Assembly: GCA_007695365.1 (NCBI GenBank)
Contig: REDV01000056.1
Location: forward strand, 1-54,764
From: Cryomorphaceae bacterium
GTDB taxonomy: Bacteria; Bacteroidota; Bacteroidia; Flavobacteriales_D; SKUL01
Length of the DNA: 54,764 nt
Direction: 5' to 3'
Shown piece after piece: positions 1 through 54,764 of the stretch. The translations under genes were made by a program, and so were the position numbers. Position 1 is the first letter of the stretch; each line of letters opens with the position of its first letter. The notes under the pieces are model-generated. The model was not told the DNA's origin. It worked only from the letters and a program-made list of their open reading frames with translations, and ran no database searches.

Positions 1-1
1 T

Positions 2-61
2 GAAATTGAGGTGATTGCCATTTTTGATTCGCGCAGGGACCCTGGAGAATTGAAGCTATAA
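2..61 (+). CDS. RelE/ParE-family toxin, C-terminal fragment cut by the window edge
   Basis: The window opens inside a reading frame whose last 19 codons end in VIAIFDSRRDPGELKL and a TAA stop. A hydrophobic strand followed by FDxRRDP is the usual end of RelE/ParE-type toxins, which cleave mRNA on the ribosome or poison gyrase. The toxin at 248-562 ends in the related VFDCRQNP. Only the tail is visible, so neither start, partner antitoxin nor intactness can be judged. Confidence 0.5.
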   Translation, partial: EIEVIAIFDSRRDPGELKL

Positions 62-66
62 AGGCA

Positions 67-217
67 ATGTTTCCTATGTCTGACATTCAGCTATCCGCAC
101 TAAATTGCATACTCTGAAGTAATCGACCACTGCTGGAATCGCGTTTTTCCGGAATTTGACCAGCGCGAGAACTTGTTGCCGCTGTTGGACAAGCTAAGGA
201 GTGAGTGGTTGAATTAA
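67..217 (+). pseudogene. possible small frameshifted gene remnant
   Basis: An ATG at 67 opens a frame that stops at 117. A second frame, open from 104 to the TAA at 215-217, carries protein-like sequence (YSEVIDHCWNRVFPEF and then a leucine-rich helix ending KLRSEWLN). Joining the two near position 110 would give one short protein of about 50 residues. I do not recognise the family. It lies between two toxin-type genes, so decayed accessory DNA is the likeliest reading, but chance cannot be excluded. Confidence 0.2.
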
Positions 218-247
218 AGAGGGAGGTGAAATTTTATCGTACCAGAA

Positions 248-562
248 CTACACTTCCATCATTTTGGTCGGGTTCTGACGGCAATCGAATACATGTGCAA
301 CATAAACACAACCGTGCAGTTTGTCAATCCAATAGATGATTTTGTGATGGTTGCAGACGAGGTATCTGAATTCTTGAGGCCGATGCGACAACAATGATTC
401 ACGCTGGCCCATGCGTGGGTTTTTCTCTAACAGCATGGACTTTTCAATCAGCTCATTGACTACTCCGTCTGCAACTGAACGATTGGCGGTAACATCATAA
501 TAGTCGAAAATATCTTTTAGTCGTTCTTCGGCAAAAGCTGTCCAGTAAACGGCTAACCCCAT
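248..562 (-). CDS. RelE/ParE-family toxin of a type II toxin-antitoxin pair
   Basis: The product is 104 residues, the normal size for RelE/ParE toxins. It has an N-terminal strand and a helix beginning WTAFAEERLKDIFDYY, a central NPRMGQRE turn, the strand pair EFRYLVCNHHKIIYWID, and a C-terminal strand ending VFDCRQNP. These are the fold-defining elements of the family. It lies downstream of, and overlaps by 10 bases, the antitoxin gene at 553-795, the standard arrangement in which the antitoxin is made first. Whether it is a ribosome-dependent RNase or a gyrase poison cannot be told; the sequence looks slightly more ParE-like. Confidence 0.8.
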   Translation of the reverse strand: MGLAVYWTAFAEERLKDIFDYYDVTANRSVADGVVNELIEKSMLLEKNPRMGQRESLLSHRPQEFRYLVCNHHKIIYWIDKLHGCVYVAHVFDCRQNPTKMMEV

Positions 563-795
563 CGTTTAGCTTTCGATTTAAGCTGTTTGGCAGAAAGGTG
601 TTTTCCTGTTTCTGCATCTTTCAAAGACTGGTCAATATCATCATTCAGTTGCTGCTCGCTCATTGGCTTCAGGTTTTGCTCGTAGCCTAAGGCCTTCTTC
701 TCCCTCAACAATGCCTCAAGTGCTGAAATGAGTTCTTCATTTTGAAGACGAAGAAACTCCTGAACAAAATTTATTTTTCGGGTTTGAATATCCAT
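553..795 (-). CDS. antitoxin of the RelE/ParE pair
   Basis: This 80-residue acidic/basic protein starts with an amphipathic region containing FVQEFLRLQNEELISALEAL. It ends in a charged helix, SEQQLNDDIDQSLKDAETGK, followed by a lysine-rich tail ending KRWG. This two-part shape (dimerising N-terminus, toxin-wrapping C-terminus) is common in Bacteroidota antitoxins paired with RelE/ParE toxins. No clear ribbon-helix-helix or HTH motif is visible. The assignment rests on size, position directly upstream of the toxin, and the 10-base overlap with it. Confidence 0.72.
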   Translation of the reverse strand: MDIQTRKINFVQEFLRLQNEELISALEALLREKKALGYEQNLKPMSEQQLNDDIDQSLKDAETGKHLSAKQLKSKAKRWG

Positions 796-957
796 ACCGG
801 CAGTTTAGTGTACTAAGGTAGTTAATTTCGATAAGGATTGAACTTCAAGTTGGTCATGTAGCTCTCAATTTCTACCCATTACCAGCGAAGCTCTGCTTCG
901 TGGGCTCTTATTCCCAACGCTCACACTCCATCCCTTTTCCTACATTAGCACCAGCCT

Positions 958-2523
958 ATGAACCGCAACGAGTCACTGCGCCGTTTGAGCGCCCGTACAG
1001 GTCCTTTTGATATCGCCATTATTGGCGGAGGCGCATCAGGTTTCGGGGTGGCACTGGAGGCCCTTGCACGCGGCCTCAGCGTGGTGCTGCTCGAAAAAAG
1101 CGACTTTGGCAAAGGCACCTCCAGCCGCTCTACCAAACTGCTGCACGGTGGGGTGCGTTACCTCGCCCAGGGCCAGATACGCCTGGTGTACGAAGCCCTC
1201 GGCGAGCGCGGACTGCTGCTCAAAGCTGCTCCCCACCTGAGTTCTGTTGTGCGCTTTGTGATACCCGTTTACAGCAACTACGAGCGGTTTAAATACACTG
1301 CCGGCCTCAAAGTGTACGACCTGATGTCCGGACGACTGCGCATTGGCCGCTCCCGGTTCGTAACCCGCGAAGATACCCTGCGCCGCCTTCCCAATGTGAA
1401 GGAAGAGGGTCTTCTGGGCGGCGTAATCTACCACGACGGTCAGTTTGACGACGCCCGCCTCCTGATCTCTATCGCACGCACCTGTTTCAACATGGGCGCC
1501 TGCCTCCTGAACCACGTCAGGGTGAAATCGCTCGTGAAAAACGCCAAAGGACGCATCACCGGACTTACGGCAAAAGACGAGCTCAGCAACGAAAAATACG
1601 AGATCAAGGCGCGTATGGTGGTGAATGCCACAGGGGTTTTTGCCGATAAAATCCTCCGCATGGATACGCCCGGGGCACCCCGCAGCATCAAAGCCAGCCA
1701 GGGCATACACCTGGTGCTGGATCAGGAATTCCTTGGCGGGCAGGACGCGCTGATGATTCCCGATACCAGTGACGGTCGCGTATTGTTTATCCTGCCCTGG
1801 AAAAACAAACTTATTGTGGGCACCACCGATACCCTGCGTGACAAGCCCAGCCTGGATCCCGACGCGCTTGAAGAGGAAATTGATTTTGTGTTGGATAATG
1901 CGGCACAGTTCCTCAAACGCAAACCCACACGCGCCGATGTACGATCGGTTTTTGCCGGCCTCCGACCCCTTGCGATGCCCAAGGAGGGTAGCACCAAAAC
2001 CAAGGAAGTGTCGCGCAGCCATAAGGTCATCATTTCCAATAGCGGACTGGTAAGCATTGTGGGTGGCAAATGGACTACTTTCCGCAAAATGGGCGAAGAC
2101 ACCGTACTGGCATTCTCCAGGATAAGCGGAACTGCACTTCCTCCCCGCAGGTTCTTCCCCACGGCCTTTCACGGAGCAACACCCCACACCGACGACCCCC
2201 TGAATGCCTACGGGAGCGACGCCCCGGCTGTGAAAGCCCTGCAGGGCGAATCGGCTGAATGGGCCCAAAAGCTTCACCCTGACCACCTCTATACCGCCGC
2301 TGAAGTGGTATGGGCCATTCGCTACGAAATGGCCATGACCATTGAGGATGTGCTCTCGCGACGCATTCGGCTTCTGTTACTCGATGCCCGTGCCGCGATT
2401 GAAGCAGCGCCAACAGTAGCCACCATTCTCGCCAAAGAACTGGACAAAGACGCGCAGTGGGTTCAAACCGAACTGGAAGATTTTTACAAAATTGCGCGTA
2501 AATACCTCATCCAAAAACCATGA
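958..2523 (+). CDS. glpD: glycerol-3-phosphate dehydrogenase, FAD-dependent
   Basis: The enzyme oxidises sn-glycerol 3-phosphate to dihydroxyacetone phosphate at the membrane and passes electrons to quinone through FAD. The 521-residue length fits GlpD. A Rossmann FAD-binding motif IIGGGASG lies at residues 21-28. It is followed by the family signature [16 protein letters not shown] at about 54-69 and a second FAD-contact region, [17 protein letters not shown], in the C-terminal half. The C-terminal helical cap ([20 protein letters not shown]) is typical. It is the first gene of the glpD-glpK-glpF operon, and its stop overlaps the glpK start by four bases. A 6-bp stem with a 3-base loop at 886-900 lies in its leader; its role is unknown. 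Confidence 0.96.
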
Positions 2524-4019
2524 GCCAAAAGCCCACCTATATCCTCGCCCTCGACCAGGGAACCACCAGCTCGCGCGCATTGCTTATTGACCGTGCCGGA
2601 CGCGTTCACAGCAGTGCTCAACGCGACTTTAAACAGCATTTCCCGAAAGGGGGCTGGGTGGAGCACGATGCCATGGAAATCTGGGCCACCCAAAGCGCCG
2701 TGATGACCGAAGCCCTTGCAGCAAAAAATGTAAACGGATCGCAGATTGCAGCCATCGGCATCACCAACCAGCGCGAAACCACCGTGCTGTGGAACCGCCT
2801 CACAGGCAAACCCCTGTACCGCGCCATTGTGTGGCAGGACCGCCGCACCGCTCCGCGCATTGCCGAACTGATAGCACAAGGTCATGAGGCCATGATCACG
2901 GACAAAACCGGACTGGTTCCCGATGCTTACTTCAGCGCCTCTAAACTGCAATGGCTGCTCGACCACGTAGAAGGCGCCCGGGACATGGCTGAACGCGGGG
3001 AACTGGCCTTTGGCACCATCGACACCTGGCTTGTGTGGAAACTCACCGCAGGTGCCGTTCACGTTACCGACGTAAGCAACGCCAGCCGTACCATGCTTTT
3101 CAACATGCACGAGCGATGCTGGGACACCGAATTGCTCGATCTCTTCGATATACCTGAATCGGTACTGCCTGAAGTGCGCTCCAGCAGCGAGGTTTACGGG
3201 CATACATCGGGGCAGTTGCTCTACGCCAAAATCCCCATTGCGGGCATTGCCGGCGACCAGCAAGCGGCCCTTTTCGGACAGTGCTGCTTTGAACCCGGAA
3301 TGGCCAAAACCACTTACGGCACCGGCTGCTTTATGGTGATGAACACCGGCTACCAACCTGTGGTTTCCGATAACAAACTGCTCAGCACCGTGGCCTGGGA
3401 AATCAACGGCCAGATGACCTACGCGCTCGAAGGCAGTGTTTTTATCGGAGGAGCTGCTGTGCAATGGTTACGCGACAACTTGGGCTTTGTAGGTCATGCT
3501 TCCGAAACAGAGCGACTGGCCACCCAGCTGCCCGACAATGAAGGCGTGTATTTTGTGCCGGCCATGGCGGGTCTGGGCGCACCCCACTGGGACGCTAACG
3601 CGCGTGGGGCTTTTTTCGGAATCACCAGGGGCACCACCATCGCCCACATGACCCGCGCCACCCTGGAAGCCATTGCCTACCAGGTGCACGACGTGCTGCG
3701 CGCAATGGAGGCTGATAGGGGAGAAGCTTTGCGCGAAATGCGGGTGGACGGAGGAGCAGCCGGCAACAACTTCCTGATGCAATTTCAGGCCGATATGCTG
3801 CGCTGCACCGTGGCCCGTCCGGAGAACATTGAATCAACAGCCCTGGGCGCTGCCTTCCTTGCCGGACTTGCCGTGGGATATTGGGAGGATTTGGATACCC
3901 TGAAAAAAATCTGGCAAAGCGATCACAACTTTGAAGCGACCATGAACCGGGAGCAATCCGATGAATACCTCCGCTTCTGGCACAAAGCTGTGGAGCGGGC
4001 TAAAAACTGGTGCGAATGA
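2520..4019 (+). CDS. glpK: glycerol kinase
   Basis: The enzyme phosphorylates glycerol with ATP to give glycerol 3-phosphate, the substrate of the upstream dehydrogenase. The 499 residues match the FGGY kinase family. The N-terminal phosphate loop [16 protein letters not shown] is at residues 9-24. [12 protein letters not shown] and AIVWQDRRT follow in domain I, and the glycerol-binding region holds DTWLVWKLT. The ATP-domain motif TYGTGCFMV and the C-terminal [17 protein letters not shown] complete the set. The ATG overlaps the end of glpD (ATGA), so the two are translationally coupled. One base separates the stop from the glpF start. Confidence 0.97.
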
Positions 4020-4020
4020 T

Positions 4021-4761
4021 ATGGATACACTTGTAGCTGAATTTGTAGGAACTTCCCTGCTCCTGGCCATGGGTTGCGGCGTGGTGGCCAATGTGGTGCT
4101 CACGGGCACCAAAGGGCATCAGGGCGGTTGGATTGTCATCACTACCGGATGGGCGTTGGGCGTGTTTATCGGCGTGGTAGTCGCCGGCCCCTACAGCGGT
4201 GCGCACCTCAATCCCGCCGTGAGCATTGCCCTGGCTGCCGTTGGCTACTTTGATTGGAGCATGGTGCCCGGATACGTGGGTGCACAAATCCTAGGCGCCA
4301 TGTTCGGCTGCGGACTGGCGTGGCTGATGTACCGCGACCATTTCAACATCACCCCAGAATCGGAGCTCAAATTTGCGCCCTTCGCCACCCGACCGGCCAT
4401 TCGCAATCTGCCCTCCAATTTTTACTCCGAAGCCCTGGGCACATCGGTGCTGATTATCGTAATTCTTTACGCCACAGAGCCCGCCCTTGCCGACGGAACA
4501 CCCATAGGCCTCGGCGCCCTGGGAGCACTTCCGGTGGCGCTGCTGGTTTGGGTGATTGGTCTGGCGCTGGGCGGTACCACGGGTTATGCCATCAATCCGG
4601 CCCGCGATCTGGGTCCGCGACTGATGCACCAAATCCTCCCCATCAAGGGCAAGGGCACGAGCGACTGGAGCTATGCTTGGGTTCCGATTTTGGGGCCCAT
4701 TGCAGGAGCGCTGATTGCAGCCGGCATATTCATGTTGCTGAGCGCCGGGAGTATGGTGTGA
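4021..4761 (+). CDS. glpF: glycerol facilitator / aquaglyceroporin (MIP family)
   Basis: This is an inner-membrane channel for glycerol entry. I place the start at the ATG at 4021, one base after the glpK stop, giving 246 residues beginning MDTLVAEFVGTSLLL; an in-frame ATG at 3961 lies inside glpK and would add a hydrophilic tail foreign to the family. The two NPA boxes of the aquaporin pore are at residues 64-66 (HLNPAVS) and 192-194 (INPARD). The Asp after the second box (NPARDLGPR) is a mark of glycerol-conducting members. Six membrane helices can be followed. The last 71 codons recur as a damaged copy at 10908-11120. Confidence 0.95.
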   Translation: MDTLVAEFVGTSLLLAMGCGVVANVVLTGTKGHQGGWIVITTGWALGVFIGVVVAGPYSGAHLNPAVSIALAAVGYFDWSMVPGYVGAQILGAMFGCGLAWLMYRDHFNITPESELKFAPFATRPAIRNLPSNFYSEALGTSVLIIVILYATEPALADGTPIGLGALGALPVALLVWVIGLALGGTTGYAINPARDLGPRLMHQILPIKGKGTSDWSYAWVPILGPIAGALIAAGIFMLLSAGSMV

Positions 4762-4772
4762 TGAAATGAGTC

Positions 4773-4803
4773 ATGAGCCGATTACGCCCTCTAATCGGCT
4801 CAT
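4773..4803 (+). promoter_or_regulatory. perfect 12-bp inverted repeat upstream of fic (operator candidate)
   Basis: ATGAGCCGATTA at 4773-4784 is repeated as its exact reverse complement at 4792-4803, with a 7-base spacer. A second palindrome with nearly the same half-site sits 44 bp downstream (centre to centre, about four helical turns) at the fic start. No T-run follows, so an operator is more likely than a terminator for the glp operon. The Fic protein's own C-terminal winged helix is the obvious candidate ligand; that is inference. Confidence 0.6.
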
Positions 4804-4817
4804 ATATGGTGTATATC

Positions 4818-4846
4818 TGAGCCGAATAATGCGTACATTTGGCTCA
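4818..4846 (+). promoter_or_regulatory. second inverted repeat, ending on the fic start codon
   Basis: TGAGCCGAAT at 4818-4827 and ATTTGGCTCA at 4837-4846 are inverted copies with one mismatch and a 9-base spacer. The half-site matches that of the perfect palindrome at 4773-4803 (TGAGCCGAWT). The right arm covers most of the predicted -7 box (4834-4841) and the A of the fic ATG, so a bound protein would block initiation. Confidence 0.55.
4834..4841 (+). promoter_or_regulatory. predicted -7 box for fic
   Basis: TACATTTG fits the Bacteroidota -7 consensus TAnnTTTG. Its last base is five bases before the A of the fic ATG, so transcription would begin at or next to the start codon and the message would be leaderless. 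No good -33 TTG is visible at the usual distance, which lowers confidence. The decayed copy downstream keeps the box as TAAATTTG (11193-11200). Confidence 0.4.
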
Positions 4847-5949
4847 TGCTTTACAACTGGCAGCTACCTGATTGGCCTGATTTCTCTTACAATGAGGACG
4901 AAATTATGGGCAATGTTCTCGCGTACACCGAGCGTATGGGAAGGGTGAGTGGCATGGTGAACGCACTTTCTGATGAAGTTGAAGCGGAGGTGGTTATTGC
5001 AGCCCTCCTTGCAGAAGTCGTGAAGACATCAGAAATAGAGGGGGAATACCTCAGTCGGGAAGACGTGATGTCGTCCATACGAAACAACCTCGGCATCAAC
5101 GCCACTCAGCAAATTGTGAGAGACAAGAGAGCCAATGGAATTGTGAAGATGATGCTTCATGTGCAGAAATCGTTTACGCAGCCCTTGAGCGAATCGGAAC
5201 TGTTTGCATGGCACTACTTGCTGATGGAAGGCAATCAGTACATCAAGGCAGGGGCATGGCGCTCATCTGCCGATCCCATGCAGGTAGTTTCGGGTGCTGC
5301 CGGAAGGGAAAAGGTGCATTTTGAAGCTCCACCGTCAGCGAGCGTGCCGAAAGAGATGAAAAAATTCATCCGCTGGTTCAACGATACGGCACCAGGTGGA
5401 CAGTCGGCCATCGCGTTTGCGCCGGTACGGTCTGCCCTGGCGCACCTGTATTTTGAAAGCATTCACCCGTTTGAGGATGGTAACGGAAGGATTGGGCGTG
5501 CACTGTCAGAAAAAGTACTCTCTCAGCACGCGGGTCGGCCGGTGATACTGAGTCTTTCACAGGTTATTGAATCCAACAAAAAGGCTTACTACGCTGCATT
5601 GAAAAACGGACAACAATCGAATGAAGTGAGTGCCTGGCTTCGCTATTTTACCGGTGTCATCAAGGACGCACAGCACGCCGCCGAAGAGCAGATTGCATTT
5701 GTGATCAAGAAAACCCGCTTTTTTGACGAACACCGTGAAGCCCTTGAACCGCGCCAGCTCAAAGCGCTCAAAAAGATGTTGGACCAAGGACCTGATGGCT
5801 TTGAAGGAGGAATGAGTGCCGGGAAATACTCGGGCATCACGGGCGTATCTAAAGCCACCGCCACCCGCGACCTTCAGGAACTGGTAGAAAAAGGAATCCT
5901 CGTTCCGTCCGGTGAAGGCAGAAGCCGAAGGTATTTGTTGGTGATTTGA
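4846..5949 (+). CDS. Fic-family protein AMP-transferase with DUF4172 N-terminus and C-terminal winged helix
   Basis: Fic enzymes transfer AMP (or another phosphate-containing group) to hydroxyl side chains of target proteins. The core motif HPFEDGNGRIGR is at residues 207-218 with the catalytic His207 and the nucleotide-binding Asn/Arg intact. A class II inhibitory helix TSEIEG (61-66; consensus S/TxxxEG/N) lies upstream, so activity is expected to be self-restrained. Residues 1-80 (NWQLPDWPDFSYNEDEI) look like DUF4172. Residues about 320-367 form a winged helix (GVSKATATRDLQELVEKGI). The 367-residue length is normal for this architecture. There is no adjacent antitoxin, as expected for class II. 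The gene is preceded by two palindromes and is convergent with the peptidase fusion. Confidence 0.93.
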   Translation: MLYNWQLPDWPDFSYNEDEIMGNVLAYTERMGRVSGMVNALSDEVEAEVVIAALLAEVVKTSEIEGEYLSREDVMSSIRNNLGINATQQIVRDKRANGIVKMMLHVQKSFTQPLSESELFAWHYLLMEGNQYIKAGAWRSSADPMQVVSGAAGREKVHFEAPPSASVPKEMKKFIRWFNDTAPGGQSAIAFAPVRSALAHLYFESIHPFEDGNGRIGRALSEKVLSQHAGRPVILSLSQVIESNKKAYYAALKNGQQSNEVSAWLRYFTGVIKDAQHAAEEQIAFVIKKTRFFDEHREALEPRQLKALKKMLDQGPDGFEGGMSAGKYSGITGVSKATATRDLQELVEKGILVPSGEGRSRRYLLVI

Positions 5950-5975
5950 GTTGTGGAGTGATCGACAACCAAGCT

Positions 5976-8900
5976 CTACCCCTCCACCTTCACGCTTTTC
6001 ACATTGTCGCTTACCACCCGCTCAATCAGCATTTGCCGGGGGTCGAGTGCCGCTTTTGCCGGAAGACCTTCAACCGTCATTACATAGCGCGCCGGACTTT
6101 GGGTAAGACGCACCCGTTTCCATGCCATGAGGTTCTTTTCCTCCTTGTCGCTGTACACACCAATATCAATCCACTCGTGCAGGGGTTGTTCTGTTTCGTT
6201 TCCGAGACTGTCGGCATACAATTTACGCGCTTCAAGTTGAAAGGTAACTTCGTAAAGATCGCCGGAAAGCTTGCGCGCAGTAGCTTCTTTCAAACGAAGG
6301 TCGTACAGCGTGATTTGCTTGATCCAATCCTCAACAAGGTACGAAAGAGAATCCGCCACACGGGGCTCAAGGTGACGCAGATAATCGAGCGAGCTCGGGT
6401 AAGGCGGCTCTGCGTAGGCATATTCTTCCAAAAATGTTCGGAGCGACGCATTTACGCTGTCTTCGCCAATGTAATCCTGTAAAGAATACAGAATCACAGC
6501 ACCTTTTCCGTAGTGAATATAGTCCTGATTTTCTACCTTGTACAAGGGCAATTCTTTCACAGCCTCCCCGCTCCGGCCCCTCAGGTAGCGATCATAATTG
6601 TATTTGAGGAATTTTTTCATGCGCATGTCGTCACCCTGCAAATCTTTCTTCATCACCATTAAGCTGCTGTACTCTGCAAAACTTTCCGTAAGCATGGTAC
6701 CTCCTTGCATTTTGGCCGGTATTTCCTGGTGTGCCCACCATTGGTGCGCCATTTCGTGCGCAATAACAGCATCCACGATGTTGTTATCGGTTTCATCTTC
6801 GAGGTTGATGATGAAACCCAAACTCTCTGAATAAGGCATGGTTCCCGGAAAAGCCTGTGCAAAACCTGCGTAACGCGGAAACTCCACGATGCGCGCCTGT
6901 TTGTGGTAATAGGGCCCGAAATGTTCCTCGAAATACTCAAAGCTTCGCCGAACGGCATCAATCATCATGGCCACATTTACATGGTGCGCGTGGTGATAGT
7001 ACACCTCAATATCAATGTCGCGGTACTTTTCGCGGGCCACCTCGTAGCGGGCACTCATAAAGCTGTAGAAGTTCTGAGATGGTTGATCGAGTTCGTAGTG
7101 AAAGTAACGGCGGTCTCCTCCGCTCCATTCCTTTACCAATGACCCCGGAGCCACGGCAATCTGGTCAGAGCTTGTACTGATTACAGAGCTCACATTTACC
7201 CAATCGGCCAGACCATCTGTCAGGTAATTGCTCATACATACATGGCCGCAAGGATACTGCAGCGGAGGCATGCGGTCGCGCTCGGGCAGTCCGTATTTCT
7301 TCCGGTCGTTTTTACCACTCAACTCCGCTCCTTCGCTGTAGCCCATGGTGGGGAGAATCTCAAAATTATTGAGAAAAGTTCCATTGCGAACGATGTTGGT
7401 ATTACCCCTTGTGTTTTGAAACCCTTTGGTGATGTAGGCAGTTTTGATGATCATTCTCAGGCTGTCGCCCGGCTGCAGTGCTTGATTAAGCGCGTAAATC
7501 TGAAAACCAAGCTCTTCGTCGTTCAACACAAGGTCGGCATTCGGAATGAGTATTTCATTCTTCCACTGCTGATTCAAATTGAAGTACAGCGAATCAATGG
7601 GATGATTGGTTTTGTTCAGAAATTGCGCTTCCGCCTCCACATATACATCACGTTTTTCGGGAAAAATGTCAATGTTGTAATGAATGTCTGTGAGCACCGG
7701 CAAGTGCCTGTCTTTGTACTGCCTGTATTTCTTTTCGTATTCTACAGACTCCAGCTTGAGCTGCTTGCCACTTTTGTAAGGGTTCAGCACAATGGTATTG
7801 TAGTACACCCAACCTGCCACCAGCAACCAGCAAACCCCAACAACTGCAAACGCACGTTTTGCTCCCCCTGTGAAGCTACTTTTTGCCACGAGCCATTTTT
7901 CGCGCATACTGCTCACCACGCTGCGGGGCCAGAAGAATCCGGCAATAAAAATCAGCAACACAGCAAACAACACCCAGTAGGCATTGAACCACAAGGTTCC
8001 GACCAGCCCCGGACCAAAGCGATTCATGTCTGAATAGAAAATACCCGGTGATTCGCCCGGCAAGAGCATATTACTCTGCCATTCCAAAACACTCATCACA
8101 ATACTCCAAACCGTAATAAAAAGCAGTCCGATAAAATAACCCACATAACGATTGTTGAGCAGGGTTTGGATGACCACAAAAAGCGCCGCCAGGATGATGT
8201 AACCGGGAAGATCATTAACCAGAAAATACACAAGGTACACGTCCAGCTCAATGCGGGTATAACCCCTCAGCAATTGTGAAAGCATCCCTACTAAAATGAA
8301 TGCAAATTGCAGAAGCACCGCAACACTCACGAGGCTTGCCACCTTTGCAAAAATGCTCACAAAGCTGTGATGCGGGGTGGCATTGATTACTTCGTGAATG
8401 TGGCTCATACGGTCGCGCCATACGAGTTCGCCGCTGAAGAAAATAACCACAATAAGGAGAAAGATTCCGGTAGAGCCGTTGATGTCGTCAATGATTTCGT
8501 AGGTAACGGGGTAGGTTTGCAGGCCGTAGTATTCATATCCTTGTACCAGGCTGATGACCAACAATAAAATCCCAAAAAGCGCCACTATTTTGAACACCAC
8601 ACTTTTTACAATACTGCGCAGGTTGGCCATGAAAAAGCTGGTGAATTGCAAACGATTAAGCTTGCTGTTAAACTGCGAAAGCACCGTGGGTTTGTCGATC
8701 GCAACTTTTTCGTAGTGTGCTACTTCCTGTATTTTAATTTTGCTTTTTCGGCTAAAACGAAGTTTTTCCTGAAAGCGAAAACTCCAGTAGCTTAAAACCG
8801 AAATGACAATGCCAAGCGCAAGCCAAAACAAGCGGTTGTAGAGAATGATTCCCTCAAGCGCAGGGCTCAGCGTATTGCGCTCGGCGGGGGTCCAGTACTG

Positions 8901-9572
8901 CGAATAAACGCTGTAGGTTCTTACCCCGAAGGTATCGGTGATAGCTGCAAGGGTCTTGTTGTCAATATCACTGAGAAGTGTGCCCGATGCGAAGTAAGCC
9001 ACAATGATGGCCAGCGCACCTACAAAACTGATGATGGTGTTTTTAAACTTATGGGCCAGAAAAAAGATGATGCTTCCGGCAAAAAACATGTTGGGAAGCA
9101 CAAAGTAGAAGTAGTTGCTGAGCAGGTTGGAAACGTAGAACGGCCCCATTCTTTCGCTGTCCATCCATCCTGCCAACGGACCGATGACACTTCCGAGCCA
9201 CGCTCCCACAAAAACTCCCAGCAAAGGCAAGGTGCTGAGTAACCAGGCCCCAAGAAATCGCCCCCAAAAAAAGCCGGCTTTGCCAATGGGCAGATGAAAG
9301 AGAATCTCATTGAACTGGTTGTTGTGGTCTCGCAAGGCCGCATTGTTGAAAAAGGCTGCCGCGAACAACAGTCCCAAAATGCCCATAATGAGCGTAAACT
9401 GGGTCAATACATCGGGGGCGTTGCGGTGCACGTTTCCGATGGCGCCGCCAATCTGCACATTATCACTTGCCACCGCGCCAAAAGCAAACAGGGCAACCAT
9501 ACCGAAAAAGACATAGAGCATCGGGCTTTTAAAGGCCGAGCGCATCTCGAGTTTGAAAAATTCGCTAAACAT
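5976..9572 (-). CDS. ABC-2 type permease fused to an M1-family metallopeptidase
   Basis: A 1198-residue membrane protein. The first roughly 600 residues carry two sets of ABC-2 permease helices (for example LYVFFGMVALFAFGAVA near the start and a second block around 310-580). The C-terminal third is an M1 (gluzincin) domain with zinc ligands His939 and His943 and catalytic Glu940 in HEMAHQWW. The third ligand is Glu963 in MLTESFAEY, and GTMPYSESLGF lies upstream in the position of the GAMEN exopeptidase motif. The same fusion occurs in other Bacteroidota. The ATPase at 9586-10467 is 13 bp upstream and must be its partner. Substrate and peptidase target are unknown; the peptidase domain is probably extracytoplasmic. 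Confidence 0.9.
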   Translation of the reverse strand: MFSEFFKLEMRSAFKSPMLYVFFGMVALFAFGAVASDNVQIGGAIGNVHRNAPDVLTQFTLIMGILGLLFAAAFFNNAALRDHNNQFNEILFHLPIGKAGFFWGRFLGAWLLSTLPLLGVFVGAWLGSVIGPLAGWMDSERMGPFYVSNLLSNYFYFVLPNMFFAGSIIFFLAHKFKNTIISFVGALAIIVAYFASGTLLSDIDNKTLAAITDTFGVRTYSVYSQYWTPAERNTLSPALEGIILYNRLFWLALGIVISVLSYWSFRFQEKLRFSRKSKIKIQEVAHYEKVAIDKPTVLSQFNSKLNRLQFTSFFMANLRSIVKSVVFKIVALFGILLLVISLVQGYEYYGLQTYPVTYEIIDDINGSTGIFLLIVVIFFSGELVWRDRMSHIHEVINATPHHSFVSIFAKVASLVSVAVLLQFAFILVGMLSQLLRGYTRIELDVYLVYFLVNDLPGYIILAALFVVIQTLLNNRYVGYFIGLLFITVWSIVMSVLEWQSNMLLPGESPGIFYSDMNRFGPGLVGTLWFNAYWVLFAVLLIFIAGFFWPRSVVSSMREKWLVAKSSFTGGAKRAFAVVGVCWLLVAGWVYYNTIVLNPYKSGKQLKLESVEYEKKYRQYKDRHLPVLTDIHYNIDIFPEKRDVYVEAEAQFLNKTNHPIDSLYFNLNQQWKNEILIPNADLVLNDEELGFQIYALNQALQPGDSLRMIIKTAYITKGFQNTRGNTNIVRNGTFLNNFEILPTMGYSEGAELSGKNDRKKYGLPERDRMPPLQYPCGHVCMSNYLTDGLADWVNVSSVISTSSDQIAVAPGSLVKEWSGGDRRYFHYELDQPSQNFYSFMSARYEVAREKYRDIDIEVYYHHAHHVNVAMMIDAVRRSFEYFEEHFGPYYHKQARIVEFPRYAGFAQAFPGTMPYSESLGFIINLEDETDNNIVDAVIAHEMAHQWWAHQEIPAKMQGGTMLTESFAEYSSLMVMKKDLQGDDMRMKKFLKYNYDRYLRGRSGEAVKELPLYKVENQDYIHYGKGAVILYSLQDYIGEDSVNASLRTFLEEYAYAEPPYPSSLDYLRHLEPRVADSLSYLVEDWIKQITLYDLRLKEATARKLSGDLYEVTFQLEARKLYADSLGNETEQPLHEWIDIGVYSDKEEKNLMAWKRVRLTQSPARYVMTVEGLPAKAALDPRQMLIERVVSDNVKSVKVEG

Positions 9573-9585
9573 CTTCGTGGCAGAT

Positions 9586-10467
9586 TCAGGCCGTTACGGC
9601 GGGGTTGATTTTCACGAAAAACACATCTTCGAGGTTGGGCTCAACAGACGTGAAACCATCTCCAGGGTGGCTGTCGCTCAACACGTGTATGTGCGGACGA
9701 CCACCTACCATTTTGTCGCTTATCACGTGGTGCGTGGTTCTGTAGGCATCCACTTCTCCTCGCTCAAGTGCCTTCATCCAAACTTTTCCGCGAAGCTCTT
9801 CGAGTACCGAAACCGGGCTACCGCTGTACACTATGCGCCCGAGGTTCATGATGGCCATGGCAGAGCAAAGTTCGCGCACATCATCCACAATGTGGGTACT
9901 CAAAATCACCACCACTTCGCGACCTACATCGGCCAGAAGGTTGTGAAAACGGTTGCGCTCTCCGGGGTCGAGGCCGGCGGTGGGCTCATCCACAATAATC
10001 AGACGCGGATTGCCAATCAGGGCCTGCGCAATTCCAACCCGCTGTTTCATTCCACCGGAGAAACCTTTTACGCTTTTATTGCGCTGCTCATAAAGATTTA
10101 CTTTCTGCAAAAGGTACTGCACCAACTCTTTGCGCTCCTTTTTGGCGGCAATACCCTTGAGAATGGCCACGTGATCGAGCAATTGCTCGGCGGTGATGCG
10201 CGGATACACGCCAAATTCCTGGGGTAAGTAGCCCAGCACCTTGCGCACCTCGGCAGGTTGTTTCAGAATGTTTATATCGTCTAAAAATGCACTGCCGCTA
10301 TCGGCCTCCTGCAGCGTTGCCAGCGTTCGCATAAGGCTTGATTTACCGGCGCCGTTTGGCCCCAGCAGGCCAAACATACCATTGCTGATTTCAAGGCTTA
10401 CATCGTCGAGGGCTTTTACCCCGTTGGGATAGGTTTTGGATAGATTTTCAATGCGCAAAAGAGCCAT
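9586..10467 (-). CDS. ABC transporter ATP-binding protein
   Basis: A 293-residue nucleotide-binding subunit. The Walker A loop GPNGAGKSS is at residues 36-44, the Q-loop at LPQEFG (81-86), the ABC signature FSGGMKQR at 136-143, Walker B LIIVDEP at 156-162 and the switch His at 192 (LSTHIVDDV). An extra region of about 70 residues after the ATPase core is typical of ATPases paired with ABC-2 permeases. It is the first gene of a two-gene operon with the permease/M1-peptidase fusion, so it should energise that protein at the inner membrane. Start: ATG at 10467, with a family-typical N-terminus LLRIENLSKTYPNG. Confidence 0.95.
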   Translation of the reverse strand: MALLRIENLSKTYPNGVKALDDVSLEISNGMFGLLGPNGAGKSSLMRTLATLQEADSGSAFLDDINILKQPAEVRKVLGYLPQEFGVYPRITAEQLLDHVAILKGIAAKKERKELVQYLLQKVNLYEQRNKSVKGFSGGMKQRVGIAQALIGNPRLIIVDEPTAGLDPGERNRFHNLLADVGREVVVILSTHIVDDVRELCSAMAIMNLGRIVYSGSPVSVLEELRGKVWMKALERGEVDAYRTTHHVISDKMVGGRPHIHVLSDSHPGDGFTSVEPNLEDVFFVKINPAVTA

Positions 10468-10907
10468 AAGGGTTGGTTTAAGGTGTCACAATGTAGATGT
10501 AAGACGAGGAGAAGTGCCGTTTTACTACACCAAAGGCATAGAATACTGATTAGTGGTGGGGTAGGGTCCACAGTGAGGCATTCGATAGAAAATCATCCTC
10601 AAGACACTACAATAGCCACACAATTGTGACTTTAATAAAAAAAATCCGCACGAAGATTTAGTTTCAACCTCCTGCTTGAAAATGAGATGGAGGGTAGTTT
10701 GGTGATTAACCACATTGAATTACGAGATTAAACCATCGGGGTACTCTGGCCCGGTAATCTCCTCGTTTTATTCAACAAGCAAAGGCGCTCCTTGCGCGAC
10801 ATGGGCCCGGAAACCGTGGTGGCAGAATTGGGTTAGGGCAAATGGCGACAGGAAAAATTGCAGGATAAGCGGGAAGAACGCTAGCTTCAAGGAGACACCT
10901 ACCCATA
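10468..10907. other. gene-poor stretch with a possible decayed coding fragment
   Basis: No intact gene is visible. The promoter of the ABC operon must lie at its left end on the minus strand, but I find no convincing -7/-33 pair. On the plus strand around 10755-10880 one frame reads like protein (SLRDMGPETVVAELG, stop, [15 protein letters not shown], stop). The charged helix-like composition broken by two stops suggests a dead gene fragment of unknown family. It is in a different frame from the glpF relic that starts at 10908 and has no counterpart beside the intact glpF. Confidence 0.25.
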
Positions 10908-11120
10908 TGGGTGATTGGCATGTCCCTTGGCGGCACCACGGGTTATGCCATCAATCCGGCCCGCGACATTGGCCCGCGACTGATGCACCAAATCCTCCCC
11001 ATCAAGGGCAAGGGCAGCAGCGACTAGAGCTATACGTGGGTTCCGATTTTGGGGCCCAATGCAAGAGCGTTGATTGCAGCCGGCATATTCATGTTGCTGA
11101 GCGCGGGGAGTATGGTGTGA
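10908..11120 (+). pseudogene. glpF relic: last 71 codons of a second aquaglyceroporin gene, with internal stop
   Basis: This stretch aligns without any gap to the end of the intact glpF (4549-4761, constant offset 6359), with about 19 differences in 213 bases by hand count (roughly 91 percent). It encodes GlpF residues 177-246, including [10 protein letters not shown], but the Trp codon of the SDW segment is TAG, giving a premature stop. There is no upstream two-thirds of the gene. Several differences are silent or conservative (LALGG to MSLGG, DLGP to DIGP). That suggests the copy diverged while functional, perhaps in a related strain, before it decayed here. Confidence 0.85.
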
Positions 11121-11219
11121 TGAAATGAGCCATGAGCCGATTACGCCCTCTAACTGGCTAATGATTGAGTTGTATTTGAGTCGATTCAAGTTTAAATTTG
11201 GCTCACGAGCCACAACTGG
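11121..11219 (+). repeat. degenerate copy of the fic leader (operator/promoter region)
   Basis: The duplication continues past the glpF stop into the copy of the fic upstream region (partner 4762-4860), still gap-free but only about 75 percent identical by hand count. The left arm of the first palindrome survives exactly at 11132-11143. The right arm is damaged, and the second palindrome keeps TTTGGCTCA. The position of the fic ATG is ACG (11205-11207). Similarity stops after ACAACTGG at 11219, so no fic coding sequence follows. It is a relic, not a working promoter-gene pair. Confidence 0.75.
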
Positions 11220-11243
11220 TCATGCCGAGAAAAACGGAAAGCT

Positions 11244-11915
11244 TTATCCACCGGCGTCGTAGGCATCATCCAGATTCCGGTTGCGGTTTCCGAAACGAAA
11301 CACCAATCCTCCAGACAAATCACCCTGTACAATCTGGCTGCTCGCTCCTACTCCTACCCCACAACCACTCGCTGAATCGCAGAAAATACCCGCATTACCG
11401 TACTGCAAAGGTGCCAGAATACCCACCGAAACACGCAAACCAATCATCTCCGTAAAAAAGTAGTTAAAACCCCCGCGCATGGTAACGGCAGGTCGGATTT
11501 CACTGTTTATAGCGGTGGACAAAGGCGTGATTACTCCTATTCCGAGTGCAATCTGCCCGAAGGGATTAAAACCTATTCCATTGTCTCGGCCTCGCGAAAC
11601 ACCCAGTAAAAAGTACTCAATGTTGGCATCGAAAAGACGCTCCCGACCAAACAGCCCGCTCTGCACAAAGTCGATGGTAGATGACTGCCGTGAATATGCA
11701 ACCAGCAACGCCGAGCCACCTACGCGGTAGCGAAAATCAGCAGAGAATGCGCCCGAATCCTCTACCTTGAGCTTTCCAAACTGATTGTCCACGCGCACAG
11801 GCAAGCTGCCTCCAAAGCGATAGCCATAGCTCACTCCTAGTTCCATTTGTGACATTCCAAGCTGTGCGATGAGGGTAAAAATAAGGCCCGCAAAAATGGT
11901 CTTTGTATGTTTCAT
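11244..11915 (-). CDS. predicted outer-membrane beta-barrel protein
   Basis: Starting at the ATG at 11915, the product has 223 residues with a clear signal peptide (MKHTKTIFAGLIFTLIAQLG, cut after MSQ). Alternating short strands rich in Gly and aromatics follow (ELGVSYGYRFGG, FSADFRYRVGGSALLVAYS, RPAVTMRGGFNYFFTEMIG, LSGGLVFRFGNRN), the pattern of a small outer-membrane barrel. An upstream in-frame ATG at 12035 would place 40 residues before the signal peptide and overlap the neighbour, so I reject it. It is the third gene of an operon with the genes at 11923 and 12513. Function unknown. Confidence 0.75.
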   Translation of the reverse strand: MKHTKTIFAGLIFTLIAQLGMSQMELGVSYGYRFGGSLPVRVDNQFGKLKVEDSGAFSADFRYRVGGSALLVAYSRQSSTIDFVQSGLFGRERLFDANIEYFLLGVSRGRDNGIGFNPFGQIALGIGVITPLSTAINSEIRPAVTMRGGFNYFFTEMIGLRVSVGILAPLQYGNAGIFCDSASGCGVGVGASSQIVQGDLSGGLVFRFGNRNRNLDDAYDAGG

Positions 11916-11922
11916 TGTAGCT

Positions 11923-12510
11923 TTATTTACGAAGCCAATCCAGGCCGATTTTAATACTCCAGAAAGAGGTGGTAAGCAATCCACTACCTTCGGGCAGGTA
12001 ATGGTATCCACCAGCAATGTGCAAGCCGAGATCATCGCTCAGTGCAATACGAACGCCGAGCTCAGGATTCAGGGCAAATTGCCAGCCTTTTTCACCCACC
12101 GAATAAAGGCCAATATCTTCCTGCTGATTTTGATAAGCCACACCAGCACCCAATCTCAGAAAAGGAATCACATCTCCATCGCCGGCAAGATTGTACTGGT
12201 TGACAGTTTGAATCGTCAGTATATTAGTGTAGCTCACCATATTGGCGGTGATCGCGCTTGCACCATCGGTTCGGGTAATGCGTCCGAAGTCATGTTCAAA
12301 ATAGCTCCATCCTATTGCACCACCAAATGAATAGCGATCAGTAATTTGCTTACGTGCCTGATACTGAACATTCCAGAATCCCACGCTGGGCGCAAAATCA
12401 TGAAACGCTCCATCAGAAAAAGCCAACCCGTAATTGAACTCAGAGTGCCACTGCGACGACGCACTCAAGCTCAGTAGCACCCCCAGTGCAGTTAAAAAAC
12501 GCTTTGCCAT
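11923..12510 (-). CDS. predicted outer-membrane beta-barrel protein, second of the operon
   Basis: The product is 195 residues. An N-terminal signal peptide (MAKRFLTALGVLLSLSASSQ) is followed by about eight amphipathic strands (EFNYGLAFSDG, YSFGGAIGWSYFEHDF, FLRLGAGVAYQNQ, LGLHIAGGYHYLPEG) and a final strand ending IKIGLDWLRK, typical of eight-stranded outer-membrane barrels. It lies two bases after the lipoprotein gene at 12513 and seven bases before the barrel gene at 11244, so the three are probably co-transcribed and may work in one envelope assembly. No family name can be given with confidence. Confidence 0.75.
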   Translation of the reverse strand: MAKRFLTALGVLLSLSASSQWHSEFNYGLAFSDGAFHDFAPSVGFWNVQYQARKQITDRYSFGGAIGWSYFEHDFGRITRTDGASAITANMVSYTNILTIQTVNQYNLAGDGDVIPFLRLGAGVAYQNQQEDIGLYSVGEKGWQFALNPELGVRIALSDDLGLHIAGGYHYLPEGSGLLTTSFWSIKIGLDWLRK

Positions 12511-12512
12511 AC

Positions 12513-13190
12513 CTACTTTTTAAGAACTTGTGATTGACTGAACATTTGGCTTAAATTCACTTCAAGACGCGTTGCAATAGAAGCGTCGGAGCCTTGGAGA
12601 AAGCCGTTTACCACTCCTTTCCAGGCCACGGGAATTTCCTCTGCCAGGTTGTTTGCGTTGTTCGGATCAGAGAGCGTAACAAAGAGGGTTCCGGTTCGGA
12701 AATCGCTGCAAGCCATTGAAGGCGGGTAATACCAACCCCAGCCGCCACCCCAGCCACCGGGGTAATAATCCCATCCTCCCCAATAGCCCCAGCCGCAATC
12801 CCAGCAGGGCATAAAGCAAGAAGAGTACTCGGTAGCACTGATCATGGGAAGCATGACCAGGTCTGCGAGCTGCGAAGAGTCAGGCGAAACCCGCTCCCAG
12901 CCCAGGTTGATCATGTGTCGCGAGAGCGCCTCAAGAATCAAGTCGTCAAACTTGTGCAGATTGTTATCAGGTTCTCCTTCGCCGATCACAAGCACTGAGT
13001 CGGGCAGGGCGAATGTGCTCTTCACCGAAAAGTTGTAATTCACATCATAAGAAGTGTATACAAGATCAAAATCATCTACAAAGTCGTTGGGTGCAGGGCG
13101 ACATGCTACAAGGCTCAAAAGAACGAAAGCGAAGGCTCCGAAGCGCAAAACCGGGTTCAGTGGCATCATGGTTAAATTAGAATTCGACAT
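12513..13190 (-). CDS. DUF4136-type lipoprotein with an aromatic/glycine-rich insert
   Basis: I choose the ATG at 13190 (MSNSNLTMMPL...), which gives 225 residues with a lipoprotein signal FVLLSLVAC; an earlier ATG at 13277 would precede it with a charged 29-residue tail. After the lipobox the order FDLVYTSYDVNYNFSVKSTF, a predicted ILEALSRHMINLGWERV helix, and ADLVMLPMISATEYSS resembles DUF4136 lipoproteins. In the middle sits an unusual segment (about 130-160) dominated by Trp, Tyr and Gly with three Cys. It is the first gene of a three-gene envelope operon. Function unknown. Confidence 0.7.
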   Translation of the reverse strand: MSNSNLTMMPLNPVLRFGAFAFVLLSLVACRPAPNDFVDDFDLVYTSYDVNYNFSVKSTFALPDSVLVIGEGEPDNNLHKFDDLILEALSRHMINLGWERVSPDSSQLADLVMLPMISATEYSSCFMPCWDCGWGYWGGWDYYPGGWGGGWGWYYPPSMACSDFRTGTLFVTLSDPNNANNLAEEIPVAWKGVVNGFLQGSDASIATRLEVNLSQMFSQSQVLKK

Positions 13191-13659
13191 AAAACCTATT
13201 AGGTTGGCTGATGGTTCAGGTTGCAAATATGTTTTTTTTTCGTGAAATGACCTCATAGTAAATGTCTCCGTTTTCAATAGACATTTATCCCAAATTATGC
13301 AATAGGAGGAGCGAGTAGCTCCGAACTACTTGCATGAGTTGCCCCGAAAGCTTTCGCACCAATTGACCTGCCTGCCTTCAAGAACTTATGACGGCACGCG
13401 GGAAAAATCTCTACTCAGCCCCGGGCATTGATGGTATTACCGATCTGGACGCAGCACTTGTGCTTGATGTACTGCTCTAATGCGTAACCGAGGCCGAGGG
13501 CAGGCGTGCGGCTACCTGCTGTTTTCAAAGCTAAAGACCCGAGCACGGGTAGCTTGATGAAATCTTCAGCAATGAAATCCCTGCCGTCCTGATTTCAACC
13601 CATGAAACCTTGAAAAAAAGGTTAATTATCTTACTTTTAGCCTTGAAATAAGAATCACT
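13191..13659. other. gene-poor stretch
   Basis: No intact gene is recognised. A 10-base palindrome GAAAGCTTTC occurs near 13350. A short minus-strand frame ending at about 13300 reads plausibly as protein (SIGAKAFGATHASSSELLAP, then stop), and a plus-strand ATG at 13389 opens a 30-codon frame. Both are too short to support as genes and could be debris. The promoters for the divergent genes at 13190 (minus) and 13660 (plus) must lie at the two ends. Confidence 0.3.
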
Positions 13660-13974
13660 ATGCTGAAAAATGTATTGAAACTCAAATATGAATTCCAGAA
13701 CAAGGAGGAGATCATACTGCGAGATTTCCTGGCACTTGAGCGCACCCGGCTGGCCAATGAACGCACCTTGCTAACCTATCTTAGAACATCACTGTACATG
13801 GTACTCGGTGGTCTGGGTATACTACAATTGCGCGACTTTGAAAACATCCGATGGCTGGGTTTTGTGGCTTTGGGATTGAGCGTAGTCTTTGTTGCCATTG
13901 GGGTTGTTCGTTTTTACAATCTGAAGCAGGGGTTGCGTGAGTACTACCAAACCACCGGAAGACCTCAGCCCTAA
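13660..13974 (+). CDS. DUF202 (YidH-like) small inner-membrane protein
   Basis: The product is 104 residues. The DUF202 signature lies at residues 23-45: FLALERTRLANERTLLTYLR leading directly into the first membrane helix (YMVLGGLGILQL). A second helix is at 66-84 (LGFVALGLSVVFVAIGVVRF), and the C-terminus is a short cytoplasmic tail. The domain's biochemical role is not known. Seventeen bases separate it from the SLC13-type transporter gene, so the two are likely one transcript. Confidence 0.85.
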   Translation: MLKNVLKLKYEFQNKEEIILRDFLALERTRLANERTLLTYLRTSLYMVLGGLGILQLRDFENIRWLGFVALGLSVVFVAIGVVRFYNLKQGLREYYQTTGRPQP

Positions 13975-13991
13975 ACCAATATAGCCTACTG

Positions 13992-15773
13992 ATGAGTACC
14001 GAAACCCTTATTGTTTTCATTGTACTCTTGCTCACCCTTGTAGCATTTATCTGGGGGCGCTTTCGTCACGACATCGTTGCCATCAGCAGTTTACTTATAC
14101 TCATCGTCACCGGCAATATTGAACCTGAACGCGCTTTTGAGGGTTTCGCGCATCCTGCTGTAATTACCGTGGCAGCCGTGTTGATAGTAAGCGCCGGATT
14201 AAAGCACTCAGGACTTATTGATGTGATCGGGAAACTTCTTACACGCATTGGAGACAAACCCACTCTACAGGTAGCAGCCTTGTGCGCGATGGTTTGTGTG
14301 GCCTCCGCCTTTATGAACAATGTGGGTGCACTTGCCGTGCTCATGCCCGTGGCCATACACATGGCCCGTAAAAGCGGGCGTCCACCATCGCTTCTACTGA
14401 TGCCTCTTGCCTTCAGTTCATTGCTGGGTGGCATGATTACGCTCATCGGTACACCGCCTAACATTATCATTGCTGCTTACCGCGGAGATGAAGCGGGGAA
14501 ATCTTTCTCCATGTTTGACTTTGCGCCAGTTGGGATGGGTTTGGCCATTGTCGGACTACTTTTTATTGTGCTCATTGGATGGCGGCTCATACCCCGAAGA
14601 GAGGGTGCGGGCAAAAACCAGCTCAGCTTTGAAATTGACGATTATATCACCGAAGTGCGGGTTACCAAAGACTCAAAAATTCTTGGTCTGAACGTGAACG
14701 AATTAAACGATACGAGCAAAAGCGAAGTAATATTGCTGGGGTTTATTAGAGACAATCGGCTGATGCACGCACCCAGTAAGTGGAACAAACTACGCGAAGG
14801 CGACATTCTGATTATTGAAGCCGATTCGGATGAGCTGAAGAAGTTTGTAAACGATTCGGGTACAGAAATGGTGGGCACCGATTTGCTGAGAAAAGATGCG
14901 GAGGGATCTGACGAACTGCGCGCTTTTGAGGTGGTGGTGATGAACGATTCACCCATTGTAGATCGCACAGCTTCGGGCCTTCAGTTGCGCGAACGATACG
15001 GGGTAAACCTGCTCGCACTTGCACGCAGCAACATCCAGCGACGCAAACGCATTGACCATATGCAATTCAAGCCCGGTGATGTACTGCTTATACAAGGCTA
15101 TGCACAAGGTATTGATGAAACAGTTGCTGAAATGGGTTGTTTGCCCCTGGCGGATCGCAACTTTACCATCGGTAAAAAGCAGAATATCATCCTTGGCGTA
15201 GGTATTTTTGCAGCAGCCATCGCCACAGTATTGCTGGGTTGGCTGAATGTTGAAATCGCCTTTATGGGTGCGGCGCTCGGAATGGTTCTAACACGTGTTC
15301 TTCCCATACGACATATCTATACGAGTGTAGACTGGCCGGTGATTGTTTTGCTCGGAGCGATGATTCCCGTAGGTGCGGCACTGGAAGACAGCGGAGGGGC
15401 AGAATACATTGCCTCGCTGATGCTGGATGTAGGACATCAACTCCCGACCTGGGGATCCATCGCTGCTCTGCTCGTCACTACCATGTTGCTGAGCAATGTC
15501 ATCAACAACGCCGCCACTGCTGTGCTGATGGCGCCCATAGCCATCGGTTTGGCGTCGGGGCTCAACCTCAGCAGTGATGCCTTTCTCATGACTATTGCCA
15601 TTGGTGCATCGGCCACCTTTCTCACTCCCATCGGGCACCAAAGCAATACCTTGATTATGGGCCCCGGGGGCTACAAATTCCGGGATTTTCTCAATATGGG
15701 CATCCCGATGACCATCCTCGTCGCAGCACTGGCGGTTCCGCTCATTATGTATTTCTGGCCAGCTAATCTCTGA
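13992..15773 (+). CDS. SLC13/ArsB-type permease with two internal RCK_C (TrkA-C) domains
   Basis: A 593-residue inner-membrane transporter of the divalent anion:sodium symporter/ion transporter superfamily. The N-terminal membrane half (SSLLILIVTGNIEPERAFEGFAHPAVITV) and the C-terminal half (LLSNVINNAATAVLMAPIAIG, GHQSNTLIMGPGGYKFRDFL) carry the two pore hairpins. Between them, residues about 210-390, are two regulatory RCK_C domains (SKILGLNVNEL... and GLQLRERYGVNLLALAR... ending with VLLIQG). The substrate cannot be read from sequence; relatives carry sulfate, dicarboxylates or citrate. It follows the DUF202 gene by 17 bp. Confidence 0.88.
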   Translation: MSTETLIVFIVLLLTLVAFIWGRFRHDIVAISSLLILIVTGNIEPERAFEGFAHPAVITVAAVLIVSAGLKHSGLIDVIGKLLTRIGDKPTLQVAALCAMVCVASAFMNNVGALAVLMPVAIHMARKSGRPPSLLLMPLAFSSLLGGMITLIGTPPNIIIAAYRGDEAGKSFSMFDFAPVGMGLAIVGLLFIVLIGWRLIPRREGAGKNQLSFEIDDYITEVRVTKDSKILGLNVNELNDTSKSEVILLGFIRDNRLMHAPSKWNKLREGDILIIEADSDELKKFVNDSGTEMVGTDLLRKDAEGSDELRAFEVVVMNDSPIVDRTASGLQLRERYGVNLLALARSNIQRRKRIDHMQFKPGDVLLIQGYAQGIDETVAEMGCLPLADRNFTIGKKQNIILGVGIFAAAIATVLLGWLNVEIAFMGAALGMVLTRVLPIRHIYTSVDWPVIVLLGAMIPVGAALEDSGGAEYIASLMLDVGHQLPTWGSIAALLVTTMLLSNVINNAATAVLMAPIAIGLASGLNLSSDAFLMTIAIGASATFLTPIGHQSNTLIMGPGGYKFRDFLNMGIPMTILVAALAVPLIMYFWPANL

Positions 15774-15831
15774 CCCATATACTCACCGACACCGAATTGG
15801 ATATTTTTTAACGTCCCGGCCTTTCATGCCC

Positions 15832-16689
15832 CTATCGCAACAAAAAGCGATCATATTTCTGAGGCACTTGCGCTTTCACCTCTAATTCTGTTCCAGTTAC
15901 CGGATGCACAAAACGAAGCATTTCTGAATGCAGGAAAAGCCCCTTTCCTCGGAGGGTAGATTCGCCTGCGTACCGAAGATCACCCAACACAGGGCAACCC
16001 AATGAAGCCATGTGAATCCGCAATTGGTGTCGTCTGCCCGTATAGGGAACCAGACGCAGCAAATGAAGCTGCCCAAATCGCTTGGAATCTAATGAATACA
16101 CAACCTCGTAGGCCGAATGGGCCGGTTTTTCGGCGATTGGGAGATGTATTTCGCCTTCGGGATTTATACTCCCGGCCACCACGGCCACGTAACGCTTTTC
16201 AATCTGCCGGTCCTCAAACATTTTATTCAGCGCTGCCAACGTCTTTTGCGTTTTGGCCACCAACAAGGCCCCGCTTGTGGGAAAGTCCAAACGGTGAACC
16301 GGCTCCGGGTGCAGCAGGGCATCCGGCATGGTGGATTGCGAAAGATTACCGGGCAGTGCGTTCTCCAGCGTACGACGTTGGTTTCCACTTACAGCGATTC
16401 CGGCGGGCTTCACAACGACCGCGAGGTATTCATCTTCGAAAAGCACCTCAAGCTTCAGCGCAAATTGCGGCTTGTTAACCACTTCCGGACGGCGTAGCTC
16501 AACGCTTTCACCACCATGAATCCAGCGACCGGTGTCTGCCACTTCACCATTTACAAGCACCCAACCGCGGTCAATGGCTTTTTTCATGCCCTTGCGCGAG
16601 GGTATGGCCTGAAACCAACCCGCACAGATATCCGAAAGCCTGCGTGGCTCAGCTAAGGGCGGCACATGGTATTGTTCTGGTTGAGGCAA
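15832..16689 (-). CDS. RluA-family pseudouridine synthase
   Basis: The enzyme isomerises uridine to pseudouridine in rRNA or tRNA. An S4 RNA-binding domain (GMKKAIDRGWVLVNGEV) precedes the catalytic domain. The catalytic Asp lies in HRLDFPTSG; in many RluA proteins the residue after Asp is Arg, and here it is Phe, as in some Bacteroidota members. YTGRRHQLRIHMASLGCPVLGD is the downstream family motif. The start is uncertain. An ATG at 16809 would add 40 odd leucine-rich residues, so I use the TTG at 16689; a GTG at 16665 is another option. The modified site is unknown. Confidence 0.82.
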   Translation of the reverse strand: MPQPEQYHVPPLAEPRRLSDICAGWFQAIPSRKGMKKAIDRGWVLVNGEVADTGRWIHGGESVELRRPEVVNKPQFALKLEVLFEDEYLAVVVKPAGIAVSGNQRRTLENALPGNLSQSTMPDALLHPEPVHRLDFPTSGALLVAKTQKTLAALNKMFEDRQIEKRYVAVVAGSINPEGEIHLPIAEKPAHSAYEVVYSLDSKRFGQLHLLRLVPYTGRRHQLRIHMASLGCPVLGDLRYAGESTLRGKGLFLHSEMLRFVHPVTGTELEVKAQVPQKYDRFLLR

Positions 16690-16872
16690 TGGTATTCTGC
16701 AATTTGATTGCGAAAGTTGCGCACTGGAGAGTAGTAGAATATGGAGGGCTTGGAGGTGGTGTAACAAAAAGCGTGTAAAAAGCAGCCGAATCTTCTGGTG
16801 GTTTTTCAAAGTTAAAGATTTTATTGGTGTGGTAAGTCCTGAAAGGAATCATGCCAGGAGTTTTTCACGCAC

Positions 16873-16903
16873 TTTGACCATGCCTCAGAACTTTGTATTT
16901 TTG
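16873..16903 (+). promoter_or_regulatory. promoter of the HTH-MntA/HepT operon
   Basis: TTTG at 16873-16876 and TATTTTTG at 16896-16903 match the Bacteroidota -33 TTTG and -7 TAnnTTTG elements with a 19-base spacer, within the usual range. Transcription would begin near 16908, giving a leader of a little over 20 bases before the GTG at 16931. The operator palindrome at 16898-16920 overlaps the -7 box and the start point. Confidence 0.6.
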
Positions 16904-16920
16904 ACATGATTTGTCAAAAA
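16898..16920 (+). promoter_or_regulatory. 9-bp perfect inverted repeat overlapping the -7 box (autorepression operator)
   Basis: TTTTTGACA and its exact reverse complement TGTCAAAAA flank a 5-base spacer (TGATT). The palindrome covers most of the -7 box and the predicted start point, and ends 10 bases before the GTG of a gene whose product carries an XRE-type HTH. Binding here by that HTH protein would shut the operon off, the normal autorepression logic of toxin-antitoxin loci. Binding itself is inference. Confidence 0.65.
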
Positions 16921-16930
16921 ACAAGAAAAC

Positions 16931-17539
16931 GTGTCTGCACACAAGAACATAGAGAGCTTTGGTGAAACCATCAGAAGGCTGCGCAAGGAACGGCGTCTAC
17001 CCTTGAGAGCGGTGGCTACCGGGTTGGGAATTGACCAGGCGGTGTTGAGCAAGATTGAGCGCGGACAGCGGCGTGCAACCAGAGATCAGGTAAACGCTCT
17101 TGCTGACTTTTTCGAAGTCAACCGGAAAGATTTAGCCACGTTGTGGCTTACGGACAAACTGGTGTATGATTTGGCTGAAGAAGATCTCGGGCCTGAAGTA
17201 CTGCAATTGGCAGCGGAGAAAATGGCCGTTTATGTACAGAGCAAGGGCAGTTTGGCCGGACTAACATCGGATATAGTCAAGGTATTGCGAAAAGATGGAA
17301 GGGTTGCAAAGGCTTGGATATACGGCTCAACCGCTACCCTTCAAGCCAAACCGGAAAGCGACGTGGACATCATTGTAGAATTGAACGATGCGAAAAAATA
17401 CTCGATGTTCGACTTGCTCGATATTGCTCACATCATCGAGCAAAAAATCAACAGGAAAGTTGATCTGGCTGAAAAAGGCCAGTTGAAAGATTTTGCATTC
17501 AAGACGGCAAGGCATCAACTTCAAAAAATCTATGGATAA
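16931..17539 (+). CDS. XRE-HTH fused to MntA-type nucleotidyltransferase antitoxin
   Basis: A 202-residue two-domain protein with a GTG start. Residues 11-65 are an XRE-family HTH (LRAVATGLGIDQAVLSKIER). The C-terminal half is a minimal nucleotidyltransferase with the complete GSx10DxD motif: G132-S133, D144 and D146. In MntA/HepT systems the nucleotidyltransferase adds AMP to a tyrosine of HepT and so neutralises it. The downstream HepT gene overlaps it by eight bases, which supports this role. The added HTH and the palindrome over the promoter suggest the antitoxin also represses its own operon. Reported MntA proteins are often shorter and lack this HTH. Confidence 0.88.
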   Translation: MSAHKNIESFGETIRRLRKERRLPLRAVATGLGIDQAVLSKIERGQRRATRDQVNALADFFEVNRKDLATLWLTDKLVYDLAEEDLGPEVLQLAAEKMAVYVQSKGSLAGLTSDIVKVLRKDGRVAKAWIYGSTATLQAKPESDVDIIVELNDAKKYSMFDLLDIAHIIEQKINRKVDLAEKGQLKDFAFKTARHQLQKIYG

Positions 17540-17873
17540 GCCCACCCCCAAAGAAAGATTGGAGCATGTGCTGGAAGCTATTCGTCTTATCAGATTGTTT
17601 GTGGCCGACGTATCTGAAGAACAATTCCTGCAAGACGAAAAAGTGCAGAGCGCTGTGCAATACCAATTTCTGATTATTGGTGAAGCCATTAAGCACATTG
17701 ACGAAGAAATGCTGGCTCGCTACGACTATCCATGGCACATCCCCCGCTCTTTCAGAAACTTTATCATTCACGTGTATCATGGCATCAAACTGGAGCGGGT
17801 GTACTACGCAGCGCATGACCTCGACCAACTGGTAAGTGTCATCAAGATGATGGTAAAGTCCGAGTACCGGTAA
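17532..17873 (+). CDS. HepT-like (DUF86) HEPN toxin
   Basis: I place the start at the ATG at 17532, giving 113 residues (MDKPTPKERLEHVLEAIRLI...); an upstream frame extension lies inside the antitoxin gene. The HEPN RNase motif Rx4HxY is intact: R75, H80 and Y82 in RNFIIHVY. The four-helix pattern with IGEAIKHIDEE (49-59) is characteristic of DUF86/HepT. HepT toxins act as RNases on tRNA or mRNA until their tyrosine is AMPylated by MntA. The eight-base overlap with the antitoxin gene implies coupled translation. All key residues are present, so the toxin is probably active when unmodified. Confidence 0.88.
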   Translation: MDKPTPKERLEHVLEAIRLIRLFVADVSEEQFLQDEKVQSAVQYQFLIIGEAIKHIDEEMLARYDYPWHIPRSFRNFIIHVYHGIKLERVYYAAHDLDQLVSVIKMMVKSEYR

Positions 17874-17963
17874 TTAGAGGCAAAGTGCAACTGGCGCAAT
17901 CACTTTTCCTAATTTCGGGGCTTAACACCCAAGTGCCAAAGCCATCATCAAAAAACTCCGTTT

Positions 17964-19322
17964 ATGACCGTTGACACAACCCCACAACTCAATGAATCTC
18001 AAATTCGGGAGCTGATTGATAGGAGCGAACTGTTTGCGCTTCGCCGCCAGTTAATGGAACTTGACGCCCTGGAAGTAGCCCGACTGATTGACGAATTACC
18101 TGCGGAACTCGATGTGGTTGTATTCAGGCTGCTGCCCCGCGAAGAAGCTGCTGAGACCTTCCAGTTGATGGATGCCGACAAGCAGAAATCATTGATAGAG
18201 GAGCTGGCAACCAGGCAACAACTGCTGGCCAACCTGCTCAACGACCTGAATCCCGACGACCGCACCGCGCTGTTGGAGGAAATGCCCGCCGCTGTTACCC
18301 AGCGCCTTTTGCGCATGCTGGAGCCCGAAAACCGAAAAATAGCCACCCAACTTCTCGGGTATCCCGATGAGAGTATCGGTCGTCTGATGACCACCGATTT
18401 TGTGGCGGTAAGGCCCGATTTTACTATTCGTCAAACCCTGGAGCACATTCGCAAATTTGGCAAGGACAGCGAAACGCTCAACGTGATTTACGTGACCGAC
18501 GAAAACTGGAAACTGCTCGACGACCTTCGGGTACGCGAAATCCTGCTGGCAAATCCTGAAGAACGCATTCAGGACTTGATGGACGAGAAATTTGTTGCAC
18601 TCGAAGCCAGCGAAGATCAGGAAAACGCCATCCGCGTGTTTCGCGACTACGACCGCGTGGCCCTGCCTGTAACCGACTCACGCGGAATTCTGCTGGGTAT
18701 TGTAACGGTGGACGACGTGCTCGATGTGGCCGAAGAAGAAGCCACCGAAGACTTTCACCGCTTTGGCTCGATGGCAGCAGGAGTGTTGAACCCCTTAAAA
18801 AGCAGGATTTTTGAGATTTATCGCAAACGCGTATTCTGGCTCTCCGTGCTGGTGTTTATGAACGTGTTTTCCGGTGCGGCGATTGCATCTTTTGAGGAAA
18901 CCATAGCAGCCATGGTATCACTGGTTTTTTTTCTGCCTTTACTTATTGACAGCGGCGGAAACGCAGGAGCCCAATCGGCCACCCTTATTATTCGCGCCCT
19001 TGCTACCGGTGAGGTAGAAATGAAGCACTGGTTAAAACTCATGGGGCGCGAGTTGGTGGTTGCTTTGCTCCTGGGGCTTACGATGTCGGTGGCAGTGGCT
19101 TTGGTAGCGAGTTTTCGAGCTCCGGAAATCATTCTGGTGGTGAGTCTTACCATGGTGTCTATTGTGATTACCGGTAGTTTGATTGGGCTCACCCTGCCTT
19201 TTGTTTTCACCCGCTTTGGAGTAGATCCTGCTACGGCCAGCGCTCCGCTGATTACCTCGCTGGCGGATATCAGTGGTGTGATTATCTACTTTTCGATGGC
19301 CACATGGTTGCTGGCGAAGTAG
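17964..19322 (+). CDS. mgtE: magnesium transporter
   Basis: A 452-residue MgtE-type Mg2+ channel. Residues 1-130 form the helical MgtE N domain (LIDELPAELDVVVFRLLPREEAAE). Residues about 135-260 hold a pair of CBS domains (IGRLMTTDFVAVRPDFTI ... VTDSRGILLGIVTVDDVLDV). From about 285 there are five membrane helices with the pore signature PLLIDSGGNAGAQSATLIIR. In this family the N and CBS domains sense cytosolic Mg2+ and close the channel. The gene stands alone, and a strong bidirectional hairpin lies 10 bases after its stop. Confidence 0.95.
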   Translation: MTVDTTPQLNESQIRELIDRSELFALRRQLMELDALEVARLIDELPAELDVVVFRLLPREEAAETFQLMDADKQKSLIEELATRQQLLANLLNDLNPDDRTALLEEMPAAVTQRLLRMLEPENRKIATQLLGYPDESIGRLMTTDFVAVRPDFTIRQTLEHIRKFGKDSETLNVIYVTDENWKLLDDLRVREILLANPEERIQDLMDEKFVALEASEDQENAIRVFRDYDRVALPVTDSRGILLGIVTVDDVLDVAEEEATEDFHRFGSMAAGVLNPLKSRIFEIYRKRVFWLSVLVFMNVFSGAAIASFEETIAAMVSLVFFLPLLIDSGGNAGAQSATLIIRALATGEVEMKHWLKLMGRELVVALLLGLTMSVAVALVASFRAPEIILVVSLTMVSIVITGSLIGLTLPFVFTRFGVDPATASAPLITSLADISGVIIYFSMATWLLAK

Positions 19323-19331
19323 TGCACAAAA

Positions 19332-19361
19332 AACCCCCCGAAAGCAAGCCTCCGGGGGGTT
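19332..19361. terminator. bidirectional terminator between mgtE and the lipoprotein gene
   Basis: AACCCCCCG at 19332-19340 pairs exactly with CGGGGGGTT at 19353-19361 around a 12-base loop. The left flank is A-rich (useful for minus-strand transcripts reading in from 19381) and the right side ends in TT. It sits between two convergent genes. Confidence 0.7.
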
Positions 19362-19380
19362 GAAATGCTTCAATCACTGA

Positions 19381-20262
19381 TTAATCACAATCTACTTCTC
19401 TCAAGAGATCCAGATGGATTCCGTAGAAGTTAAAGGCAGAAACAGTAACCATGAGCTGGTCGCCTTTGTACGTGTTGAATAAGCCTGGAGCAGGGTTGTT
19501 TGAGGGCGGTGTATTCATGTAACCCTGAATTTTTACAGATTCACTCTTTTCTGTATTCAACATAAAGCCTTCGTTGAGCGTAATGGTAATGGTTACCATA
19601 CCACCCATAACCTCTGAGAGGTTAACAGTTCCGGCGTTGTGGTGCTGACCTGCATAAAGAATCACATCACCGGCCTCATAAGGCGTGTATGTAGCCCAGT
19701 TACCTTTTGGGCGGTAGCGGGGTCCATCGGCCCAGGCAGTCTCATCCTGGTAACAAGGGTCATCTTCATCATCACAAGGCACCAGATCATAGCAGAAGGT
19801 AAGGTTGCTGAGCCCGTAAGGCGTGCCCGTATTAGGGTTGATTGGCGCGGTAATGCCCGCGTCGCTGCTACCTCCTTCGGGATAGTAGTACACGTGAGCA
19901 CTGGGGCCGCCCTTTACGATTACGGCCATGTCACCAATACACAGTTCACCATCGGGATCGGTATAGCTCCAGTTTACATGGATACCATCTGTCGACACGT
20001 CAAACCCGGCTGGCCACTCACCTTCAAAAACACCACCTTCGTAGTCAATTTTCCCGCTTGAGAGCGAATAATCACCCGCTTCTTCACACGTTACATTGCC
20101 TCCGGGATTCTCTCCGGTGATCACTACAGGAGGAAGTGCCATCGATTTGGCAACAGGAGTCGAAACACCACTCTGAGGATTCAGAACTTCGTCTCGATCT
20201 TTAGAACAAGCAACAGCTATGGCAGCCATTGCGAAAAACAAAACCGCTTTTTTCATTTTCAA
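19381..20262 (-). CDS. secreted lipoprotein of unknown function
   Basis: The product is 293 residues. The N-terminus MKMKKAVLFFAMAAIAVACS is a lipoprotein signal with the lipid-attachment Cys in IAVAC. The mature part starts with a charged linker (SKDRDEVLNPQSG) and is rich in Gly, Asp, Pro and Tyr, with Cys pairs (CYDLVPCDDEDDPCY) that may form disulfides. Strand-like stretches such as VTITITLNEGFML and QLMVTVSAFNFYGIHLDLL suggest a beta-rich fold. It resembles the many uncharacterised surface lipoproteins of Bacteroidota; I do not recognise a domain. It ends against the terminator shared with mgtE. Confidence 0.75.
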   Translation of the reverse strand: MKMKKAVLFFAMAAIAVACSKDRDEVLNPQSGVSTPVAKSMALPPVVITGENPGGNVTCEEAGDYSLSSGKIDYEGGVFEGEWPAGFDVSTDGIHVNWSYTDPDGELCIGDMAVIVKGGPSAHVYYYPEGGSSDAGITAPINPNTGTPYGLSNLTFCYDLVPCDDEDDPCYQDETAWADGPRYRPKGNWATYTPYEAGDVILYAGQHHNAGTVNLSEVMGGMVTITITLNEGFMLNTEKSESVKIQGYMNTPPSNNPAPGLFNTYKGDQLMVTVSAFNFYGIHLDLLREVDCD

Positions 20263-20602
20263 TTGAATTAGTTAGAATTTTAATTAGCCCAACTCTTCGA
20301 TAAAAAGAGATAATACAAAGATCAGTAAAAGTATTTGTTCGACGAATGGCTTTAATTAGGTTTTTAAATGACCAAAATCAACACGTTCAAGTCCAATTCT
20401 TCAAAAGCTGCATGAATACTATAAAAGTAGAAAATACTATTTACCACACATGAGGAAAAAACTCTAAAAATCAGGTGAAAACACTCCCAATATGTCATTA
20501 AACTTGAGAGATTATTGCTGAAATCCGGAACATAACGAGATACACCTTCGCTTTCGAATACTTTTGGCAAACAAAGCTTGATGTCGATTGTAATTTTGCG
20601 GT
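20263..20602. other. divergent intergenic region, AT-rich, with promoter sequences
   Basis: This 340-base stretch separates the lipoprotein gene (minus strand) from the deacetylase-like gene (plus strand). It is clearly more AT-rich than its neighbours and must contain both promoters. A -7 box for the plus-strand gene is listed separately. No open frame, RNA gene or strong hairpin is apparent to me. Confidence 0.5.
20591..20598 (+). promoter_or_regulatory. predicted -7 box, possibly leaderless transcript
   Basis: TAATTTTG fits TAnnTTTG and ends five bases before the A of the ATG at 20603, the same spacing seen at fic. A TTTG at 20563-20566 could serve as the -33 element, although the 24-base spacer is long. 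If used, transcription starts at or beside the start codon. Confidence 0.4.
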
Positions 20603-21505
20603 ATGTTCAAAATAGCTTGGTCACCCATCTATCATCACCCGCTTCCCGACGGGCACAAATTCCCGATGGAGAAATACAGCCTGCTTCCCGAGCAGTTGGT
20701 GTATGAAGGAACCGTGTCTGAAAGGAGCTTCTTTACCCCGGAAAGGGTAGCTGAAAAAGACCTCTTGCGGGTACACGACGAAAACTACTGGCACCGGCTG
20801 AAGAACCTTGAACTCACCGCTCAGGAGCAGCGCCGCTCCGGTTTTCCGCACTCACACCAACTGATTGAGCGCGAGCAATGCATTATGCAAGGCACCTTGC
20901 AAGCTGCCCGTTTTGCCATGGAATTCGGCGCGGCCGCCAATATTGCCGGAGGAACGCACCACGCCTACACCAACCGCGCAGAGGGCTTTTGCCTGTTGAA
21001 TGACATCGCCATTGCGGCCAGATTTCTGCTCGATCAGCAGCTGGCCACAAAGGTATTGGTGGTAGATCTGGATGTGCACCAGGGAAATGGCACCGCTGAG
21101 ATTTTTCGCAATGAATCCACAGTTTTCACCTTCAGCATGCACGGGCGCGACAACTACCCGCTGCACAAAGAACAAAGCGATTTGGACGTTCACTTGCCCA
21201 AAGGCATTCAGGACGATGCCTACCTCAAGCTCCTTCGTCAACACCTGCCCCGTATTATGGACTCCTTTCAACCCGACTTTGTGTTTTACCAATGTGGCGT
21301 GGATGTGCTGGCCTCTGACAAACTGGGTCATCTCGGATTGACCATACAGGGCTGCCGCCAACGTGACGCAGAAGTCATTTCGCGCTGCCATCAACATAAC
21401 TTACCGCTGGTGATCAGCATGGGAGGAGGCTACAGCGAGCGGATTGCCGATATTGTAGAAGCTCATGCAAATACCTATCGGCTGATTGCCGAAACATACT
21501 TTTGA
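20603..21505 (+). CDS. histone deacetylase-family hydrolase
   Basis: A 300-residue zinc amidohydrolase of the arginase/deacetylase fold. Bacterial members act on acetylated small amines, acetoin or proteins. The catalytic His pair is in GGTHHAY (H119, H120). The zinc ligands are Asp157 and His159 in VVDLDVHQGNGT and Asp239 in VDVLASDKLGHLGLT. The substrate channel glycines GGGYS lie near the C-terminus. All metal and catalytic positions are present, so it should be active, but the acetylated substrate cannot be inferred. It is convergent with the TonB receptor, with seven bases between the stops. Confidence 0.9.
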   Translation: MFKIAWSPIYHHPLPDGHKFPMEKYSLLPEQLVYEGTVSERSFFTPERVAEKDLLRVHDENYWHRLKNLELTAQEQRRSGFPHSHQLIEREQCIMQGTLQAARFAMEFGAAANIAGGTHHAYTNRAEGFCLLNDIAIAARFLLDQQLATKVLVVDLDVHQGNGTAEIFRNESTVFTFSMHGRDNYPLHKEQSDLDVHLPKGIQDDAYLKLLRQHLPRIMDSFQPDFVFYQCGVDVLASDKLGHLGLTIQGCRQRDAEVISRCHQHNLPLVISMGGGYSERIADIVEAHANTYRLIAETYF

Positions 21506-21512
21506 GAACAGG

Positions 21513-23948
21513 CTAAAAGTCTGCGCGAAGGGTGATAAACATGTTGCGTCCGGGAGCTACCAAGCCCGAGCTGTATGGCCGGTAGCGCTGATCGGTGATG
21601 TTCTCTACTCCGGCTGTTACTGAGAACTTTTCGAGTAAGCGAATCATTGCCTTAAAATTCAAGGTGTACCACCCCGGGGAGTAGGGATTACCATTGTTAT
21701 CGGTGGCGTAAATAAAGGGTTTTTGCCGCTCTTCCTCGTTGAGGTTTTCAAAACTCACCTGGGCGCTATACACCGCGTAGAGCTGCATCATCAGCTTTTC
21801 CTTTCTAAAGGTAAGTCGTGTAATTCCAAAGGCTGGCGCGGCGTGTCGCGAGCGCGAAACATCACCATTTTCCATTTCTTCCTCACCCCGCTGGAAGTTG
21901 TAATTCGAAGTAAGACTGAAACCTCCCGGAAGCTTGAATTCCGCACCCGCATTAAACCCGAAAACGGTACCGAAGGCCGCATTTTGAATGGCAAAAACCT
22001 GACTCATTTCGCCGTTGAACACGATGCTGTCCTGCCCGTTTACCTGAAATGCCCTGCGCACCATCGCATTGTCGAGGTAGGTGTAAAATGCGGTGAAATC
22101 GAGTTTGAGCACATCGCCAAAAATTCGCGAAACATTCAGCTCGGCATTGTAAGCGTATTCTGCCGTGAGGTTGGTGTTGGGAACGATGACTTGTCCGGCG
22201 GTGAAATCAAAAATCTTCCCGATGTCATCTACATTGGGAGCCCGAAAACCCGAGCTGAGGTTGGCGCTGATTTTCCACTGATCGGTAGGTCTGTACACAG
22301 CGCCAATGCTTCCGTTGGTGGCGCCATTTTGAAGTCTTGAACTGGTAAAGTCAAAAGGGAAAAACTCAAGGTGACGGGTAAAGTCAGAGCGAATGTTAAA
22401 GCCATTTACCCTGGCACCGGCCTGCATCAGAAATTTTTCTGAAAGAGGGTACTGGTAATTGAGGTAGGCGGCGTAGCTGCTCCATTGCGAATCCGGATAG
22501 CGGTCGGGAACAGCCATGGGGTTACCGTTGCGTATATCCACGGCCGACGCTGTTGACTGCACATCATTCAACACATATTCCACCCCGTAGAATAGTTGGT
22601 GCTTGTTGATTTTCTTCTCAAAATCCAGGTTTACGGAGTAGGCCTGAACTTCTTCCAGTTGTGTGCGCAAGCGGTGATGGTTGAAGCGTCGGTCAATCCG
22701 GCTTTCCTCAAAATACTGGTGTGCCAGTCGCAGGCTCATACCGTCGTACAGAAACGTGGGTTGCGTGTGCGATACGTGCAGGTTGTTCATCATCCATACC
22801 TGAGGTCCGTAATTCCACACAGCCGAGCGCGGTAAACCGTTACCGGTGGTTTCAATGAGCCGGTCGTATCGCGGAAAGCCGGAGGTTTCTGAATAATGAA
22901 AGCCGTACTGAAAATCCCAGTGCTCGTTGGGCTTGAAACGGATTTTTTGCATCATGTTGACTTGTGAGTAGCCCGAAGGCGACTGCACCAGAGGGTCGGG
23001 ATTCTGCACCACGCGATCAACGCTGTCAATGCGCTGTACGGTGTAGTGCTTGAGGTACTCCTCGGGGCCGTGACGCCCCATTCTCAGGTCACCAAATTCA
23101 GAGTACGTAAAGCTCGTAACCGACGCCCATTTTTTCCAGCCTACATTCACGTCGAAATGATGGGTGGACTCATTATTGGCCGATGAAAAGCGGCTCAGGG
23201 CTTTTCCCTTCACGAGGACTTTGTCGTTGGTTGAGAATTGCGGCGCAAGGGTGGCAAAGGCCATTACCCCTCCAATGGCATCGCTGCCGTACATGATGGA
23301 ACCCGGGCCAAAGAGCACTTCGGTGTTTTCGATGGCAAGCGGATCGAGTGAAATAACGTTTTGGAGATTGCCCGACCTGAAAATAGCCGTGTTCATTCGC
23401 ACGCCATCCACGGTGTACAGCAGTCTGTTGGCCGAAAAGCCCCGAATCATCGGGCTTCCTCCTCCTTGCTGGCTTTTCTGGATAAATACTTCGCCCGATG
23501 AACCGAGCAAATCGGCGGCGGTTTGCGGATTGTAGAGGGCAACATCCCGCGCTGTAATGGATGTTATACGCGACGGAACGTTTTGCGCAGGCTGGCTCCA
23601 CCGGGTTGCCGACACCACTACCTCGTCAAACTGCCTGACCGTGGACTTCAACAGAATCTCTCCGCCTACCTCATTAAGTGCAGTATAGTTGGTGATTTCC
23701 GTTCTGTAGCCCAATCGCCTCACCACAATTTGCCGCGTGCCGCGAAAAGCCGAAATATCAACTTCTCCTTTGGCGTTGGTGGTTTCCAATACCAGAGGAG
23801 CATCACTCATCAGGGTCACCATCTCCAAAGGCTCTTCCGTTTCGCTGTCCAGAACCTTAATGATCTGGCCGTGAACATGGGACCAGACGCCCCCCATCCC
23901 CAAAAACAAGAGCATCAAAACAAGTCTAATCCTGCGCAGATTGAGCAC
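21513..23948 (-). CDS. TonB-dependent outer-membrane receptor
   Basis: I choose the GTG at 23948, which puts a signal peptide (RIRLVLMLLFLGMGGVWSHV) at the N-terminus and gives 811 residues; an ATG at 24167 would add 73 non-signal residues and reach past the tpx start. After the signal comes a carboxypeptidase-regulatory-like domain (IIKVLDSETEEPLEMV). A plug domain follows (VPSRITSITARDVALYNPQT ... SPMIRGFSANRLLYTVDGVR ... EVLFGPGSIMYGSDAIGG), then a 22-strand barrel ending in RADF. The plug resembles receptors for heme, siderophore or protein-bound iron (inference). It is divergent from the thiol peroxidase gene. Confidence 0.9.
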   Translation of the reverse strand: MLNLRRIRLVLMLLFLGMGGVWSHVHGQIIKVLDSETEEPLEMVTLMSDAPLVLETTNAKGEVDISAFRGTRQIVVRRLGYRTEITNYTALNEVGGEILLKSTVRQFDEVVVSATRWSQPAQNVPSRITSITARDVALYNPQTAADLLGSSGEVFIQKSQQGGGSPMIRGFSANRLLYTVDGVRMNTAIFRSGNLQNVISLDPLAIENTEVLFGPGSIMYGSDAIGGVMAFATLAPQFSTNDKVLVKGKALSRFSSANNESTHHFDVNVGWKKWASVTSFTYSEFGDLRMGRHGPEEYLKHYTVQRIDSVDRVVQNPDPLVQSPSGYSQVNMMQKIRFKPNEHWDFQYGFHYSETSGFPRYDRLIETTGNGLPRSAVWNYGPQVWMMNNLHVSHTQPTFLYDGMSLRLAHQYFEESRIDRRFNHHRLRTQLEEVQAYSVNLDFEKKINKHQLFYGVEYVLNDVQSTASAVDIRNGNPMAVPDRYPDSQWSSYAAYLNYQYPLSEKFLMQAGARVNGFNIRSDFTRHLEFFPFDFTSSRLQNGATNGSIGAVYRPTDQWKISANLSSGFRAPNVDDIGKIFDFTAGQVIVPNTNLTAEYAYNAELNVSRIFGDVLKLDFTAFYTYLDNAMVRRAFQVNGQDSIVFNGEMSQVFAIQNAAFGTVFGFNAGAEFKLPGGFSLTSNYNFQRGEEEMENGDVSRSRHAAPAFGITRLTFRKEKLMMQLYAVYSAQVSFENLNEEERQKPFIYATDNNGNPYSPGWYTLNFKAMIRLLEKFSVTAGVENITDQRYRPYSSGLVAPGRNMFITLRADF

Positions 23949-24063
23949 TTCATTAGGTATGAAAGTCAACACAGAGAGAAACACACTTAACGGGAAAGTT
24001 TTCAAGAGAGGAAAATCAGCGTATTCAAAAGCAAAAACCGTGCTGAAAAACCCTCGTGAACAC

Positions 24064-24096
24064 TTGGTTCTGTTGTGTGTTGTATAACTATCTTTG
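24064..24096 (+). promoter_or_regulatory. promoter of tpx
   Basis: TTG at 24064-24066 and TATCTTTG at 24089-24096 form a Bacteroidota-type -33/-7 pair with a 22-base spacer. Transcription would begin near 24101, leaving about 20 bases before the ATG at 24121. Confidence 0.55.
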
Positions 24097-24120
24097 TTAC
24101 ACACTTCAAAAAACATTACC

Positions 24121-24621
24121 ATGGCACAAATCACACTCAAAGGAAACAGCATAAACACCATTGGCAACCTACCGCAAAAAGGACAAACCCTGCCTGATTT
24201 TCAGCTGGTGCGTAAAGACCTGTCGTCAGTTTCGGCAGCCGACTTCAAGGGCAAGAGAGTCGTTTTAAATATTTTCCCGAGCATTGATACCGGCGTTTGT
24301 GCCACGTCAGTGCGCAAATTCAACGAAAAGGCAGCACATCTCAACAACACGGCCGTGCTATGTGTGTCACGCGACTTACCCTTTGCCCAGGCGCGATTTT
24401 GCGGCGCAGAAGGAATTGAAAACGCAGAGACCTTGTCTGATTTCCGCACCGGTGAATTCGGCAAAGCCTTCGGCGTGGAAATGACGGATGGCCCCCTTCA
24501 GAATCTTCACTCCAGAGCGGTTGTTGTTGCCGACGAAAATGGTGTGATACTGCATACTGAACAGGTAAACGACATTGTAGAAGAACCCGATTACGATGCA
24601 GCGCTGGCTGTTTTGAAATAA
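24121..24621 (+). CDS. tpx: thiol peroxidase (atypical 2-Cys peroxiredoxin)
   Basis: The enzyme reduces hydrogen peroxide and alkyl hydroperoxides using thioredoxin. The product is 166 residues from the ATG at 24121, matching the family length. The peroxidatic Cys60 lies in PSIDTGVCATSVRKFNE and the resolving Cys94 in FAQARFCGAEG, with the Arg of VSRDLPFAQ conserved. It stands alone with its own promoter. The convergent gliding-motility-domain gene ends 80 bases downstream. Confidence 0.95.
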   Translation: MAQITLKGNSINTIGNLPQKGQTLPDFQLVRKDLSSVSAADFKGKRVVLNIFPSIDTGVCATSVRKFNEKAAHLNNTAVLCVSRDLPFAQARFCGAEGIENAETLSDFRTGEFGKAFGVEMTDGPLQNLHSRAVVVADENGVILHTEQVNDIVEEPDYDAALAVLK

Positions 24622-24701
24622 GCTGGAGACAGGGCGCGTACCCAGCAGTGCATAGGCAATTCAGGTATGGCAAAACCAATGGCCTGGCAGTCTTTGCGCT
24701 T

Positions 24702-26525
24702 TTAACGCACCATCGTCACATCGCCCTTCACTTCATGCCTTGTGCCGTCGAGCTGAAAAACCTCGAGGTAGTAACCAAACACGCCTGCGTTCAACTCGCG
24801 GCCATTCTTGGTGCCGTCCCAGCCTTTGCTTTGATCGGTGGTAGAAAACATCTCTTCGCCGTAGCGATTGTACACCACAAAATTCATCCGGGTGATGTTG
24901 CTGCCGCGCACAAACAGCACGTCGTTTACACCATCGCCATTGGGTGAAAACGAGTTGGGGATTCCAAAACCAAAAGACTCCTCTACAAAAACGGTAACGG
25001 TATCAGACGATTGACAACCTCCTGACTGTTCATAAAACACCACAAAAGTGGTGGTTTCGTTGAGTGGATAGGTGGTGGTTGCCGGGCACGAAAAGCAGGT
25101 TACATCTTCAAAAGGCTGCCAGATAAAGTTGCCGGTTCCGTTGCCGGCAATGGCGCTCAGCGTGGTTGTAGTTCCCTGGATGATGGTTTGATCGGGCCCT
25201 GCGTTTACGTTGGGCGGATTGACCACGGTAATTTGCTGGGTGATGCTGGTGCTGCTGCCGTTGGCGTTGGCTACGGTAAGGGTAACGTTGTAGATGCCTG
25301 TTTGATCGAGGTAGCAGATATCGGTTGGGCTGAATTCCTGAGAAATGGAGGTGGCCGCACCTTCAAAGGTCCAGAAGTACTCAACGGCGTTGCTGCTTGT
25401 GTTGGTAAAATCGTAGCATTGCCCAAGGCAAACGATGGGTGTATAATCAAAGTTGGCAATGGGGCCGCAGCCTTCTACAACGGCAACCATTTCTGGAAAA
25501 GTCTCTGTGAAAGTTAAGCCATCGAGGGTTACTTCCAGAATCACATCATAGGTACCTGGCTCCTGATAACACACATTACCCGGGTTTTGAGCGGTTGATG
25601 TGGCCGGCGCTCCTCCGGGAAACGTCCATAGCCAGCTCACTTCTTCGGCGTTGGCTATTACACCATCATCCGAGAGATTGGTGTAGGTCAGGCAATCACC
25701 ATCGCATGCAGTGGGCGTTGAAACTGAAATATCCAGTTCGGGAACAAGAATAATCTCCTCAGGATTACGAATAAACTGGAGCGTTATAATGTCGTTTCCG
25801 GGAAATCCAATGTATTCACCTTTCGTATAGGATGCAACGTAGTGATTGAAGTCCTGTGAGTACCAAACTATGATCGTGTCCACAAAGGTGATGGCCGCTG
25901 GACCCAGGTCTATCACTTGTTCGTTCACCGTCCGCACTCTGACCACATCTTCGAGGGTAATGTGGGGAAGAATAAGCGTACCGTATCCATCGAATTCAAA
26001 GGTGCTCTGACCTGTTCTGGTGTCCTCCTCGCCGCTGGCATCATTGAAACCAGTCGCCAACCAGTTATCAGCTGCTACATCCCCAAAATTCATTGGAAAA
26101 GGGTAAGTCAATCGGGGTATAGAGTAATCTACCTTTCCAAAACCTTCAATAAACTGTCCCTCAAGCGCTACACCCTGTGCGCCCAAGGAGTAATAGTTCT
26201 CTCCTGTACTGAAACTGCCGTTTGAATATCCCTGTCCTCTTTCAACCCAGTTGCTATTGGGGTAGTCATTTGGAAACAAACCCTGAGAGACAGGAATGTA
26301 CTCGTAGAGCAACTGAATGCCGTCTACATATTCTGAAAAATCCCAGACCAAATCGGCCCCGCCCCCGGTGATGGGAAGCGGCTCAGCCATATCGATGAAG
26401 CTCGTGTAATATACTTCATCACCAATAGACGGGTAATGATCCGCTAAAGAAAGCGTAAACTGAGCGTGGAGCGCATTGCCGCAAATCAATAATCCAGCGA
26501 GGAGTAGGTGTTTCATTTGGTTCAT
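24702..26525 (-). CDS. secreted PKD-repeat protein with gliding-motility/T9SS C-terminal domain
   Basis: The start is probably the ATG at 26525 (MNQMKHLLLAGLLICGNALH), giving 607 residues with a signal peptide; the ATG three codons later is equally possible. After an N-terminal region without recognised family come two PKD-like domains (SWLWTFPGGAPATSTAQNPG; EYFWTFEGAATSISQEFSP), each with a paired-Cys insertion. A spacer and a CHU_C-type domain follow: IPNSFSPNGDGVNDVLFVRG, then VYNRYGEEMFST and GVFGYYLEVFQLDG. That terminal domain directs export and surface attachment by the type IX secretion system. The role is probably adhesive or structural. Confidence 0.9.
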   Translation of the reverse strand: MNQMKHLLLAGLLICGNALHAQFTLSLADHYPSIGDEVYYTSFIDMAEPLPITGGGADLVWDFSEYVDGIQLLYEYIPVSQGLFPNDYPNSNWVERGQGYSNGSFSTGENYYSLGAQGVALEGQFIEGFGKVDYSIPRLTYPFPMNFGDVAADNWLATGFNDASGEEDTRTGQSTFEFDGYGTLILPHITLEDVVRVRTVNEQVIDLGPAAITFVDTIIVWYSQDFNHYVASYTKGEYIGFPGNDIITLQFIRNPEEIILVPELDISVSTPTACDGDCLTYTNLSDDGVIANAEEVSWLWTFPGGAPATSTAQNPGNVCYQEPGTYDVILEVTLDGLTFTETFPEMVAVVEGCGPIANFDYTPIVCLGQCYDFTNTSSNAVEYFWTFEGAATSISQEFSPTDICYLDQTGIYNVTLTVANANGSSTSITQQITVVNPPNVNAGPDQTIIQGTTTTLSAIAGNGTGNFIWQPFEDVTCFSCPATTTYPLNETTTFVVFYEQSGGCQSSDTVTVFVEESFGFGIPNSFSPNGDGVNDVLFVRGSNITRMNFVVYNRYGEEMFSTTDQSKGWDGTKNGRELNAGVFGYYLEVFQLDGTRHEVKGDVTMVR

Positions 26526-26640
26526 GACGCGCAAGATAGGCAGTTTCTGGTAATAGAGATTTTCCATCATCAAGCAAAAACGCGGCACCTTGCTCCTGTC
26601 AAAAAGCTTTCGCCACCTTGCTCGCAATTGTTTGGCTGAC

Positions 26641-26682
26641 GAAAAAAAAGAAAAGAGGTTGCAATGATGCAGTCAACAACCT
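26641..26682 (-). terminator. terminator after the 16-residue-repeat protein gene
   Basis: On the minus strand AGGTTG and CAACCT (26682-26677 and 26661-26656) form a stem followed by a pyrimidine tract with a run of eight T at 26649-26642. It starts five bases after the stop at 26687, so it fits an intrinsic terminator. Confidence 0.5.
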
Positions 26683-26686
26683 TGAC

Positions 26687-27079
26687 CTAAAAACGGAAGA
26701 AGAAAAACACTGCGCCCTCTTCGGGTCGGCGTGTATCGCAGTGACCGATAATCTGCCGGCGCATGGTGAGTACGCGTCCGCTCTCAATGTAACCAATGGT
26801 GTTGCGCGCGTTGTTCATCACGCGTCCGTCTTCCACAAATCCGAGCGCGTTGCCGGCGGCATCCAACACCCGTCCTGTTTCAACCCTGCCCAGCACCTTG
26901 TGTTCTCTGTTCAGCACCTGGTTGCCATCAATGTACCCAATAACTTCGCCCGAATTCAGGCGAATTTCTCCGTTGTCGATGGTGGCCACAGCGTTTGAGC
27001 CGCCAAACATTACCTGTGCCTGAACTGATGTAAGCATCGATGTATAGAAACCGAGCACAATGACAAAGACTAATTTCAT
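26687..27079 (-). CDS. small exported protein of five 16-residue repeats (beta-flower-like)
   Basis: The product is 130 residues: a signal peptide (MKLVFVIVLGFYTSMLTSVQAQ), then five tandem 16-residue units on the theme E-x-G-R-V-L-x-x-x-x-x-x-I-G-Y-I. The units include EVIGYI, KVLGRV, NALGFV, NTIGYI and QIIGHC as the end of each copy. The regular G(R/E)V...IGxI spacing predicts a closed beta structure; small 4-fold beta flower domains have similar units. The C-terminus ends in a run of five Phe codons, interrupted only by RF. Function unknown. A terminator follows, so it is the last gene of its transcript. Confidence 0.75.
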   Translation of the reverse strand: MKLVFVIVLGFYTSMLTSVQAQVMFGGSNAVATIDNGEIRLNSGEVIGYIDGNQVLNREHKVLGRVETGRVLDAAGNALGFVEDGRVMNNARNTIGYIESGRVLTMRRQIIGHCDTRRPEEGAVFFFFRF

Positions 27080-27273
27080 TTTTCAGAGTTTTTGTAACCA
27101 GCGGCATATACCATGCCACCACCCAGAGGGTGCAATGTACCAAATGCCAGAGCAACCGGCAAATCGCACAAAATACCAAACGGATGTCACGAACCGGCCA
27201 AAGTATAGAGCACAATTACCAAAACTATGTCATACAGCAATTTAGACCAATGGCGAAACCCAACATGCAAGCG

Positions 27274-28728
27274 CTATGACTTTCTGCCAATAGCAAATAG
27301 GTTAATCCCGGTTTGCTCAAAACGGATTTGCTCACAGCGCGAATTGAATGCCGATTCGAGAAAAAGCCGATGCATATCCTCTTCTGTCCGGTGAATGAGC
27401 TTCCAATCAAGCACGTAATCCATCAATGCACGCGTCTCATTGGCAGGGTGAAAATTCCCAAGAATTACTCGACCTCCTTTTTTCAGTTTTCCGTAAATGA
27501 AGTTGAGCAGATTAACAACAAACTTATCGTTGAAATAGTCTATTAATCCTATTGAATAAATAATATCCTGAGGTGGGAGGTTGAGCTCACTTCTACCCAA
27601 TGCCAGATAGACCAGGTTTGCGTTGGTAAGCTTCAGGCAGTTCTTCAGGCGAGGAGTAGTACGGGCGGAAATATGAGCAAGCGCCTCAAAATCAATATCC
27701 ACACATGTGCACTGGAGTTGATTAGGATCATTCATGTTGGCATAAACATCAAACAGCTCCGCAGCGGGGCCACAGGCCAGGCTGGTCACTCTTGTTAACT
27801 CACCATTGCGTTCTTTCAGTGTAGCGGTAATTTCTTCTACCATCAGTCCACGTCTGTTCTGTACCGCTTTGCCGGCCGACTGATCAAGAAAACATTGATC
27901 CAACAATTCACCCAAACGGCCAGAACCTGCAGGGCTGTTCTTGTAAATCTGATCGATTGTAAGGTAATCTCCGGCGTAACCGCGAGGCTTCGCGTACATT
28001 CTATCACCCAATTCCGACAACGTGAGATACGGTAACATAGCTTGCTGCACCCTGGCACCGATATGCGCCCGTTGGCTTAAGTTAAGTGTGCTTTTATCAC
28101 CAATGAGTTGATTAAGCTCAGTTACAAAATTCGAGAAACCTTCTCTCAACTTCAGTGTTGTTGACTCTTTTACCCCGTTGTCCGACTTAATGGCTTCCTG
28201 ATCAGCATGAAAAAACCCCTCTTGTAACGCATTAATCATTTGATAAATCCGTGATTCGCTATCACTGCAAAATTCTGTATCCGCGGCTTTCGATTGCAGG
28301 GATTGAACCAATGCGTTTGCTTTGCGAAGTCTGGTGGCCAGTGTTACTGCAAATGCTTTGTAAAAGGTTGATCTGGCACACTCATCTGTGTCGAGATGTT
28401 GGCTTAATACCTCAGCAGGTAATACGAGCAGCATGGTGTTTTCACGTGCACGCACATCTGCCGACGCCATTTGTCCGTCAATAAAGCTTACCTCTGAAAA
28501 ACATTCTCCGGGTCCGAGCAGGGTAACCTCCTGGTGGGAACCCGGTAGTTTAACCTCCATTAAACCGTGAATTACCACGTACATAGCACCTGGTAGTTCG
28601 CCAGCCTTTACAACTAACTCACCTTGAATAAGCTGTTGCTCAATGGCATTACTCAACACCCACCCAATATCCTCTTTTCCTAGTTCACCGATAAAAGTAA
28701 GGGCTGAAAAAACCTGTTGCTGATTCAT
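27274..28728 (-). CDS. cyclic-nucleotide-binding-like domain fused to a class I SAM methyltransferase
   Basis: With the ATG at 28728 (MNQQQVFSALTFIGELG) the protein has 484 residues. Residues about 10-130 are a Crp-type beta roll (VVKAGELPGAMYVVIHG, GECFSEVSFIDGQ), but the usual Arg of the cNMP phosphate cassette is missing (MASADV). A helical linker follows, then a methyltransferase half: KPRGYAGDYLTI, the SAM motif VTSLACGPAAELFDVY, the acidic residue in CTCVDIDFEAL, and KKGGRVILGNF. The GYAGDY region resembles PhcB-type methyltransferases, which make fatty-acid methyl ester signals; that link comes from memory and is tentative. No DNA-binding domain is present. Confidence 0.75.
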   Translation of the reverse strand: MNQQQVFSALTFIGELGKEDIGWVLSNAIEQQLIQGELVVKAGELPGAMYVVIHGLMEVKLPGSHQEVTLLGPGECFSEVSFIDGQMASADVRARENTMLLVLPAEVLSQHLDTDECARSTFYKAFAVTLATRLRKANALVQSLQSKAADTEFCSDSESRIYQMINALQEGFFHADQEAIKSDNGVKESTTLKLREGFSNFVTELNQLIGDKSTLNLSQRAHIGARVQQAMLPYLTLSELGDRMYAKPRGYAGDYLTIDQIYKNSPAGSGRLGELLDQCFLDQSAGKAVQNRRGLMVEEITATLKERNGELTRVTSLACGPAAELFDVYANMNDPNQLQCTCVDIDFEALAHISARTTPRLKNCLKLTNANLVYLALGRSELNLPPQDIIYSIGLIDYFNDKFVVNLLNFIYGKLKKGGRVILGNFHPANETRALMDYVLDWKLIHRTEEDMHRLFLESAFNSRCEQIRFEQTGINLFAIGRKS

Positions 28729-28790
28729 TTGTGTACATTCTTTCGCGACAAAAATAGTATTACTGCCACGCAATCGTAACGCCTATGTAA

Positions 28791-29924
28791 TCAAAACATC
28801 AGCAGTCGACTATGAATGTTTTCCCCAAACGGCAAATGATTTTGGTTGTACCATTCAAAGAACCGAAAAAACCCGGCTTCATTGTCGTTTTTAAAAGCCT
28901 CGAATGCCTCTGGATCACCGGCTCTGAACAAAAAATAGTTGTAGTACTGAAAGAGCCCTTGCTCCATCATCCGTGCGTGAAAGGGGAACAACACAAAGGG
29001 GTAAGTCTCCTGCTTGTTGTCCTCGCCCAGCATCCAGTGTTCTATAAATGCAGTGCGCAATTGATGGATTCCTTCAAGGTCAATACTACCGTCGTCATTG
29101 TAGTGAATACTTCCGATGGCCATGGAAAGCGACACCACACCCTCAAAAGGCAAACGGAAGAGTTTAGCCATTTCTTCGGCACTTGATTTTTTCAGGTTTT
29201 TGAGGTCCTCCAGCGATACGTTGATGGTAAAGCCCTTTTGGGTGAGATGGAGGGTTTGAGCAGTATCGCCTTTGTTTTCATGCACATCGTTGTACACTTC
29301 AAAAAGCAGCGCGCTGATTTCATTTACGCGCGGAGTATTGAACTCGAGGTTCAGAAAAATTTCTCCGTAAAGCAAGGCCCAGATGCGCTCTTGGGTACCG
29401 TCGAAAAATTTGGCAGCCCAGTAGTAGTTAGATGCGTGGAGCGGATCTGCGGCAATCCCTTGCTCCCAATAGTACAGAGCCTGCTCAAAATTGGCGTCTA
29501 GCTTTTCTACAACACCAAGTTCCAGGTAAAGACTCCCCGCGTTGGGGAATTTCTTAAGCCCTTTGTGATAGGTTTTACGCGCTTTGTCGCGATTACCCAT
29601 AAGGCTGTATGTATTGCCCAGCATTTTATACTGGAGCGGGTCGGAGCCGTCGCGGCGCTGAACTTTTTTGAGGATTTTTTCGGCCCGGGCATAATCCTCC
29701 ATAATGTAGTATGCCAACCCTATTTCATAGTCGTACAACCACTTGTTGAAAAGCTTTTTAGCGTCTTCCAGCAATTCGATGGCGCGAACAGGCTCGCCCT
29801 CTTCCATCAGGGCAATGGCCATTCGGGCAAGAGAATCTGCATGCATTTCGCGCTGGCTCTGGGCTATTGAACCCTCAGCAACAAGCAGAAAACAAACAAG
29901 TATGGCAAATGCACACCGCGGCAT
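28791..29924 (-). CDS. secreted TPR-repeat protein
   Basis: The product is 377 residues with a signal peptide (MPRCAFAILVCFLLVAEGSI). Residues about 30-190 contain tandem TPR units (ALMEEGEPVRAIELLEDAKK, EIGLAYYIMEDYARAEKILK, MLGNTYSLMGNRDKARKTYH, LELGVVEKLDANFEQALYYW). The second half, unlike TPR, is rich in Phe and Tyr (FVLFPFHARMMEQGLFQYYN), and near-identical architecture is common in uncharacterised Bacteroidota proteins. It is probably periplasmic and a protein-protein scaffold. It lies 62 bases upstream of the cNMP-domain/methyltransferase gene on the same strand, so co-transcription is possible. Confidence 0.75.
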   Translation of the reverse strand: MPRCAFAILVCFLLVAEGSIAQSQREMHADSLARMAIALMEEGEPVRAIELLEDAKKLFNKWLYDYEIGLAYYIMEDYARAEKILKKVQRRDGSDPLQYKMLGNTYSLMGNRDKARKTYHKGLKKFPNAGSLYLELGVVEKLDANFEQALYYWEQGIAADPLHASNYYWAAKFFDGTQERIWALLYGEIFLNLEFNTPRVNEISALLFEVYNDVHENKGDTAQTLHLTQKGFTINVSLEDLKNLKKSSAEEMAKLFRLPFEGVVSLSMAIGSIHYNDDGSIDLEGIHQLRTAFIEHWMLGEDNKQETYPFVLFPFHARMMEQGLFQYYNYFLFRAGDPEAFEAFKNDNEAGFFRFFEWYNQNHLPFGENIHSRLLMF

Positions 29925-30002
29925 GTCTGCAAGGTACGAAATTGAGCGGAAGCGCTTCGCCTCAATCCAATATTGGTAGGTCTTGAGGTTCAGCTAAGCA
30001 AG

Positions 30003-30815
30003 CTAATGCCCGATATAAACGGTGATATTGGGATCCGTAACCATCGGCCGGGTTCTTCTCTGGCCTTCAAAATCCCAATCGTGATGGGTGTAAAGTGCAA
30101 TGTTATCGGGCAATGGCACTCCGGTTTGAGCATCGTAGGTTACCCAATTGTCTTCGCTGGGGTAATATACCTCCAGCAGGTAATGCGGCGTGAGGTTCAA
30201 CCCCATAAAGGTGCGAACTGTACGGCAAGGTACACCCAGATGCCGAAGGATGGCGGCCGGCAAATGGGTAAAGCCGATGCAATTGGCTACCCTGCTTTCA
30301 TAGGCATCTGTGGCAGAGGGCAGCGCCGAGGGGTCTCCCCAGGAGAGTCGTCCGCCCGTGTAGCGAATGACCAGCCAAACCAACTCGTGTTGCAGATTAA
30401 CCTGTGCCGATTTCAAGAGCGAGTCGGCAAGGTTGACGATGGTTGGATGGCTGCTGTTAATGTACCTCGAAGGACGCGTATACAGCGCAATCTGTTCGGG
30501 GACGTACGCAAGCGGATAAGAATCATCGGGCTTTGGAAGCTCGCTTTTTACCTCAATTCTGAAGTGAAGCACCGCACTGCTTTCGCGCTCAACATTCAGC
30601 CTGTAATTCAGTGATTGGTGGCTGTTGAAATCCATCAGCGAATCGGCGTGTTCCATCACAAAATGGCGTTTGATCCAGGTTGGCTCATTTGTCCGTGAGT
30701 GGTCAAAAAAATTCGGCTGGGCCAGCAGAACAGCCGGAAGGCTCAAAAATGCGACCACAGCAAGGTAGTGGCGCAGGGTCAAAATCACGCTTGTATTCAA
30801 ATTGTTAATCCACAT
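30003..30815 (-). CDS. transglutaminase-like cysteine protease-fold protein
   Basis: The product is 270 residues. A hydrophobic N-terminal segment (YLAVVAFLSLPAVLLAQ) suggests export. The catalytic triad of the transglutaminase-like superfamily is in order: Cys179 in VANCIGFTHLPAAILR, His211 in HYLLEVYYP and Asp228 in WVTYDAQTG. Proteins of this type are peptidases or amidases more often than true crosslinking enzymes; which applies here is unknown. Its start overlaps the end of the FISUMP gene by 11 bases, so the two are translationally linked. Confidence 0.8.
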   Translation of the reverse strand: MWINNLNTSVILTLRHYLAVVAFLSLPAVLLAQPNFFDHSRTNEPTWIKRHFVMEHADSLMDFNSHQSLNYRLNVERESSAVLHFRIEVKSELPKPDDSYPLAYVPEQIALYTRPSRYINSSHPTIVNLADSLLKSAQVNLQHELVWLVIRYTGGRLSWGDPSALPSATDAYESRVANCIGFTHLPAAILRHLGVPCRTVRTFMGLNLTPHYLLEVYYPSEDNWVTYDAQTGVPLPDNIALYTHHDWDFEGQRRTRPMVTDPNITVYIGH

Positions 30816-32211
30816 TTCTCACACATCTAATGGAGTTTCCTGAAGCTTTGGGTGTGCTTACCGTTGTAATGGCACCCTGCGGGGCAATTGAATAGTAGAA
30901 GTAGTAGGAGTCGTCTGAGGAATGTGGGGTGGATGTCCAGTATTGACTGGCGCGCCCCTGGCCGATGGTTCCACTCCATAGGTTTCTGAATCCAGCGAAG
31001 GCAGGCACAAAATCCACATCCGGATGAAGCAACACCTCACCGGCTGTATTCTGACCACCCACTGCCCGCAGCATCAGCACCCAGTCACGGCTGGTTGGAA
31101 CACGCCATCCCGACGGACAAACCCCTCTTTCATCTTCTACTGCATAAGCATTGTAAAAAAGGCCGTACTCCTGATCGTGCGCCGCGTTGTTTTCATAGCT
31201 CGACAATGCTCCCGACCCGGCGTTGCGCCAATCCTCGGTATCGGGCAAATCAGGAATCGGGTCACCGTTGTTGTACACCCGCGTACGAAGATTTTGAACG
31301 AACCATTCCTGTTGATCAATCACCAGGGTTTGGTATTGGTTACCTGCCGCATCTGTTGCACCGGCACCATTTTGTATCTGATAACGTCCGCGGAGATTCA
31401 TGGCTTTTTGTGCTGTTTTTTGAGCACCGGGCTTTTCTTTGATGCAACGCACAGAGTGCCCCAGGGTTTTACCGCCATACCCAATTTGAAACGAGCGGTT
31501 GTCGTACTCCGGAATAAACCAAATGGTAGCACGGGCACCTGTTGAGCGGTCGCGCTGACCTTCATCCTGCGACCACCAACATCCCATTTCACCAAAGTGC
31601 GAGTAGTTGCCATCCAGGTTTCTGTACCCACCTGCAATGGCTTCAAACCCCGTCCAGCCGGTTTCAAGCGAATCCGGGTATTTCCAAAAGCCATCGTGGT
31701 TGCTCTTTACCGCGTTAAAGGTTTCCCTGCTACCTCCAAAGTAATTGATGAATTCTCTCCACTCAGCCTCTGTAGGTACGCGCCAACCACAGGGACAAAT
31801 ATTGCGTTCATCTGACGCAGCAAACCAGTTGTACAATTTACCATAGTACAGGTTAATCTCTGCTCGCGATTCGTGGATATCCCTGGCCCGTGTGCTGCCT
31901 CCGTAGTACGCCCATGCCGCTACTCCAAGGTCTCCCCAGGGCTGTTCTTCCGGCCGGCTTTTAAAGGAGTTCATTCCACCTCTGGGCACAAAAAGAATAG
32001 AGTCGCCATTGCAGAACACGGCACTGCGGAGGTTCTCGGCCATCCATTCGTTACCGGCAAGCATAACCGTTTTGTATTGGTTTCCTTCGGCATCCTGCAC
32101 CATTCCGAAAACAGGCGTATTTTTCAATTCAGCGCGCTCATTTTCTGGGTGCTGACCAAACACAGCGAACACACAGAGTGAAAGAAGAATGATTATACCA
32201 CGTGCCTTCAT
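30805..32211 (-). CDS. secreted protein with two FISUMP domains
   Basis: From the ATG at 32211 the protein has 468 residues with a signal peptide (MKARGIIILLSLCVFAVFGQ). Two FISUMP (Fibrobacter succinogenes major paralogous) domains follow in tandem. Each has the opening DAxGNQYxT, NEWMAENLR or QEWFVQNLR, the core CGWRVPTEAEWREF or SGWRVPTSRDWVLM, and the closing SVRCIK or SIRCVRN. These domains occur in surface proteins of Bacteroidota and Fibrobacterota; their function is not established. The transglutaminase-like gene begins within its last codons. An earlier ATG at 32256 would add 15 residues ahead of the signal peptide. Confidence 0.85.
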   Translation of the reverse strand: MKARGIIILLSLCVFAVFGQHPENERAELKNTPVFGMVQDAEGNQYKTVMLAGNEWMAENLRSAVFCNGDSILFVPRGGMNSFKSRPEEQPWGDLGVAAWAYYGGSTRARDIHESRAEINLYYGKLYNWFAASDERNICPCGWRVPTEAEWREFINYFGGSRETFNAVKSNHDGFWKYPDSLETGWTGFEAIAGGYRNLDGNYSHFGEMGCWWSQDEGQRDRSTGARATIWFIPEYDNRSFQIGYGGKTLGHSVRCIKEKPGAQKTAQKAMNLRGRYQIQNGAGATDAAGNQYQTLVIDQQEWFVQNLRTRVYNNGDPIPDLPDTEDWRNAGSGALSSYENNAAHDQEYGLFYNAYAVEDERGVCPSGWRVPTSRDWVLMLRAVGGQNTAGEVLLHPDVDFVPAFAGFRNLWSGTIGQGRASQYWTSTPHSSDDSYYFYYSIAPQGAITTVSTPKASGNSIRCVRNVD

Positions 32212-32375
32212 ACAGAGTTCATTAGGATGCAGGTACAGCCGGGCAACTCGAAACACAAGCCATCTGTAATCAACCTGACAAGGCCACGAATATAGGGAAA
32301 CAACATAATGTGTGAGCTCCCCATCAAACTACAACACGCTCTTAACCCCCCAAAATGATGGTCAGGACTCGACCA

Positions 32376-34019
32376 TCATTCGCTGATGCTCACTTTCATC
32401 ATGACGTCCTCCTTGTTGCCGGCATAGAACTCTACTGCAAATGAATTTCCGGGAGCGCGGCGAACACGGTAGGGTCTGAATTGCTTTACCGACCGGCCTT
32501 GGCCGAATCCCTTGATAGGTGCATCCTGCATATCCAGGACATTGAGCTTTTCAACATTTCCATTGACGGGATCCACCCTGTAGGCCGCCAATTGCCCTTT
32601 GTTTTCTGCATTCTCAGTGTAGTAGGCAGGCACCACGTTAATGGGCACGCTCACATTGCGGTAGTTATCGAGAAAAACATAATAGTGATAATCATTGATT
32701 TTCAGGTGTTTGTACGACGTAGAAAACATGCCCGACTGAGGCCGCGCCTGACTCTTGCCCAGGGATTGCATCCATGCCACTTCGCCCTCAGCATCCAGCT
32801 TGCAAATAAAAATGTTCTCGTAATAGTACGTGTTGAACTGACGACCATTATTTCGGGTTACTGTTTTGGAATAGCTCGTCTCTCCGTGCATGTACACGCC
32901 CCCATCATCGTAAAACAAGACGTAATCGATATCAAGGTAAGGATAGTACACATTTTCTGTCCTTCCTTTGACATACTCTTTCTCATACTTTTTCGCATCC
33001 TTTTTGCTTCGGTGCATATTGATAATTTCAAGAGGAATTTCGTGAAACTTTTCGAAAACCACGTTTCCATCCAGATCTCTTGTTGAATAGAATACCCCAT
33101 CTGCGTGGGCCGTTCCCTTGTTTACTCTGTAGGTTCCTGCCAGGTGAATCTTCTGGTCTTTCTCGATGCTAAAGCCGAGGTCTACAAGGGCTTTGTCGTG
33201 AGGGTCTATACCGAAACTTGTAACAGCACCTGAGGCCATATCCACCTTCATGATTTCGAGGTAATAGAGCAAATCACCGCTCTTCTTGTGAAAGTAATTA
33301 TACGCACCATCCGACCATACCCTGTTGAGAATATACACATTATCCTCATGGTCAATTTCATATCCAATGATGGTTTGCTCTTTGATGTTTCGTTCCATCT
33401 GCACGTCGTTCTGTGCAACGAGATTCAGGTCTTTATCAAACAAATTCAGCCCGATTTGCAGGTAGGTGTTCTTTCTTGCCTCAGATTCAGACTTGTAGGC
33501 GTAATGGATGAGCAAATTATCTGAGGCGGACGAAAAGATGTATTTGAACTTATCTACCACTCCGGGTCTTTTGCCCCACATCAAGGTTCCTTCGAGCTTA
33601 CCATCTATGGCAAGAAGTAGTTTTGGCTCACCCACCAGCACCAGGTTTTCGAGATCAATAGGCCGCACAAAGAGTTGTTCTATTCTGTTCTCTTTGCCCC
33701 ACACCGAATAAAAGAAGTAGCGACGGCCACTAAAGCCGATCAGTTGTTCGAATGTGAAAACACCTTGAATGTCTGTTACTGTATTTTCAGCAACCAGAGC
33801 AGGGTTGTCACTCATGTCAAATTTCTGAAAGTGAATGCCTGAATCGTTCATTTTGATCGCGTAATTGTAACCATCCTGCTCAAAATAGATTTTACTCCCG
33901 TCAATTACCTCATAGGTAGAAGAAAAATCCACGCTAAAATCTGTAAAAACGGGTGGTGCGATCTGCGCTGTAAGCGAAATCGTTAGACTGAGGAAAACGG
34001 AGCTCAAAAATAGTTTCAT
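32376..34019 (-). CDS. secreted protein of unknown function, 547 residues
   Basis: The signal peptide is clear (MKLFLSSVFLSLTISLTAQ). The mature part is rich in short beta strands with aromatics and repeating turns (KIYFEQDGYNYAIKMNDSGI, NTYLQIGLNLFDKDLNLVAQ, DIDYVLFYDDGGVYMHGE, AYRVDPVNGNVEKLNVLD). This looks like a beta-propeller or similar strand-repeat fold, although I cannot assign a named family. It is the most upstream gene of a minus-strand group of secreted proteins reaching down to 27274, with gaps of 11 to 165 bases. Periplasmic or surface location is inferred from the signal peptide. Confidence 0.7.
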   Translation of the reverse strand: MKLFLSSVFLSLTISLTAQIAPPVFTDFSVDFSSTYEVIDGSKIYFEQDGYNYAIKMNDSGIHFQKFDMSDNPALVAENTVTDIQGVFTFEQLIGFSGRRYFFYSVWGKENRIEQLFVRPIDLENLVLVGEPKLLLAIDGKLEGTLMWGKRPGVVDKFKYIFSSASDNLLIHYAYKSESEARKNTYLQIGLNLFDKDLNLVAQNDVQMERNIKEQTIIGYEIDHEDNVYILNRVWSDGAYNYFHKKSGDLLYYLEIMKVDMASGAVTSFGIDPHDKALVDLGFSIEKDQKIHLAGTYRVNKGTAHADGVFYSTRDLDGNVVFEKFHEIPLEIINMHRSKKDAKKYEKEYVKGRTENVYYPYLDIDYVLFYDDGGVYMHGETSYSKTVTRNNGRQFNTYYYENIFICKLDAEGEVAWMQSLGKSQARPQSGMFSTSYKHLKINDYHYYVFLDNYRNVSVPINVVPAYYTENAENKGQLAAYRVDPVNGNVEKLNVLDMQDAPIKGFGQGRSVKQFRPYRVRRAPGNSFAVEFYAGNKEDVMMKVSISE

Positions 34020-34296
34020 GACTTTTGGTTAATGTTAAAAATTTGGTTTAGAACGGCAAAGTACAAAATATCCCAATAGCCTTTTTTTTTTGCAACCGCA
34101 GGAGTATTGGCTTCGAACCAACCGCCCGTCAGGTCTACCTTTCTCACAGTCTGGCAGGCCTGCATTGATTCGCACAATGCCGATTATTGCGCTGGGCAGC
34201 ACTGAAGTGCAGAGCATCACTTTTAGATTACCTCGATGCAGCTTTGCGGCGTGCGATTCTTCGATTTCCAAAGCCGGATTTCTCCCCCCAAACAAA

Positions 34297-34328
34297 AAAA
34301 AGCCGCCTCGTAATCGAAGCGGCTTTTT
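34297..34328 (-). terminator. terminator of the tRNA-Phe gene
   Basis: AAAAAGCCGC at 34297-34306 pairs with GCGGCTTTTT at 34319-34328, and the stem extends inward with one mismatch to a TAAT loop. The flanking A-run becomes a T-run for transcripts coming from the tRNA on the minus strand, four bases after its 3' end. The 277 bases between it and the next gene (34020-34296) contain nothing I recognise. Confidence 0.75.
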
Positions 34329-34332
34329 GGGG

Positions 34333-34405
34333 TGGTGCCAGCTGGAATCGAACCAGCGACACAAGGATTTTCAGTCCTTTGCTCTACCAACTGAGCTATG
34401 GCACC
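34333..34405 (-). tRNA. tRNA-Phe (GAA)
   Basis: Read on the minus strand, the 73-base molecule folds as a standard cloverleaf. The acceptor arms are GGTGCCA and TGGCACC with discriminator A, the D arm is GCTC-AGTTGGTA-GAGC, the anticodon stem is AAGGA/TCCTT around the loop CTGAAAA, and the T arm is GCTGG-TTCGATT-CCAGC. The anticodon GAA decodes Phe. CCA is not fully encoded: the gene is followed by CC rather than CCA. Confidence 0.97.
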
Positions 34406-34451
34406 TTTGAATCGGTCGGCAAAAATAGAAATTATTCTGATTGGCAAACGA

Positions 34452-34459
34452 TATCTTTG
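34452..34459 (+). promoter_or_regulatory. predicted -7 box for the coaX operon
   Basis: TATCTTTG fits TAnnTTTG exactly and lies 17 bases before the ATG at 34477, placing the transcript start near 34464 in the gap between the divergent tRNA-Phe gene and coaX. No -33 TTG is visible at the correct distance. Confidence 0.4.
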
Positions 34460-34476
34460 CAGACAGATTTTTTTTC

Positions 34477-35214
34477 ATGTCGGCAAACATCATCATTGAC
34501 TGGGGCAACACCCTCGTAAAACTGGCACGTTTTGAGCAGGGAGGGCTCGTAGAACACATGCAGCTACCCGGTCCCTCATACAAGGTTATTTCCGACTGGA
34601 TTGGGCATCCCGCGCGCTGCAAGATGCTGTTATGCACTGTTTCATCAAAAAGCAATGAGGTGGAGAAGCAGTTGCAACAGGAAGCGCTGTTTTTTCTGAA
34701 ACTCTCTCATCAAACTCCCGTCCCGCTCCAGACGCGATACCTCACCCCCGAAACCCTTGGTTACGATCGGCTTGCTAATGCTGTGGCGGCCTGGCGGCTT
34801 AGGAAACCCGACCATCACGCCCTGGCCATTGACGCGGGCACATGTCTGAAATATGATTTTGTGCATTCCGAAAAAGGCTACCTGGGGGGCGCCATCTCGC
34901 CGGGCCTGCGCATGCGCTACCGCGCTTTGCACGATCAAACCGATGCTTTGCCCCTGCTTACCGAAGCTCAAAGGACTCCTTTAACCGGCCAAAGCACATA
35001 TGAAAGCATGCATTCGGGCGTTGTTAACGGTATGCTGGCCGAGATTCGCCAAATCATTCGACAGTACCGCGCAGAATACCCCGAATGTTCTGTTTTTCTC
35101 ACAGGCGGCGATGCATCCCTTTTTGAAGAGGAGCTAAAAAATCACATCTTTGCACACCCATTTTTAACGCTTACAGGCCTACATGACATACTCGAGTTCA
35201 ATCAGAACCGCTAA
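34477..35214 (+). CDS. coaX: type III pantothenate kinase
   Basis: The enzyme phosphorylates pantothenate, the first committed step of coenzyme A synthesis. The start is the ATG at 34477 (MSANIIIDWGNTLVKLARFE), giving 245 residues, close to family norms. The N-terminal phosphate loop IDWGNTLVK replaces the usual DxGNT-x-x-K. A second ATPase motif AIDAGTCLKYDFV is at about residues 118-130, and GGAISPGLRMRYRALH holds the substrate-binding region. It is the first gene of a run that continues to ppiD. The following gene starts within its last 32 bases. Confidence 0.92.
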   Translation: MSANIIIDWGNTLVKLARFEQGGLVEHMQLPGPSYKVISDWIGHPARCKMLLCTVSSKSNEVEKQLQQEALFFLKLSHQTPVPLQTRYLTPETLGYDRLANAVAAWRLRKPDHHALAIDAGTCLKYDFVHSEKGYLGGAISPGLRMRYRALHDQTDALPLLTEAQRTPLTGQSTYESMHSGVVNGMLAEIRQIIRQYRAEYPECSVFLTGGDASLFEEELKNHIFAHPFLTLTGLHDILEFNQNR

Positions 35215-36577
35215 GTCCGTATTTTTTCTGCTCGCCATCATGCTTTGTGGGCAGTGGGCCTGGGCACAAAGCACCTCTATTTCACCCTACTCCAGATTTG
35301 GTCTTGGTGAAATTCACGACGGAACCCAAACCGAGCAGTTCTCAATGGCGGGCCTGAGCATTCCCGTACTCGATCCTTTTGCATTCAATGCGGCCAACCC
35401 TGCCACTTATCATCACATAGCCAAGCCGATTTTTTCGGTAGGAATGCGATACCAGATCATGAGTCTGCACACTGAAAACCAGTCGCAGATGAACCAAAAC
35501 CACGTCATCAATAATCTGGCGGTGGCGTTTCCCCTTGCCAACAAGCGCTGGGGGCTTGCAGCAGGTGTTATGCCATTCAGCTCAATGGGATACAGCATAG
35601 TAGATGAGAGTCCTATTCCGGAATCGAACGAATCTGCCCGAATGGAGTACACCGGGGTGGGTGGTTTGAGCAGGGCTTATCTCGGAAACTCCTATCGCCT
35701 GTTCGAAAAGGAAGACACGTTAGGAAACAAATCGAGTTTGTCTGTAGGTGCCAATGTGAGCTATATTTTTGGTAATCTGGACGAAACCAGAAAACTGATC
35801 TTCCCTTTTGGAGGATTTGGATACAACTTTCGCGCTCAAAACCGCATTCGCGTTGATGACCTCGGTTTTGATTTTGGATTGATGTACGCCTTCCACCTGC
35901 GCAAAATGACTGAAAAAGATCGGAGTTTTATCCGAATGAACATAGGACTTACCTACCGTTTACCGATAAACCTCAATACACGCGGCTCTATGCTCGCCGA
36001 GACCTTCACTGTTGGCGCGACCACCGGCGCAGAGAATGCCAAGGACACAGTATATTACAATGATTACGGCAGCGGAACCACCTATGTGCCTGCTTCTTAT
36101 GGCGTGGGCGTAGGTCTCGATATGGTAAACCGCAAAAGCCAGAAATGGTTTTTTGGCCTGGAATACCGCACCGAATTGTGGTCTGAAAGCAGCAGGAACA
36201 TTGGGGATGTAGTCTTTACAGATGAAATGGGCAACAGCCAACGGGTTGTTTTTGGTATGGACCTGATGCCCAACTACCGCGCAAGCCGGAAGGTGCTCGA
36301 AAAAACCCGCTACCGGATGGGTGTTCGATACGAACAATTGAGCTTAATCCTTCAGGATCAACAACTGGAGGCCTATGGCATAAGTTTTGGAGTTGGTATC
36401 CCGATTTCATTGAAAAGGCCGCAGACACCTTCAACCTTCAACATTGGAGTTGAAATGGGCCGCAGAGGAACCACCGCTGATAATTTGCTTCGCGAAGACT
36501 ATGTGATGATTTCTTTCGGCCTTACCCTGATGCCACACTTTAGAAACAACTGGTTTGTACAGAGAAAATATGATTAA
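35183..36577 (+). CDS. predicted outer-membrane beta-barrel protein downstream of coaX
   Basis: The product is 464 residues. The start at 35183, inside coaX, is needed to include the signal peptide (SVFFLLAIMLCGQWAWAQ); the overlap is 32 bases in another frame. The mature protein opens STSISPYSRFGLGEIHDG and continues with many amphipathic strands (RWGLAAGVMPFSSMGYSI, YLGNSYRLFE, FGLMYAFHLRKM). The FadL/PorV-like opening with NAANPAT early in the chain suggests a large outer-membrane barrel. Its position between coaX and the TPR-lptC genes recurs in Bacteroidota, but its function is unknown. Confidence 0.8.
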   Translation: MTYSSSIRTAKSVFFLLAIMLCGQWAWAQSTSISPYSRFGLGEIHDGTQTEQFSMAGLSIPVLDPFAFNAANPATYHHIAKPIFSVGMRYQIMSLHTENQSQMNQNHVINNLAVAFPLANKRWGLAAGVMPFSSMGYSIVDESPIPESNESARMEYTGVGGLSRAYLGNSYRLFEKEDTLGNKSSLSVGANVSYIFGNLDETRKLIFPFGGFGYNFRAQNRIRVDDLGFDFGLMYAFHLRKMTEKDRSFIRMNIGLTYRLPINLNTRGSMLAETFTVGATTGAENAKDTVYYNDYGSGTTYVPASYGVGVGLDMVNRKSQKWFFGLEYRTELWSESSRNIGDVVFTDEMGNSQRVVFGMDLMPNYRASRKVLEKTRYRMGVRYEQLSLILQDQQLEAYGISFGVGIPISLKRPQTPSTFNIGVEMGRRGTTADNLLREDYVMISFGLTLMPHFRNNWFVQRKYD

Positions 36578-36596
36578 CAAAGCAATAATAAGTACC

Positions 36597-37910
36597 ATGA
36601 AAAATTTATTTCTAAGCATCTTAACCCTAATCATCGCCCTTCCGGTGATGGGTCAAAACTATGGCGACACCCCGGAAATTGAAGAAAAATGCAAGCAGTA
36701 CCTTTCGCTCTATCGCGAGTACCGCAATCAAAAGCTCATTGACGACGCCATAAAGCCCTGGCGTCAGGCAGTAGAGATTTGCCCCGGAGCTGCAAAAACC
36801 CTCTACACCGACGGTGTGCGGTTTTATCGTCACATGATTGATAATTCCGCTGACGAAGCCGTTAAAGAGCAATACGTAGACAGCCTGATGTGGATTTACG
36901 ACAAGCGCATAGAGCACTACGGCGAGGAAGGATTTGTGCTCGGTTTAAAAGGTGTGGACATGATGCGATACAGGCCGGATGAAGCCAAAGAGGCCGAAAA
37001 GGTACTTCGACGCTCTATTGCACTGCAGAAATTCGACACGGACGCTCAGGTGCTTTCAAAATTTTACCAAACCATTTACGAACTATACCGCCAGGGAGAA
37101 GCCGATCGCTCTGACCTGATGACAGAGTTTATGCCGGTTTTGAACTACATCGAGTACAACATCCAAAACCTGGAAGACTCCGCACAAGCCGACCGATATG
37201 TGAAGGCCCGCGAAAACCTCTATACCTTCTTCACAAAAATTGCCGACGACTGCGAGCAGGTGGTGCGCATCTTTGAAAAGAAACTCGCAGAAAACCCCAA
37301 TGATATTGAAGAAAATGAAAAAGTGCTCAAGGTATTGAACGAGGCAGATTGTACCGACAGTGATTTCTTTGAGCAGGTTGCCACAGTGGTGTACCAAAAC
37401 AGCCCTACCCACGATGCAGCATACAGCCTCGGGATGCGCAAGCTCAAAAACAAAGAATATGCTGACGCGAAGCGCTACTTTGACGAGGCTGCCCAGCTTT
37501 GCACCGAAGGCTGTACCCGACTTGAGACCTATTTGCTTCGCAGCGGGCAGGTGTCACTTATTCAGGGAGACAACAGAGGTGCGCGTGCGCTGGCCTCACG
37601 CATTTTGCAAAAGAACCCAAGAAGCGGCGAGGCCCTCATTCTGCACGGCGATGCCATTGCGGCCAGCAGTAAGGCATGTGATGACGGCAAGCTCGGCTCA
37701 AAAGCGGTGTTCTGGCTTGCGGTAGATTACTACAACCGCGCAAAAGCCGCTGACCCCTCGGTAGCAGCCAGAGCCGACCGTCAGATCAAAACCTACTCTC
37801 GCTACTTCCCCGACAGGGAAACCCTCTTCTTCCAAACCATTTCTGAAGGCTCTGTTTATGAGGTGGCATGCTTCGGAGAGACCACCAAGGCGAGAGCTCT
37901 GGTTCAATAA
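36597..37910 (+). CDS. secreted TPR-repeat protein
   Basis: The start is the ATG at 36597 (MKNLFLSILTLIIALPVMGQ), giving 437 residues with a signal peptide; a start at 36555 would add 14 residues ahead of it. The mature chain is almost entirely alpha-helical with TPR-like units (QYLSLYREYRNQKLIDDAIK, EAEKVLRRSIALQKFDTDA, AAYSLGMRKLKNKEYADAK, RYFDEAAQLCTEGCTRLE). It lies 19 bases after the barrel gene and 9 bases before lptC, so it belongs to the same operon. A periplasmic scaffold role in envelope biogenesis is inferred from that context only. Confidence 0.8.
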   Translation: MKNLFLSILTLIIALPVMGQNYGDTPEIEEKCKQYLSLYREYRNQKLIDDAIKPWRQAVEICPGAAKTLYTDGVRFYRHMIDNSADEAVKEQYVDSLMWIYDKRIEHYGEEGFVLGLKGVDMMRYRPDEAKEAEKVLRRSIALQKFDTDAQVLSKFYQTIYELYRQGEADRSDLMTEFMPVLNYIEYNIQNLEDSAQADRYVKARENLYTFFTKIADDCEQVVRIFEKKLAENPNDIEENEKVLKVLNEADCTDSDFFEQVATVVYQNSPTHDAAYSLGMRKLKNKEYADAKRYFDEAAQLCTEGCTRLETYLLRSGQVSLIQGDNRGARALASRILQKNPRSGEALILHGDAIAASSKACDDGKLGSKAVFWLAVDYYNRAKAADPSVAARADRQIKTYSRYFPDRETLFFQTISEGSVYEVACFGETTKARALVQ

Positions 37911-37919
37911 AACTGCGCA

Positions 37920-38486
37920 ATGACGCATTCCACATTGCTACGATGGAGCAGCACAGCACTTGTTGTTGTGCTGCTTTTTTCGTGCAAAAATGAGTTGGAA
38001 AAAGTGATGGCCTTTGCCTCTGAGGATGAATGGCCTTTTCAAACTACCTACAATGCTACCTATACCTACACCGAAAAAGGTCAGGTGCTTAACAGGGTTA
38101 TGGCCGGAGAGGTAAACCGCTTTGGTGCCGACACCGGGCGAACCGAATTCAGCAGCGGCTTTCTACTGATTTTTTACGATTCACTGCAGCAGGAAGAATC
38201 GCGTCTGCAATCATTGAGAGCCCTGCAATATCACCATCGCAATCTGATGATAGCTGAGGATTCCGTATTTTTCACCAATGAACAGGGCGAAACCCTCGAA
38301 ACCAGTTTGCTGATTATGGATCGCGACAGCGGCCTGATTTATACCGACGAGCCTGTGAAAATAACCCGCGACGAAACCATTATTTTTGGTGATGGGCTGC
38401 GGGCAAACGAAACGTTTTCATGGTATCGCATTATTAACCCCCGCGGAGAATTTTACATGGATGATGAAGAAGATGACCTACCATAA
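37920..38486 (+). CDS. lptC: LPS export ABC transporter periplasmic protein LptC (lipoprotein form)
   Basis: The product is 188 residues. The N-terminus ends in LLFSCKNELEKV with a lipobox and Cys22, the lipid-anchored LptC form common in Bacteroidota. The beta-strand region contains FQTTYNATYTYTEKGQVLNR, FGADTGRTEFSSGFLLIFYD, FFTNEQGETLETSLLIMDRD and VKITRDETIIFGDGLRANE; the last is the family's most recognisable segment. LptC hands lipopolysaccharide from the LptBFG extractor to the LptA bridge. The next small gene overlaps its end by 26 bases. Confidence 0.85.
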   Translation: MTHSTLLRWSSTALVVVLLFSCKNELEKVMAFASEDEWPFQTTYNATYTYTEKGQVLNRVMAGEVNRFGADTGRTEFSSGFLLIFYDSLQQEESRLQSLRALQYHHRNLMIAEDSVFFTNEQGETLETSLLIMDRDSGLIYTDEPVKITRDETIIFGDGLRANETFSWYRIINPRGEFYMDDEEDDLP

Positions 38487-38670
38487 GTTTATGACCGGCT
38501 TCTGGCTGGCTGCAACCATTATCAGTGCCATCATTGCCATATGGATGATTTCCGCCGAAGGATGGCAGGAAGGCTCCATGTACCTCATTTTTCCCGTGCT
38601 GGCCGGCATGGCCTACGGAGCGAGGAAGTTCATGGTGAAACGCATGGAGGGCCTGGATCAGAAACCATAG
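38461..38670 (+). CDS. small two-helix membrane protein
   Basis: From the ATG at 38461 (MMKKMTYHKFMTGFWLAATI) the product is 69 residues with two membrane helices (FWLAATIISAIIAIWMI and MYLIFPVLAGMAYGA) and basic ends. Its start lies inside the end of lptC in another frame (26-base overlap), and one base separates its stop from the start of the CorC/CNNM-type gene, so it is translationally wedged between them. No family name; a small accessory membrane protein is the fair description. Confidence 0.65.
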   Translation: MMKKMTYHKFMTGFWLAATIISAIIAIWMISAEGWQEGSMYLIFPVLAGMAYGARKFMVKRMEGLDQKP

Positions 38671-38671
38671 T

Positions 38672-39931
38672 ATGGAATTACTCATTTTGCTCATTCTGCT
38701 TTCCATTACACTTTCTGCCTTTTTCAGCGGCATGGAAATAGCCTTTGTGTCGGCCAACAAACTTCAGATTGAGCTCGAAGTAAAAAAAGGCAGCTACGGT
38801 GCGCGCATAATTTCGGGTTTCATGAAAAATCCGGGCCGGTTTATCAGTTCTATGCTGGTAGGAAACAACATCACGCTGGTGGTGTATGGTATCCTGATGG
38901 GCCGTTTGGTTGTATGGCTAATTTTCCCTGGCGAAACAACCTCCGATGTGCTTGTGATGGTGCTGCAGACCATTATTTCTGCCCTGATCATTCTTGTTAC
39001 AGGAGAGTTTCTGCCTAAGGCCCTGTTTCGTATCAACCCCAACGCAGCACTGACATTCTTTGCCCTTCCAGTTGCACTGTTTTATTATCTGCTCTACCTA
39101 CCCTCAGTAGTTTTTACTTTTTTATCGGAAAAGCTGCTCAGCCTCTTCAGCATACAGATTCCAAGGCAGGAAGCAGTGTTCGGACGGGTCGATCTCGACG
39201 AATACGTAAAGAGCCTTAGCTCAGGACAAAAAGATGCCTCGCAACTAGAAAACGAGCTTGAAATCCTCAAAAATGCACTGGATTTCAGAAATATCAAAGC
39301 ACGCGACTGCATGGTTCCCCGCCCTGAAATAGAGGCGCTCGAGGTCAATGAATCCATCAATACACTCCGGCTTAAATTCATTGAAACGGGCTATAGCAAG
39401 GTGCTCATTTATCGCGATTCCATTGATCATATCATCGGTTACGTGCACTGTAATGAACTGTTCAACAGCCCTCAATCCATCAAGAGCATTCTCATGCCCC
39501 TGTCTATCGTTCCTGAAACCATCACGGCCCGTGAAATTCTTCAGCTTTTTATTAAGCAGCGTCGCGGTCTGGCTGTGGTGGTAGATGAACACGGAGGTAC
39601 TTCAGGCATGATTACCATGGAAGACATAGTGGAGGAGATTTTTGGCGAAATTGAGGATGAGCACGACCAGGAAGACCTTGTAGAAGAGAAAATCAGTGAA
39701 CATGAATACCGGCTCTCGGCAAGGCTTGAAGTGGATTACCTGAATGAGAAATATCAACTTAACATTCCCGACCACGGCGATTACGACACACTTGCGGGAT
39801 TCATTCTTAACCACATCGAAAACATACCCAAGCCACAAAGCCGTCACCGCATTCTGAATTTCGATATTTTGGTGACCAAAGTAAGCAGCACGCGCATCGA
39901 GGAAGTGCTCCTCAGGATAAAACGTGATTAG
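38672..39931 (+). CDS. hemolysin-family / CNNM-CorC ion-transport protein
   Basis: A 419-residue inner-membrane protein. Residues 1-190 form the DUF21 (CNNM) membrane domain (ITLSAFFSGMEIAFVSANKL, GEFLPKALFRINPNAAL). Residues about 200-325 are two CBS domains (ARDCMVPRPEIEALEVNESI; GLAVVVDEHGGTSGMITMED). The C-terminus is the CorC_HlyC domain (YDTLAGFILNHIENIPKPQS). Relatives are linked to Mg2+ or Co2+ homeostasis. The gene is tightly packed after the small membrane protein and 62 bases before ppiD. Confidence 0.9.
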   Translation: MELLILLILLSITLSAFFSGMEIAFVSANKLQIELEVKKGSYGARIISGFMKNPGRFISSMLVGNNITLVVYGILMGRLVVWLIFPGETTSDVLVMVLQTIISALIILVTGEFLPKALFRINPNAALTFFALPVALFYYLLYLPSVVFTFLSEKLLSLFSIQIPRQEAVFGRVDLDEYVKSLSSGQKDASQLENELEILKNALDFRNIKARDCMVPRPEIEALEVNESINTLRLKFIETGYSKVLIYRDSIDHIIGYVHCNELFNSPQSIKSILMPLSIVPETITAREILQLFIKQRRGLAVVVDEHGGTSGMITMEDIVEEIFGEIEDEHDQEDLVEEKISEHEYRLSARLEVDYLNEKYQLNIPDHGDYDTLAGFILNHIENIPKPQSRHRILNFDILVTKVSSTRIEEVLLRIKRD

Positions 39932-39993
39932 TACCTTTTTTTAGTTGATAGACTGTTGTATATTCGCAGCCCTAAAAAATAACTCCTTACAGA

Positions 39994-42069
39994 ATGGCCG
40001 CAATTGGTAAAATCAGGCAGAATTCAGGACTTCTGCTTATTGTGATAGGTGGAGCAATGGTAGCTTTTGTGTTGAGCGATATGTTCAGCCAGGGCGGACG
40101 CGTACAACAGCAGTACGTGGGCGAAATTGACGGAACTTCCATCGACAGAATGGTTTACGAGCAGCGGGTTCAGAAAGAGCTCGAAAGCCGTAACAGTCTT
40201 GGACAGCCCACATCGCCCCAGGTTACTGAGTCGATCCGAAACACCGTTTGGAACAATATGATTCGTGAAATGGTGATGCGTCCGCAAATGCAAAAGGCCG
40301 GAGTTTTGGTTACTCCGGATGAATTCGACGACCTCACCCTTGGCGACAACATGCTGCCCGAATTTCGCAACGACCCCACCTTTGTAAACCCCGAAACGGG
40401 TGAGTTTGACCGCGACCTTGTTCGTCAGTATCTTGACTTTGTGCGCACAACCCCGCAGTACCGGGCCTACTGGGAGCTTCAACGCGAAAGAATCCTGAAT
40501 CAGCGCATGTACGACAAGTACCACAATATGATCAAACGAGGTCTTGTAGCCAATCAGATTGATGCGCGCAACGAATACAACGCCGCGAAGCGAACAGCCA
40601 ACATTCGCTACGTAATGAAGGAGTACGCATCTATTGACGATGCCGACGTGAACTTCACAGAAAGCGAGCTGAAATCTTATTTTAACGAGCGCAAAGGCGA
40701 GGCCCGCTTCAAGCAGGGTGAATCGCGCACCTTTGATTACATCCTGTTCAACGTGAAGCCCTCTGCCGACGATTCAGTGGCCATTCAGAACTACCTGCGC
40801 GAGATGATTCCCGACTTTGAGCAAACCCGCCGCGATTCTGTTTTTGTAATGAACAACAGCGATGCCCGTACTTACCAGGTGATTGTTCACAAACCCGGGA
40901 TGATGGATGATGAAGCCCTCGATGCCATGATAATGGAGGCTGACTCTGGAAAAGTTGTGGGGCCCTACCTTCAAGGCAACAGTTATGTCATTTCAAAAGT
41001 ATTGGGTGACGTTCAGGAAGAGCAGGCACGTGTGCGCCACATCCTCCTCAGCACCGACGGAAAAGACAAAGACGAGGTAAAAAGCCGTGCCGACAGCTTG
41101 TTGCGTGTGGTGAAGCGTCAGAAAAATTTCGAGGAAATGGTTACCCAATTCTCTGAAGATCCGGGGTCGGTAAGTACAGGCGGAGTGTACGAGTGGTTTA
41201 ACCGCGAGCGCATGGTGCCCGAGTTTACAGCCGCCTCTTTCGACGAACCCGTGGGTGCCATTACCATTGCCGAAACGCAATACGGTTTTCACATTGTGGA
41301 GGTATTGGGTCAGCGCAAAGAAGACCAGCGCCGCATTGTTTCGCTCACCCGAAACATCGAACCATCCAACGAAAGCATGGAGGAAGCCTATCAAGAGGCC
41401 AACGCATTTTCACTGAACTACGACAGTCATAGCCGCTTTTTGGAAGGAGCAGAGAGTGCGGGTTACACTGTAGAAACTGCTACCGATATCAGCCGCCTCG
41501 CCAATATGGTAGGACAGATCAACAACCCAACTGACCTTGTGCGCTGGGCTTTTGGTGCGAAAGTAGGCCAGGTTTCAGAACCCATAGAGATTGACACCAA
41601 AATTGTAGTGGCTGTGCTCACCGGGAAGAAGGAAGAAGGTATCGCGTCATTTGAAGATGTGCGCGATGTGATTGAGGCCGAGGTTATCAAAAACAAAAAA
41701 GCCGAGATGCTCATCGCCGAAATGCAGGGCATCACTGACCTGAAAGAACTCGCAACGGCTGTTGGAGCCGGTCAGCGTACCGCGCAAAACATCAGTTTTT
41801 CCAACACCAACATCGGTGGGAGCAGCGAGCCTGCCGTGGTTGCTAAAGTGCTTACCCTCGAAAGCGGATTGGTTTCTGTGCCGCTGAAAGGCGAACGCGG
41901 TGTGTATGTGGTTGAGGTGGAAAACATCACCGAACCCATGGAAGTGGATTCTTTCGACTCGGAAATCCGCTCCCTCAACTCGCGCATGGCATCACGCGTA
42001 AACGCTGAAGTTTTCAACGCACTGAAAGAAAAAGCCAACGTGCGTGATGACAGGGCGAAGTTCTATTAA
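39994..42069 (+). CDS. ppiD: membrane-anchored periplasmic peptidyl-prolyl isomerase (PpiD/SurA-type)
   Basis: A 691-residue chaperone that helps outer-membrane and secreted proteins fold. An N-terminal membrane anchor is at residues 11-30 (LLLIVIGGAMVAFVLSDMF) and a SurA_N-like helical region follows. A parvulin-type PPIC domain lies at roughly 345-445 (VRHILLSTDGKDKDEVKSRA, FSEDPGSVSTGGVYEWFNR, YGFHIVEVLG), and a second, weaker parvulin-like region (WAFGAKVGQVSEPIEIDTK) lies near residue 510-545. It ends the coaX-lptC run and is followed by a strong terminator. A weak -7-like TATATTCG at 39959-39966 may give it a promoter of its own. Confidence 0.9.
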   Translation: MAAIGKIRQNSGLLLIVIGGAMVAFVLSDMFSQGGRVQQQYVGEIDGTSIDRMVYEQRVQKELESRNSLGQPTSPQVTESIRNTVWNNMIREMVMRPQMQKAGVLVTPDEFDDLTLGDNMLPEFRNDPTFVNPETGEFDRDLVRQYLDFVRTTPQYRAYWELQRERILNQRMYDKYHNMIKRGLVANQIDARNEYNAAKRTANIRYVMKEYASIDDADVNFTESELKSYFNERKGEARFKQGESRTFDYILFNVKPSADDSVAIQNYLREMIPDFEQTRRDSVFVMNNSDARTYQVIVHKPGMMDDEALDAMIMEADSGKVVGPYLQGNSYVISKVLGDVQEEQARVRHILLSTDGKDKDEVKSRADSLLRVVKRQKNFEEMVTQFSEDPGSVSTGGVYEWFNRERMVPEFTAASFDEPVGAITIAETQYGFHIVEVLGQRKEDQRRIVSLTRNIEPSNESMEEAYQEANAFSLNYDSHSRFLEGAESAGYTVETATDISRLANMVGQINNPTDLVRWAFGAKVGQVSEPIEIDTKIVVAVLTGKKEEGIASFEDVRDVIEAEVIKNKKAEMLIAEMQGITDLKELATAVGAGQRTAQNISFSNTNIGGSSEPAVVAKVLTLESGLVSVPLKGERGVYVVEVENITEPMEVDSFDSEIRSLNSRMASRVNAEVFNALKEKANVRDDRAKFY

Positions 42070-42090
42070 TCCCGCTCCAACTCAAATACT

Positions 42091-42118
42091 AAACCCGGCC
42101 ATTGCGCCGGGTTTTTTT
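42091..42118 (+). terminator. terminator after ppiD
   Basis: AAACCCGGC at 42091-42099 pairs with GCCGGGTTT at 42106-42114 around a 6-base loop, followed by T to 42118. It starts 21 bases after the ppiD stop and sits at the convergent junction with rodA, so it may also stop transcripts from the rod-shape operon. Confidence 0.8.
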
Positions 42119-42121
42119 GTG

Positions 42122-43447
42122 CTATCCCAACACATAGAGGCGCTCTGAGTCGAGCTTGAGGAAAATGAACAGCAGAATGGTAAAACCCCACATTGAGGAA
42201 CCACCGTAGCTGATAAAAGGAAGCGGAATTCCGATTACAGGTGCCAAACCTATGGCCATACCTACGTTAATCAGCAAGTGCATAAAGATGATGCTGGCCA
42301 CTGAATACCCATAGATACGTGTGAAAGTGGAACGCTGGCGCTCAGCAATAAAAATCAACCTCAAGATGAGCGCAGCAAAGAGAATAACCACTACCGACGT
42401 ACCTATGAAACCCCATTCCTCGCCGATGGTGCAAAAAATAAAATCGGTGCTTTGCATGGGTACGTACTTGTAGCGCGTGAGAGTACCCTGCAAAAAGCCC
42501 TTGCCCGAAAACCCTCCCGACCCAATAGCCGTTTTGCTCTGATTTACATTGTACCCCGCTCCCAATGGATCTTCGGCCAGCCCGAGCAGAATCTTGATTC
42601 GTGTGCTTTGGTGAGGCTCAAGAATGTTCTCAACAAAATAATCTACCGAACCAATAAGCAGAATACTCCCCAAACAGGTAAGCACCAAAAACCAGGTGGC
42701 CCTTTTGCGAACACGCGGCATGGCAAAGCTCCTTACCATCCAAAGACCCACCAGCATCATGCCCGCTATGGCCCCCATCAGCACGTATTGACCCGTTACT
42801 TCAACATCCACCAACGGAACATTCACCACTCCTTCCTTAAAGAGCAGCGCTAAAACCGAAAGTGCTGCCGCGATAATTCCGAAAAACAGAATGTTACCCG
42901 ATAATCCCTCGCGGTAAAGCACCAGCACAAAGGCGGCGTAAACAAGCACTGTTCCGGTATCAGGCTGAAGCATAATAAGCATGGCCGGAAAAAGAATGAT
43001 TGCGGCCACGATAAACTTGGTTTCCAGTCGCTGCAGCCTGGTGGTACTTTGACTGAGCACATGGGCAAGCATCAGCGCAATCGTAAATTTTGAGAACTCC
43101 GAGGGTTGAATTCCAAAGCTCCCAAAGCCAAACCACGCCTTTGCTCCGTTTACTTCACGGCCAAAGATGAGCACCAATACCAAAAGTAACATCACCACCG
43201 CGTACATCAACCACGCGGTGCGCCTCATAAAGGAGCCTTCAATCAGAAGGATGATTTGCGCAATAATCAATGAGGAAACAATCCAGATAAACTGCTTGCC
43301 ATACTCCTGCGAGGTGTCGAACATACTGGGGTGGTCGGGCTGCAATCCGGCTGCGTAGATATTGAGCCAACCAATAAGCAGCAGTGCCAGAAACAGCGCC
43401 ACGCTCATCCAGTCAATTTCGGTCCATATGTTTTTCTGTGCGCGCAA
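42122..43447 (-). CDS. rodA: rod shape-determining peptidoglycan glycosyltransferase RodA
   Basis: A 441-residue SEDS-family membrane enzyme that polymerises lipid II during sidewall growth and works with penicillin-binding protein 2. About ten membrane helices can be followed. The signatures are TGTVLVYAAFVLVLYREGLS for the catalytic loop region, QPSEFSKFTIALMLAHV, and GVNVGMAIGL-type sequence near the C-terminus (LLINVGMAIGLAPVIGIPLP, FISYGGSSMWGFTILLFI). It is the last gene of the mre operon; only one base separates its start from the end of mrdA. Confidence 0.93.
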   Translation of the reverse strand: MRAQKNIWTEIDWMSVALFLALLLIGWLNIYAAGLQPDHPSMFDTSQEYGKQFIWIVSSLIIAQIILLIEGSFMRRTAWLMYAVVMLLLVLVLIFGREVNGAKAWFGFGSFGIQPSEFSKFTIALMLAHVLSQSTTRLQRLETKFIVAAIILFPAMLIMLQPDTGTVLVYAAFVLVLYREGLSGNILFFGIIAAALSVLALLFKEGVVNVPLVDVEVTGQYVLMGAIAGMMLVGLWMVRSFAMPRVRKRATWFLVLTCLGSILLIGSVDYFVENILEPHQSTRIKILLGLAEDPLGAGYNVNQSKTAIGSGGFSGKGFLQGTLTRYKYVPMQSTDFIFCTIGEEWGFIGTSVVVILFAALILRLIFIAERQRSTFTRIYGYSVASIIFMHLLINVGMAIGLAPVIGIPLPFISYGGSSMWGFTILLFIFLKLDSERLYVLG

Positions 43448-43448
43448 A

Positions 43449-45251
43449 TCAGTTGTTCAGGAGGTTGGCATCCAGCATTCGCTGTTCAATATGAGGCCTT
43501 GAGATGCTGTCGGTGAGGTACTTTTCTATCATCAGGCTGGTAATAGGGGCCGCCCAGGTGCTCCCAAATCCAACGTTTTCAACGTATACCGCCATGGCAA
43601 TCTGCGGATTGTCTTTCGGGGCAAAGGCAATGAAAATGGAGTGGTCCTTACCGTGCGGGTTCTGGGCGGTTCCAGTTTTTCCGCACATCTCAATATCCCC
43701 AAATTTGGCTCCGCGTCCTGTTCCCCGCTCAATTACCTGATGCATCCCCTGTATGGTCTCTTCAAACCATTTGGGGTCAATGCCAGTGTGGTTTTTCACA
43801 GTGTAGGTGGAGTCAGTGATGGGCTCGCCGTCAATGGCTCTAATCACGTGGGGGGCATAGTACCAGCCTCGGTTGGCAATTACCGCGCACATATTGGCCA
43901 TTTGCAACGGAGTCACACCCAATTCGCCCTGCCCAATAGCCAGCGAGATGATGGTGTGAGGCTTCCAGCGGTGCTGCCCGTAGTAGCGGTCGTAATAGGT
44001 AGAAGGCGGCACAAATCCACTCACTTCACTCGTGATGTCCACCCCAAGTTTTTGCCCCAAACCGAAGTTCAGCACATAGTCCCGCCAATGGTTGTATCCC
44101 GTTTCGGCGTTGGGATATTTGTCAATGATGCCCTTAAAAACGTGGCAGTAGTATGCATTGCAGGATGTTTCAATGCTGTAGTGAAAACCGGTGTGCGAAT
44201 TGTGCGCATGACAGCCCAACCTGCGACTTCCATAATAGTAGCCCATATTGCAGGTGTAGTAGCTTCGCGTGGTAATGGTCTCCTCCTCCAGCCCAATCAA
44301 GGCATTGACGAGCTTAAAAGTAGAACCCGGGGGATACTGCGCCATCACGGCCCTGTTAAACAAGGGGTTGAGGGTGTCCTTGGCAAGTTTCTGGTAGTTT
44401 GCGCTTCGCACCCGCCCAACCAGCAGATTGGGGTTGTAAGACGGATTGGTAACCATGGCGAGTATTTCACCGGTGGCCGGTTCGATGGCCACAATACTTC
44501 CGCGCTTGTTTTTGAGAAGTGCCTCACCGTATTTCTGCAGCTCCAGATCAATGGAGGCGGTAAGATCTTTACCCGCGTAGGCCATGGTATCATAGCGGCC
44601 CTCCTTGTAACTGCCCTGTACACGATTGTGTACATCCACCACCACGAGTTTGGACCCACGTTTACCGCGCAGCGCTTTTTCATAGATGTTTTCCACTCCG
44701 TTGGCTCCGATGTAATCGCCCGGACGGTAGTAGGGGTCTTTTTCAATGTTCGCCCTGCTGGCTTCGCTTACATATCCCAGGAGGTGTGCGGCAATGCTGT
44801 CGGGGTAGCTGCGCAGGGTTCGCGACTGACTGTAAAACCCATTGAAATGATGCATCTGCTCCGCAATTCGGGCGTACTGGTCGGCGGGGATTTGCTTCTC
44901 AAAAATGGATGGCTTGTACAACGAGTATTTACGCGCCGTAGTCATTTTCTCTCTGAATTGCTGGCGCGTTACATCCACCACTTTGCAAAACAGGGCAGTA
45001 TCCAGATTGCCCACATCCTTGGGTATCACCATTAAATCGTACACTGCGGTGTTGCCTACCATCAACTTTCCGAAGCGGTCGTATATAAGACCGCGCGCCG
45101 GATAGATGGTGATTTTGCGCTCGGAGATGTTGGCTGCCTTCGCCTTCCACTGCTCATCAACTACCTGAATAAAAAACAAGCGCACTATGAATACCAGCGC
45201 CACCACCACAATCATGGTTCCGATCACGTATTTGCGGTCGCTGTAGTCCAT
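43449..45251 (-). CDS. mrdA: penicillin-binding protein 2 (class B transpeptidase)
   Basis: A 600-residue bitopic enzyme that crosslinks peptidoglycan in the elongasome. The N-terminal anchor is VIGTMIVVVALVFIVRLFFI. The dimerisation/pedestal region follows (YPARGLIYDRFGKLMVGNTA). The transpeptidase motifs are intact: Ser310-x-x-Lys313 in PPGSTFKL, Ser363-Cys-Asn365, and the KTGT beginning at Lys525 in CGKTGTAQNPHG. It lies between mreD and rodA with four and one intervening bases. All catalytic residues are present. Confidence 0.95.
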   Translation of the reverse strand: MDYSDRKYVIGTMIVVVALVFIVRLFFIQVVDEQWKAKAANISERKITIYPARGLIYDRFGKLMVGNTAVYDLMVIPKDVGNLDTALFCKVVDVTRQQFREKMTTARKYSLYKPSIFEKQIPADQYARIAEQMHHFNGFYSQSRTLRSYPDSIAAHLLGYVSEASRANIEKDPYYRPGDYIGANGVENIYEKALRGKRGSKLVVVDVHNRVQGSYKEGRYDTMAYAGKDLTASIDLELQKYGEALLKNKRGSIVAIEPATGEILAMVTNPSYNPNLLVGRVRSANYQKLAKDTLNPLFNRAVMAQYPPGSTFKLVNALIGLEEETITTRSYYTCNMGYYYGSRRLGCHAHNSHTGFHYSIETSCNAYYCHVFKGIIDKYPNAETGYNHWRDYVLNFGLGQKLGVDITSEVSGFVPPSTYYDRYYGQHRWKPHTIISLAIGQGELGVTPLQMANMCAVIANRGWYYAPHVIRAIDGEPITDSTYTVKNHTGIDPKWFEETIQGMHQVIERGTGRGAKFGDIEMCGKTGTAQNPHGKDHSIFIAFAPKDNPQIAMAVYVENVGFGSTWAAPITSLMIEKYLTDSISRPHIEQRMLDANLLNN

Positions 45252-45254
45252 CCT

Positions 45255-45773
45255 TTACAAACGCCTTTTAAAGAAGAAAAGGTATTGCACCAGAATACAA
45301 AGCAACAGGGTAAAGAGTGCGCTACCCAGGGCGCGGGCAAACGTGTGAAAAAAGGAGCTGAACCTGAATACCTCGAGGAAGAACAACCAAAGGTGGTGCG
45401 CCAGTATGAGAATTCCCGCGTACGACACAAACCACTGCAAGCCGAGGTTGTCAATGCGTGGCTTGATGCCTATCTCGTAGCCATCACGCGGAGCAAAAAG
45501 AGCAAGAATACGGGCCCGCAAAATGCCCATTACCAAACAGGCTGAAATGTGCATGCCAAGGGTGTCCAGGAAAAGGTCAATTGAAGCACCGGTAAAAAAG
45601 CAGGCAACAAGCACCAGCCACACAGGAGCCTCAATAGGAAGCATCAAAATGCCTAGTACGTACAACATAGGTTGCACCTGACCGTTCCAGAGCCCAATAG
45701 AATTGAGAATCAACCCCTGAAAGAGAATCAGCGCCAGCAATCGTACTATGTTTTGCACTATCAGAGCCATCAC
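45255..45773 (-). CDS. mreD: rod shape-determining protein MreD
   Basis: The product is 172 residues of mostly membrane helices (IVRLLALILFQGLILNSIGL, PVWLVLVACFFTGASIDLFL, ISACLVMGILRARILALFAP, LFTLLLCILVQYLFFFKR). MreD anchors the MreC/MreB assembly in the inner membrane. The start is GTG directly after the mreC stop, or the ATG three bases further on; both fit. Sequence alone is weak for this family, but the gene order mreB-mreC-mreD-mrdA-rodA settles the identity. Confidence 0.9.
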   Translation of the reverse strand: MMALIVQNIVRLLALILFQGLILNSIGLWNGQVQPMLYVLGILMLPIEAPVWLVLVACFFTGASIDLFLDTLGMHISACLVMGILRARILALFAPRDGYEIGIKPRIDNLGLQWFVSYAGILILAHHLWLFFLEVFRFSSFFHTFARALGSALFTLLLCILVQYLFFFKRRL

Positions 45774-46595
45774 CTAAGGGGTTTGTTCCAGTTCCAATTG
45801 TTCCTGTCTTAATGCGTTTTGAATCACATATACATGGCTCATATTTCGGTAGGGCTGGGCCAGTTTCATGCGTATTTGATGAAAGTTACTCCCCGGAATG
45901 TCTTCCACCTCGTCAATGGTTCCAACCAGAAGCCCCGGAGGGAAAATAGCCGATGCACCGCGGGTTACGATACTATCGCCAACGCTCACATCGGCGTGCT
46001 TGGCCATGTCTTCCACAAAAGCGTATCCGGGATCCTTGCCGTCCCAGCGCACAAGTCCAAAATGATTGCCACGGCTGGTTTGCACGCTCAGCTCAAACGA
46101 AACGTTTATAATAGGAATCACTGTAGAGTAATGCCGCGACGCATTCCGAACGATACCCACCACGCCTTGCTCGGTAACAACGCCCATATTAGGACTGATC
46201 CCGTCGAGTTTGCCTCGATTCAGGGTGAGGAAGTTCTTTTGCTTGGTGATACTTGAGTTAATGACCTGCGCCGGTACGTAGCGGTATTGAATAAGCATGA
46301 GGGTGTCGTCAACAATCATGTATTCGTTGTCCACGCGGCGGTAAGAGCTTCGTTGGCGGTTCAGTAGAATCTGGTTTTGCCGTGCGAGCTCCTGATTGTC
46401 CTGTTTAAGCTGAAAATACTGGCGCATACCGCTGCGCATTTGTTGCATCCCTGCCACATAATCGCGGGCTACCGTGTGCGCAACTGTACCGTGGTACACA
46501 TTGGCCGAAAAAAGCAAGTAAAGTGCGAAAACCTGAAGCGTTAAAAACAGGAAGAAATCTTTGTAACGCAGGATGAACTGTATCAGGTTGCGCAT
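45774..46595 (-). CDS. mreC: rod shape-determining protein MreC
   Basis: A 273-residue periplasmic scaffold that links MreB filaments to the synthetic enzymes. A short cytoplasmic start and one membrane helix (FFLFLTLQVFALYLLFSANV) precede a coiled-coil (QYFQLKQDNQELARQNQILL, 60-80). The beta-barrel domains follow (AQVINSSITKQKNFLTLNRG, GISPNMGVVTEQGVVGIVRN, IVTRGASAIFPPGLLVGTID), with the GVVTEQGVVGIV pair of glycine-rich strands typical of MreC. Its stop directly abuts the GTG of mreD. Confidence 0.93.
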   Translation of the reverse strand: MRNLIQFILRYKDFFLFLTLQVFALYLLFSANVYHGTVAHTVARDYVAGMQQMRSGMRQYFQLKQDNQELARQNQILLNRQRSSYRRVDNEYMIVDDTLMLIQYRYVPAQVINSSITKQKNFLTLNRGKLDGISPNMGVVTEQGVVGIVRNASRHYSTVIPIINVSFELSVQTSRGNHFGLVRWDGKDPGYAFVEDMAKHADVSVGDSIVTRGASAIFPPGLLVGTIDEVEDIPGSNFHQIRMKLAQPYRNMSHVYVIQNALRQEQLELEQTP

Positions 46596-46624
46596 CGAGT
46601 CACGGCCTTGCTTTCAGGGTTGTT

Positions 46625-47650
46625 TTAATCACGTATAAGAAACTGGAAACGGTCAATGTTTTTGAGCGCAATACCTGTACCGCGCGCTACCGCTCTGAGC
46701 GGGTCTTCGGCAATGTGCACTGGCAATTTTGTTTTGAGCGAAATACGCTTGTCCAATCCGCGAAGCAAAGAACCGCCTCCCGCGAGGTAAATCCCCGTGC
46801 GGTAAATATCGGCCGATAGCTCCGGTGGCGTCATTTCGAGCGCGCTGTGGATGGCCTCCTCAATTTTTGAGATGCTCTTGTCTAACGCATGTGCAACTTC
46901 CGAATACGAAACGTGAATTTCCTTGGGGATTCCGGTCATCAGGTCTCGGCCCCTTACGGCAAAGTCCTCCGGCGGATCATCAAGCTCGGTAAGAGCGGAG
47001 CCTACTTCAATCTTAATCTGCTCTGCGGTGCGCTCACCAATCAGAATGTTGTGCTGGCGCCGCATATACTCTTCAATGTCCTGGGTAAACTCGTCGCCCG
47101 CCACACGAATGTTTTTGTCGCACACAATTCCGCCAAGGGCAATAACAGCAATTTCGGAGGTTCCTCCGCCGATATCAATAATCATATTGCCCACGGGCTC
47201 TTCCACGTCAATGCCGATACCGATAGCAGCAGCCATGGGCTCGTGGATGAGGTACACTTCTTTGGCTCCGGCGTGTTCAGCAGAGTCGCGTACGGCGCGT
47301 TTCTCAACCTCGGTGATGCCCGAAGGGATACAAATCACCATTCGCAAAGACGGTGTAAAGAGCTGCCTACCCGGTTTAATCATCTTGATCATTCCGCGAA
47401 TCATGGCTTCTGCTGCCTGAAAGTCAGCAATTACGCCGTCCTTTAACGGGCGGATCGTCTTGATGTTCTCGTGGGTTTTACCGTGCATTTGCTGCGCTTG
47501 CCGCCCGATTGCAATTATCTTGTCGGTGGCTCGGTCTTTTGCCACGATAGAAGGCTCATCTACTACAACTTTGTCGTTGTAGATGATGAGCGTGTTGGCG
47601 GTTCCGAGGTCGATGGCGATTTCCTGGGTAAAGAAATTGAATAGGCCCAT
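46625..47650 (-). CDS. mreB: rod shape-determining actin homologue MreB
   Basis: The product is 341 residues, the usual length for this cytoskeletal ATPase that orients sidewall synthesis. Phosphate 1 loop IDLGTANTLIIYN is at about residues 14-26, phosphate 2 loop IDIGGGTSEIAVIALGGIV at about 159-177, and the adenosine motif AGGGSLLRGLDKR near 290. An amphipathic membrane-binding N-terminus (MGLFNFFTQEI) precedes the first loop. It is the first gene of the rod-shape operon; 85 bases separate it from purH. Possible -7 box TACCTTAG at 47680-47673 (weak). Confidence 0.96.
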   Translation of the reverse strand: MGLFNFFTQEIAIDLGTANTLIIYNDKVVVDEPSIVAKDRATDKIIAIGRQAQQMHGKTHENIKTIRPLKDGVIADFQAAEAMIRGMIKMIKPGRQLFTPSLRMVICIPSGITEVEKRAVRDSAEHAGAKEVYLIHEPMAAAIGIGIDVEEPVGNMIIDIGGGTSEIAVIALGGIVCDKNIRVAGDEFTQDIEEYMRRQHNILIGERTAEQIKIEVGSALTELDDPPEDFAVRGRDLMTGIPKEIHVSYSEVAHALDKSISKIEEAIHSALEMTPPELSADIYRTGIYLAGGGSLLRGLDKRISLKTKLPVHIAEDPLRAVARGTGIALKNIDRFQFLIRD

Positions 47651-47735
47651 GTGTTGCTGGATTGTGAAGTTCCTAAGGTAGGGTTTTAATACGTTGGAAT
47701 GGACTTGGGGTTCGCGCTTTTTTCACCGTGCACTG

Positions 47736-49256
47736 TCAGTGTTTGAAATGACGTACCCCGGTCATGACCATGGCCATGTTGTGCGTGTCGCAGAAGGCCA
47801 CCGAAAGTTCGTCTTTGATGCTTCCTCCTGGCTGAACCACAGCGCTTATACCTACGTCGTGGGCAATTTCCACACAGTCGGGAAAGGGGAAGAATGCATC
47901 TGAAGCCATCACTGCGCCTTGCAGGTCAAAACCGAAACTTTTTGCCTTGTGAATGGCCTGCCTGAGTGCATCCACGCGCGAAGTTTGCCCGGTTCCGCTG
48001 GCCAGTAACTGCCCGTTTTTGGCCAGTACGATGGTGTTGCTCTTGGTGTGCTTGGCAATTTTGTTGGCAAAGGCCAGGTCCTGCTGCTCGCGGCTGTCGG
48101 ATGCTTTTTTCGTCTTGAGCTGAAAAGCGTCTGCCCCTTCCATCGAAGCGTCGCGGTCCTGCACCAACACCCCGTTGAGGGCAGATCGAAACTGTTTTAC
48201 AGGCAGATCAAAGAGCTTTTGGCGGAGCAGGATGCGGTTCTTTTTACTTTGCAGTAGCTCCTGCGCCCCGGCTTCGAATGCGGGGGCAATCACCACCTCG
48301 CAAAACAATTCGTTTACAAGTTCAGCGGTAGCTATATCCATGGGCCGGTTGGCAATGAGAATACCTCCAAAGGCCGAAACAGGGTCGGCAGCGAGGGCAG
48401 CCGAATAGGCATCGCTCAAGGTGCTGCGCGTAGCCAAACCACAGGCGTTGTTGTGCTTGAGGATGGCAAAGGTGGGCTCACTGTCCGTAAACTCCAGCAT
48501 CAGCGACACAGCCGCATCCACATCCAGCAGGTTGTTGTAGCTCAGTTGTTTTCCGTGAAGCTGGTCAAACATCGCGTTGAGGTCGCCAAAAAAGGCACCC
48601 TGCTGGTGGGGGTTCTCACCGTAGCGCAGAATGTGGCCATCGGCGCTTTGGTAGCTGAAACTCTCCCGGGAATCCTTGCCCAAATAAGAAGCGATGGCCG
48701 TATCATATCCCGAAGAAACCCGAAATGCGTGCGTGGCAAACTCAGCGCGGGTGGCATCGGGCACTGAGCCATTGTTTGCCTCGAGGCAATCCACAAGGGG
48801 TTGGTACTTTTCTTTAGAAGCCACAATCGTGGTATCTGCGTAGTTTTTGGCCGTAGCGCGAATCAGTGCTATTCCGCCAATATCAATTTTCTCAATAATA
48901 TCCTCGTGCGATTTCCCCGCGGCTACGGTGTCTTCAAAAGGATAGAGATCCACCACAACCAGGTCAATGCTCTGCAGGTCGTATTGTTTCATCTGCTCCT
49001 GATCGCCCATATCATTTCTGCGGTTCAAAATCCCACCGAAAACTTTGGGATGCAGTGTTTTTACCCTCCCCCCCAAAATAGACGGGTAGCCGGTTAGCTT
49101 CTCCACAGGTGTTACCGGAACACCCAGATTTTCGATATAGGTTTGGGTGCCGCCCGTGCTGATAATTTCTACCTTCATCTGATGAAGGGTTTGCACAAGG
49201 GGTTCGAGGCCGGTTTTGTCAAATACGGAAATGAGGGCAGTGCTTATCTTTTTCAA
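47736..49256 (-). CDS. purH: bifunctional AICAR formyltransferase / IMP cyclohydrolase
   Basis: A 506-residue enzyme for the last two steps of purine synthesis: AICAR to FAICAR with 10-formyl-THF, then ring closure to IMP. The N-terminal MGS-like cyclohydrolase domain has ISTGGTQTYIENLG and GGRVKTLHPKVFGGILNRR. The C-terminal formyltransferase has RYGENPHQQGAFFG, LSYNNLLDVDAAVSLMLEF and ILKHNNACGLATRS with the catalytic Lys-His. The start codon is TTG (KKISTALISVFDKTGLE follows), which matches the family N-terminus. It shares the strand with mreB but is probably separate. Confidence 0.95.
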   Translation of the reverse strand: MKKISTALISVFDKTGLEPLVQTLHQMKVEIISTGGTQTYIENLGVPVTPVEKLTGYPSILGGRVKTLHPKVFGGILNRRNDMGDQEQMKQYDLQSIDLVVVDLYPFEDTVAAGKSHEDIIEKIDIGGIALIRATAKNYADTTIVASKEKYQPLVDCLEANNGSVPDATRAEFATHAFRVSSGYDTAIASYLGKDSRESFSYQSADGHILRYGENPHQQGAFFGDLNAMFDQLHGKQLSYNNLLDVDAAVSLMLEFTDSEPTFAILKHNNACGLATRSTLSDAYSAALAADPVSAFGGILIANRPMDIATAELVNELFCEVVIAPAFEAGAQELLQSKKNRILLRQKLFDLPVKQFRSALNGVLVQDRDASMEGADAFQLKTKKASDSREQQDLAFANKIAKHTKSNTIVLAKNGQLLASGTGQTSRVDALRQAIHKAKSFGFDLQGAVMASDAFFPFPDCVEIAHDVGISAVVQPGGSIKDELSVAFCDTHNMAMVMTGVRHFKH

Positions 49257-49428
49257 GGAAATACGGGGTTTTGGAGGGCATGAAACAAAGGATGCAATTT
49301 TACGAAGATTAAGGCTAGATTACGGCCTTATTTGGCTCCTGTTGAAAAGTAACGGAAAATGTTCAAATCCACACATAAGCACCGAATGCCACTCGTACTT
49401 TTTGATCTGTCGGCGGACAAATGCCTCT

Positions 49429-49436
49429 TACCTTTG
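49429..49436 (+). promoter_or_regulatory. predicted -7 box for the MacB-type permease gene
   Basis: TACCTTTG matches TAnnTTTG. A TTTG at 49401-49404 may act as the -33 element with a 24-base spacer. The predicted start point near 49441 is downstream of the ATG at 49421 and upstream of the GTG at 49454, which favours the GTG as the true start. Confidence 0.45.
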
Positions 49437-49453
49437 TTTTGCTCATTCTCCGC

Positions 49454-50716
49454 GTGAAGTACATCGCTATTTATATCAGGCTTTTTGCTGAAAGCGTGCA
49501 ATTTGCACTCAGCGCTCTCGTGGTAAACAGGTTGCGAACCGTGTTGTCGCTTCTTGGAATCACCATCGGCATTTTTGCCATTATCTCGGTGTTTACGCTG
49601 GTTGATACCCTCGAAAATGACATTCGGGCGAGTATTGAAGACCTTGGCGATAACGTAGTGATGGTGCAAAAATGGCCCTTTGCCCCGGAGGAAGGTGATG
49701 AAGAATACGCCTGGTGGAAGTACTGGCGCCGCCCTGAGCCTAAAATGTCGGAAGCAGCCATGCTCGCAGACCGCATGGTACTGGCCAGCAACGTTGCATG
49801 GCAGTCCAAAATCAATCGCACCTTTGAGCGGGGCAGCAGTTTCGTGGAGAACGTGGAGGTGGCCATGGTTACCCATCCTTATGAGCAGGTTATCAATCTG
49901 AAAATTGAGCAGGGACGTTACTTCACGGAAATGGAATCGGCTTCCGGAAGAAACATCGTAATTCTCGGTGCCGAAGTAGCCGACAAGCTTTTTCCGGATG
50001 GGAATGCAATGGATCGCGACGTGAAAATTGGTGGTGCCAAGGCGCGGGTAATCGGTGTGTTTGAGCGCGAAGGGGAGAATATTCTGGGCTCGGGCTTTGA
50101 CAATTCGGCATTGATACCGGCGCGATTCGGCAAAACCATGGTGGATAGCGATGCTCTCAGCGGTTCGCAATTGCTGGTAAAAGCCCGCGAAGGTGTAAGT
50201 AATACCCAATTGCGCGACGAGCTCACGGGGGTACTCAGGAGTATCCGACGTCAGCGCCCCACCGAAGAAAAGAGCTTTGCTGTGATTGAGCCTGATTTGC
50301 TCAGCGGATTGATTGATGATTTGATCGGGTTTATCAATGGCATCGGTTGGGTAATCGGTGGCTTCTCCATCCTGGTGGGCGGATTCAGTATCGCCAATAT
50401 TATGTTCGTTTCGGTAAAAGAGCGCACCGGGCAAATTGGCATTCAAAAATCGCTGGGCGCGAAGAACAATTTTATCCTTACGCAGTTTTTGTCGGAATCG
50501 ATTATTCTGAGCCTGATCGGCGGCGGGGTGGGCCTATTGGTGATCTACGCGGGTACCATCGTAGTGGGAGCCATACTCGACATGGACATAATTTTAAGCC
50601 TCAGCAATGTGATGATAGGCTTGGGGCTTTCTGTGGTGGTGGGATTGATTTCAGGATTGATTCCCGCCTGGATGGCAAGTCGCCTTGACCCCGTAGAGGC
50701 CATGCGCTCCAAGTAA
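49454..50716 (+). CDS. MacB/FtsX-type ABC transporter permease
   Basis: From the GTG at 49454 the protein has 420 residues; an ATG at 49421 is an alternative but lies upstream of the predicted transcript start. The layout is that of MacB-type permeases: a first helix (LRTVLSLLGITIGIFAIISV), a large periplasmic domain (residues about 50-260 with GRYFTEMESASGRNIVILGA), and three C-terminal helices. The C-terminal FtsX domain contains NIMFVSVKERTGQIGIQKS and LGAKNNFILTQFLSESIILS, followed by PVEAMRSK. No ATPase gene is adjacent, so its partner is elsewhere. Likely role: lipoprotein, peptide or antibiotic export. Confidence 0.88.
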   Translation: MKYIAIYIRLFAESVQFALSALVVNRLRTVLSLLGITIGIFAIISVFTLVDTLENDIRASIEDLGDNVVMVQKWPFAPEEGDEEYAWWKYWRRPEPKMSEAAMLADRMVLASNVAWQSKINRTFERGSSFVENVEVAMVTHPYEQVINLKIEQGRYFTEMESASGRNIVILGAEVADKLFPDGNAMDRDVKIGGAKARVIGVFEREGENILGSGFDNSALIPARFGKTMVDSDALSGSQLLVKAREGVSNTQLRDELTGVLRSIRRQRPTEEKSFAVIEPDLLSGLIDDLIGFINGIGWVIGGFSILVGGFSIANIMFVSVKERTGQIGIQKSLGAKNNFILTQFLSESIILSLIGGGVGLLVIYAGTIVVGAILDMDIILSLSNVMIGLGLSVVVGLISGLIPAWMASRLDPVEAMRSK

Positions 50717-50729
50717 AAAAGTTTGGCCT

Positions 50730-51254
50730 TTAAATTCCCGGAACTTCGAGGGGTTTGCGAACCGGCGCTGTGGGTGCAACTTCGTCGTAACCCATCTCCA
50801 CCAGAAAGTTTTCCCAGTCATCCCATTGGCCCCGAATACGCTCCAATTCCACCCGATACACAGGAACATCGCCGCCAAGAGCTTTCAGACGCAATGCTTC
50901 AATGGAAAATGACGGAGTGTGGTAGCGCCATTTATACAAGTCGTTCTTCTCACAAAACATCGCTGCCGGAAGAGTGGGCCGCTCGATGGTGATACGCACT
51001 CTGTTCACCCATTCACCCTCTTCTCTATTTACTGGAAGGTCCACAACTTTTTGCAAAGCAACCATGCTGCCAGACATGTCTTCCTGTAAGGCCGCAGGAT
51101 GAATATGAGCATCGCGACACGAATCCACGAGTATCTGATCCAGAGGGGAGTATGCAAAATGGCCGTCGGGTGAGGATTGATTCAGCAGCGCAAACATCCA
51201 CAGCAAACTGGCAGAAGCGAACACTAAAAGCAAGGCAATTACTTTCCTGTGCAT
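50730..51254 (-). CDS. exported or membrane-anchored protein of unknown function
   Basis: The product is 174 residues with an N-terminal hydrophobic segment (VIALLLVFASASLLWMFALL) that could be a signal anchor. The rest is a mixed alpha/beta domain with HFAYSPLDQILVDSCRDAHI, VALQKVVDLPVNREEGEWVN and RGQWDDWENFLVEMGYDEVA. I do not recognise a family. It is convergent with the permease gene, with 13 bases between the stops, and is followed upstream by 177 bases without genes. Confidence 0.6.
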   Translation of the reverse strand: MHRKVIALLLVFASASLLWMFALLNQSSPDGHFAYSPLDQILVDSCRDAHIHPAALQEDMSGSMVALQKVVDLPVNREEGEWVNRVRITIERPTLPAAMFCEKNDLYKWRYHTPSFSIEALRLKALGGDVPVYRVELERIRGQWDDWENFLVEMGYDEVAPTAPVRKPLEVPGI

Positions 51255-51431
51255 GGTTGTGAGGTTGGAGGTTTGTGAAATTGTTTAGTCATTGGCACAC
51301 AACTGCTAAACCGACGCAGAGCACATTTGTTTAACATCTCAATTTGAGTGTTTCAAAGATAAAAAAATCCGGTTGGTTAAACAATGTGAAAACAGCCATT
51401 CGACCAACCGCGATTTAAAACGCATCAACCA

Positions 51432-52262
51432 TCAATTCAGTGTGATGTTATAGTCAATACCGTTGTATGTTACCACTGCATTGTTGTTGCAGTTGCCGTT
51501 ACCGTAGTCCAGATACATTGCCGCAGCACCTTCGGGAACGAGCTCCAGCGTACCTGCGGTTACCCACGGACAAACAATTTTCACTTCCAACGCCTGGGTA
51601 ATGTTAATGGTGTACGGAATACCGTGTCGGGATACGCCCGCCCCGCTCCCGGTAATGTCATACACATCGTCAAAGGGGTTCCACCATGTATTGGCACCGG
51701 CCACCCACTCGCGATTGCGGATGCTCTGCCATGTGGAGGTCCAGTTGCCATTCGGGTGGGTGAGTGTAACACCGCTTTCAACAACCGAGTAATGCAGATT
51801 TCCGGCGCTGTTGTTTCCGAGGTTGGTCACCACGCGCGTACCTTCCAGTTGGTGGTCCATTACAAAGTAGTTTTCGAGGGTGCTTGTAATCGTGGTTCCT
51901 TCATTTTGATAAGGGCCTGAGATGGTGACGTGAATTTTACCCCGACGGGCTACGCCTGCGTCCGAAACACAATTGCTTTCGCCAAAATCAATAGTCACCG
52001 TAAAGGGCAAGGCGAGGGTATCAATGCTCACGGTGGCACATTCAGGCAGACCGTAATTGTTGCGCAAACCGGGCTCAGATTTTCCTACGCGGTCAACCAC
52101 TGAGAAGGCATCTTCATAAAAAGCAAGGGTCATTGCCATATCGCGAACCGCCGAGAAGTCGGGTTCATCATCTTCATCCTTCTGACAGGATACAAGGCCG
52201 ATAGCAAACAGTGCAAGCATGCCTAAAATCATACAATGACTGGGCAGAAATGGATTTTTCAT
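51432..52262 (-). CDS. secreted lipoprotein of unknown function
   Basis: The product is 276 residues. The lipobox LVSC lies in MLALFAIGLVSCQKDEDDEP, followed by an acidic linker typical of surface-exported lipoproteins in this phylum. The mature domain is beta-rich with strands such as LPFTVTIDFGESNCVSDAG, RRGKIHVTISGPY, TSTLENYFVMDHQLEGTRVV and IPYTINITQALEVKI, and ends TYNGIDYNITLN. No recognised domain. The 170 bases upstream hold no gene and end at the divergent small protein gene at 52433. Confidence 0.75.
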   Translation of the reverse strand: MKNPFLPSHCMILGMLALFAIGLVSCQKDEDDEPDFSAVRDMAMTLAFYEDAFSVVDRVGKSEPGLRNNYGLPECATVSIDTLALPFTVTIDFGESNCVSDAGVARRGKIHVTISGPYQNEGTTITSTLENYFVMDHQLEGTRVVTNLGNNSAGNLHYSVVESGVTLTHPNGNWTSTWQSIRNREWVAGANTWWNPFDDVYDITGSGAGVSRHGIPYTINITQALEVKIVCPWVTAGTLELVPEGAAAMYLDYGNGNCNNNAVVTYNGIDYNITLN

Positions 52263-52432
52263 GATTCACAGGTTCACCCCCGCGCATCAAACATCAAACC
52301 AATTTTAACATGCGTTAACAAGTATAACAAAGATTAACGCCAAAGCGTGAAAAAAAACTAAATTACAGATGTATGTCGATGATAATCAATGTAAATTGCT
52401 TAAAATCGTAGAAACCCCAAAAATTAAATGTT

Positions 52433-52996
52433 ATGCCAATAGAAATCTTATCGAAAGTAGTAAACGGAATCAAAGGGGGTGTAGAAGCAACCCTTAAAGG
52501 AAGTGCCGACGTGGGTAGTTCTGTTGCCAACGCGGTACGCGATGTTACAGTTACCACGCTCAAAGGTGTGGGTGAATTGGCCGTGAAAGGAATTCAGCTT
52601 CCGGCATCTATTGTTGCCGGAGCGATACACGGTGTGGCAGCCATCGGCGCTACGGTAGTTCGCTCCGTTAAAGGTATTGTAGAAGGTACCATTCAGGGAG
52701 CCATGAAAGCCGGAGTTTCGCAGGAAGATGCGGTAAAAGGATCGGTTAAGCAGGCCATCCTGTCAGCCCGCGATCTTGGTGCGGATGTAGGTGGTGTGGC
52801 TGTTGAGGCCGTAAAGGGTGCTGTAAGCGGCGTGAAGCAGGTTGGAGGCGACACTGTCTCGGCTACAGGCCATGCTGTAAGCGCTGCGCTCGATGCCGCC
52901 AAAGAAATTGGTAGCGAAGCGCTCAGCTCGGTGCAGAAAGCACTCGACGAAAGCGTTGAAGGTGCCAAAAGCGTGTTGAAGGAAGTGAAAAGCTAG
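52433..52996 (+). CDS. low-complexity amphipathic-helix protein (phasin/LEA-like)
   Basis: The product is 187 residues built mostly of Ala, Gly, Val, Ser and Lys in loosely repeated helical stretches (VVNGIKGGVEATLKGSADVG, AAIGATVVRSVKGIVEGTI, GVAVEAVKGAVSGVKQVGGD, AAKEIGSEALSSVQKALDES). There are no Cys or Trp, and no signal peptide or long hydrophobic stretch. Such composition is seen in phasins, apolipoprotein-like and LEA-type proteins, but I cannot assign a family, and function is unknown. An intrinsic terminator begins 22 bases after its stop. Confidence 0.65.
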   Translation: MPIEILSKVVNGIKGGVEATLKGSADVGSSVANAVRDVTVTTLKGVGELAVKGIQLPASIVAGAIHGVAAIGATVVRSVKGIVEGTIQGAMKAGVSQEDAVKGSVKQAILSARDLGADVGGVAVEAVKGAVSGVKQVGGDTVSATGHAVSAALDAAKEIGSEALSSVQKALDESVEGAKSVLKEVKS

Positions 52997-53018
52997 GCTT
53001 TTCTCTTTCACGATTTTC

Positions 53019-53048
53019 GGGGAAACTCTATCGGGTTTCCCCTTTTTT
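53019..53048 (+). terminator. terminator after the amphipathic-helix protein gene
   Basis: GGGGAAAC at 53019-53026 pairs with GTTTCCCC at 53035-53042 around an 8-base loop, and is followed by a T-run. It sits at the convergent junction with folA. Confidence 0.8.
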
Positions 53049-53053
53049 TATGT

Positions 53054-53587
53054 TCACTGAACCGCACCGCTGCTCTGTGAATGCACGCGGTCATACACCC
53101 TAACTACAAAAGCCTGCGCATGGCGCTCGTCCGCTTCGTGCCGTTCTTCGTGTACCATTGTCCACGCGTACTTGTCCCAATCAGGAAAAAAGGTGTCGGC
53201 CTCCGGGGCATCCTCTACGTGGGTAATGTACAGTCGGTTTACCCTGCCACTGGCCATGGCTTCCGCGTACACCTTGCCGCCTCCGATGATGAAAATTTCC
53301 TCCGAATTGTGCCCGGCTGCCAGTTTAATTGCGTCGTTGAGGTTGCTTACAATCAGTGCTCCGGGGGCCTTGTAGCCGGCGTTTCTGGTGAGTACAATGT
53401 TGAGCCTGCCGGGCAGGGGGCGGAATGCCTCCGGAATGGATTCGTAATTGCGTCTGCCGGTAATCACGGGGTGGCCCATGGTGGTGTCGCGAAAAAACTT
53501 CATATCGAGCGGCAATCGCCACAGCAACCTGTTGTCTTTACCGATGGCTCTGTTTCGGCCGATGGCTGCGATGACAGAGATTTTCAT
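53054..53587 (-). CDS. folA: dihydrofolate reductase
   Basis: The enzyme reduces dihydrofolate with NADPH, regenerating the tetrahydrofolate consumed by thymidylate synthase. From the ATG at 53587 it has 177 residues. VIAAIGRNRAIGKDNRLLWR (5-24) ends in LLW, the variant of the usual LPW. Asp28, equivalent to the catalytic acid, is in LPLDMKFFRD. VITGRRNYESIP and FIIGGGKVYAEAM carry the NADPH-contacting regions. Its start overlaps the thyA stop by one base (TGATG), so the two are translationally coupled. Confidence 0.95.
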   Translation of the reverse strand: MKISVIAAIGRNRAIGKDNRLLWRLPLDMKFFRDTTMGHPVITGRRNYESIPEAFRPLPGRLNIVLTRNAGYKAPGALIVSNLNDAIKLAAGHNSEEIFIIGGGKVYAEAMASGRVNRLYITHVEDAPEADTFFPDWDKYAWTMVHEERHEADERHAQAFVVRVYDRVHSQSSGAVQ

Positions 53588-54381
53588 CAAACGGATACTT
53601 CAGCCTTGATGTGCGGATGCGGGTCGTAGTTCACCAGCTCAAAGTCTTCGAAACGGAAACTGAACAGGTCTTTCACCTCAGGATTCATTTTCATTTGCGG
53701 CAGCGGACGGCAATCGCGCGAGAGTTGTTCGTGGGCCTGCTCCAGGTGGTTGTTGTAAAGGTGAACATCGCCAAAGGTGTGCACAAACTCGCCGGGTTCC
53801 AGGTCGCAAACCTGCGCAACCATCAGCGTTAAGAGCGCATAGGAGGCAATGTTAAAAGGTACACCCAGAAAAGTGTCGGCGCTGCGCTGGTAGAGCTGAC
53901 AGCTCAGTTTGCCATCCGCTACGTAAAACTGAAAGAGGCAATGACAGGGAGGCAGGGCCATTTCGTCAATCAGGGCAGGGTTCCAGGCAGACACAATGTG
54001 ACGACGGCTGTCGGGATTGTTTTTGATGCCCTCCACAAGGCGGGCAATCTGGTCAACGTGTCCGCCGTTGGGGGCCGGCCAGGAGCGCCATTGGTAGCCG
54101 TAAACCGGACCTAATTCGCCGTTTTCGTCGGCCCATTCATCCCAGATGCGCACGCCGTTTTCCTTGAGATAGGCAATGTTGGTTTCGCCTTTCAAAAACC
54201 AGAGCAGCTCGTGAATAATGGAGCGCAGGTGCAGTTTTTTGGTGGTCAGTACCGGAAAACCGTCTTGCAGGTTAAAGCGCATCTGGTATCCGAAACAACT
54301 CAGGGTTCCGGTGCCTGTGCGGTCACTTTTTGGGGTTCCGTTTTCGAGGATATGCCGGAGCAGGCCGTGGTATTGTTCCAT
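53587..54381 (-). CDS. thyA: thymidylate synthase
   Basis: The enzyme makes dTMP from dUMP with methylene-THF, producing the dihydrofolate recycled by FolA. From the ATG at 54381 ([15 protein letters not shown]) it has 264 residues, exactly the length of the E. coli enzyme; an upstream ATG at 54414 lies before the predicted transcript start. Phosphate-binding Arg21 is in DRTGTGTLS. The catalytic Cys146 is in [23 protein letters not shown] holds the nucleotide-binding Asn, and [20 protein letters not shown] is the folate-site region. All key residues are present. Confidence 0.97.
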
Positions 54382-54398
54382 GTGTGCGCGTGTTTGCA

Positions 54399-54406
54399 CA
54401 AAGGTA
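54399..54406 (-). promoter_or_regulatory. predicted -7 box for thyA-folA
   Basis: On the minus strand 54406-54399 reads TACCTTTG, an exact TAnnTTTG match, 17 bases before the thyA ATG at 54381. It predicts a start near 54394 and a leader of about 13 bases, which excludes the ATG at 54414 as start. No matching -33 TTG stands out. Confidence 0.45.
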
Positions 54407-54764
54407 GAAAGCACAGCGGGTAGGATGGCATTGTGTTGAAAAATATTGAAAAGTAGGGGGTGGGCTCAGCGCTTGTGCCTTTACTATGCTTGATGATTGG
54501 AAATCTGTTATTTCGACCGAAACAACGCCGCAGGGATTGCGGAGTGGTCTGCTTCGACATGCGTCTGGCCCGAGGGCACAGAAGCCAACCGCAACCGTTC
54601 ACCACTCAATTAGCAACTAAACCACAAAAGGCGAAGTTGACAACCCTTTTCTGGATTTTACCACATCTATGAACTCACTTTGCATGTGATCAGGCTAAAG
54701 ACATTTTTTCGCAACTTTTACTCGCCAAATTCTATTTACGCGACGAAATCACGGTAAAAAATAA
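54407..54764. other. gene-poor right end with a possible repeated extragenic element
   Basis: No gene is supported. A 70-codon frame at 54460-54672 has no protein-like character and no family. The segment near 54500-54560 (GTTATTTCGACCGAAAC, CGCAGGGATTGCGGAGTGG) resembles a GC-richer extragenic repeat type I associate with many Bacteroidota intergenic regions, in which TTATTTCGACCGAA recurs. That resemblance is from memory and is weak. The last 90 bases are AT-rich and show nothing else. Confidence 0.25.

What the first reader, a model, noticed from the sequence alone, without database searches (positions are those of the whole stretch)
4773..4846. Two matched palindromes spaced four helical turns at the promoter of a Fic gene with its own winged helix
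A perfect 12-bp inverted repeat (ATGAGCCGATTA) and a second one with the same half-site (TGAGCCGAAT, one mismatch) are 44 bp apart centre to centre. The second covers the -7 box and the first base of the start codon. The encoded Fic protein has a C-terminal winged helix. The simplest reading is that Fic binds these sites and controls its own expression, so that an AMP-transferase would also be a transcriptional autoregulator. A decayed version of both sites survives at 11132-11205.
Basis: partly seen in the sequence, partly recalled or inferred. Interest (0 to 1): 0.6.

Follow-up and report, generated by a model that had tools for sequence, protein, structure and literature searches.

The report
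Self-controlling Fic enzyme with matching operators
The two DNA palindromes in front of this Fic gene are almost certainly docking sites where the Fic enzyme's own DNA-binding domain sits to shut its gene off; sites of this kind are kept across many bacterial phyla and change in step with the residues that would read them, but no binding was measured here.

Summary
O1 (4773-4803) is a perfect 12-bp dyad. O2 (4818-4846) has the same half-site, lies 44 bp away and ends on the A of the fic start codon. A relaxed form of the dyad occurs nowhere else in the 3.5-Mb genome except in a decayed 312-bp copy at 10908-11219.

The prediction to test was conservation with compensating changes, and it holds. 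74 of 79 leaders (Bacteroidota, Nitrospirota, Verrucomicrobiota, Proteobacteria, Acidobacteria and others) carry four like half-sites in the same frame; 0 of 234 control stretches do. The four half-sites change together, and with the recognition helix: on a tree built without the DNA-binding domain, residue 336 ranks first of 330 columns for changes coinciding with half-site changes. Across 160 genes Lys336 goes with C at half-site position 6 (57/57), Asp337 with C at position 3 (55/55, against 0/105).

Best reading: the Fic binds its own promoter and start codon and represses itself. CccR of Yersinia pseudotuberculosis is a published precedent, so the principle is known. What appears new is the family-wide two-dyad operator fixed on the start codon, with lineage-specific promoters nested inside, and a readable recognition pattern. 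Binding and repression were not measured.

The parts
4773..4803 (.). Operator O1, perfect dyad ATGAGCCGATTA-N7-TAATCGGCTCAT
   Evidence: unique in the genome with O2 and one relict
4818..4846 (.). Operator O2, dyad TGAGCCGAATA-N7-CATTTGGCTCA, ends on the A of the start codon
   Evidence: same frame in 74 of 79 leaders
4812..4819 (+). TATATCTG, candidate -7 box with one mismatch, at the place used by 32 of 40 Bacteroidota leaders
   Evidence: sequence; promoter activity inferred
4834..4841 (+). TACATTTG, candidate -7 box inside O2; would give a leaderless mRNA
   Evidence: sequence; TATATTTG at this place in L113 and L114; inferred
4846..5949 (+). fic, 367 aa, DUF4172-Fic-wHTH
   Evidence: model pLDDT 93 matches 8cil at Z 39.1, rmsd 2.4 over 347 residues
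5026..5043 (+). TSEIEG (residues 61-66), class II inhibitory motif (S/T)xxxE(G/N)
   Evidence: sequence; motif as defined in PMC10628234
5464..5499 (+). HPFEDGNGRIGR (residues 207-218), Fic active-site motif
   Evidence: sequence; invariant core in 44 aligned relatives
5749..5940 (+). winged-helix domain (about residues 302-365)
5851..5889 (+). predicted recognition helix, residues 336-348 (KATATRDLQELVE); residues 336 and 337 go with half-site sequence
10908..11219 (+). decayed 312-nt copy of glpF 3' end, fic leader and first codons of fic
   Evidence: 86% identity

Best explanation
O1 and O2 are a double operator read by the winged helix of the Fic encoded directly behind them. Fic dimers bind the two dyads, which overlap the promoter and cover the start codon, and block transcription, so that the amount of this potentially toxic enzyme is held low by negative feedback. 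Shown here: the sites, their conservation in frame, their joint change, and their co-change with the recognition helix. Inferred: binding, repression, dimer occupancy. A further and weaker inference, from the Coxiella relative CbFic2, is that operator-bound Fic is held in a dimeric, de-AMPylating state, so that the operators would also tie the enzyme's activity to its copy number; this last step is not part of the confidence given.
For: Dyads unique to fic in the genome. Blind dyad scan of 395 genomes lands on fic leaders (8 of 10) or apparent fic remnants (2 of 10). 74 of 79 leaders with the four-half-site frame, 0 of 234 controls; spacing 43-45 bp in 139 leaders. Half-sites of one locus agree with each other above all 500 shuffles. 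Residue 336 first of 330 columns for co-change, 16 of 33 changes, on a tree without the wHTH; K336 with C6 57/57, D337 with C3 55/55 against 0/105. No recurrent neighbour that could be the regulator. A full-length structural relative, CbFic2, binds DNA through this domain; CccR represses its own promoter through palindromes.
Against: No binding or expression data. The D337/C3 link rests largely on one deep split. The co-change p-value ignores branch lengths, and the cleaner taxon set was chosen after a first, weaker run (p 1.1e-4). 42 of 75 relatives at 40-45% identity and 9 of 88 at 35-40% show the fixed 44-bp frame; most of the latter have another array. CbFic2 bound random DNA with nanomolar affinity, so specificity of the domain is not a given.
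Confidence: 0.88

Rival explanations
1. The palindromes are RNA hairpins in the fic leader that sequester the start codon or terminate transcription, not protein-binding DNA.
For: The region folds well as RNA (-39.7 kcal/mol, z -4.2), as any pair of palindromes would; O2 covers the start codon.
Against: The promoter candidates lie between O1 and O2 or inside O2, so O1 would not be transcribed from them; no terminator-like site; the spacing between dyads is fixed at 43-45 bp; in the TGCGG dialect half-sites also stand as direct repeats; half-sites follow the recognition helix.
Confidence: 0.03
2. Another host regulator binds the dyads and controls fic.
For: A dyad alone does not say which protein reads it.
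Against: The sites occur only at fic in this genome, are kept across phyla that differ in their regulators, no neighbouring gene recurs, and the half-sites change with the Fic's own recognition helix.
Confidence: 0.03
3. Fic binds the dyads but activates its own gene, or switches from activator to repressor with dose.
For: O1 lies upstream of the promoter candidates, where activators bind; two sites allow a concentration-dependent switch. Nothing here measures the sign.
Against: O2 covers the start codon and a -7/-10 candidate, a repressor position; CccR represses.
Confidence: 0.06

Closest known systems
CccR, Yersinia pseudotuberculosis (PMC9755527)
   Same: Class II Fic with C-terminal HTH that binds palindromic sequence in its own promoter as a dimer and represses itself (EMSA, footprint, ITC, lacZ fusion, as published).
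   Different: Its site is AGATAATCAT-N26-ATGATAATCT, one widely spaced pair in the outward orientation; here there are two inward dyads with 7-bp gaps, 44 bp apart, ending on the start codon. CccR is a secreted T6SS effector acting on FtsZ; nothing here shows secretion or target.
CbFic2, Coxiella burnetii (PDB 8cil, PMC10628234)
   Same: Closest solved structure: same domains over the full length (Z 39.1, rmsd 2.4, 36% identity); binds DNA through the HTH; DNA promotes a dimeric de-AMPylating state.
   Different: Its natural DNA site is not known (random DNA was used); its recognition helix in the alignment reads SRTTAYREL, so a half-site other than TGAGCC is expected. Presented as a predicted host-acting effector.
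SoFic / Sofic defence protein (PDB 3eqx, 3zcn; PMC12249575)
   Same: Same overall architecture; PADLOC SoFic profile E 1.5e-48.
   Different: Below NCBI's SoFic equivalog cut-off (58 vs 550 bits); 17-18% structural identity; EcSofic has a downstream antitoxin gene (AS1), none recognised here.

Membership tests
Class II DUF4172-Fic-wHTH adenylyltransferase (CbFic2/SoFic type) | DUF4172, Fic domain and C-terminal winged helix in one chain | tested here: met
Class II DUF4172-Fic-wHTH adenylyltransferase (CbFic2/SoFic type) | Fic motif HxFx(D/E)GN(G/K)R and N-terminal inhibitory motif (S/T)xxxE(G/N) | tested here: met
   HPFEDGNGRIGR at 207-218, TSEIEG at 61-66 (translation)
Class II DUF4172-Fic-wHTH adenylyltransferase (CbFic2/SoFic type) | AMPylation activity | not testable with these tools
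   needs purified protein
SoFic equivalog (NCBIfam NF046030) | Score over the curated cut-off (550 bits) | tested here: not met
   58 bits
Autorepressing Fic (CccR kind) | Palindromic sites in the gene's own promoter | tested here: met
Autorepressing Fic (CccR kind) | Sites read by the Fic's own HTH | tested here: inconclusive
   strong indirect support from co-change; binding not measured
Autorepressing Fic (CccR kind) | Repression of its own promoter | not testable with these tools
   needs a reporter
CccR operator geometry | Outward pair of 10-bp boxes 26 bp apart | tested here: not met
   two inward dyads, 7-bp gaps, 44 bp apart
Fic toxin-antitoxin module | Adjacent antitoxin gene | tested here: inconclusive
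   no ORF of 90 codons or more recurs beside fic in 78 loci; smaller ORFs not tested; in the window a convergent gene ends 26 bp downstream of fic

The most novel reading that the evidence does not exclude
A whole superfamily of Fic enzymes carries a self-reading operator that travels with the gene across phyla and evolves in several dialects under a simple recognition code (Lys336 with C6, Asp337 with C3), and operator occupancy doubles as an activity switch that holds the enzyme as a de-AMPylating dimer until it is freed.
Probability: 0.3. Interest if true: 0.75.

Novelty: new variant of a known kind. Interest (0 to 1): 0.6.

Why it matters
The natural DNA target of CbFic2 is an open point in its paper (random DNA was used; PMC10628234), and DNA binding by SoFic had not been demonstrated when that paper appeared. 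The pattern found here should help to predict an operator from a recognition helix, and so gives a cognate DNA for activity, dimerisation and structure work. It also suggests that self-repression, shown experimentally for one protein (CccR), is the common state for a gene family found on chromosomes, plasmids and putative viral contigs. The linked protein/operator pairs are a natural data set on how a repressor and its site change together.

Tried and rejected
Half-site-like hits elsewhere in the genome were inspected. C129:20739/20787 lie in an 8-bp minisatellite, C51 is a lone half-site, and the C135 hit is a lone half-site in a similar TGAGCC/TTAGAC repeat context.

RNA-hairpin reading rejected. 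The sigma-70 scan found nothing in the window leader.

A fixed 44-bp search failed for most relatives at 35-40% identity (9/88). A free half-site scan then showed another array (TGCGG dialect, + - + + - +).

The first co-change test with looser half-sites (198 taxa) was weak, p 1.1e-4 before correction; it sharpened with clean half-sites. Choosing the cleaner set after seeing the first result is a caveat. Mutual information without a tree was confounded by clade structure.

A literature search for the half-site words found no paper on Fic regulation among the 20 of 46 hits listed; a text search for Fic, autoregulation, HTH and inverted repeat found only CccR.

Full report
WHAT IS THERE. Between glpF (3961-4761) and fic (4846-5949) lie two dyads. 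O1, 4773-4803, is ATGAGCCGATTA-N7-TAATCGGCTCAT, perfect. O2, 4818-4846, is TGAGCCGAATA-N7-CATTTGGCTCA, and its last base is the A of the ATG. Their spacing is 44 bp. The fic product has DUF4172, Fic and a C-terminal winged helix, an intact Fic motif (HPFEDGNGRIGR) and a class II inhibitory motif (TSEIEG). Its AlphaFold2 model (pLDDT 93) matches CbFic2 (8cil) at Z 39.1 over 347 residues, rmsd 2.4. Residue 336 is the first residue of the predicted recognition helix, 336-348.

MORE THAN CHANCE. A relaxed dyad occurs three times in the 3.52-Mb genome: O1, O2 and a relict; the reversed pattern never occurs. A blind scan of 395 genomes of the phylum for the strict dyad found ten places in eight genomes. 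Eight, including O1 of the window, are directly upstream of a fic of this family. One genome has three dyads in a row 44 bp apart. The other two sit beside apparent fic remnants: L148 keeps the operator and the first nine or so codons, and L142 has a weak C-terminal match, E 0.015.

CONSERVATION. Of 79 leaders (78 homologues and the window), 74 contain four like half-sites in the two-dyad frame; 0 of 79 shuffled leaders, 0 of 76 upstream stretches and 0 of 79 in-gene stretches do. In a wider set of 265 leaders, 139 exceed the maximum of 795 shuffles under this fixed geometry. Their spacing is 43-45 bp throughout, and O2 ends 0-2 nt past the last base before the start codon in 116 of 139. By protein identity: 87 of 98 leaders at 45% or more, 42 of 75 at 40-45%, 9 of 88 at 35-40%. 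The last group mostly uses another dialect, TGCGG(A/T/C)GAATA, in another array (+ - + + - +); with a free half-site scan 165 of 265 leaders exceed the highest of 265 Markov-shuffled leaders (a few of these, such as L078 and L356, are low-complexity repeats and were dropped later). The inward pair 18 bp apart is common to both arrays, which suggests it is the unit one dimer reads (inference).

CO-CHANGE. All four half-sites of a locus agree over positions 3-7 far better than half-sites of different loci (3.9-4.4 of 5 against 3.0-3.1; observed above all 500 shuffles for every pair). They also follow the protein. SKATATRD goes with TGAGCC. SRATATRD goes with TGAGGC, TGAGTT, TGAGGT, TGAGCT and similar, never TGAGCC. 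SxDTALRDI goes with TGCGG, SKDSAIRD with TGCAAC, SNTTAKRD with TGGACC and TPETAKRD with TGACCC. On a tree built from residues 1-295 only, residue 336 ranks first of 330 columns for changes on the same branch as half-site changes (16 of 33; hypergeometric p 1.9e-7). The test ignores branch lengths, so I rely on the rank more than on p; a looser set of 198 taxa also ranked it first, with p 1.1e-4. Across 160 genes K336 goes with C at position 6 in 57 of 57, and D337 with C at position 3 in 55 of 55 against 0 of 105. Lysine facing the G of a C-G pair and aspartate facing C fit ordinary major-groove chemistry (general knowledge).

PROMOTER. In Bacteroidota the lineage-specific -7 box TAnnTTTG overlaps the left arm of O2 in 32 of 40 leaders, but in only 0 of 20 alphaproteobacterial and 1 of 18 other leaders. 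Outside Bacteroidota, TATAAT-like boxes in the right arm of O2 are common (11 of 20 alphaproteobacterial, 13 of 18 others), though 22 of 40 Bacteroidota leaders also score there, helped by the TAAT of the half-site itself. So the operator frame stays while the promoter inside it seems to change with the host. In the window both places have a candidate (4812-4819 with one mismatch; 4834-4841 a match). The close relatives L113 and L114 keep TATATTTG at the second, which would make the mRNA leaderless (inference).

MOBILITY. The gene sits next to different genes in different genomes: no ORF of 90 codons or more recurs in more than 3 of 78 loci. Relatives at E 1e-30 or better are on 440 plasmid records, 120 of them conjugative, and on putative viral contigs, some with the same array (L161, L162). 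The sister genome G001 has a 93% identical fic with both dyads behind a different upstream sequence. The relict at 10908-11219 in the window and L148 elsewhere suggest that fic can be lost while its operator stays.

MECHANISM. Most likely the Fic represses its own transcription by binding O1 and O2. This is inferred from the above and from CccR, where EMSA, footprinting, ITC and reporters show it (PMC9755527). CbFic2 shows that DNA binding promotes a dimeric, de-AMPylating state (PMC10628234); whether cognate operator DNA does so here is open. No antitoxin neighbour of 90 codons or more was recognised, so self-repression plus the inhibitory helix may be the main restraint on toxicity (inference; smaller ORFs were not tested).

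VERDICT. Observation confirmed, interpretation supported but not proven by experiment. The principle is known from CccR; the double-operator frame on the start codon, its spread over phyla and the recognition pattern are, as far as the searched papers show, not described.

Noticed in passing
window 10908-11219: 312-nt copy (86%) of the glpF 3' end, the fic leader and the first codons of fic, about 6 kb downstream of the original; looks like the scar of a duplication whose fic has been lost.
   Followed up: partly
window 248-795 (-): Two overlapping small genes (104 and 80 aa) that look like a ParE/RelE-type toxin and its antitoxin; judged from the sequence only.
   Followed up: no
L006 1440-1575 (genome contig C129, near its end): An 8-bp minisatellite of GATGAGCC / GATTAGAC units; similar units seem to recur on contigs C96, C142 and C149 and account for several half-site hits.
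   Followed up: no
L144, L150, L151 (G490), L240, L046: Leaders with three dyads in a row, 44-48 bp apart, instead of two; the frame appears extendable.
   Followed up: partly
G001 (same genus): Carries a 93% identical fic, a partial second copy and a 38% identical fic, so several members can share one cell; cross-talk between dialects would be testable.
   Followed up: no
L161, L162 (IMG/VR contigs): Fic of this family on putative viral contigs with the four-half-site array in the alphaproteobacterial dialect.
   Followed up: partly
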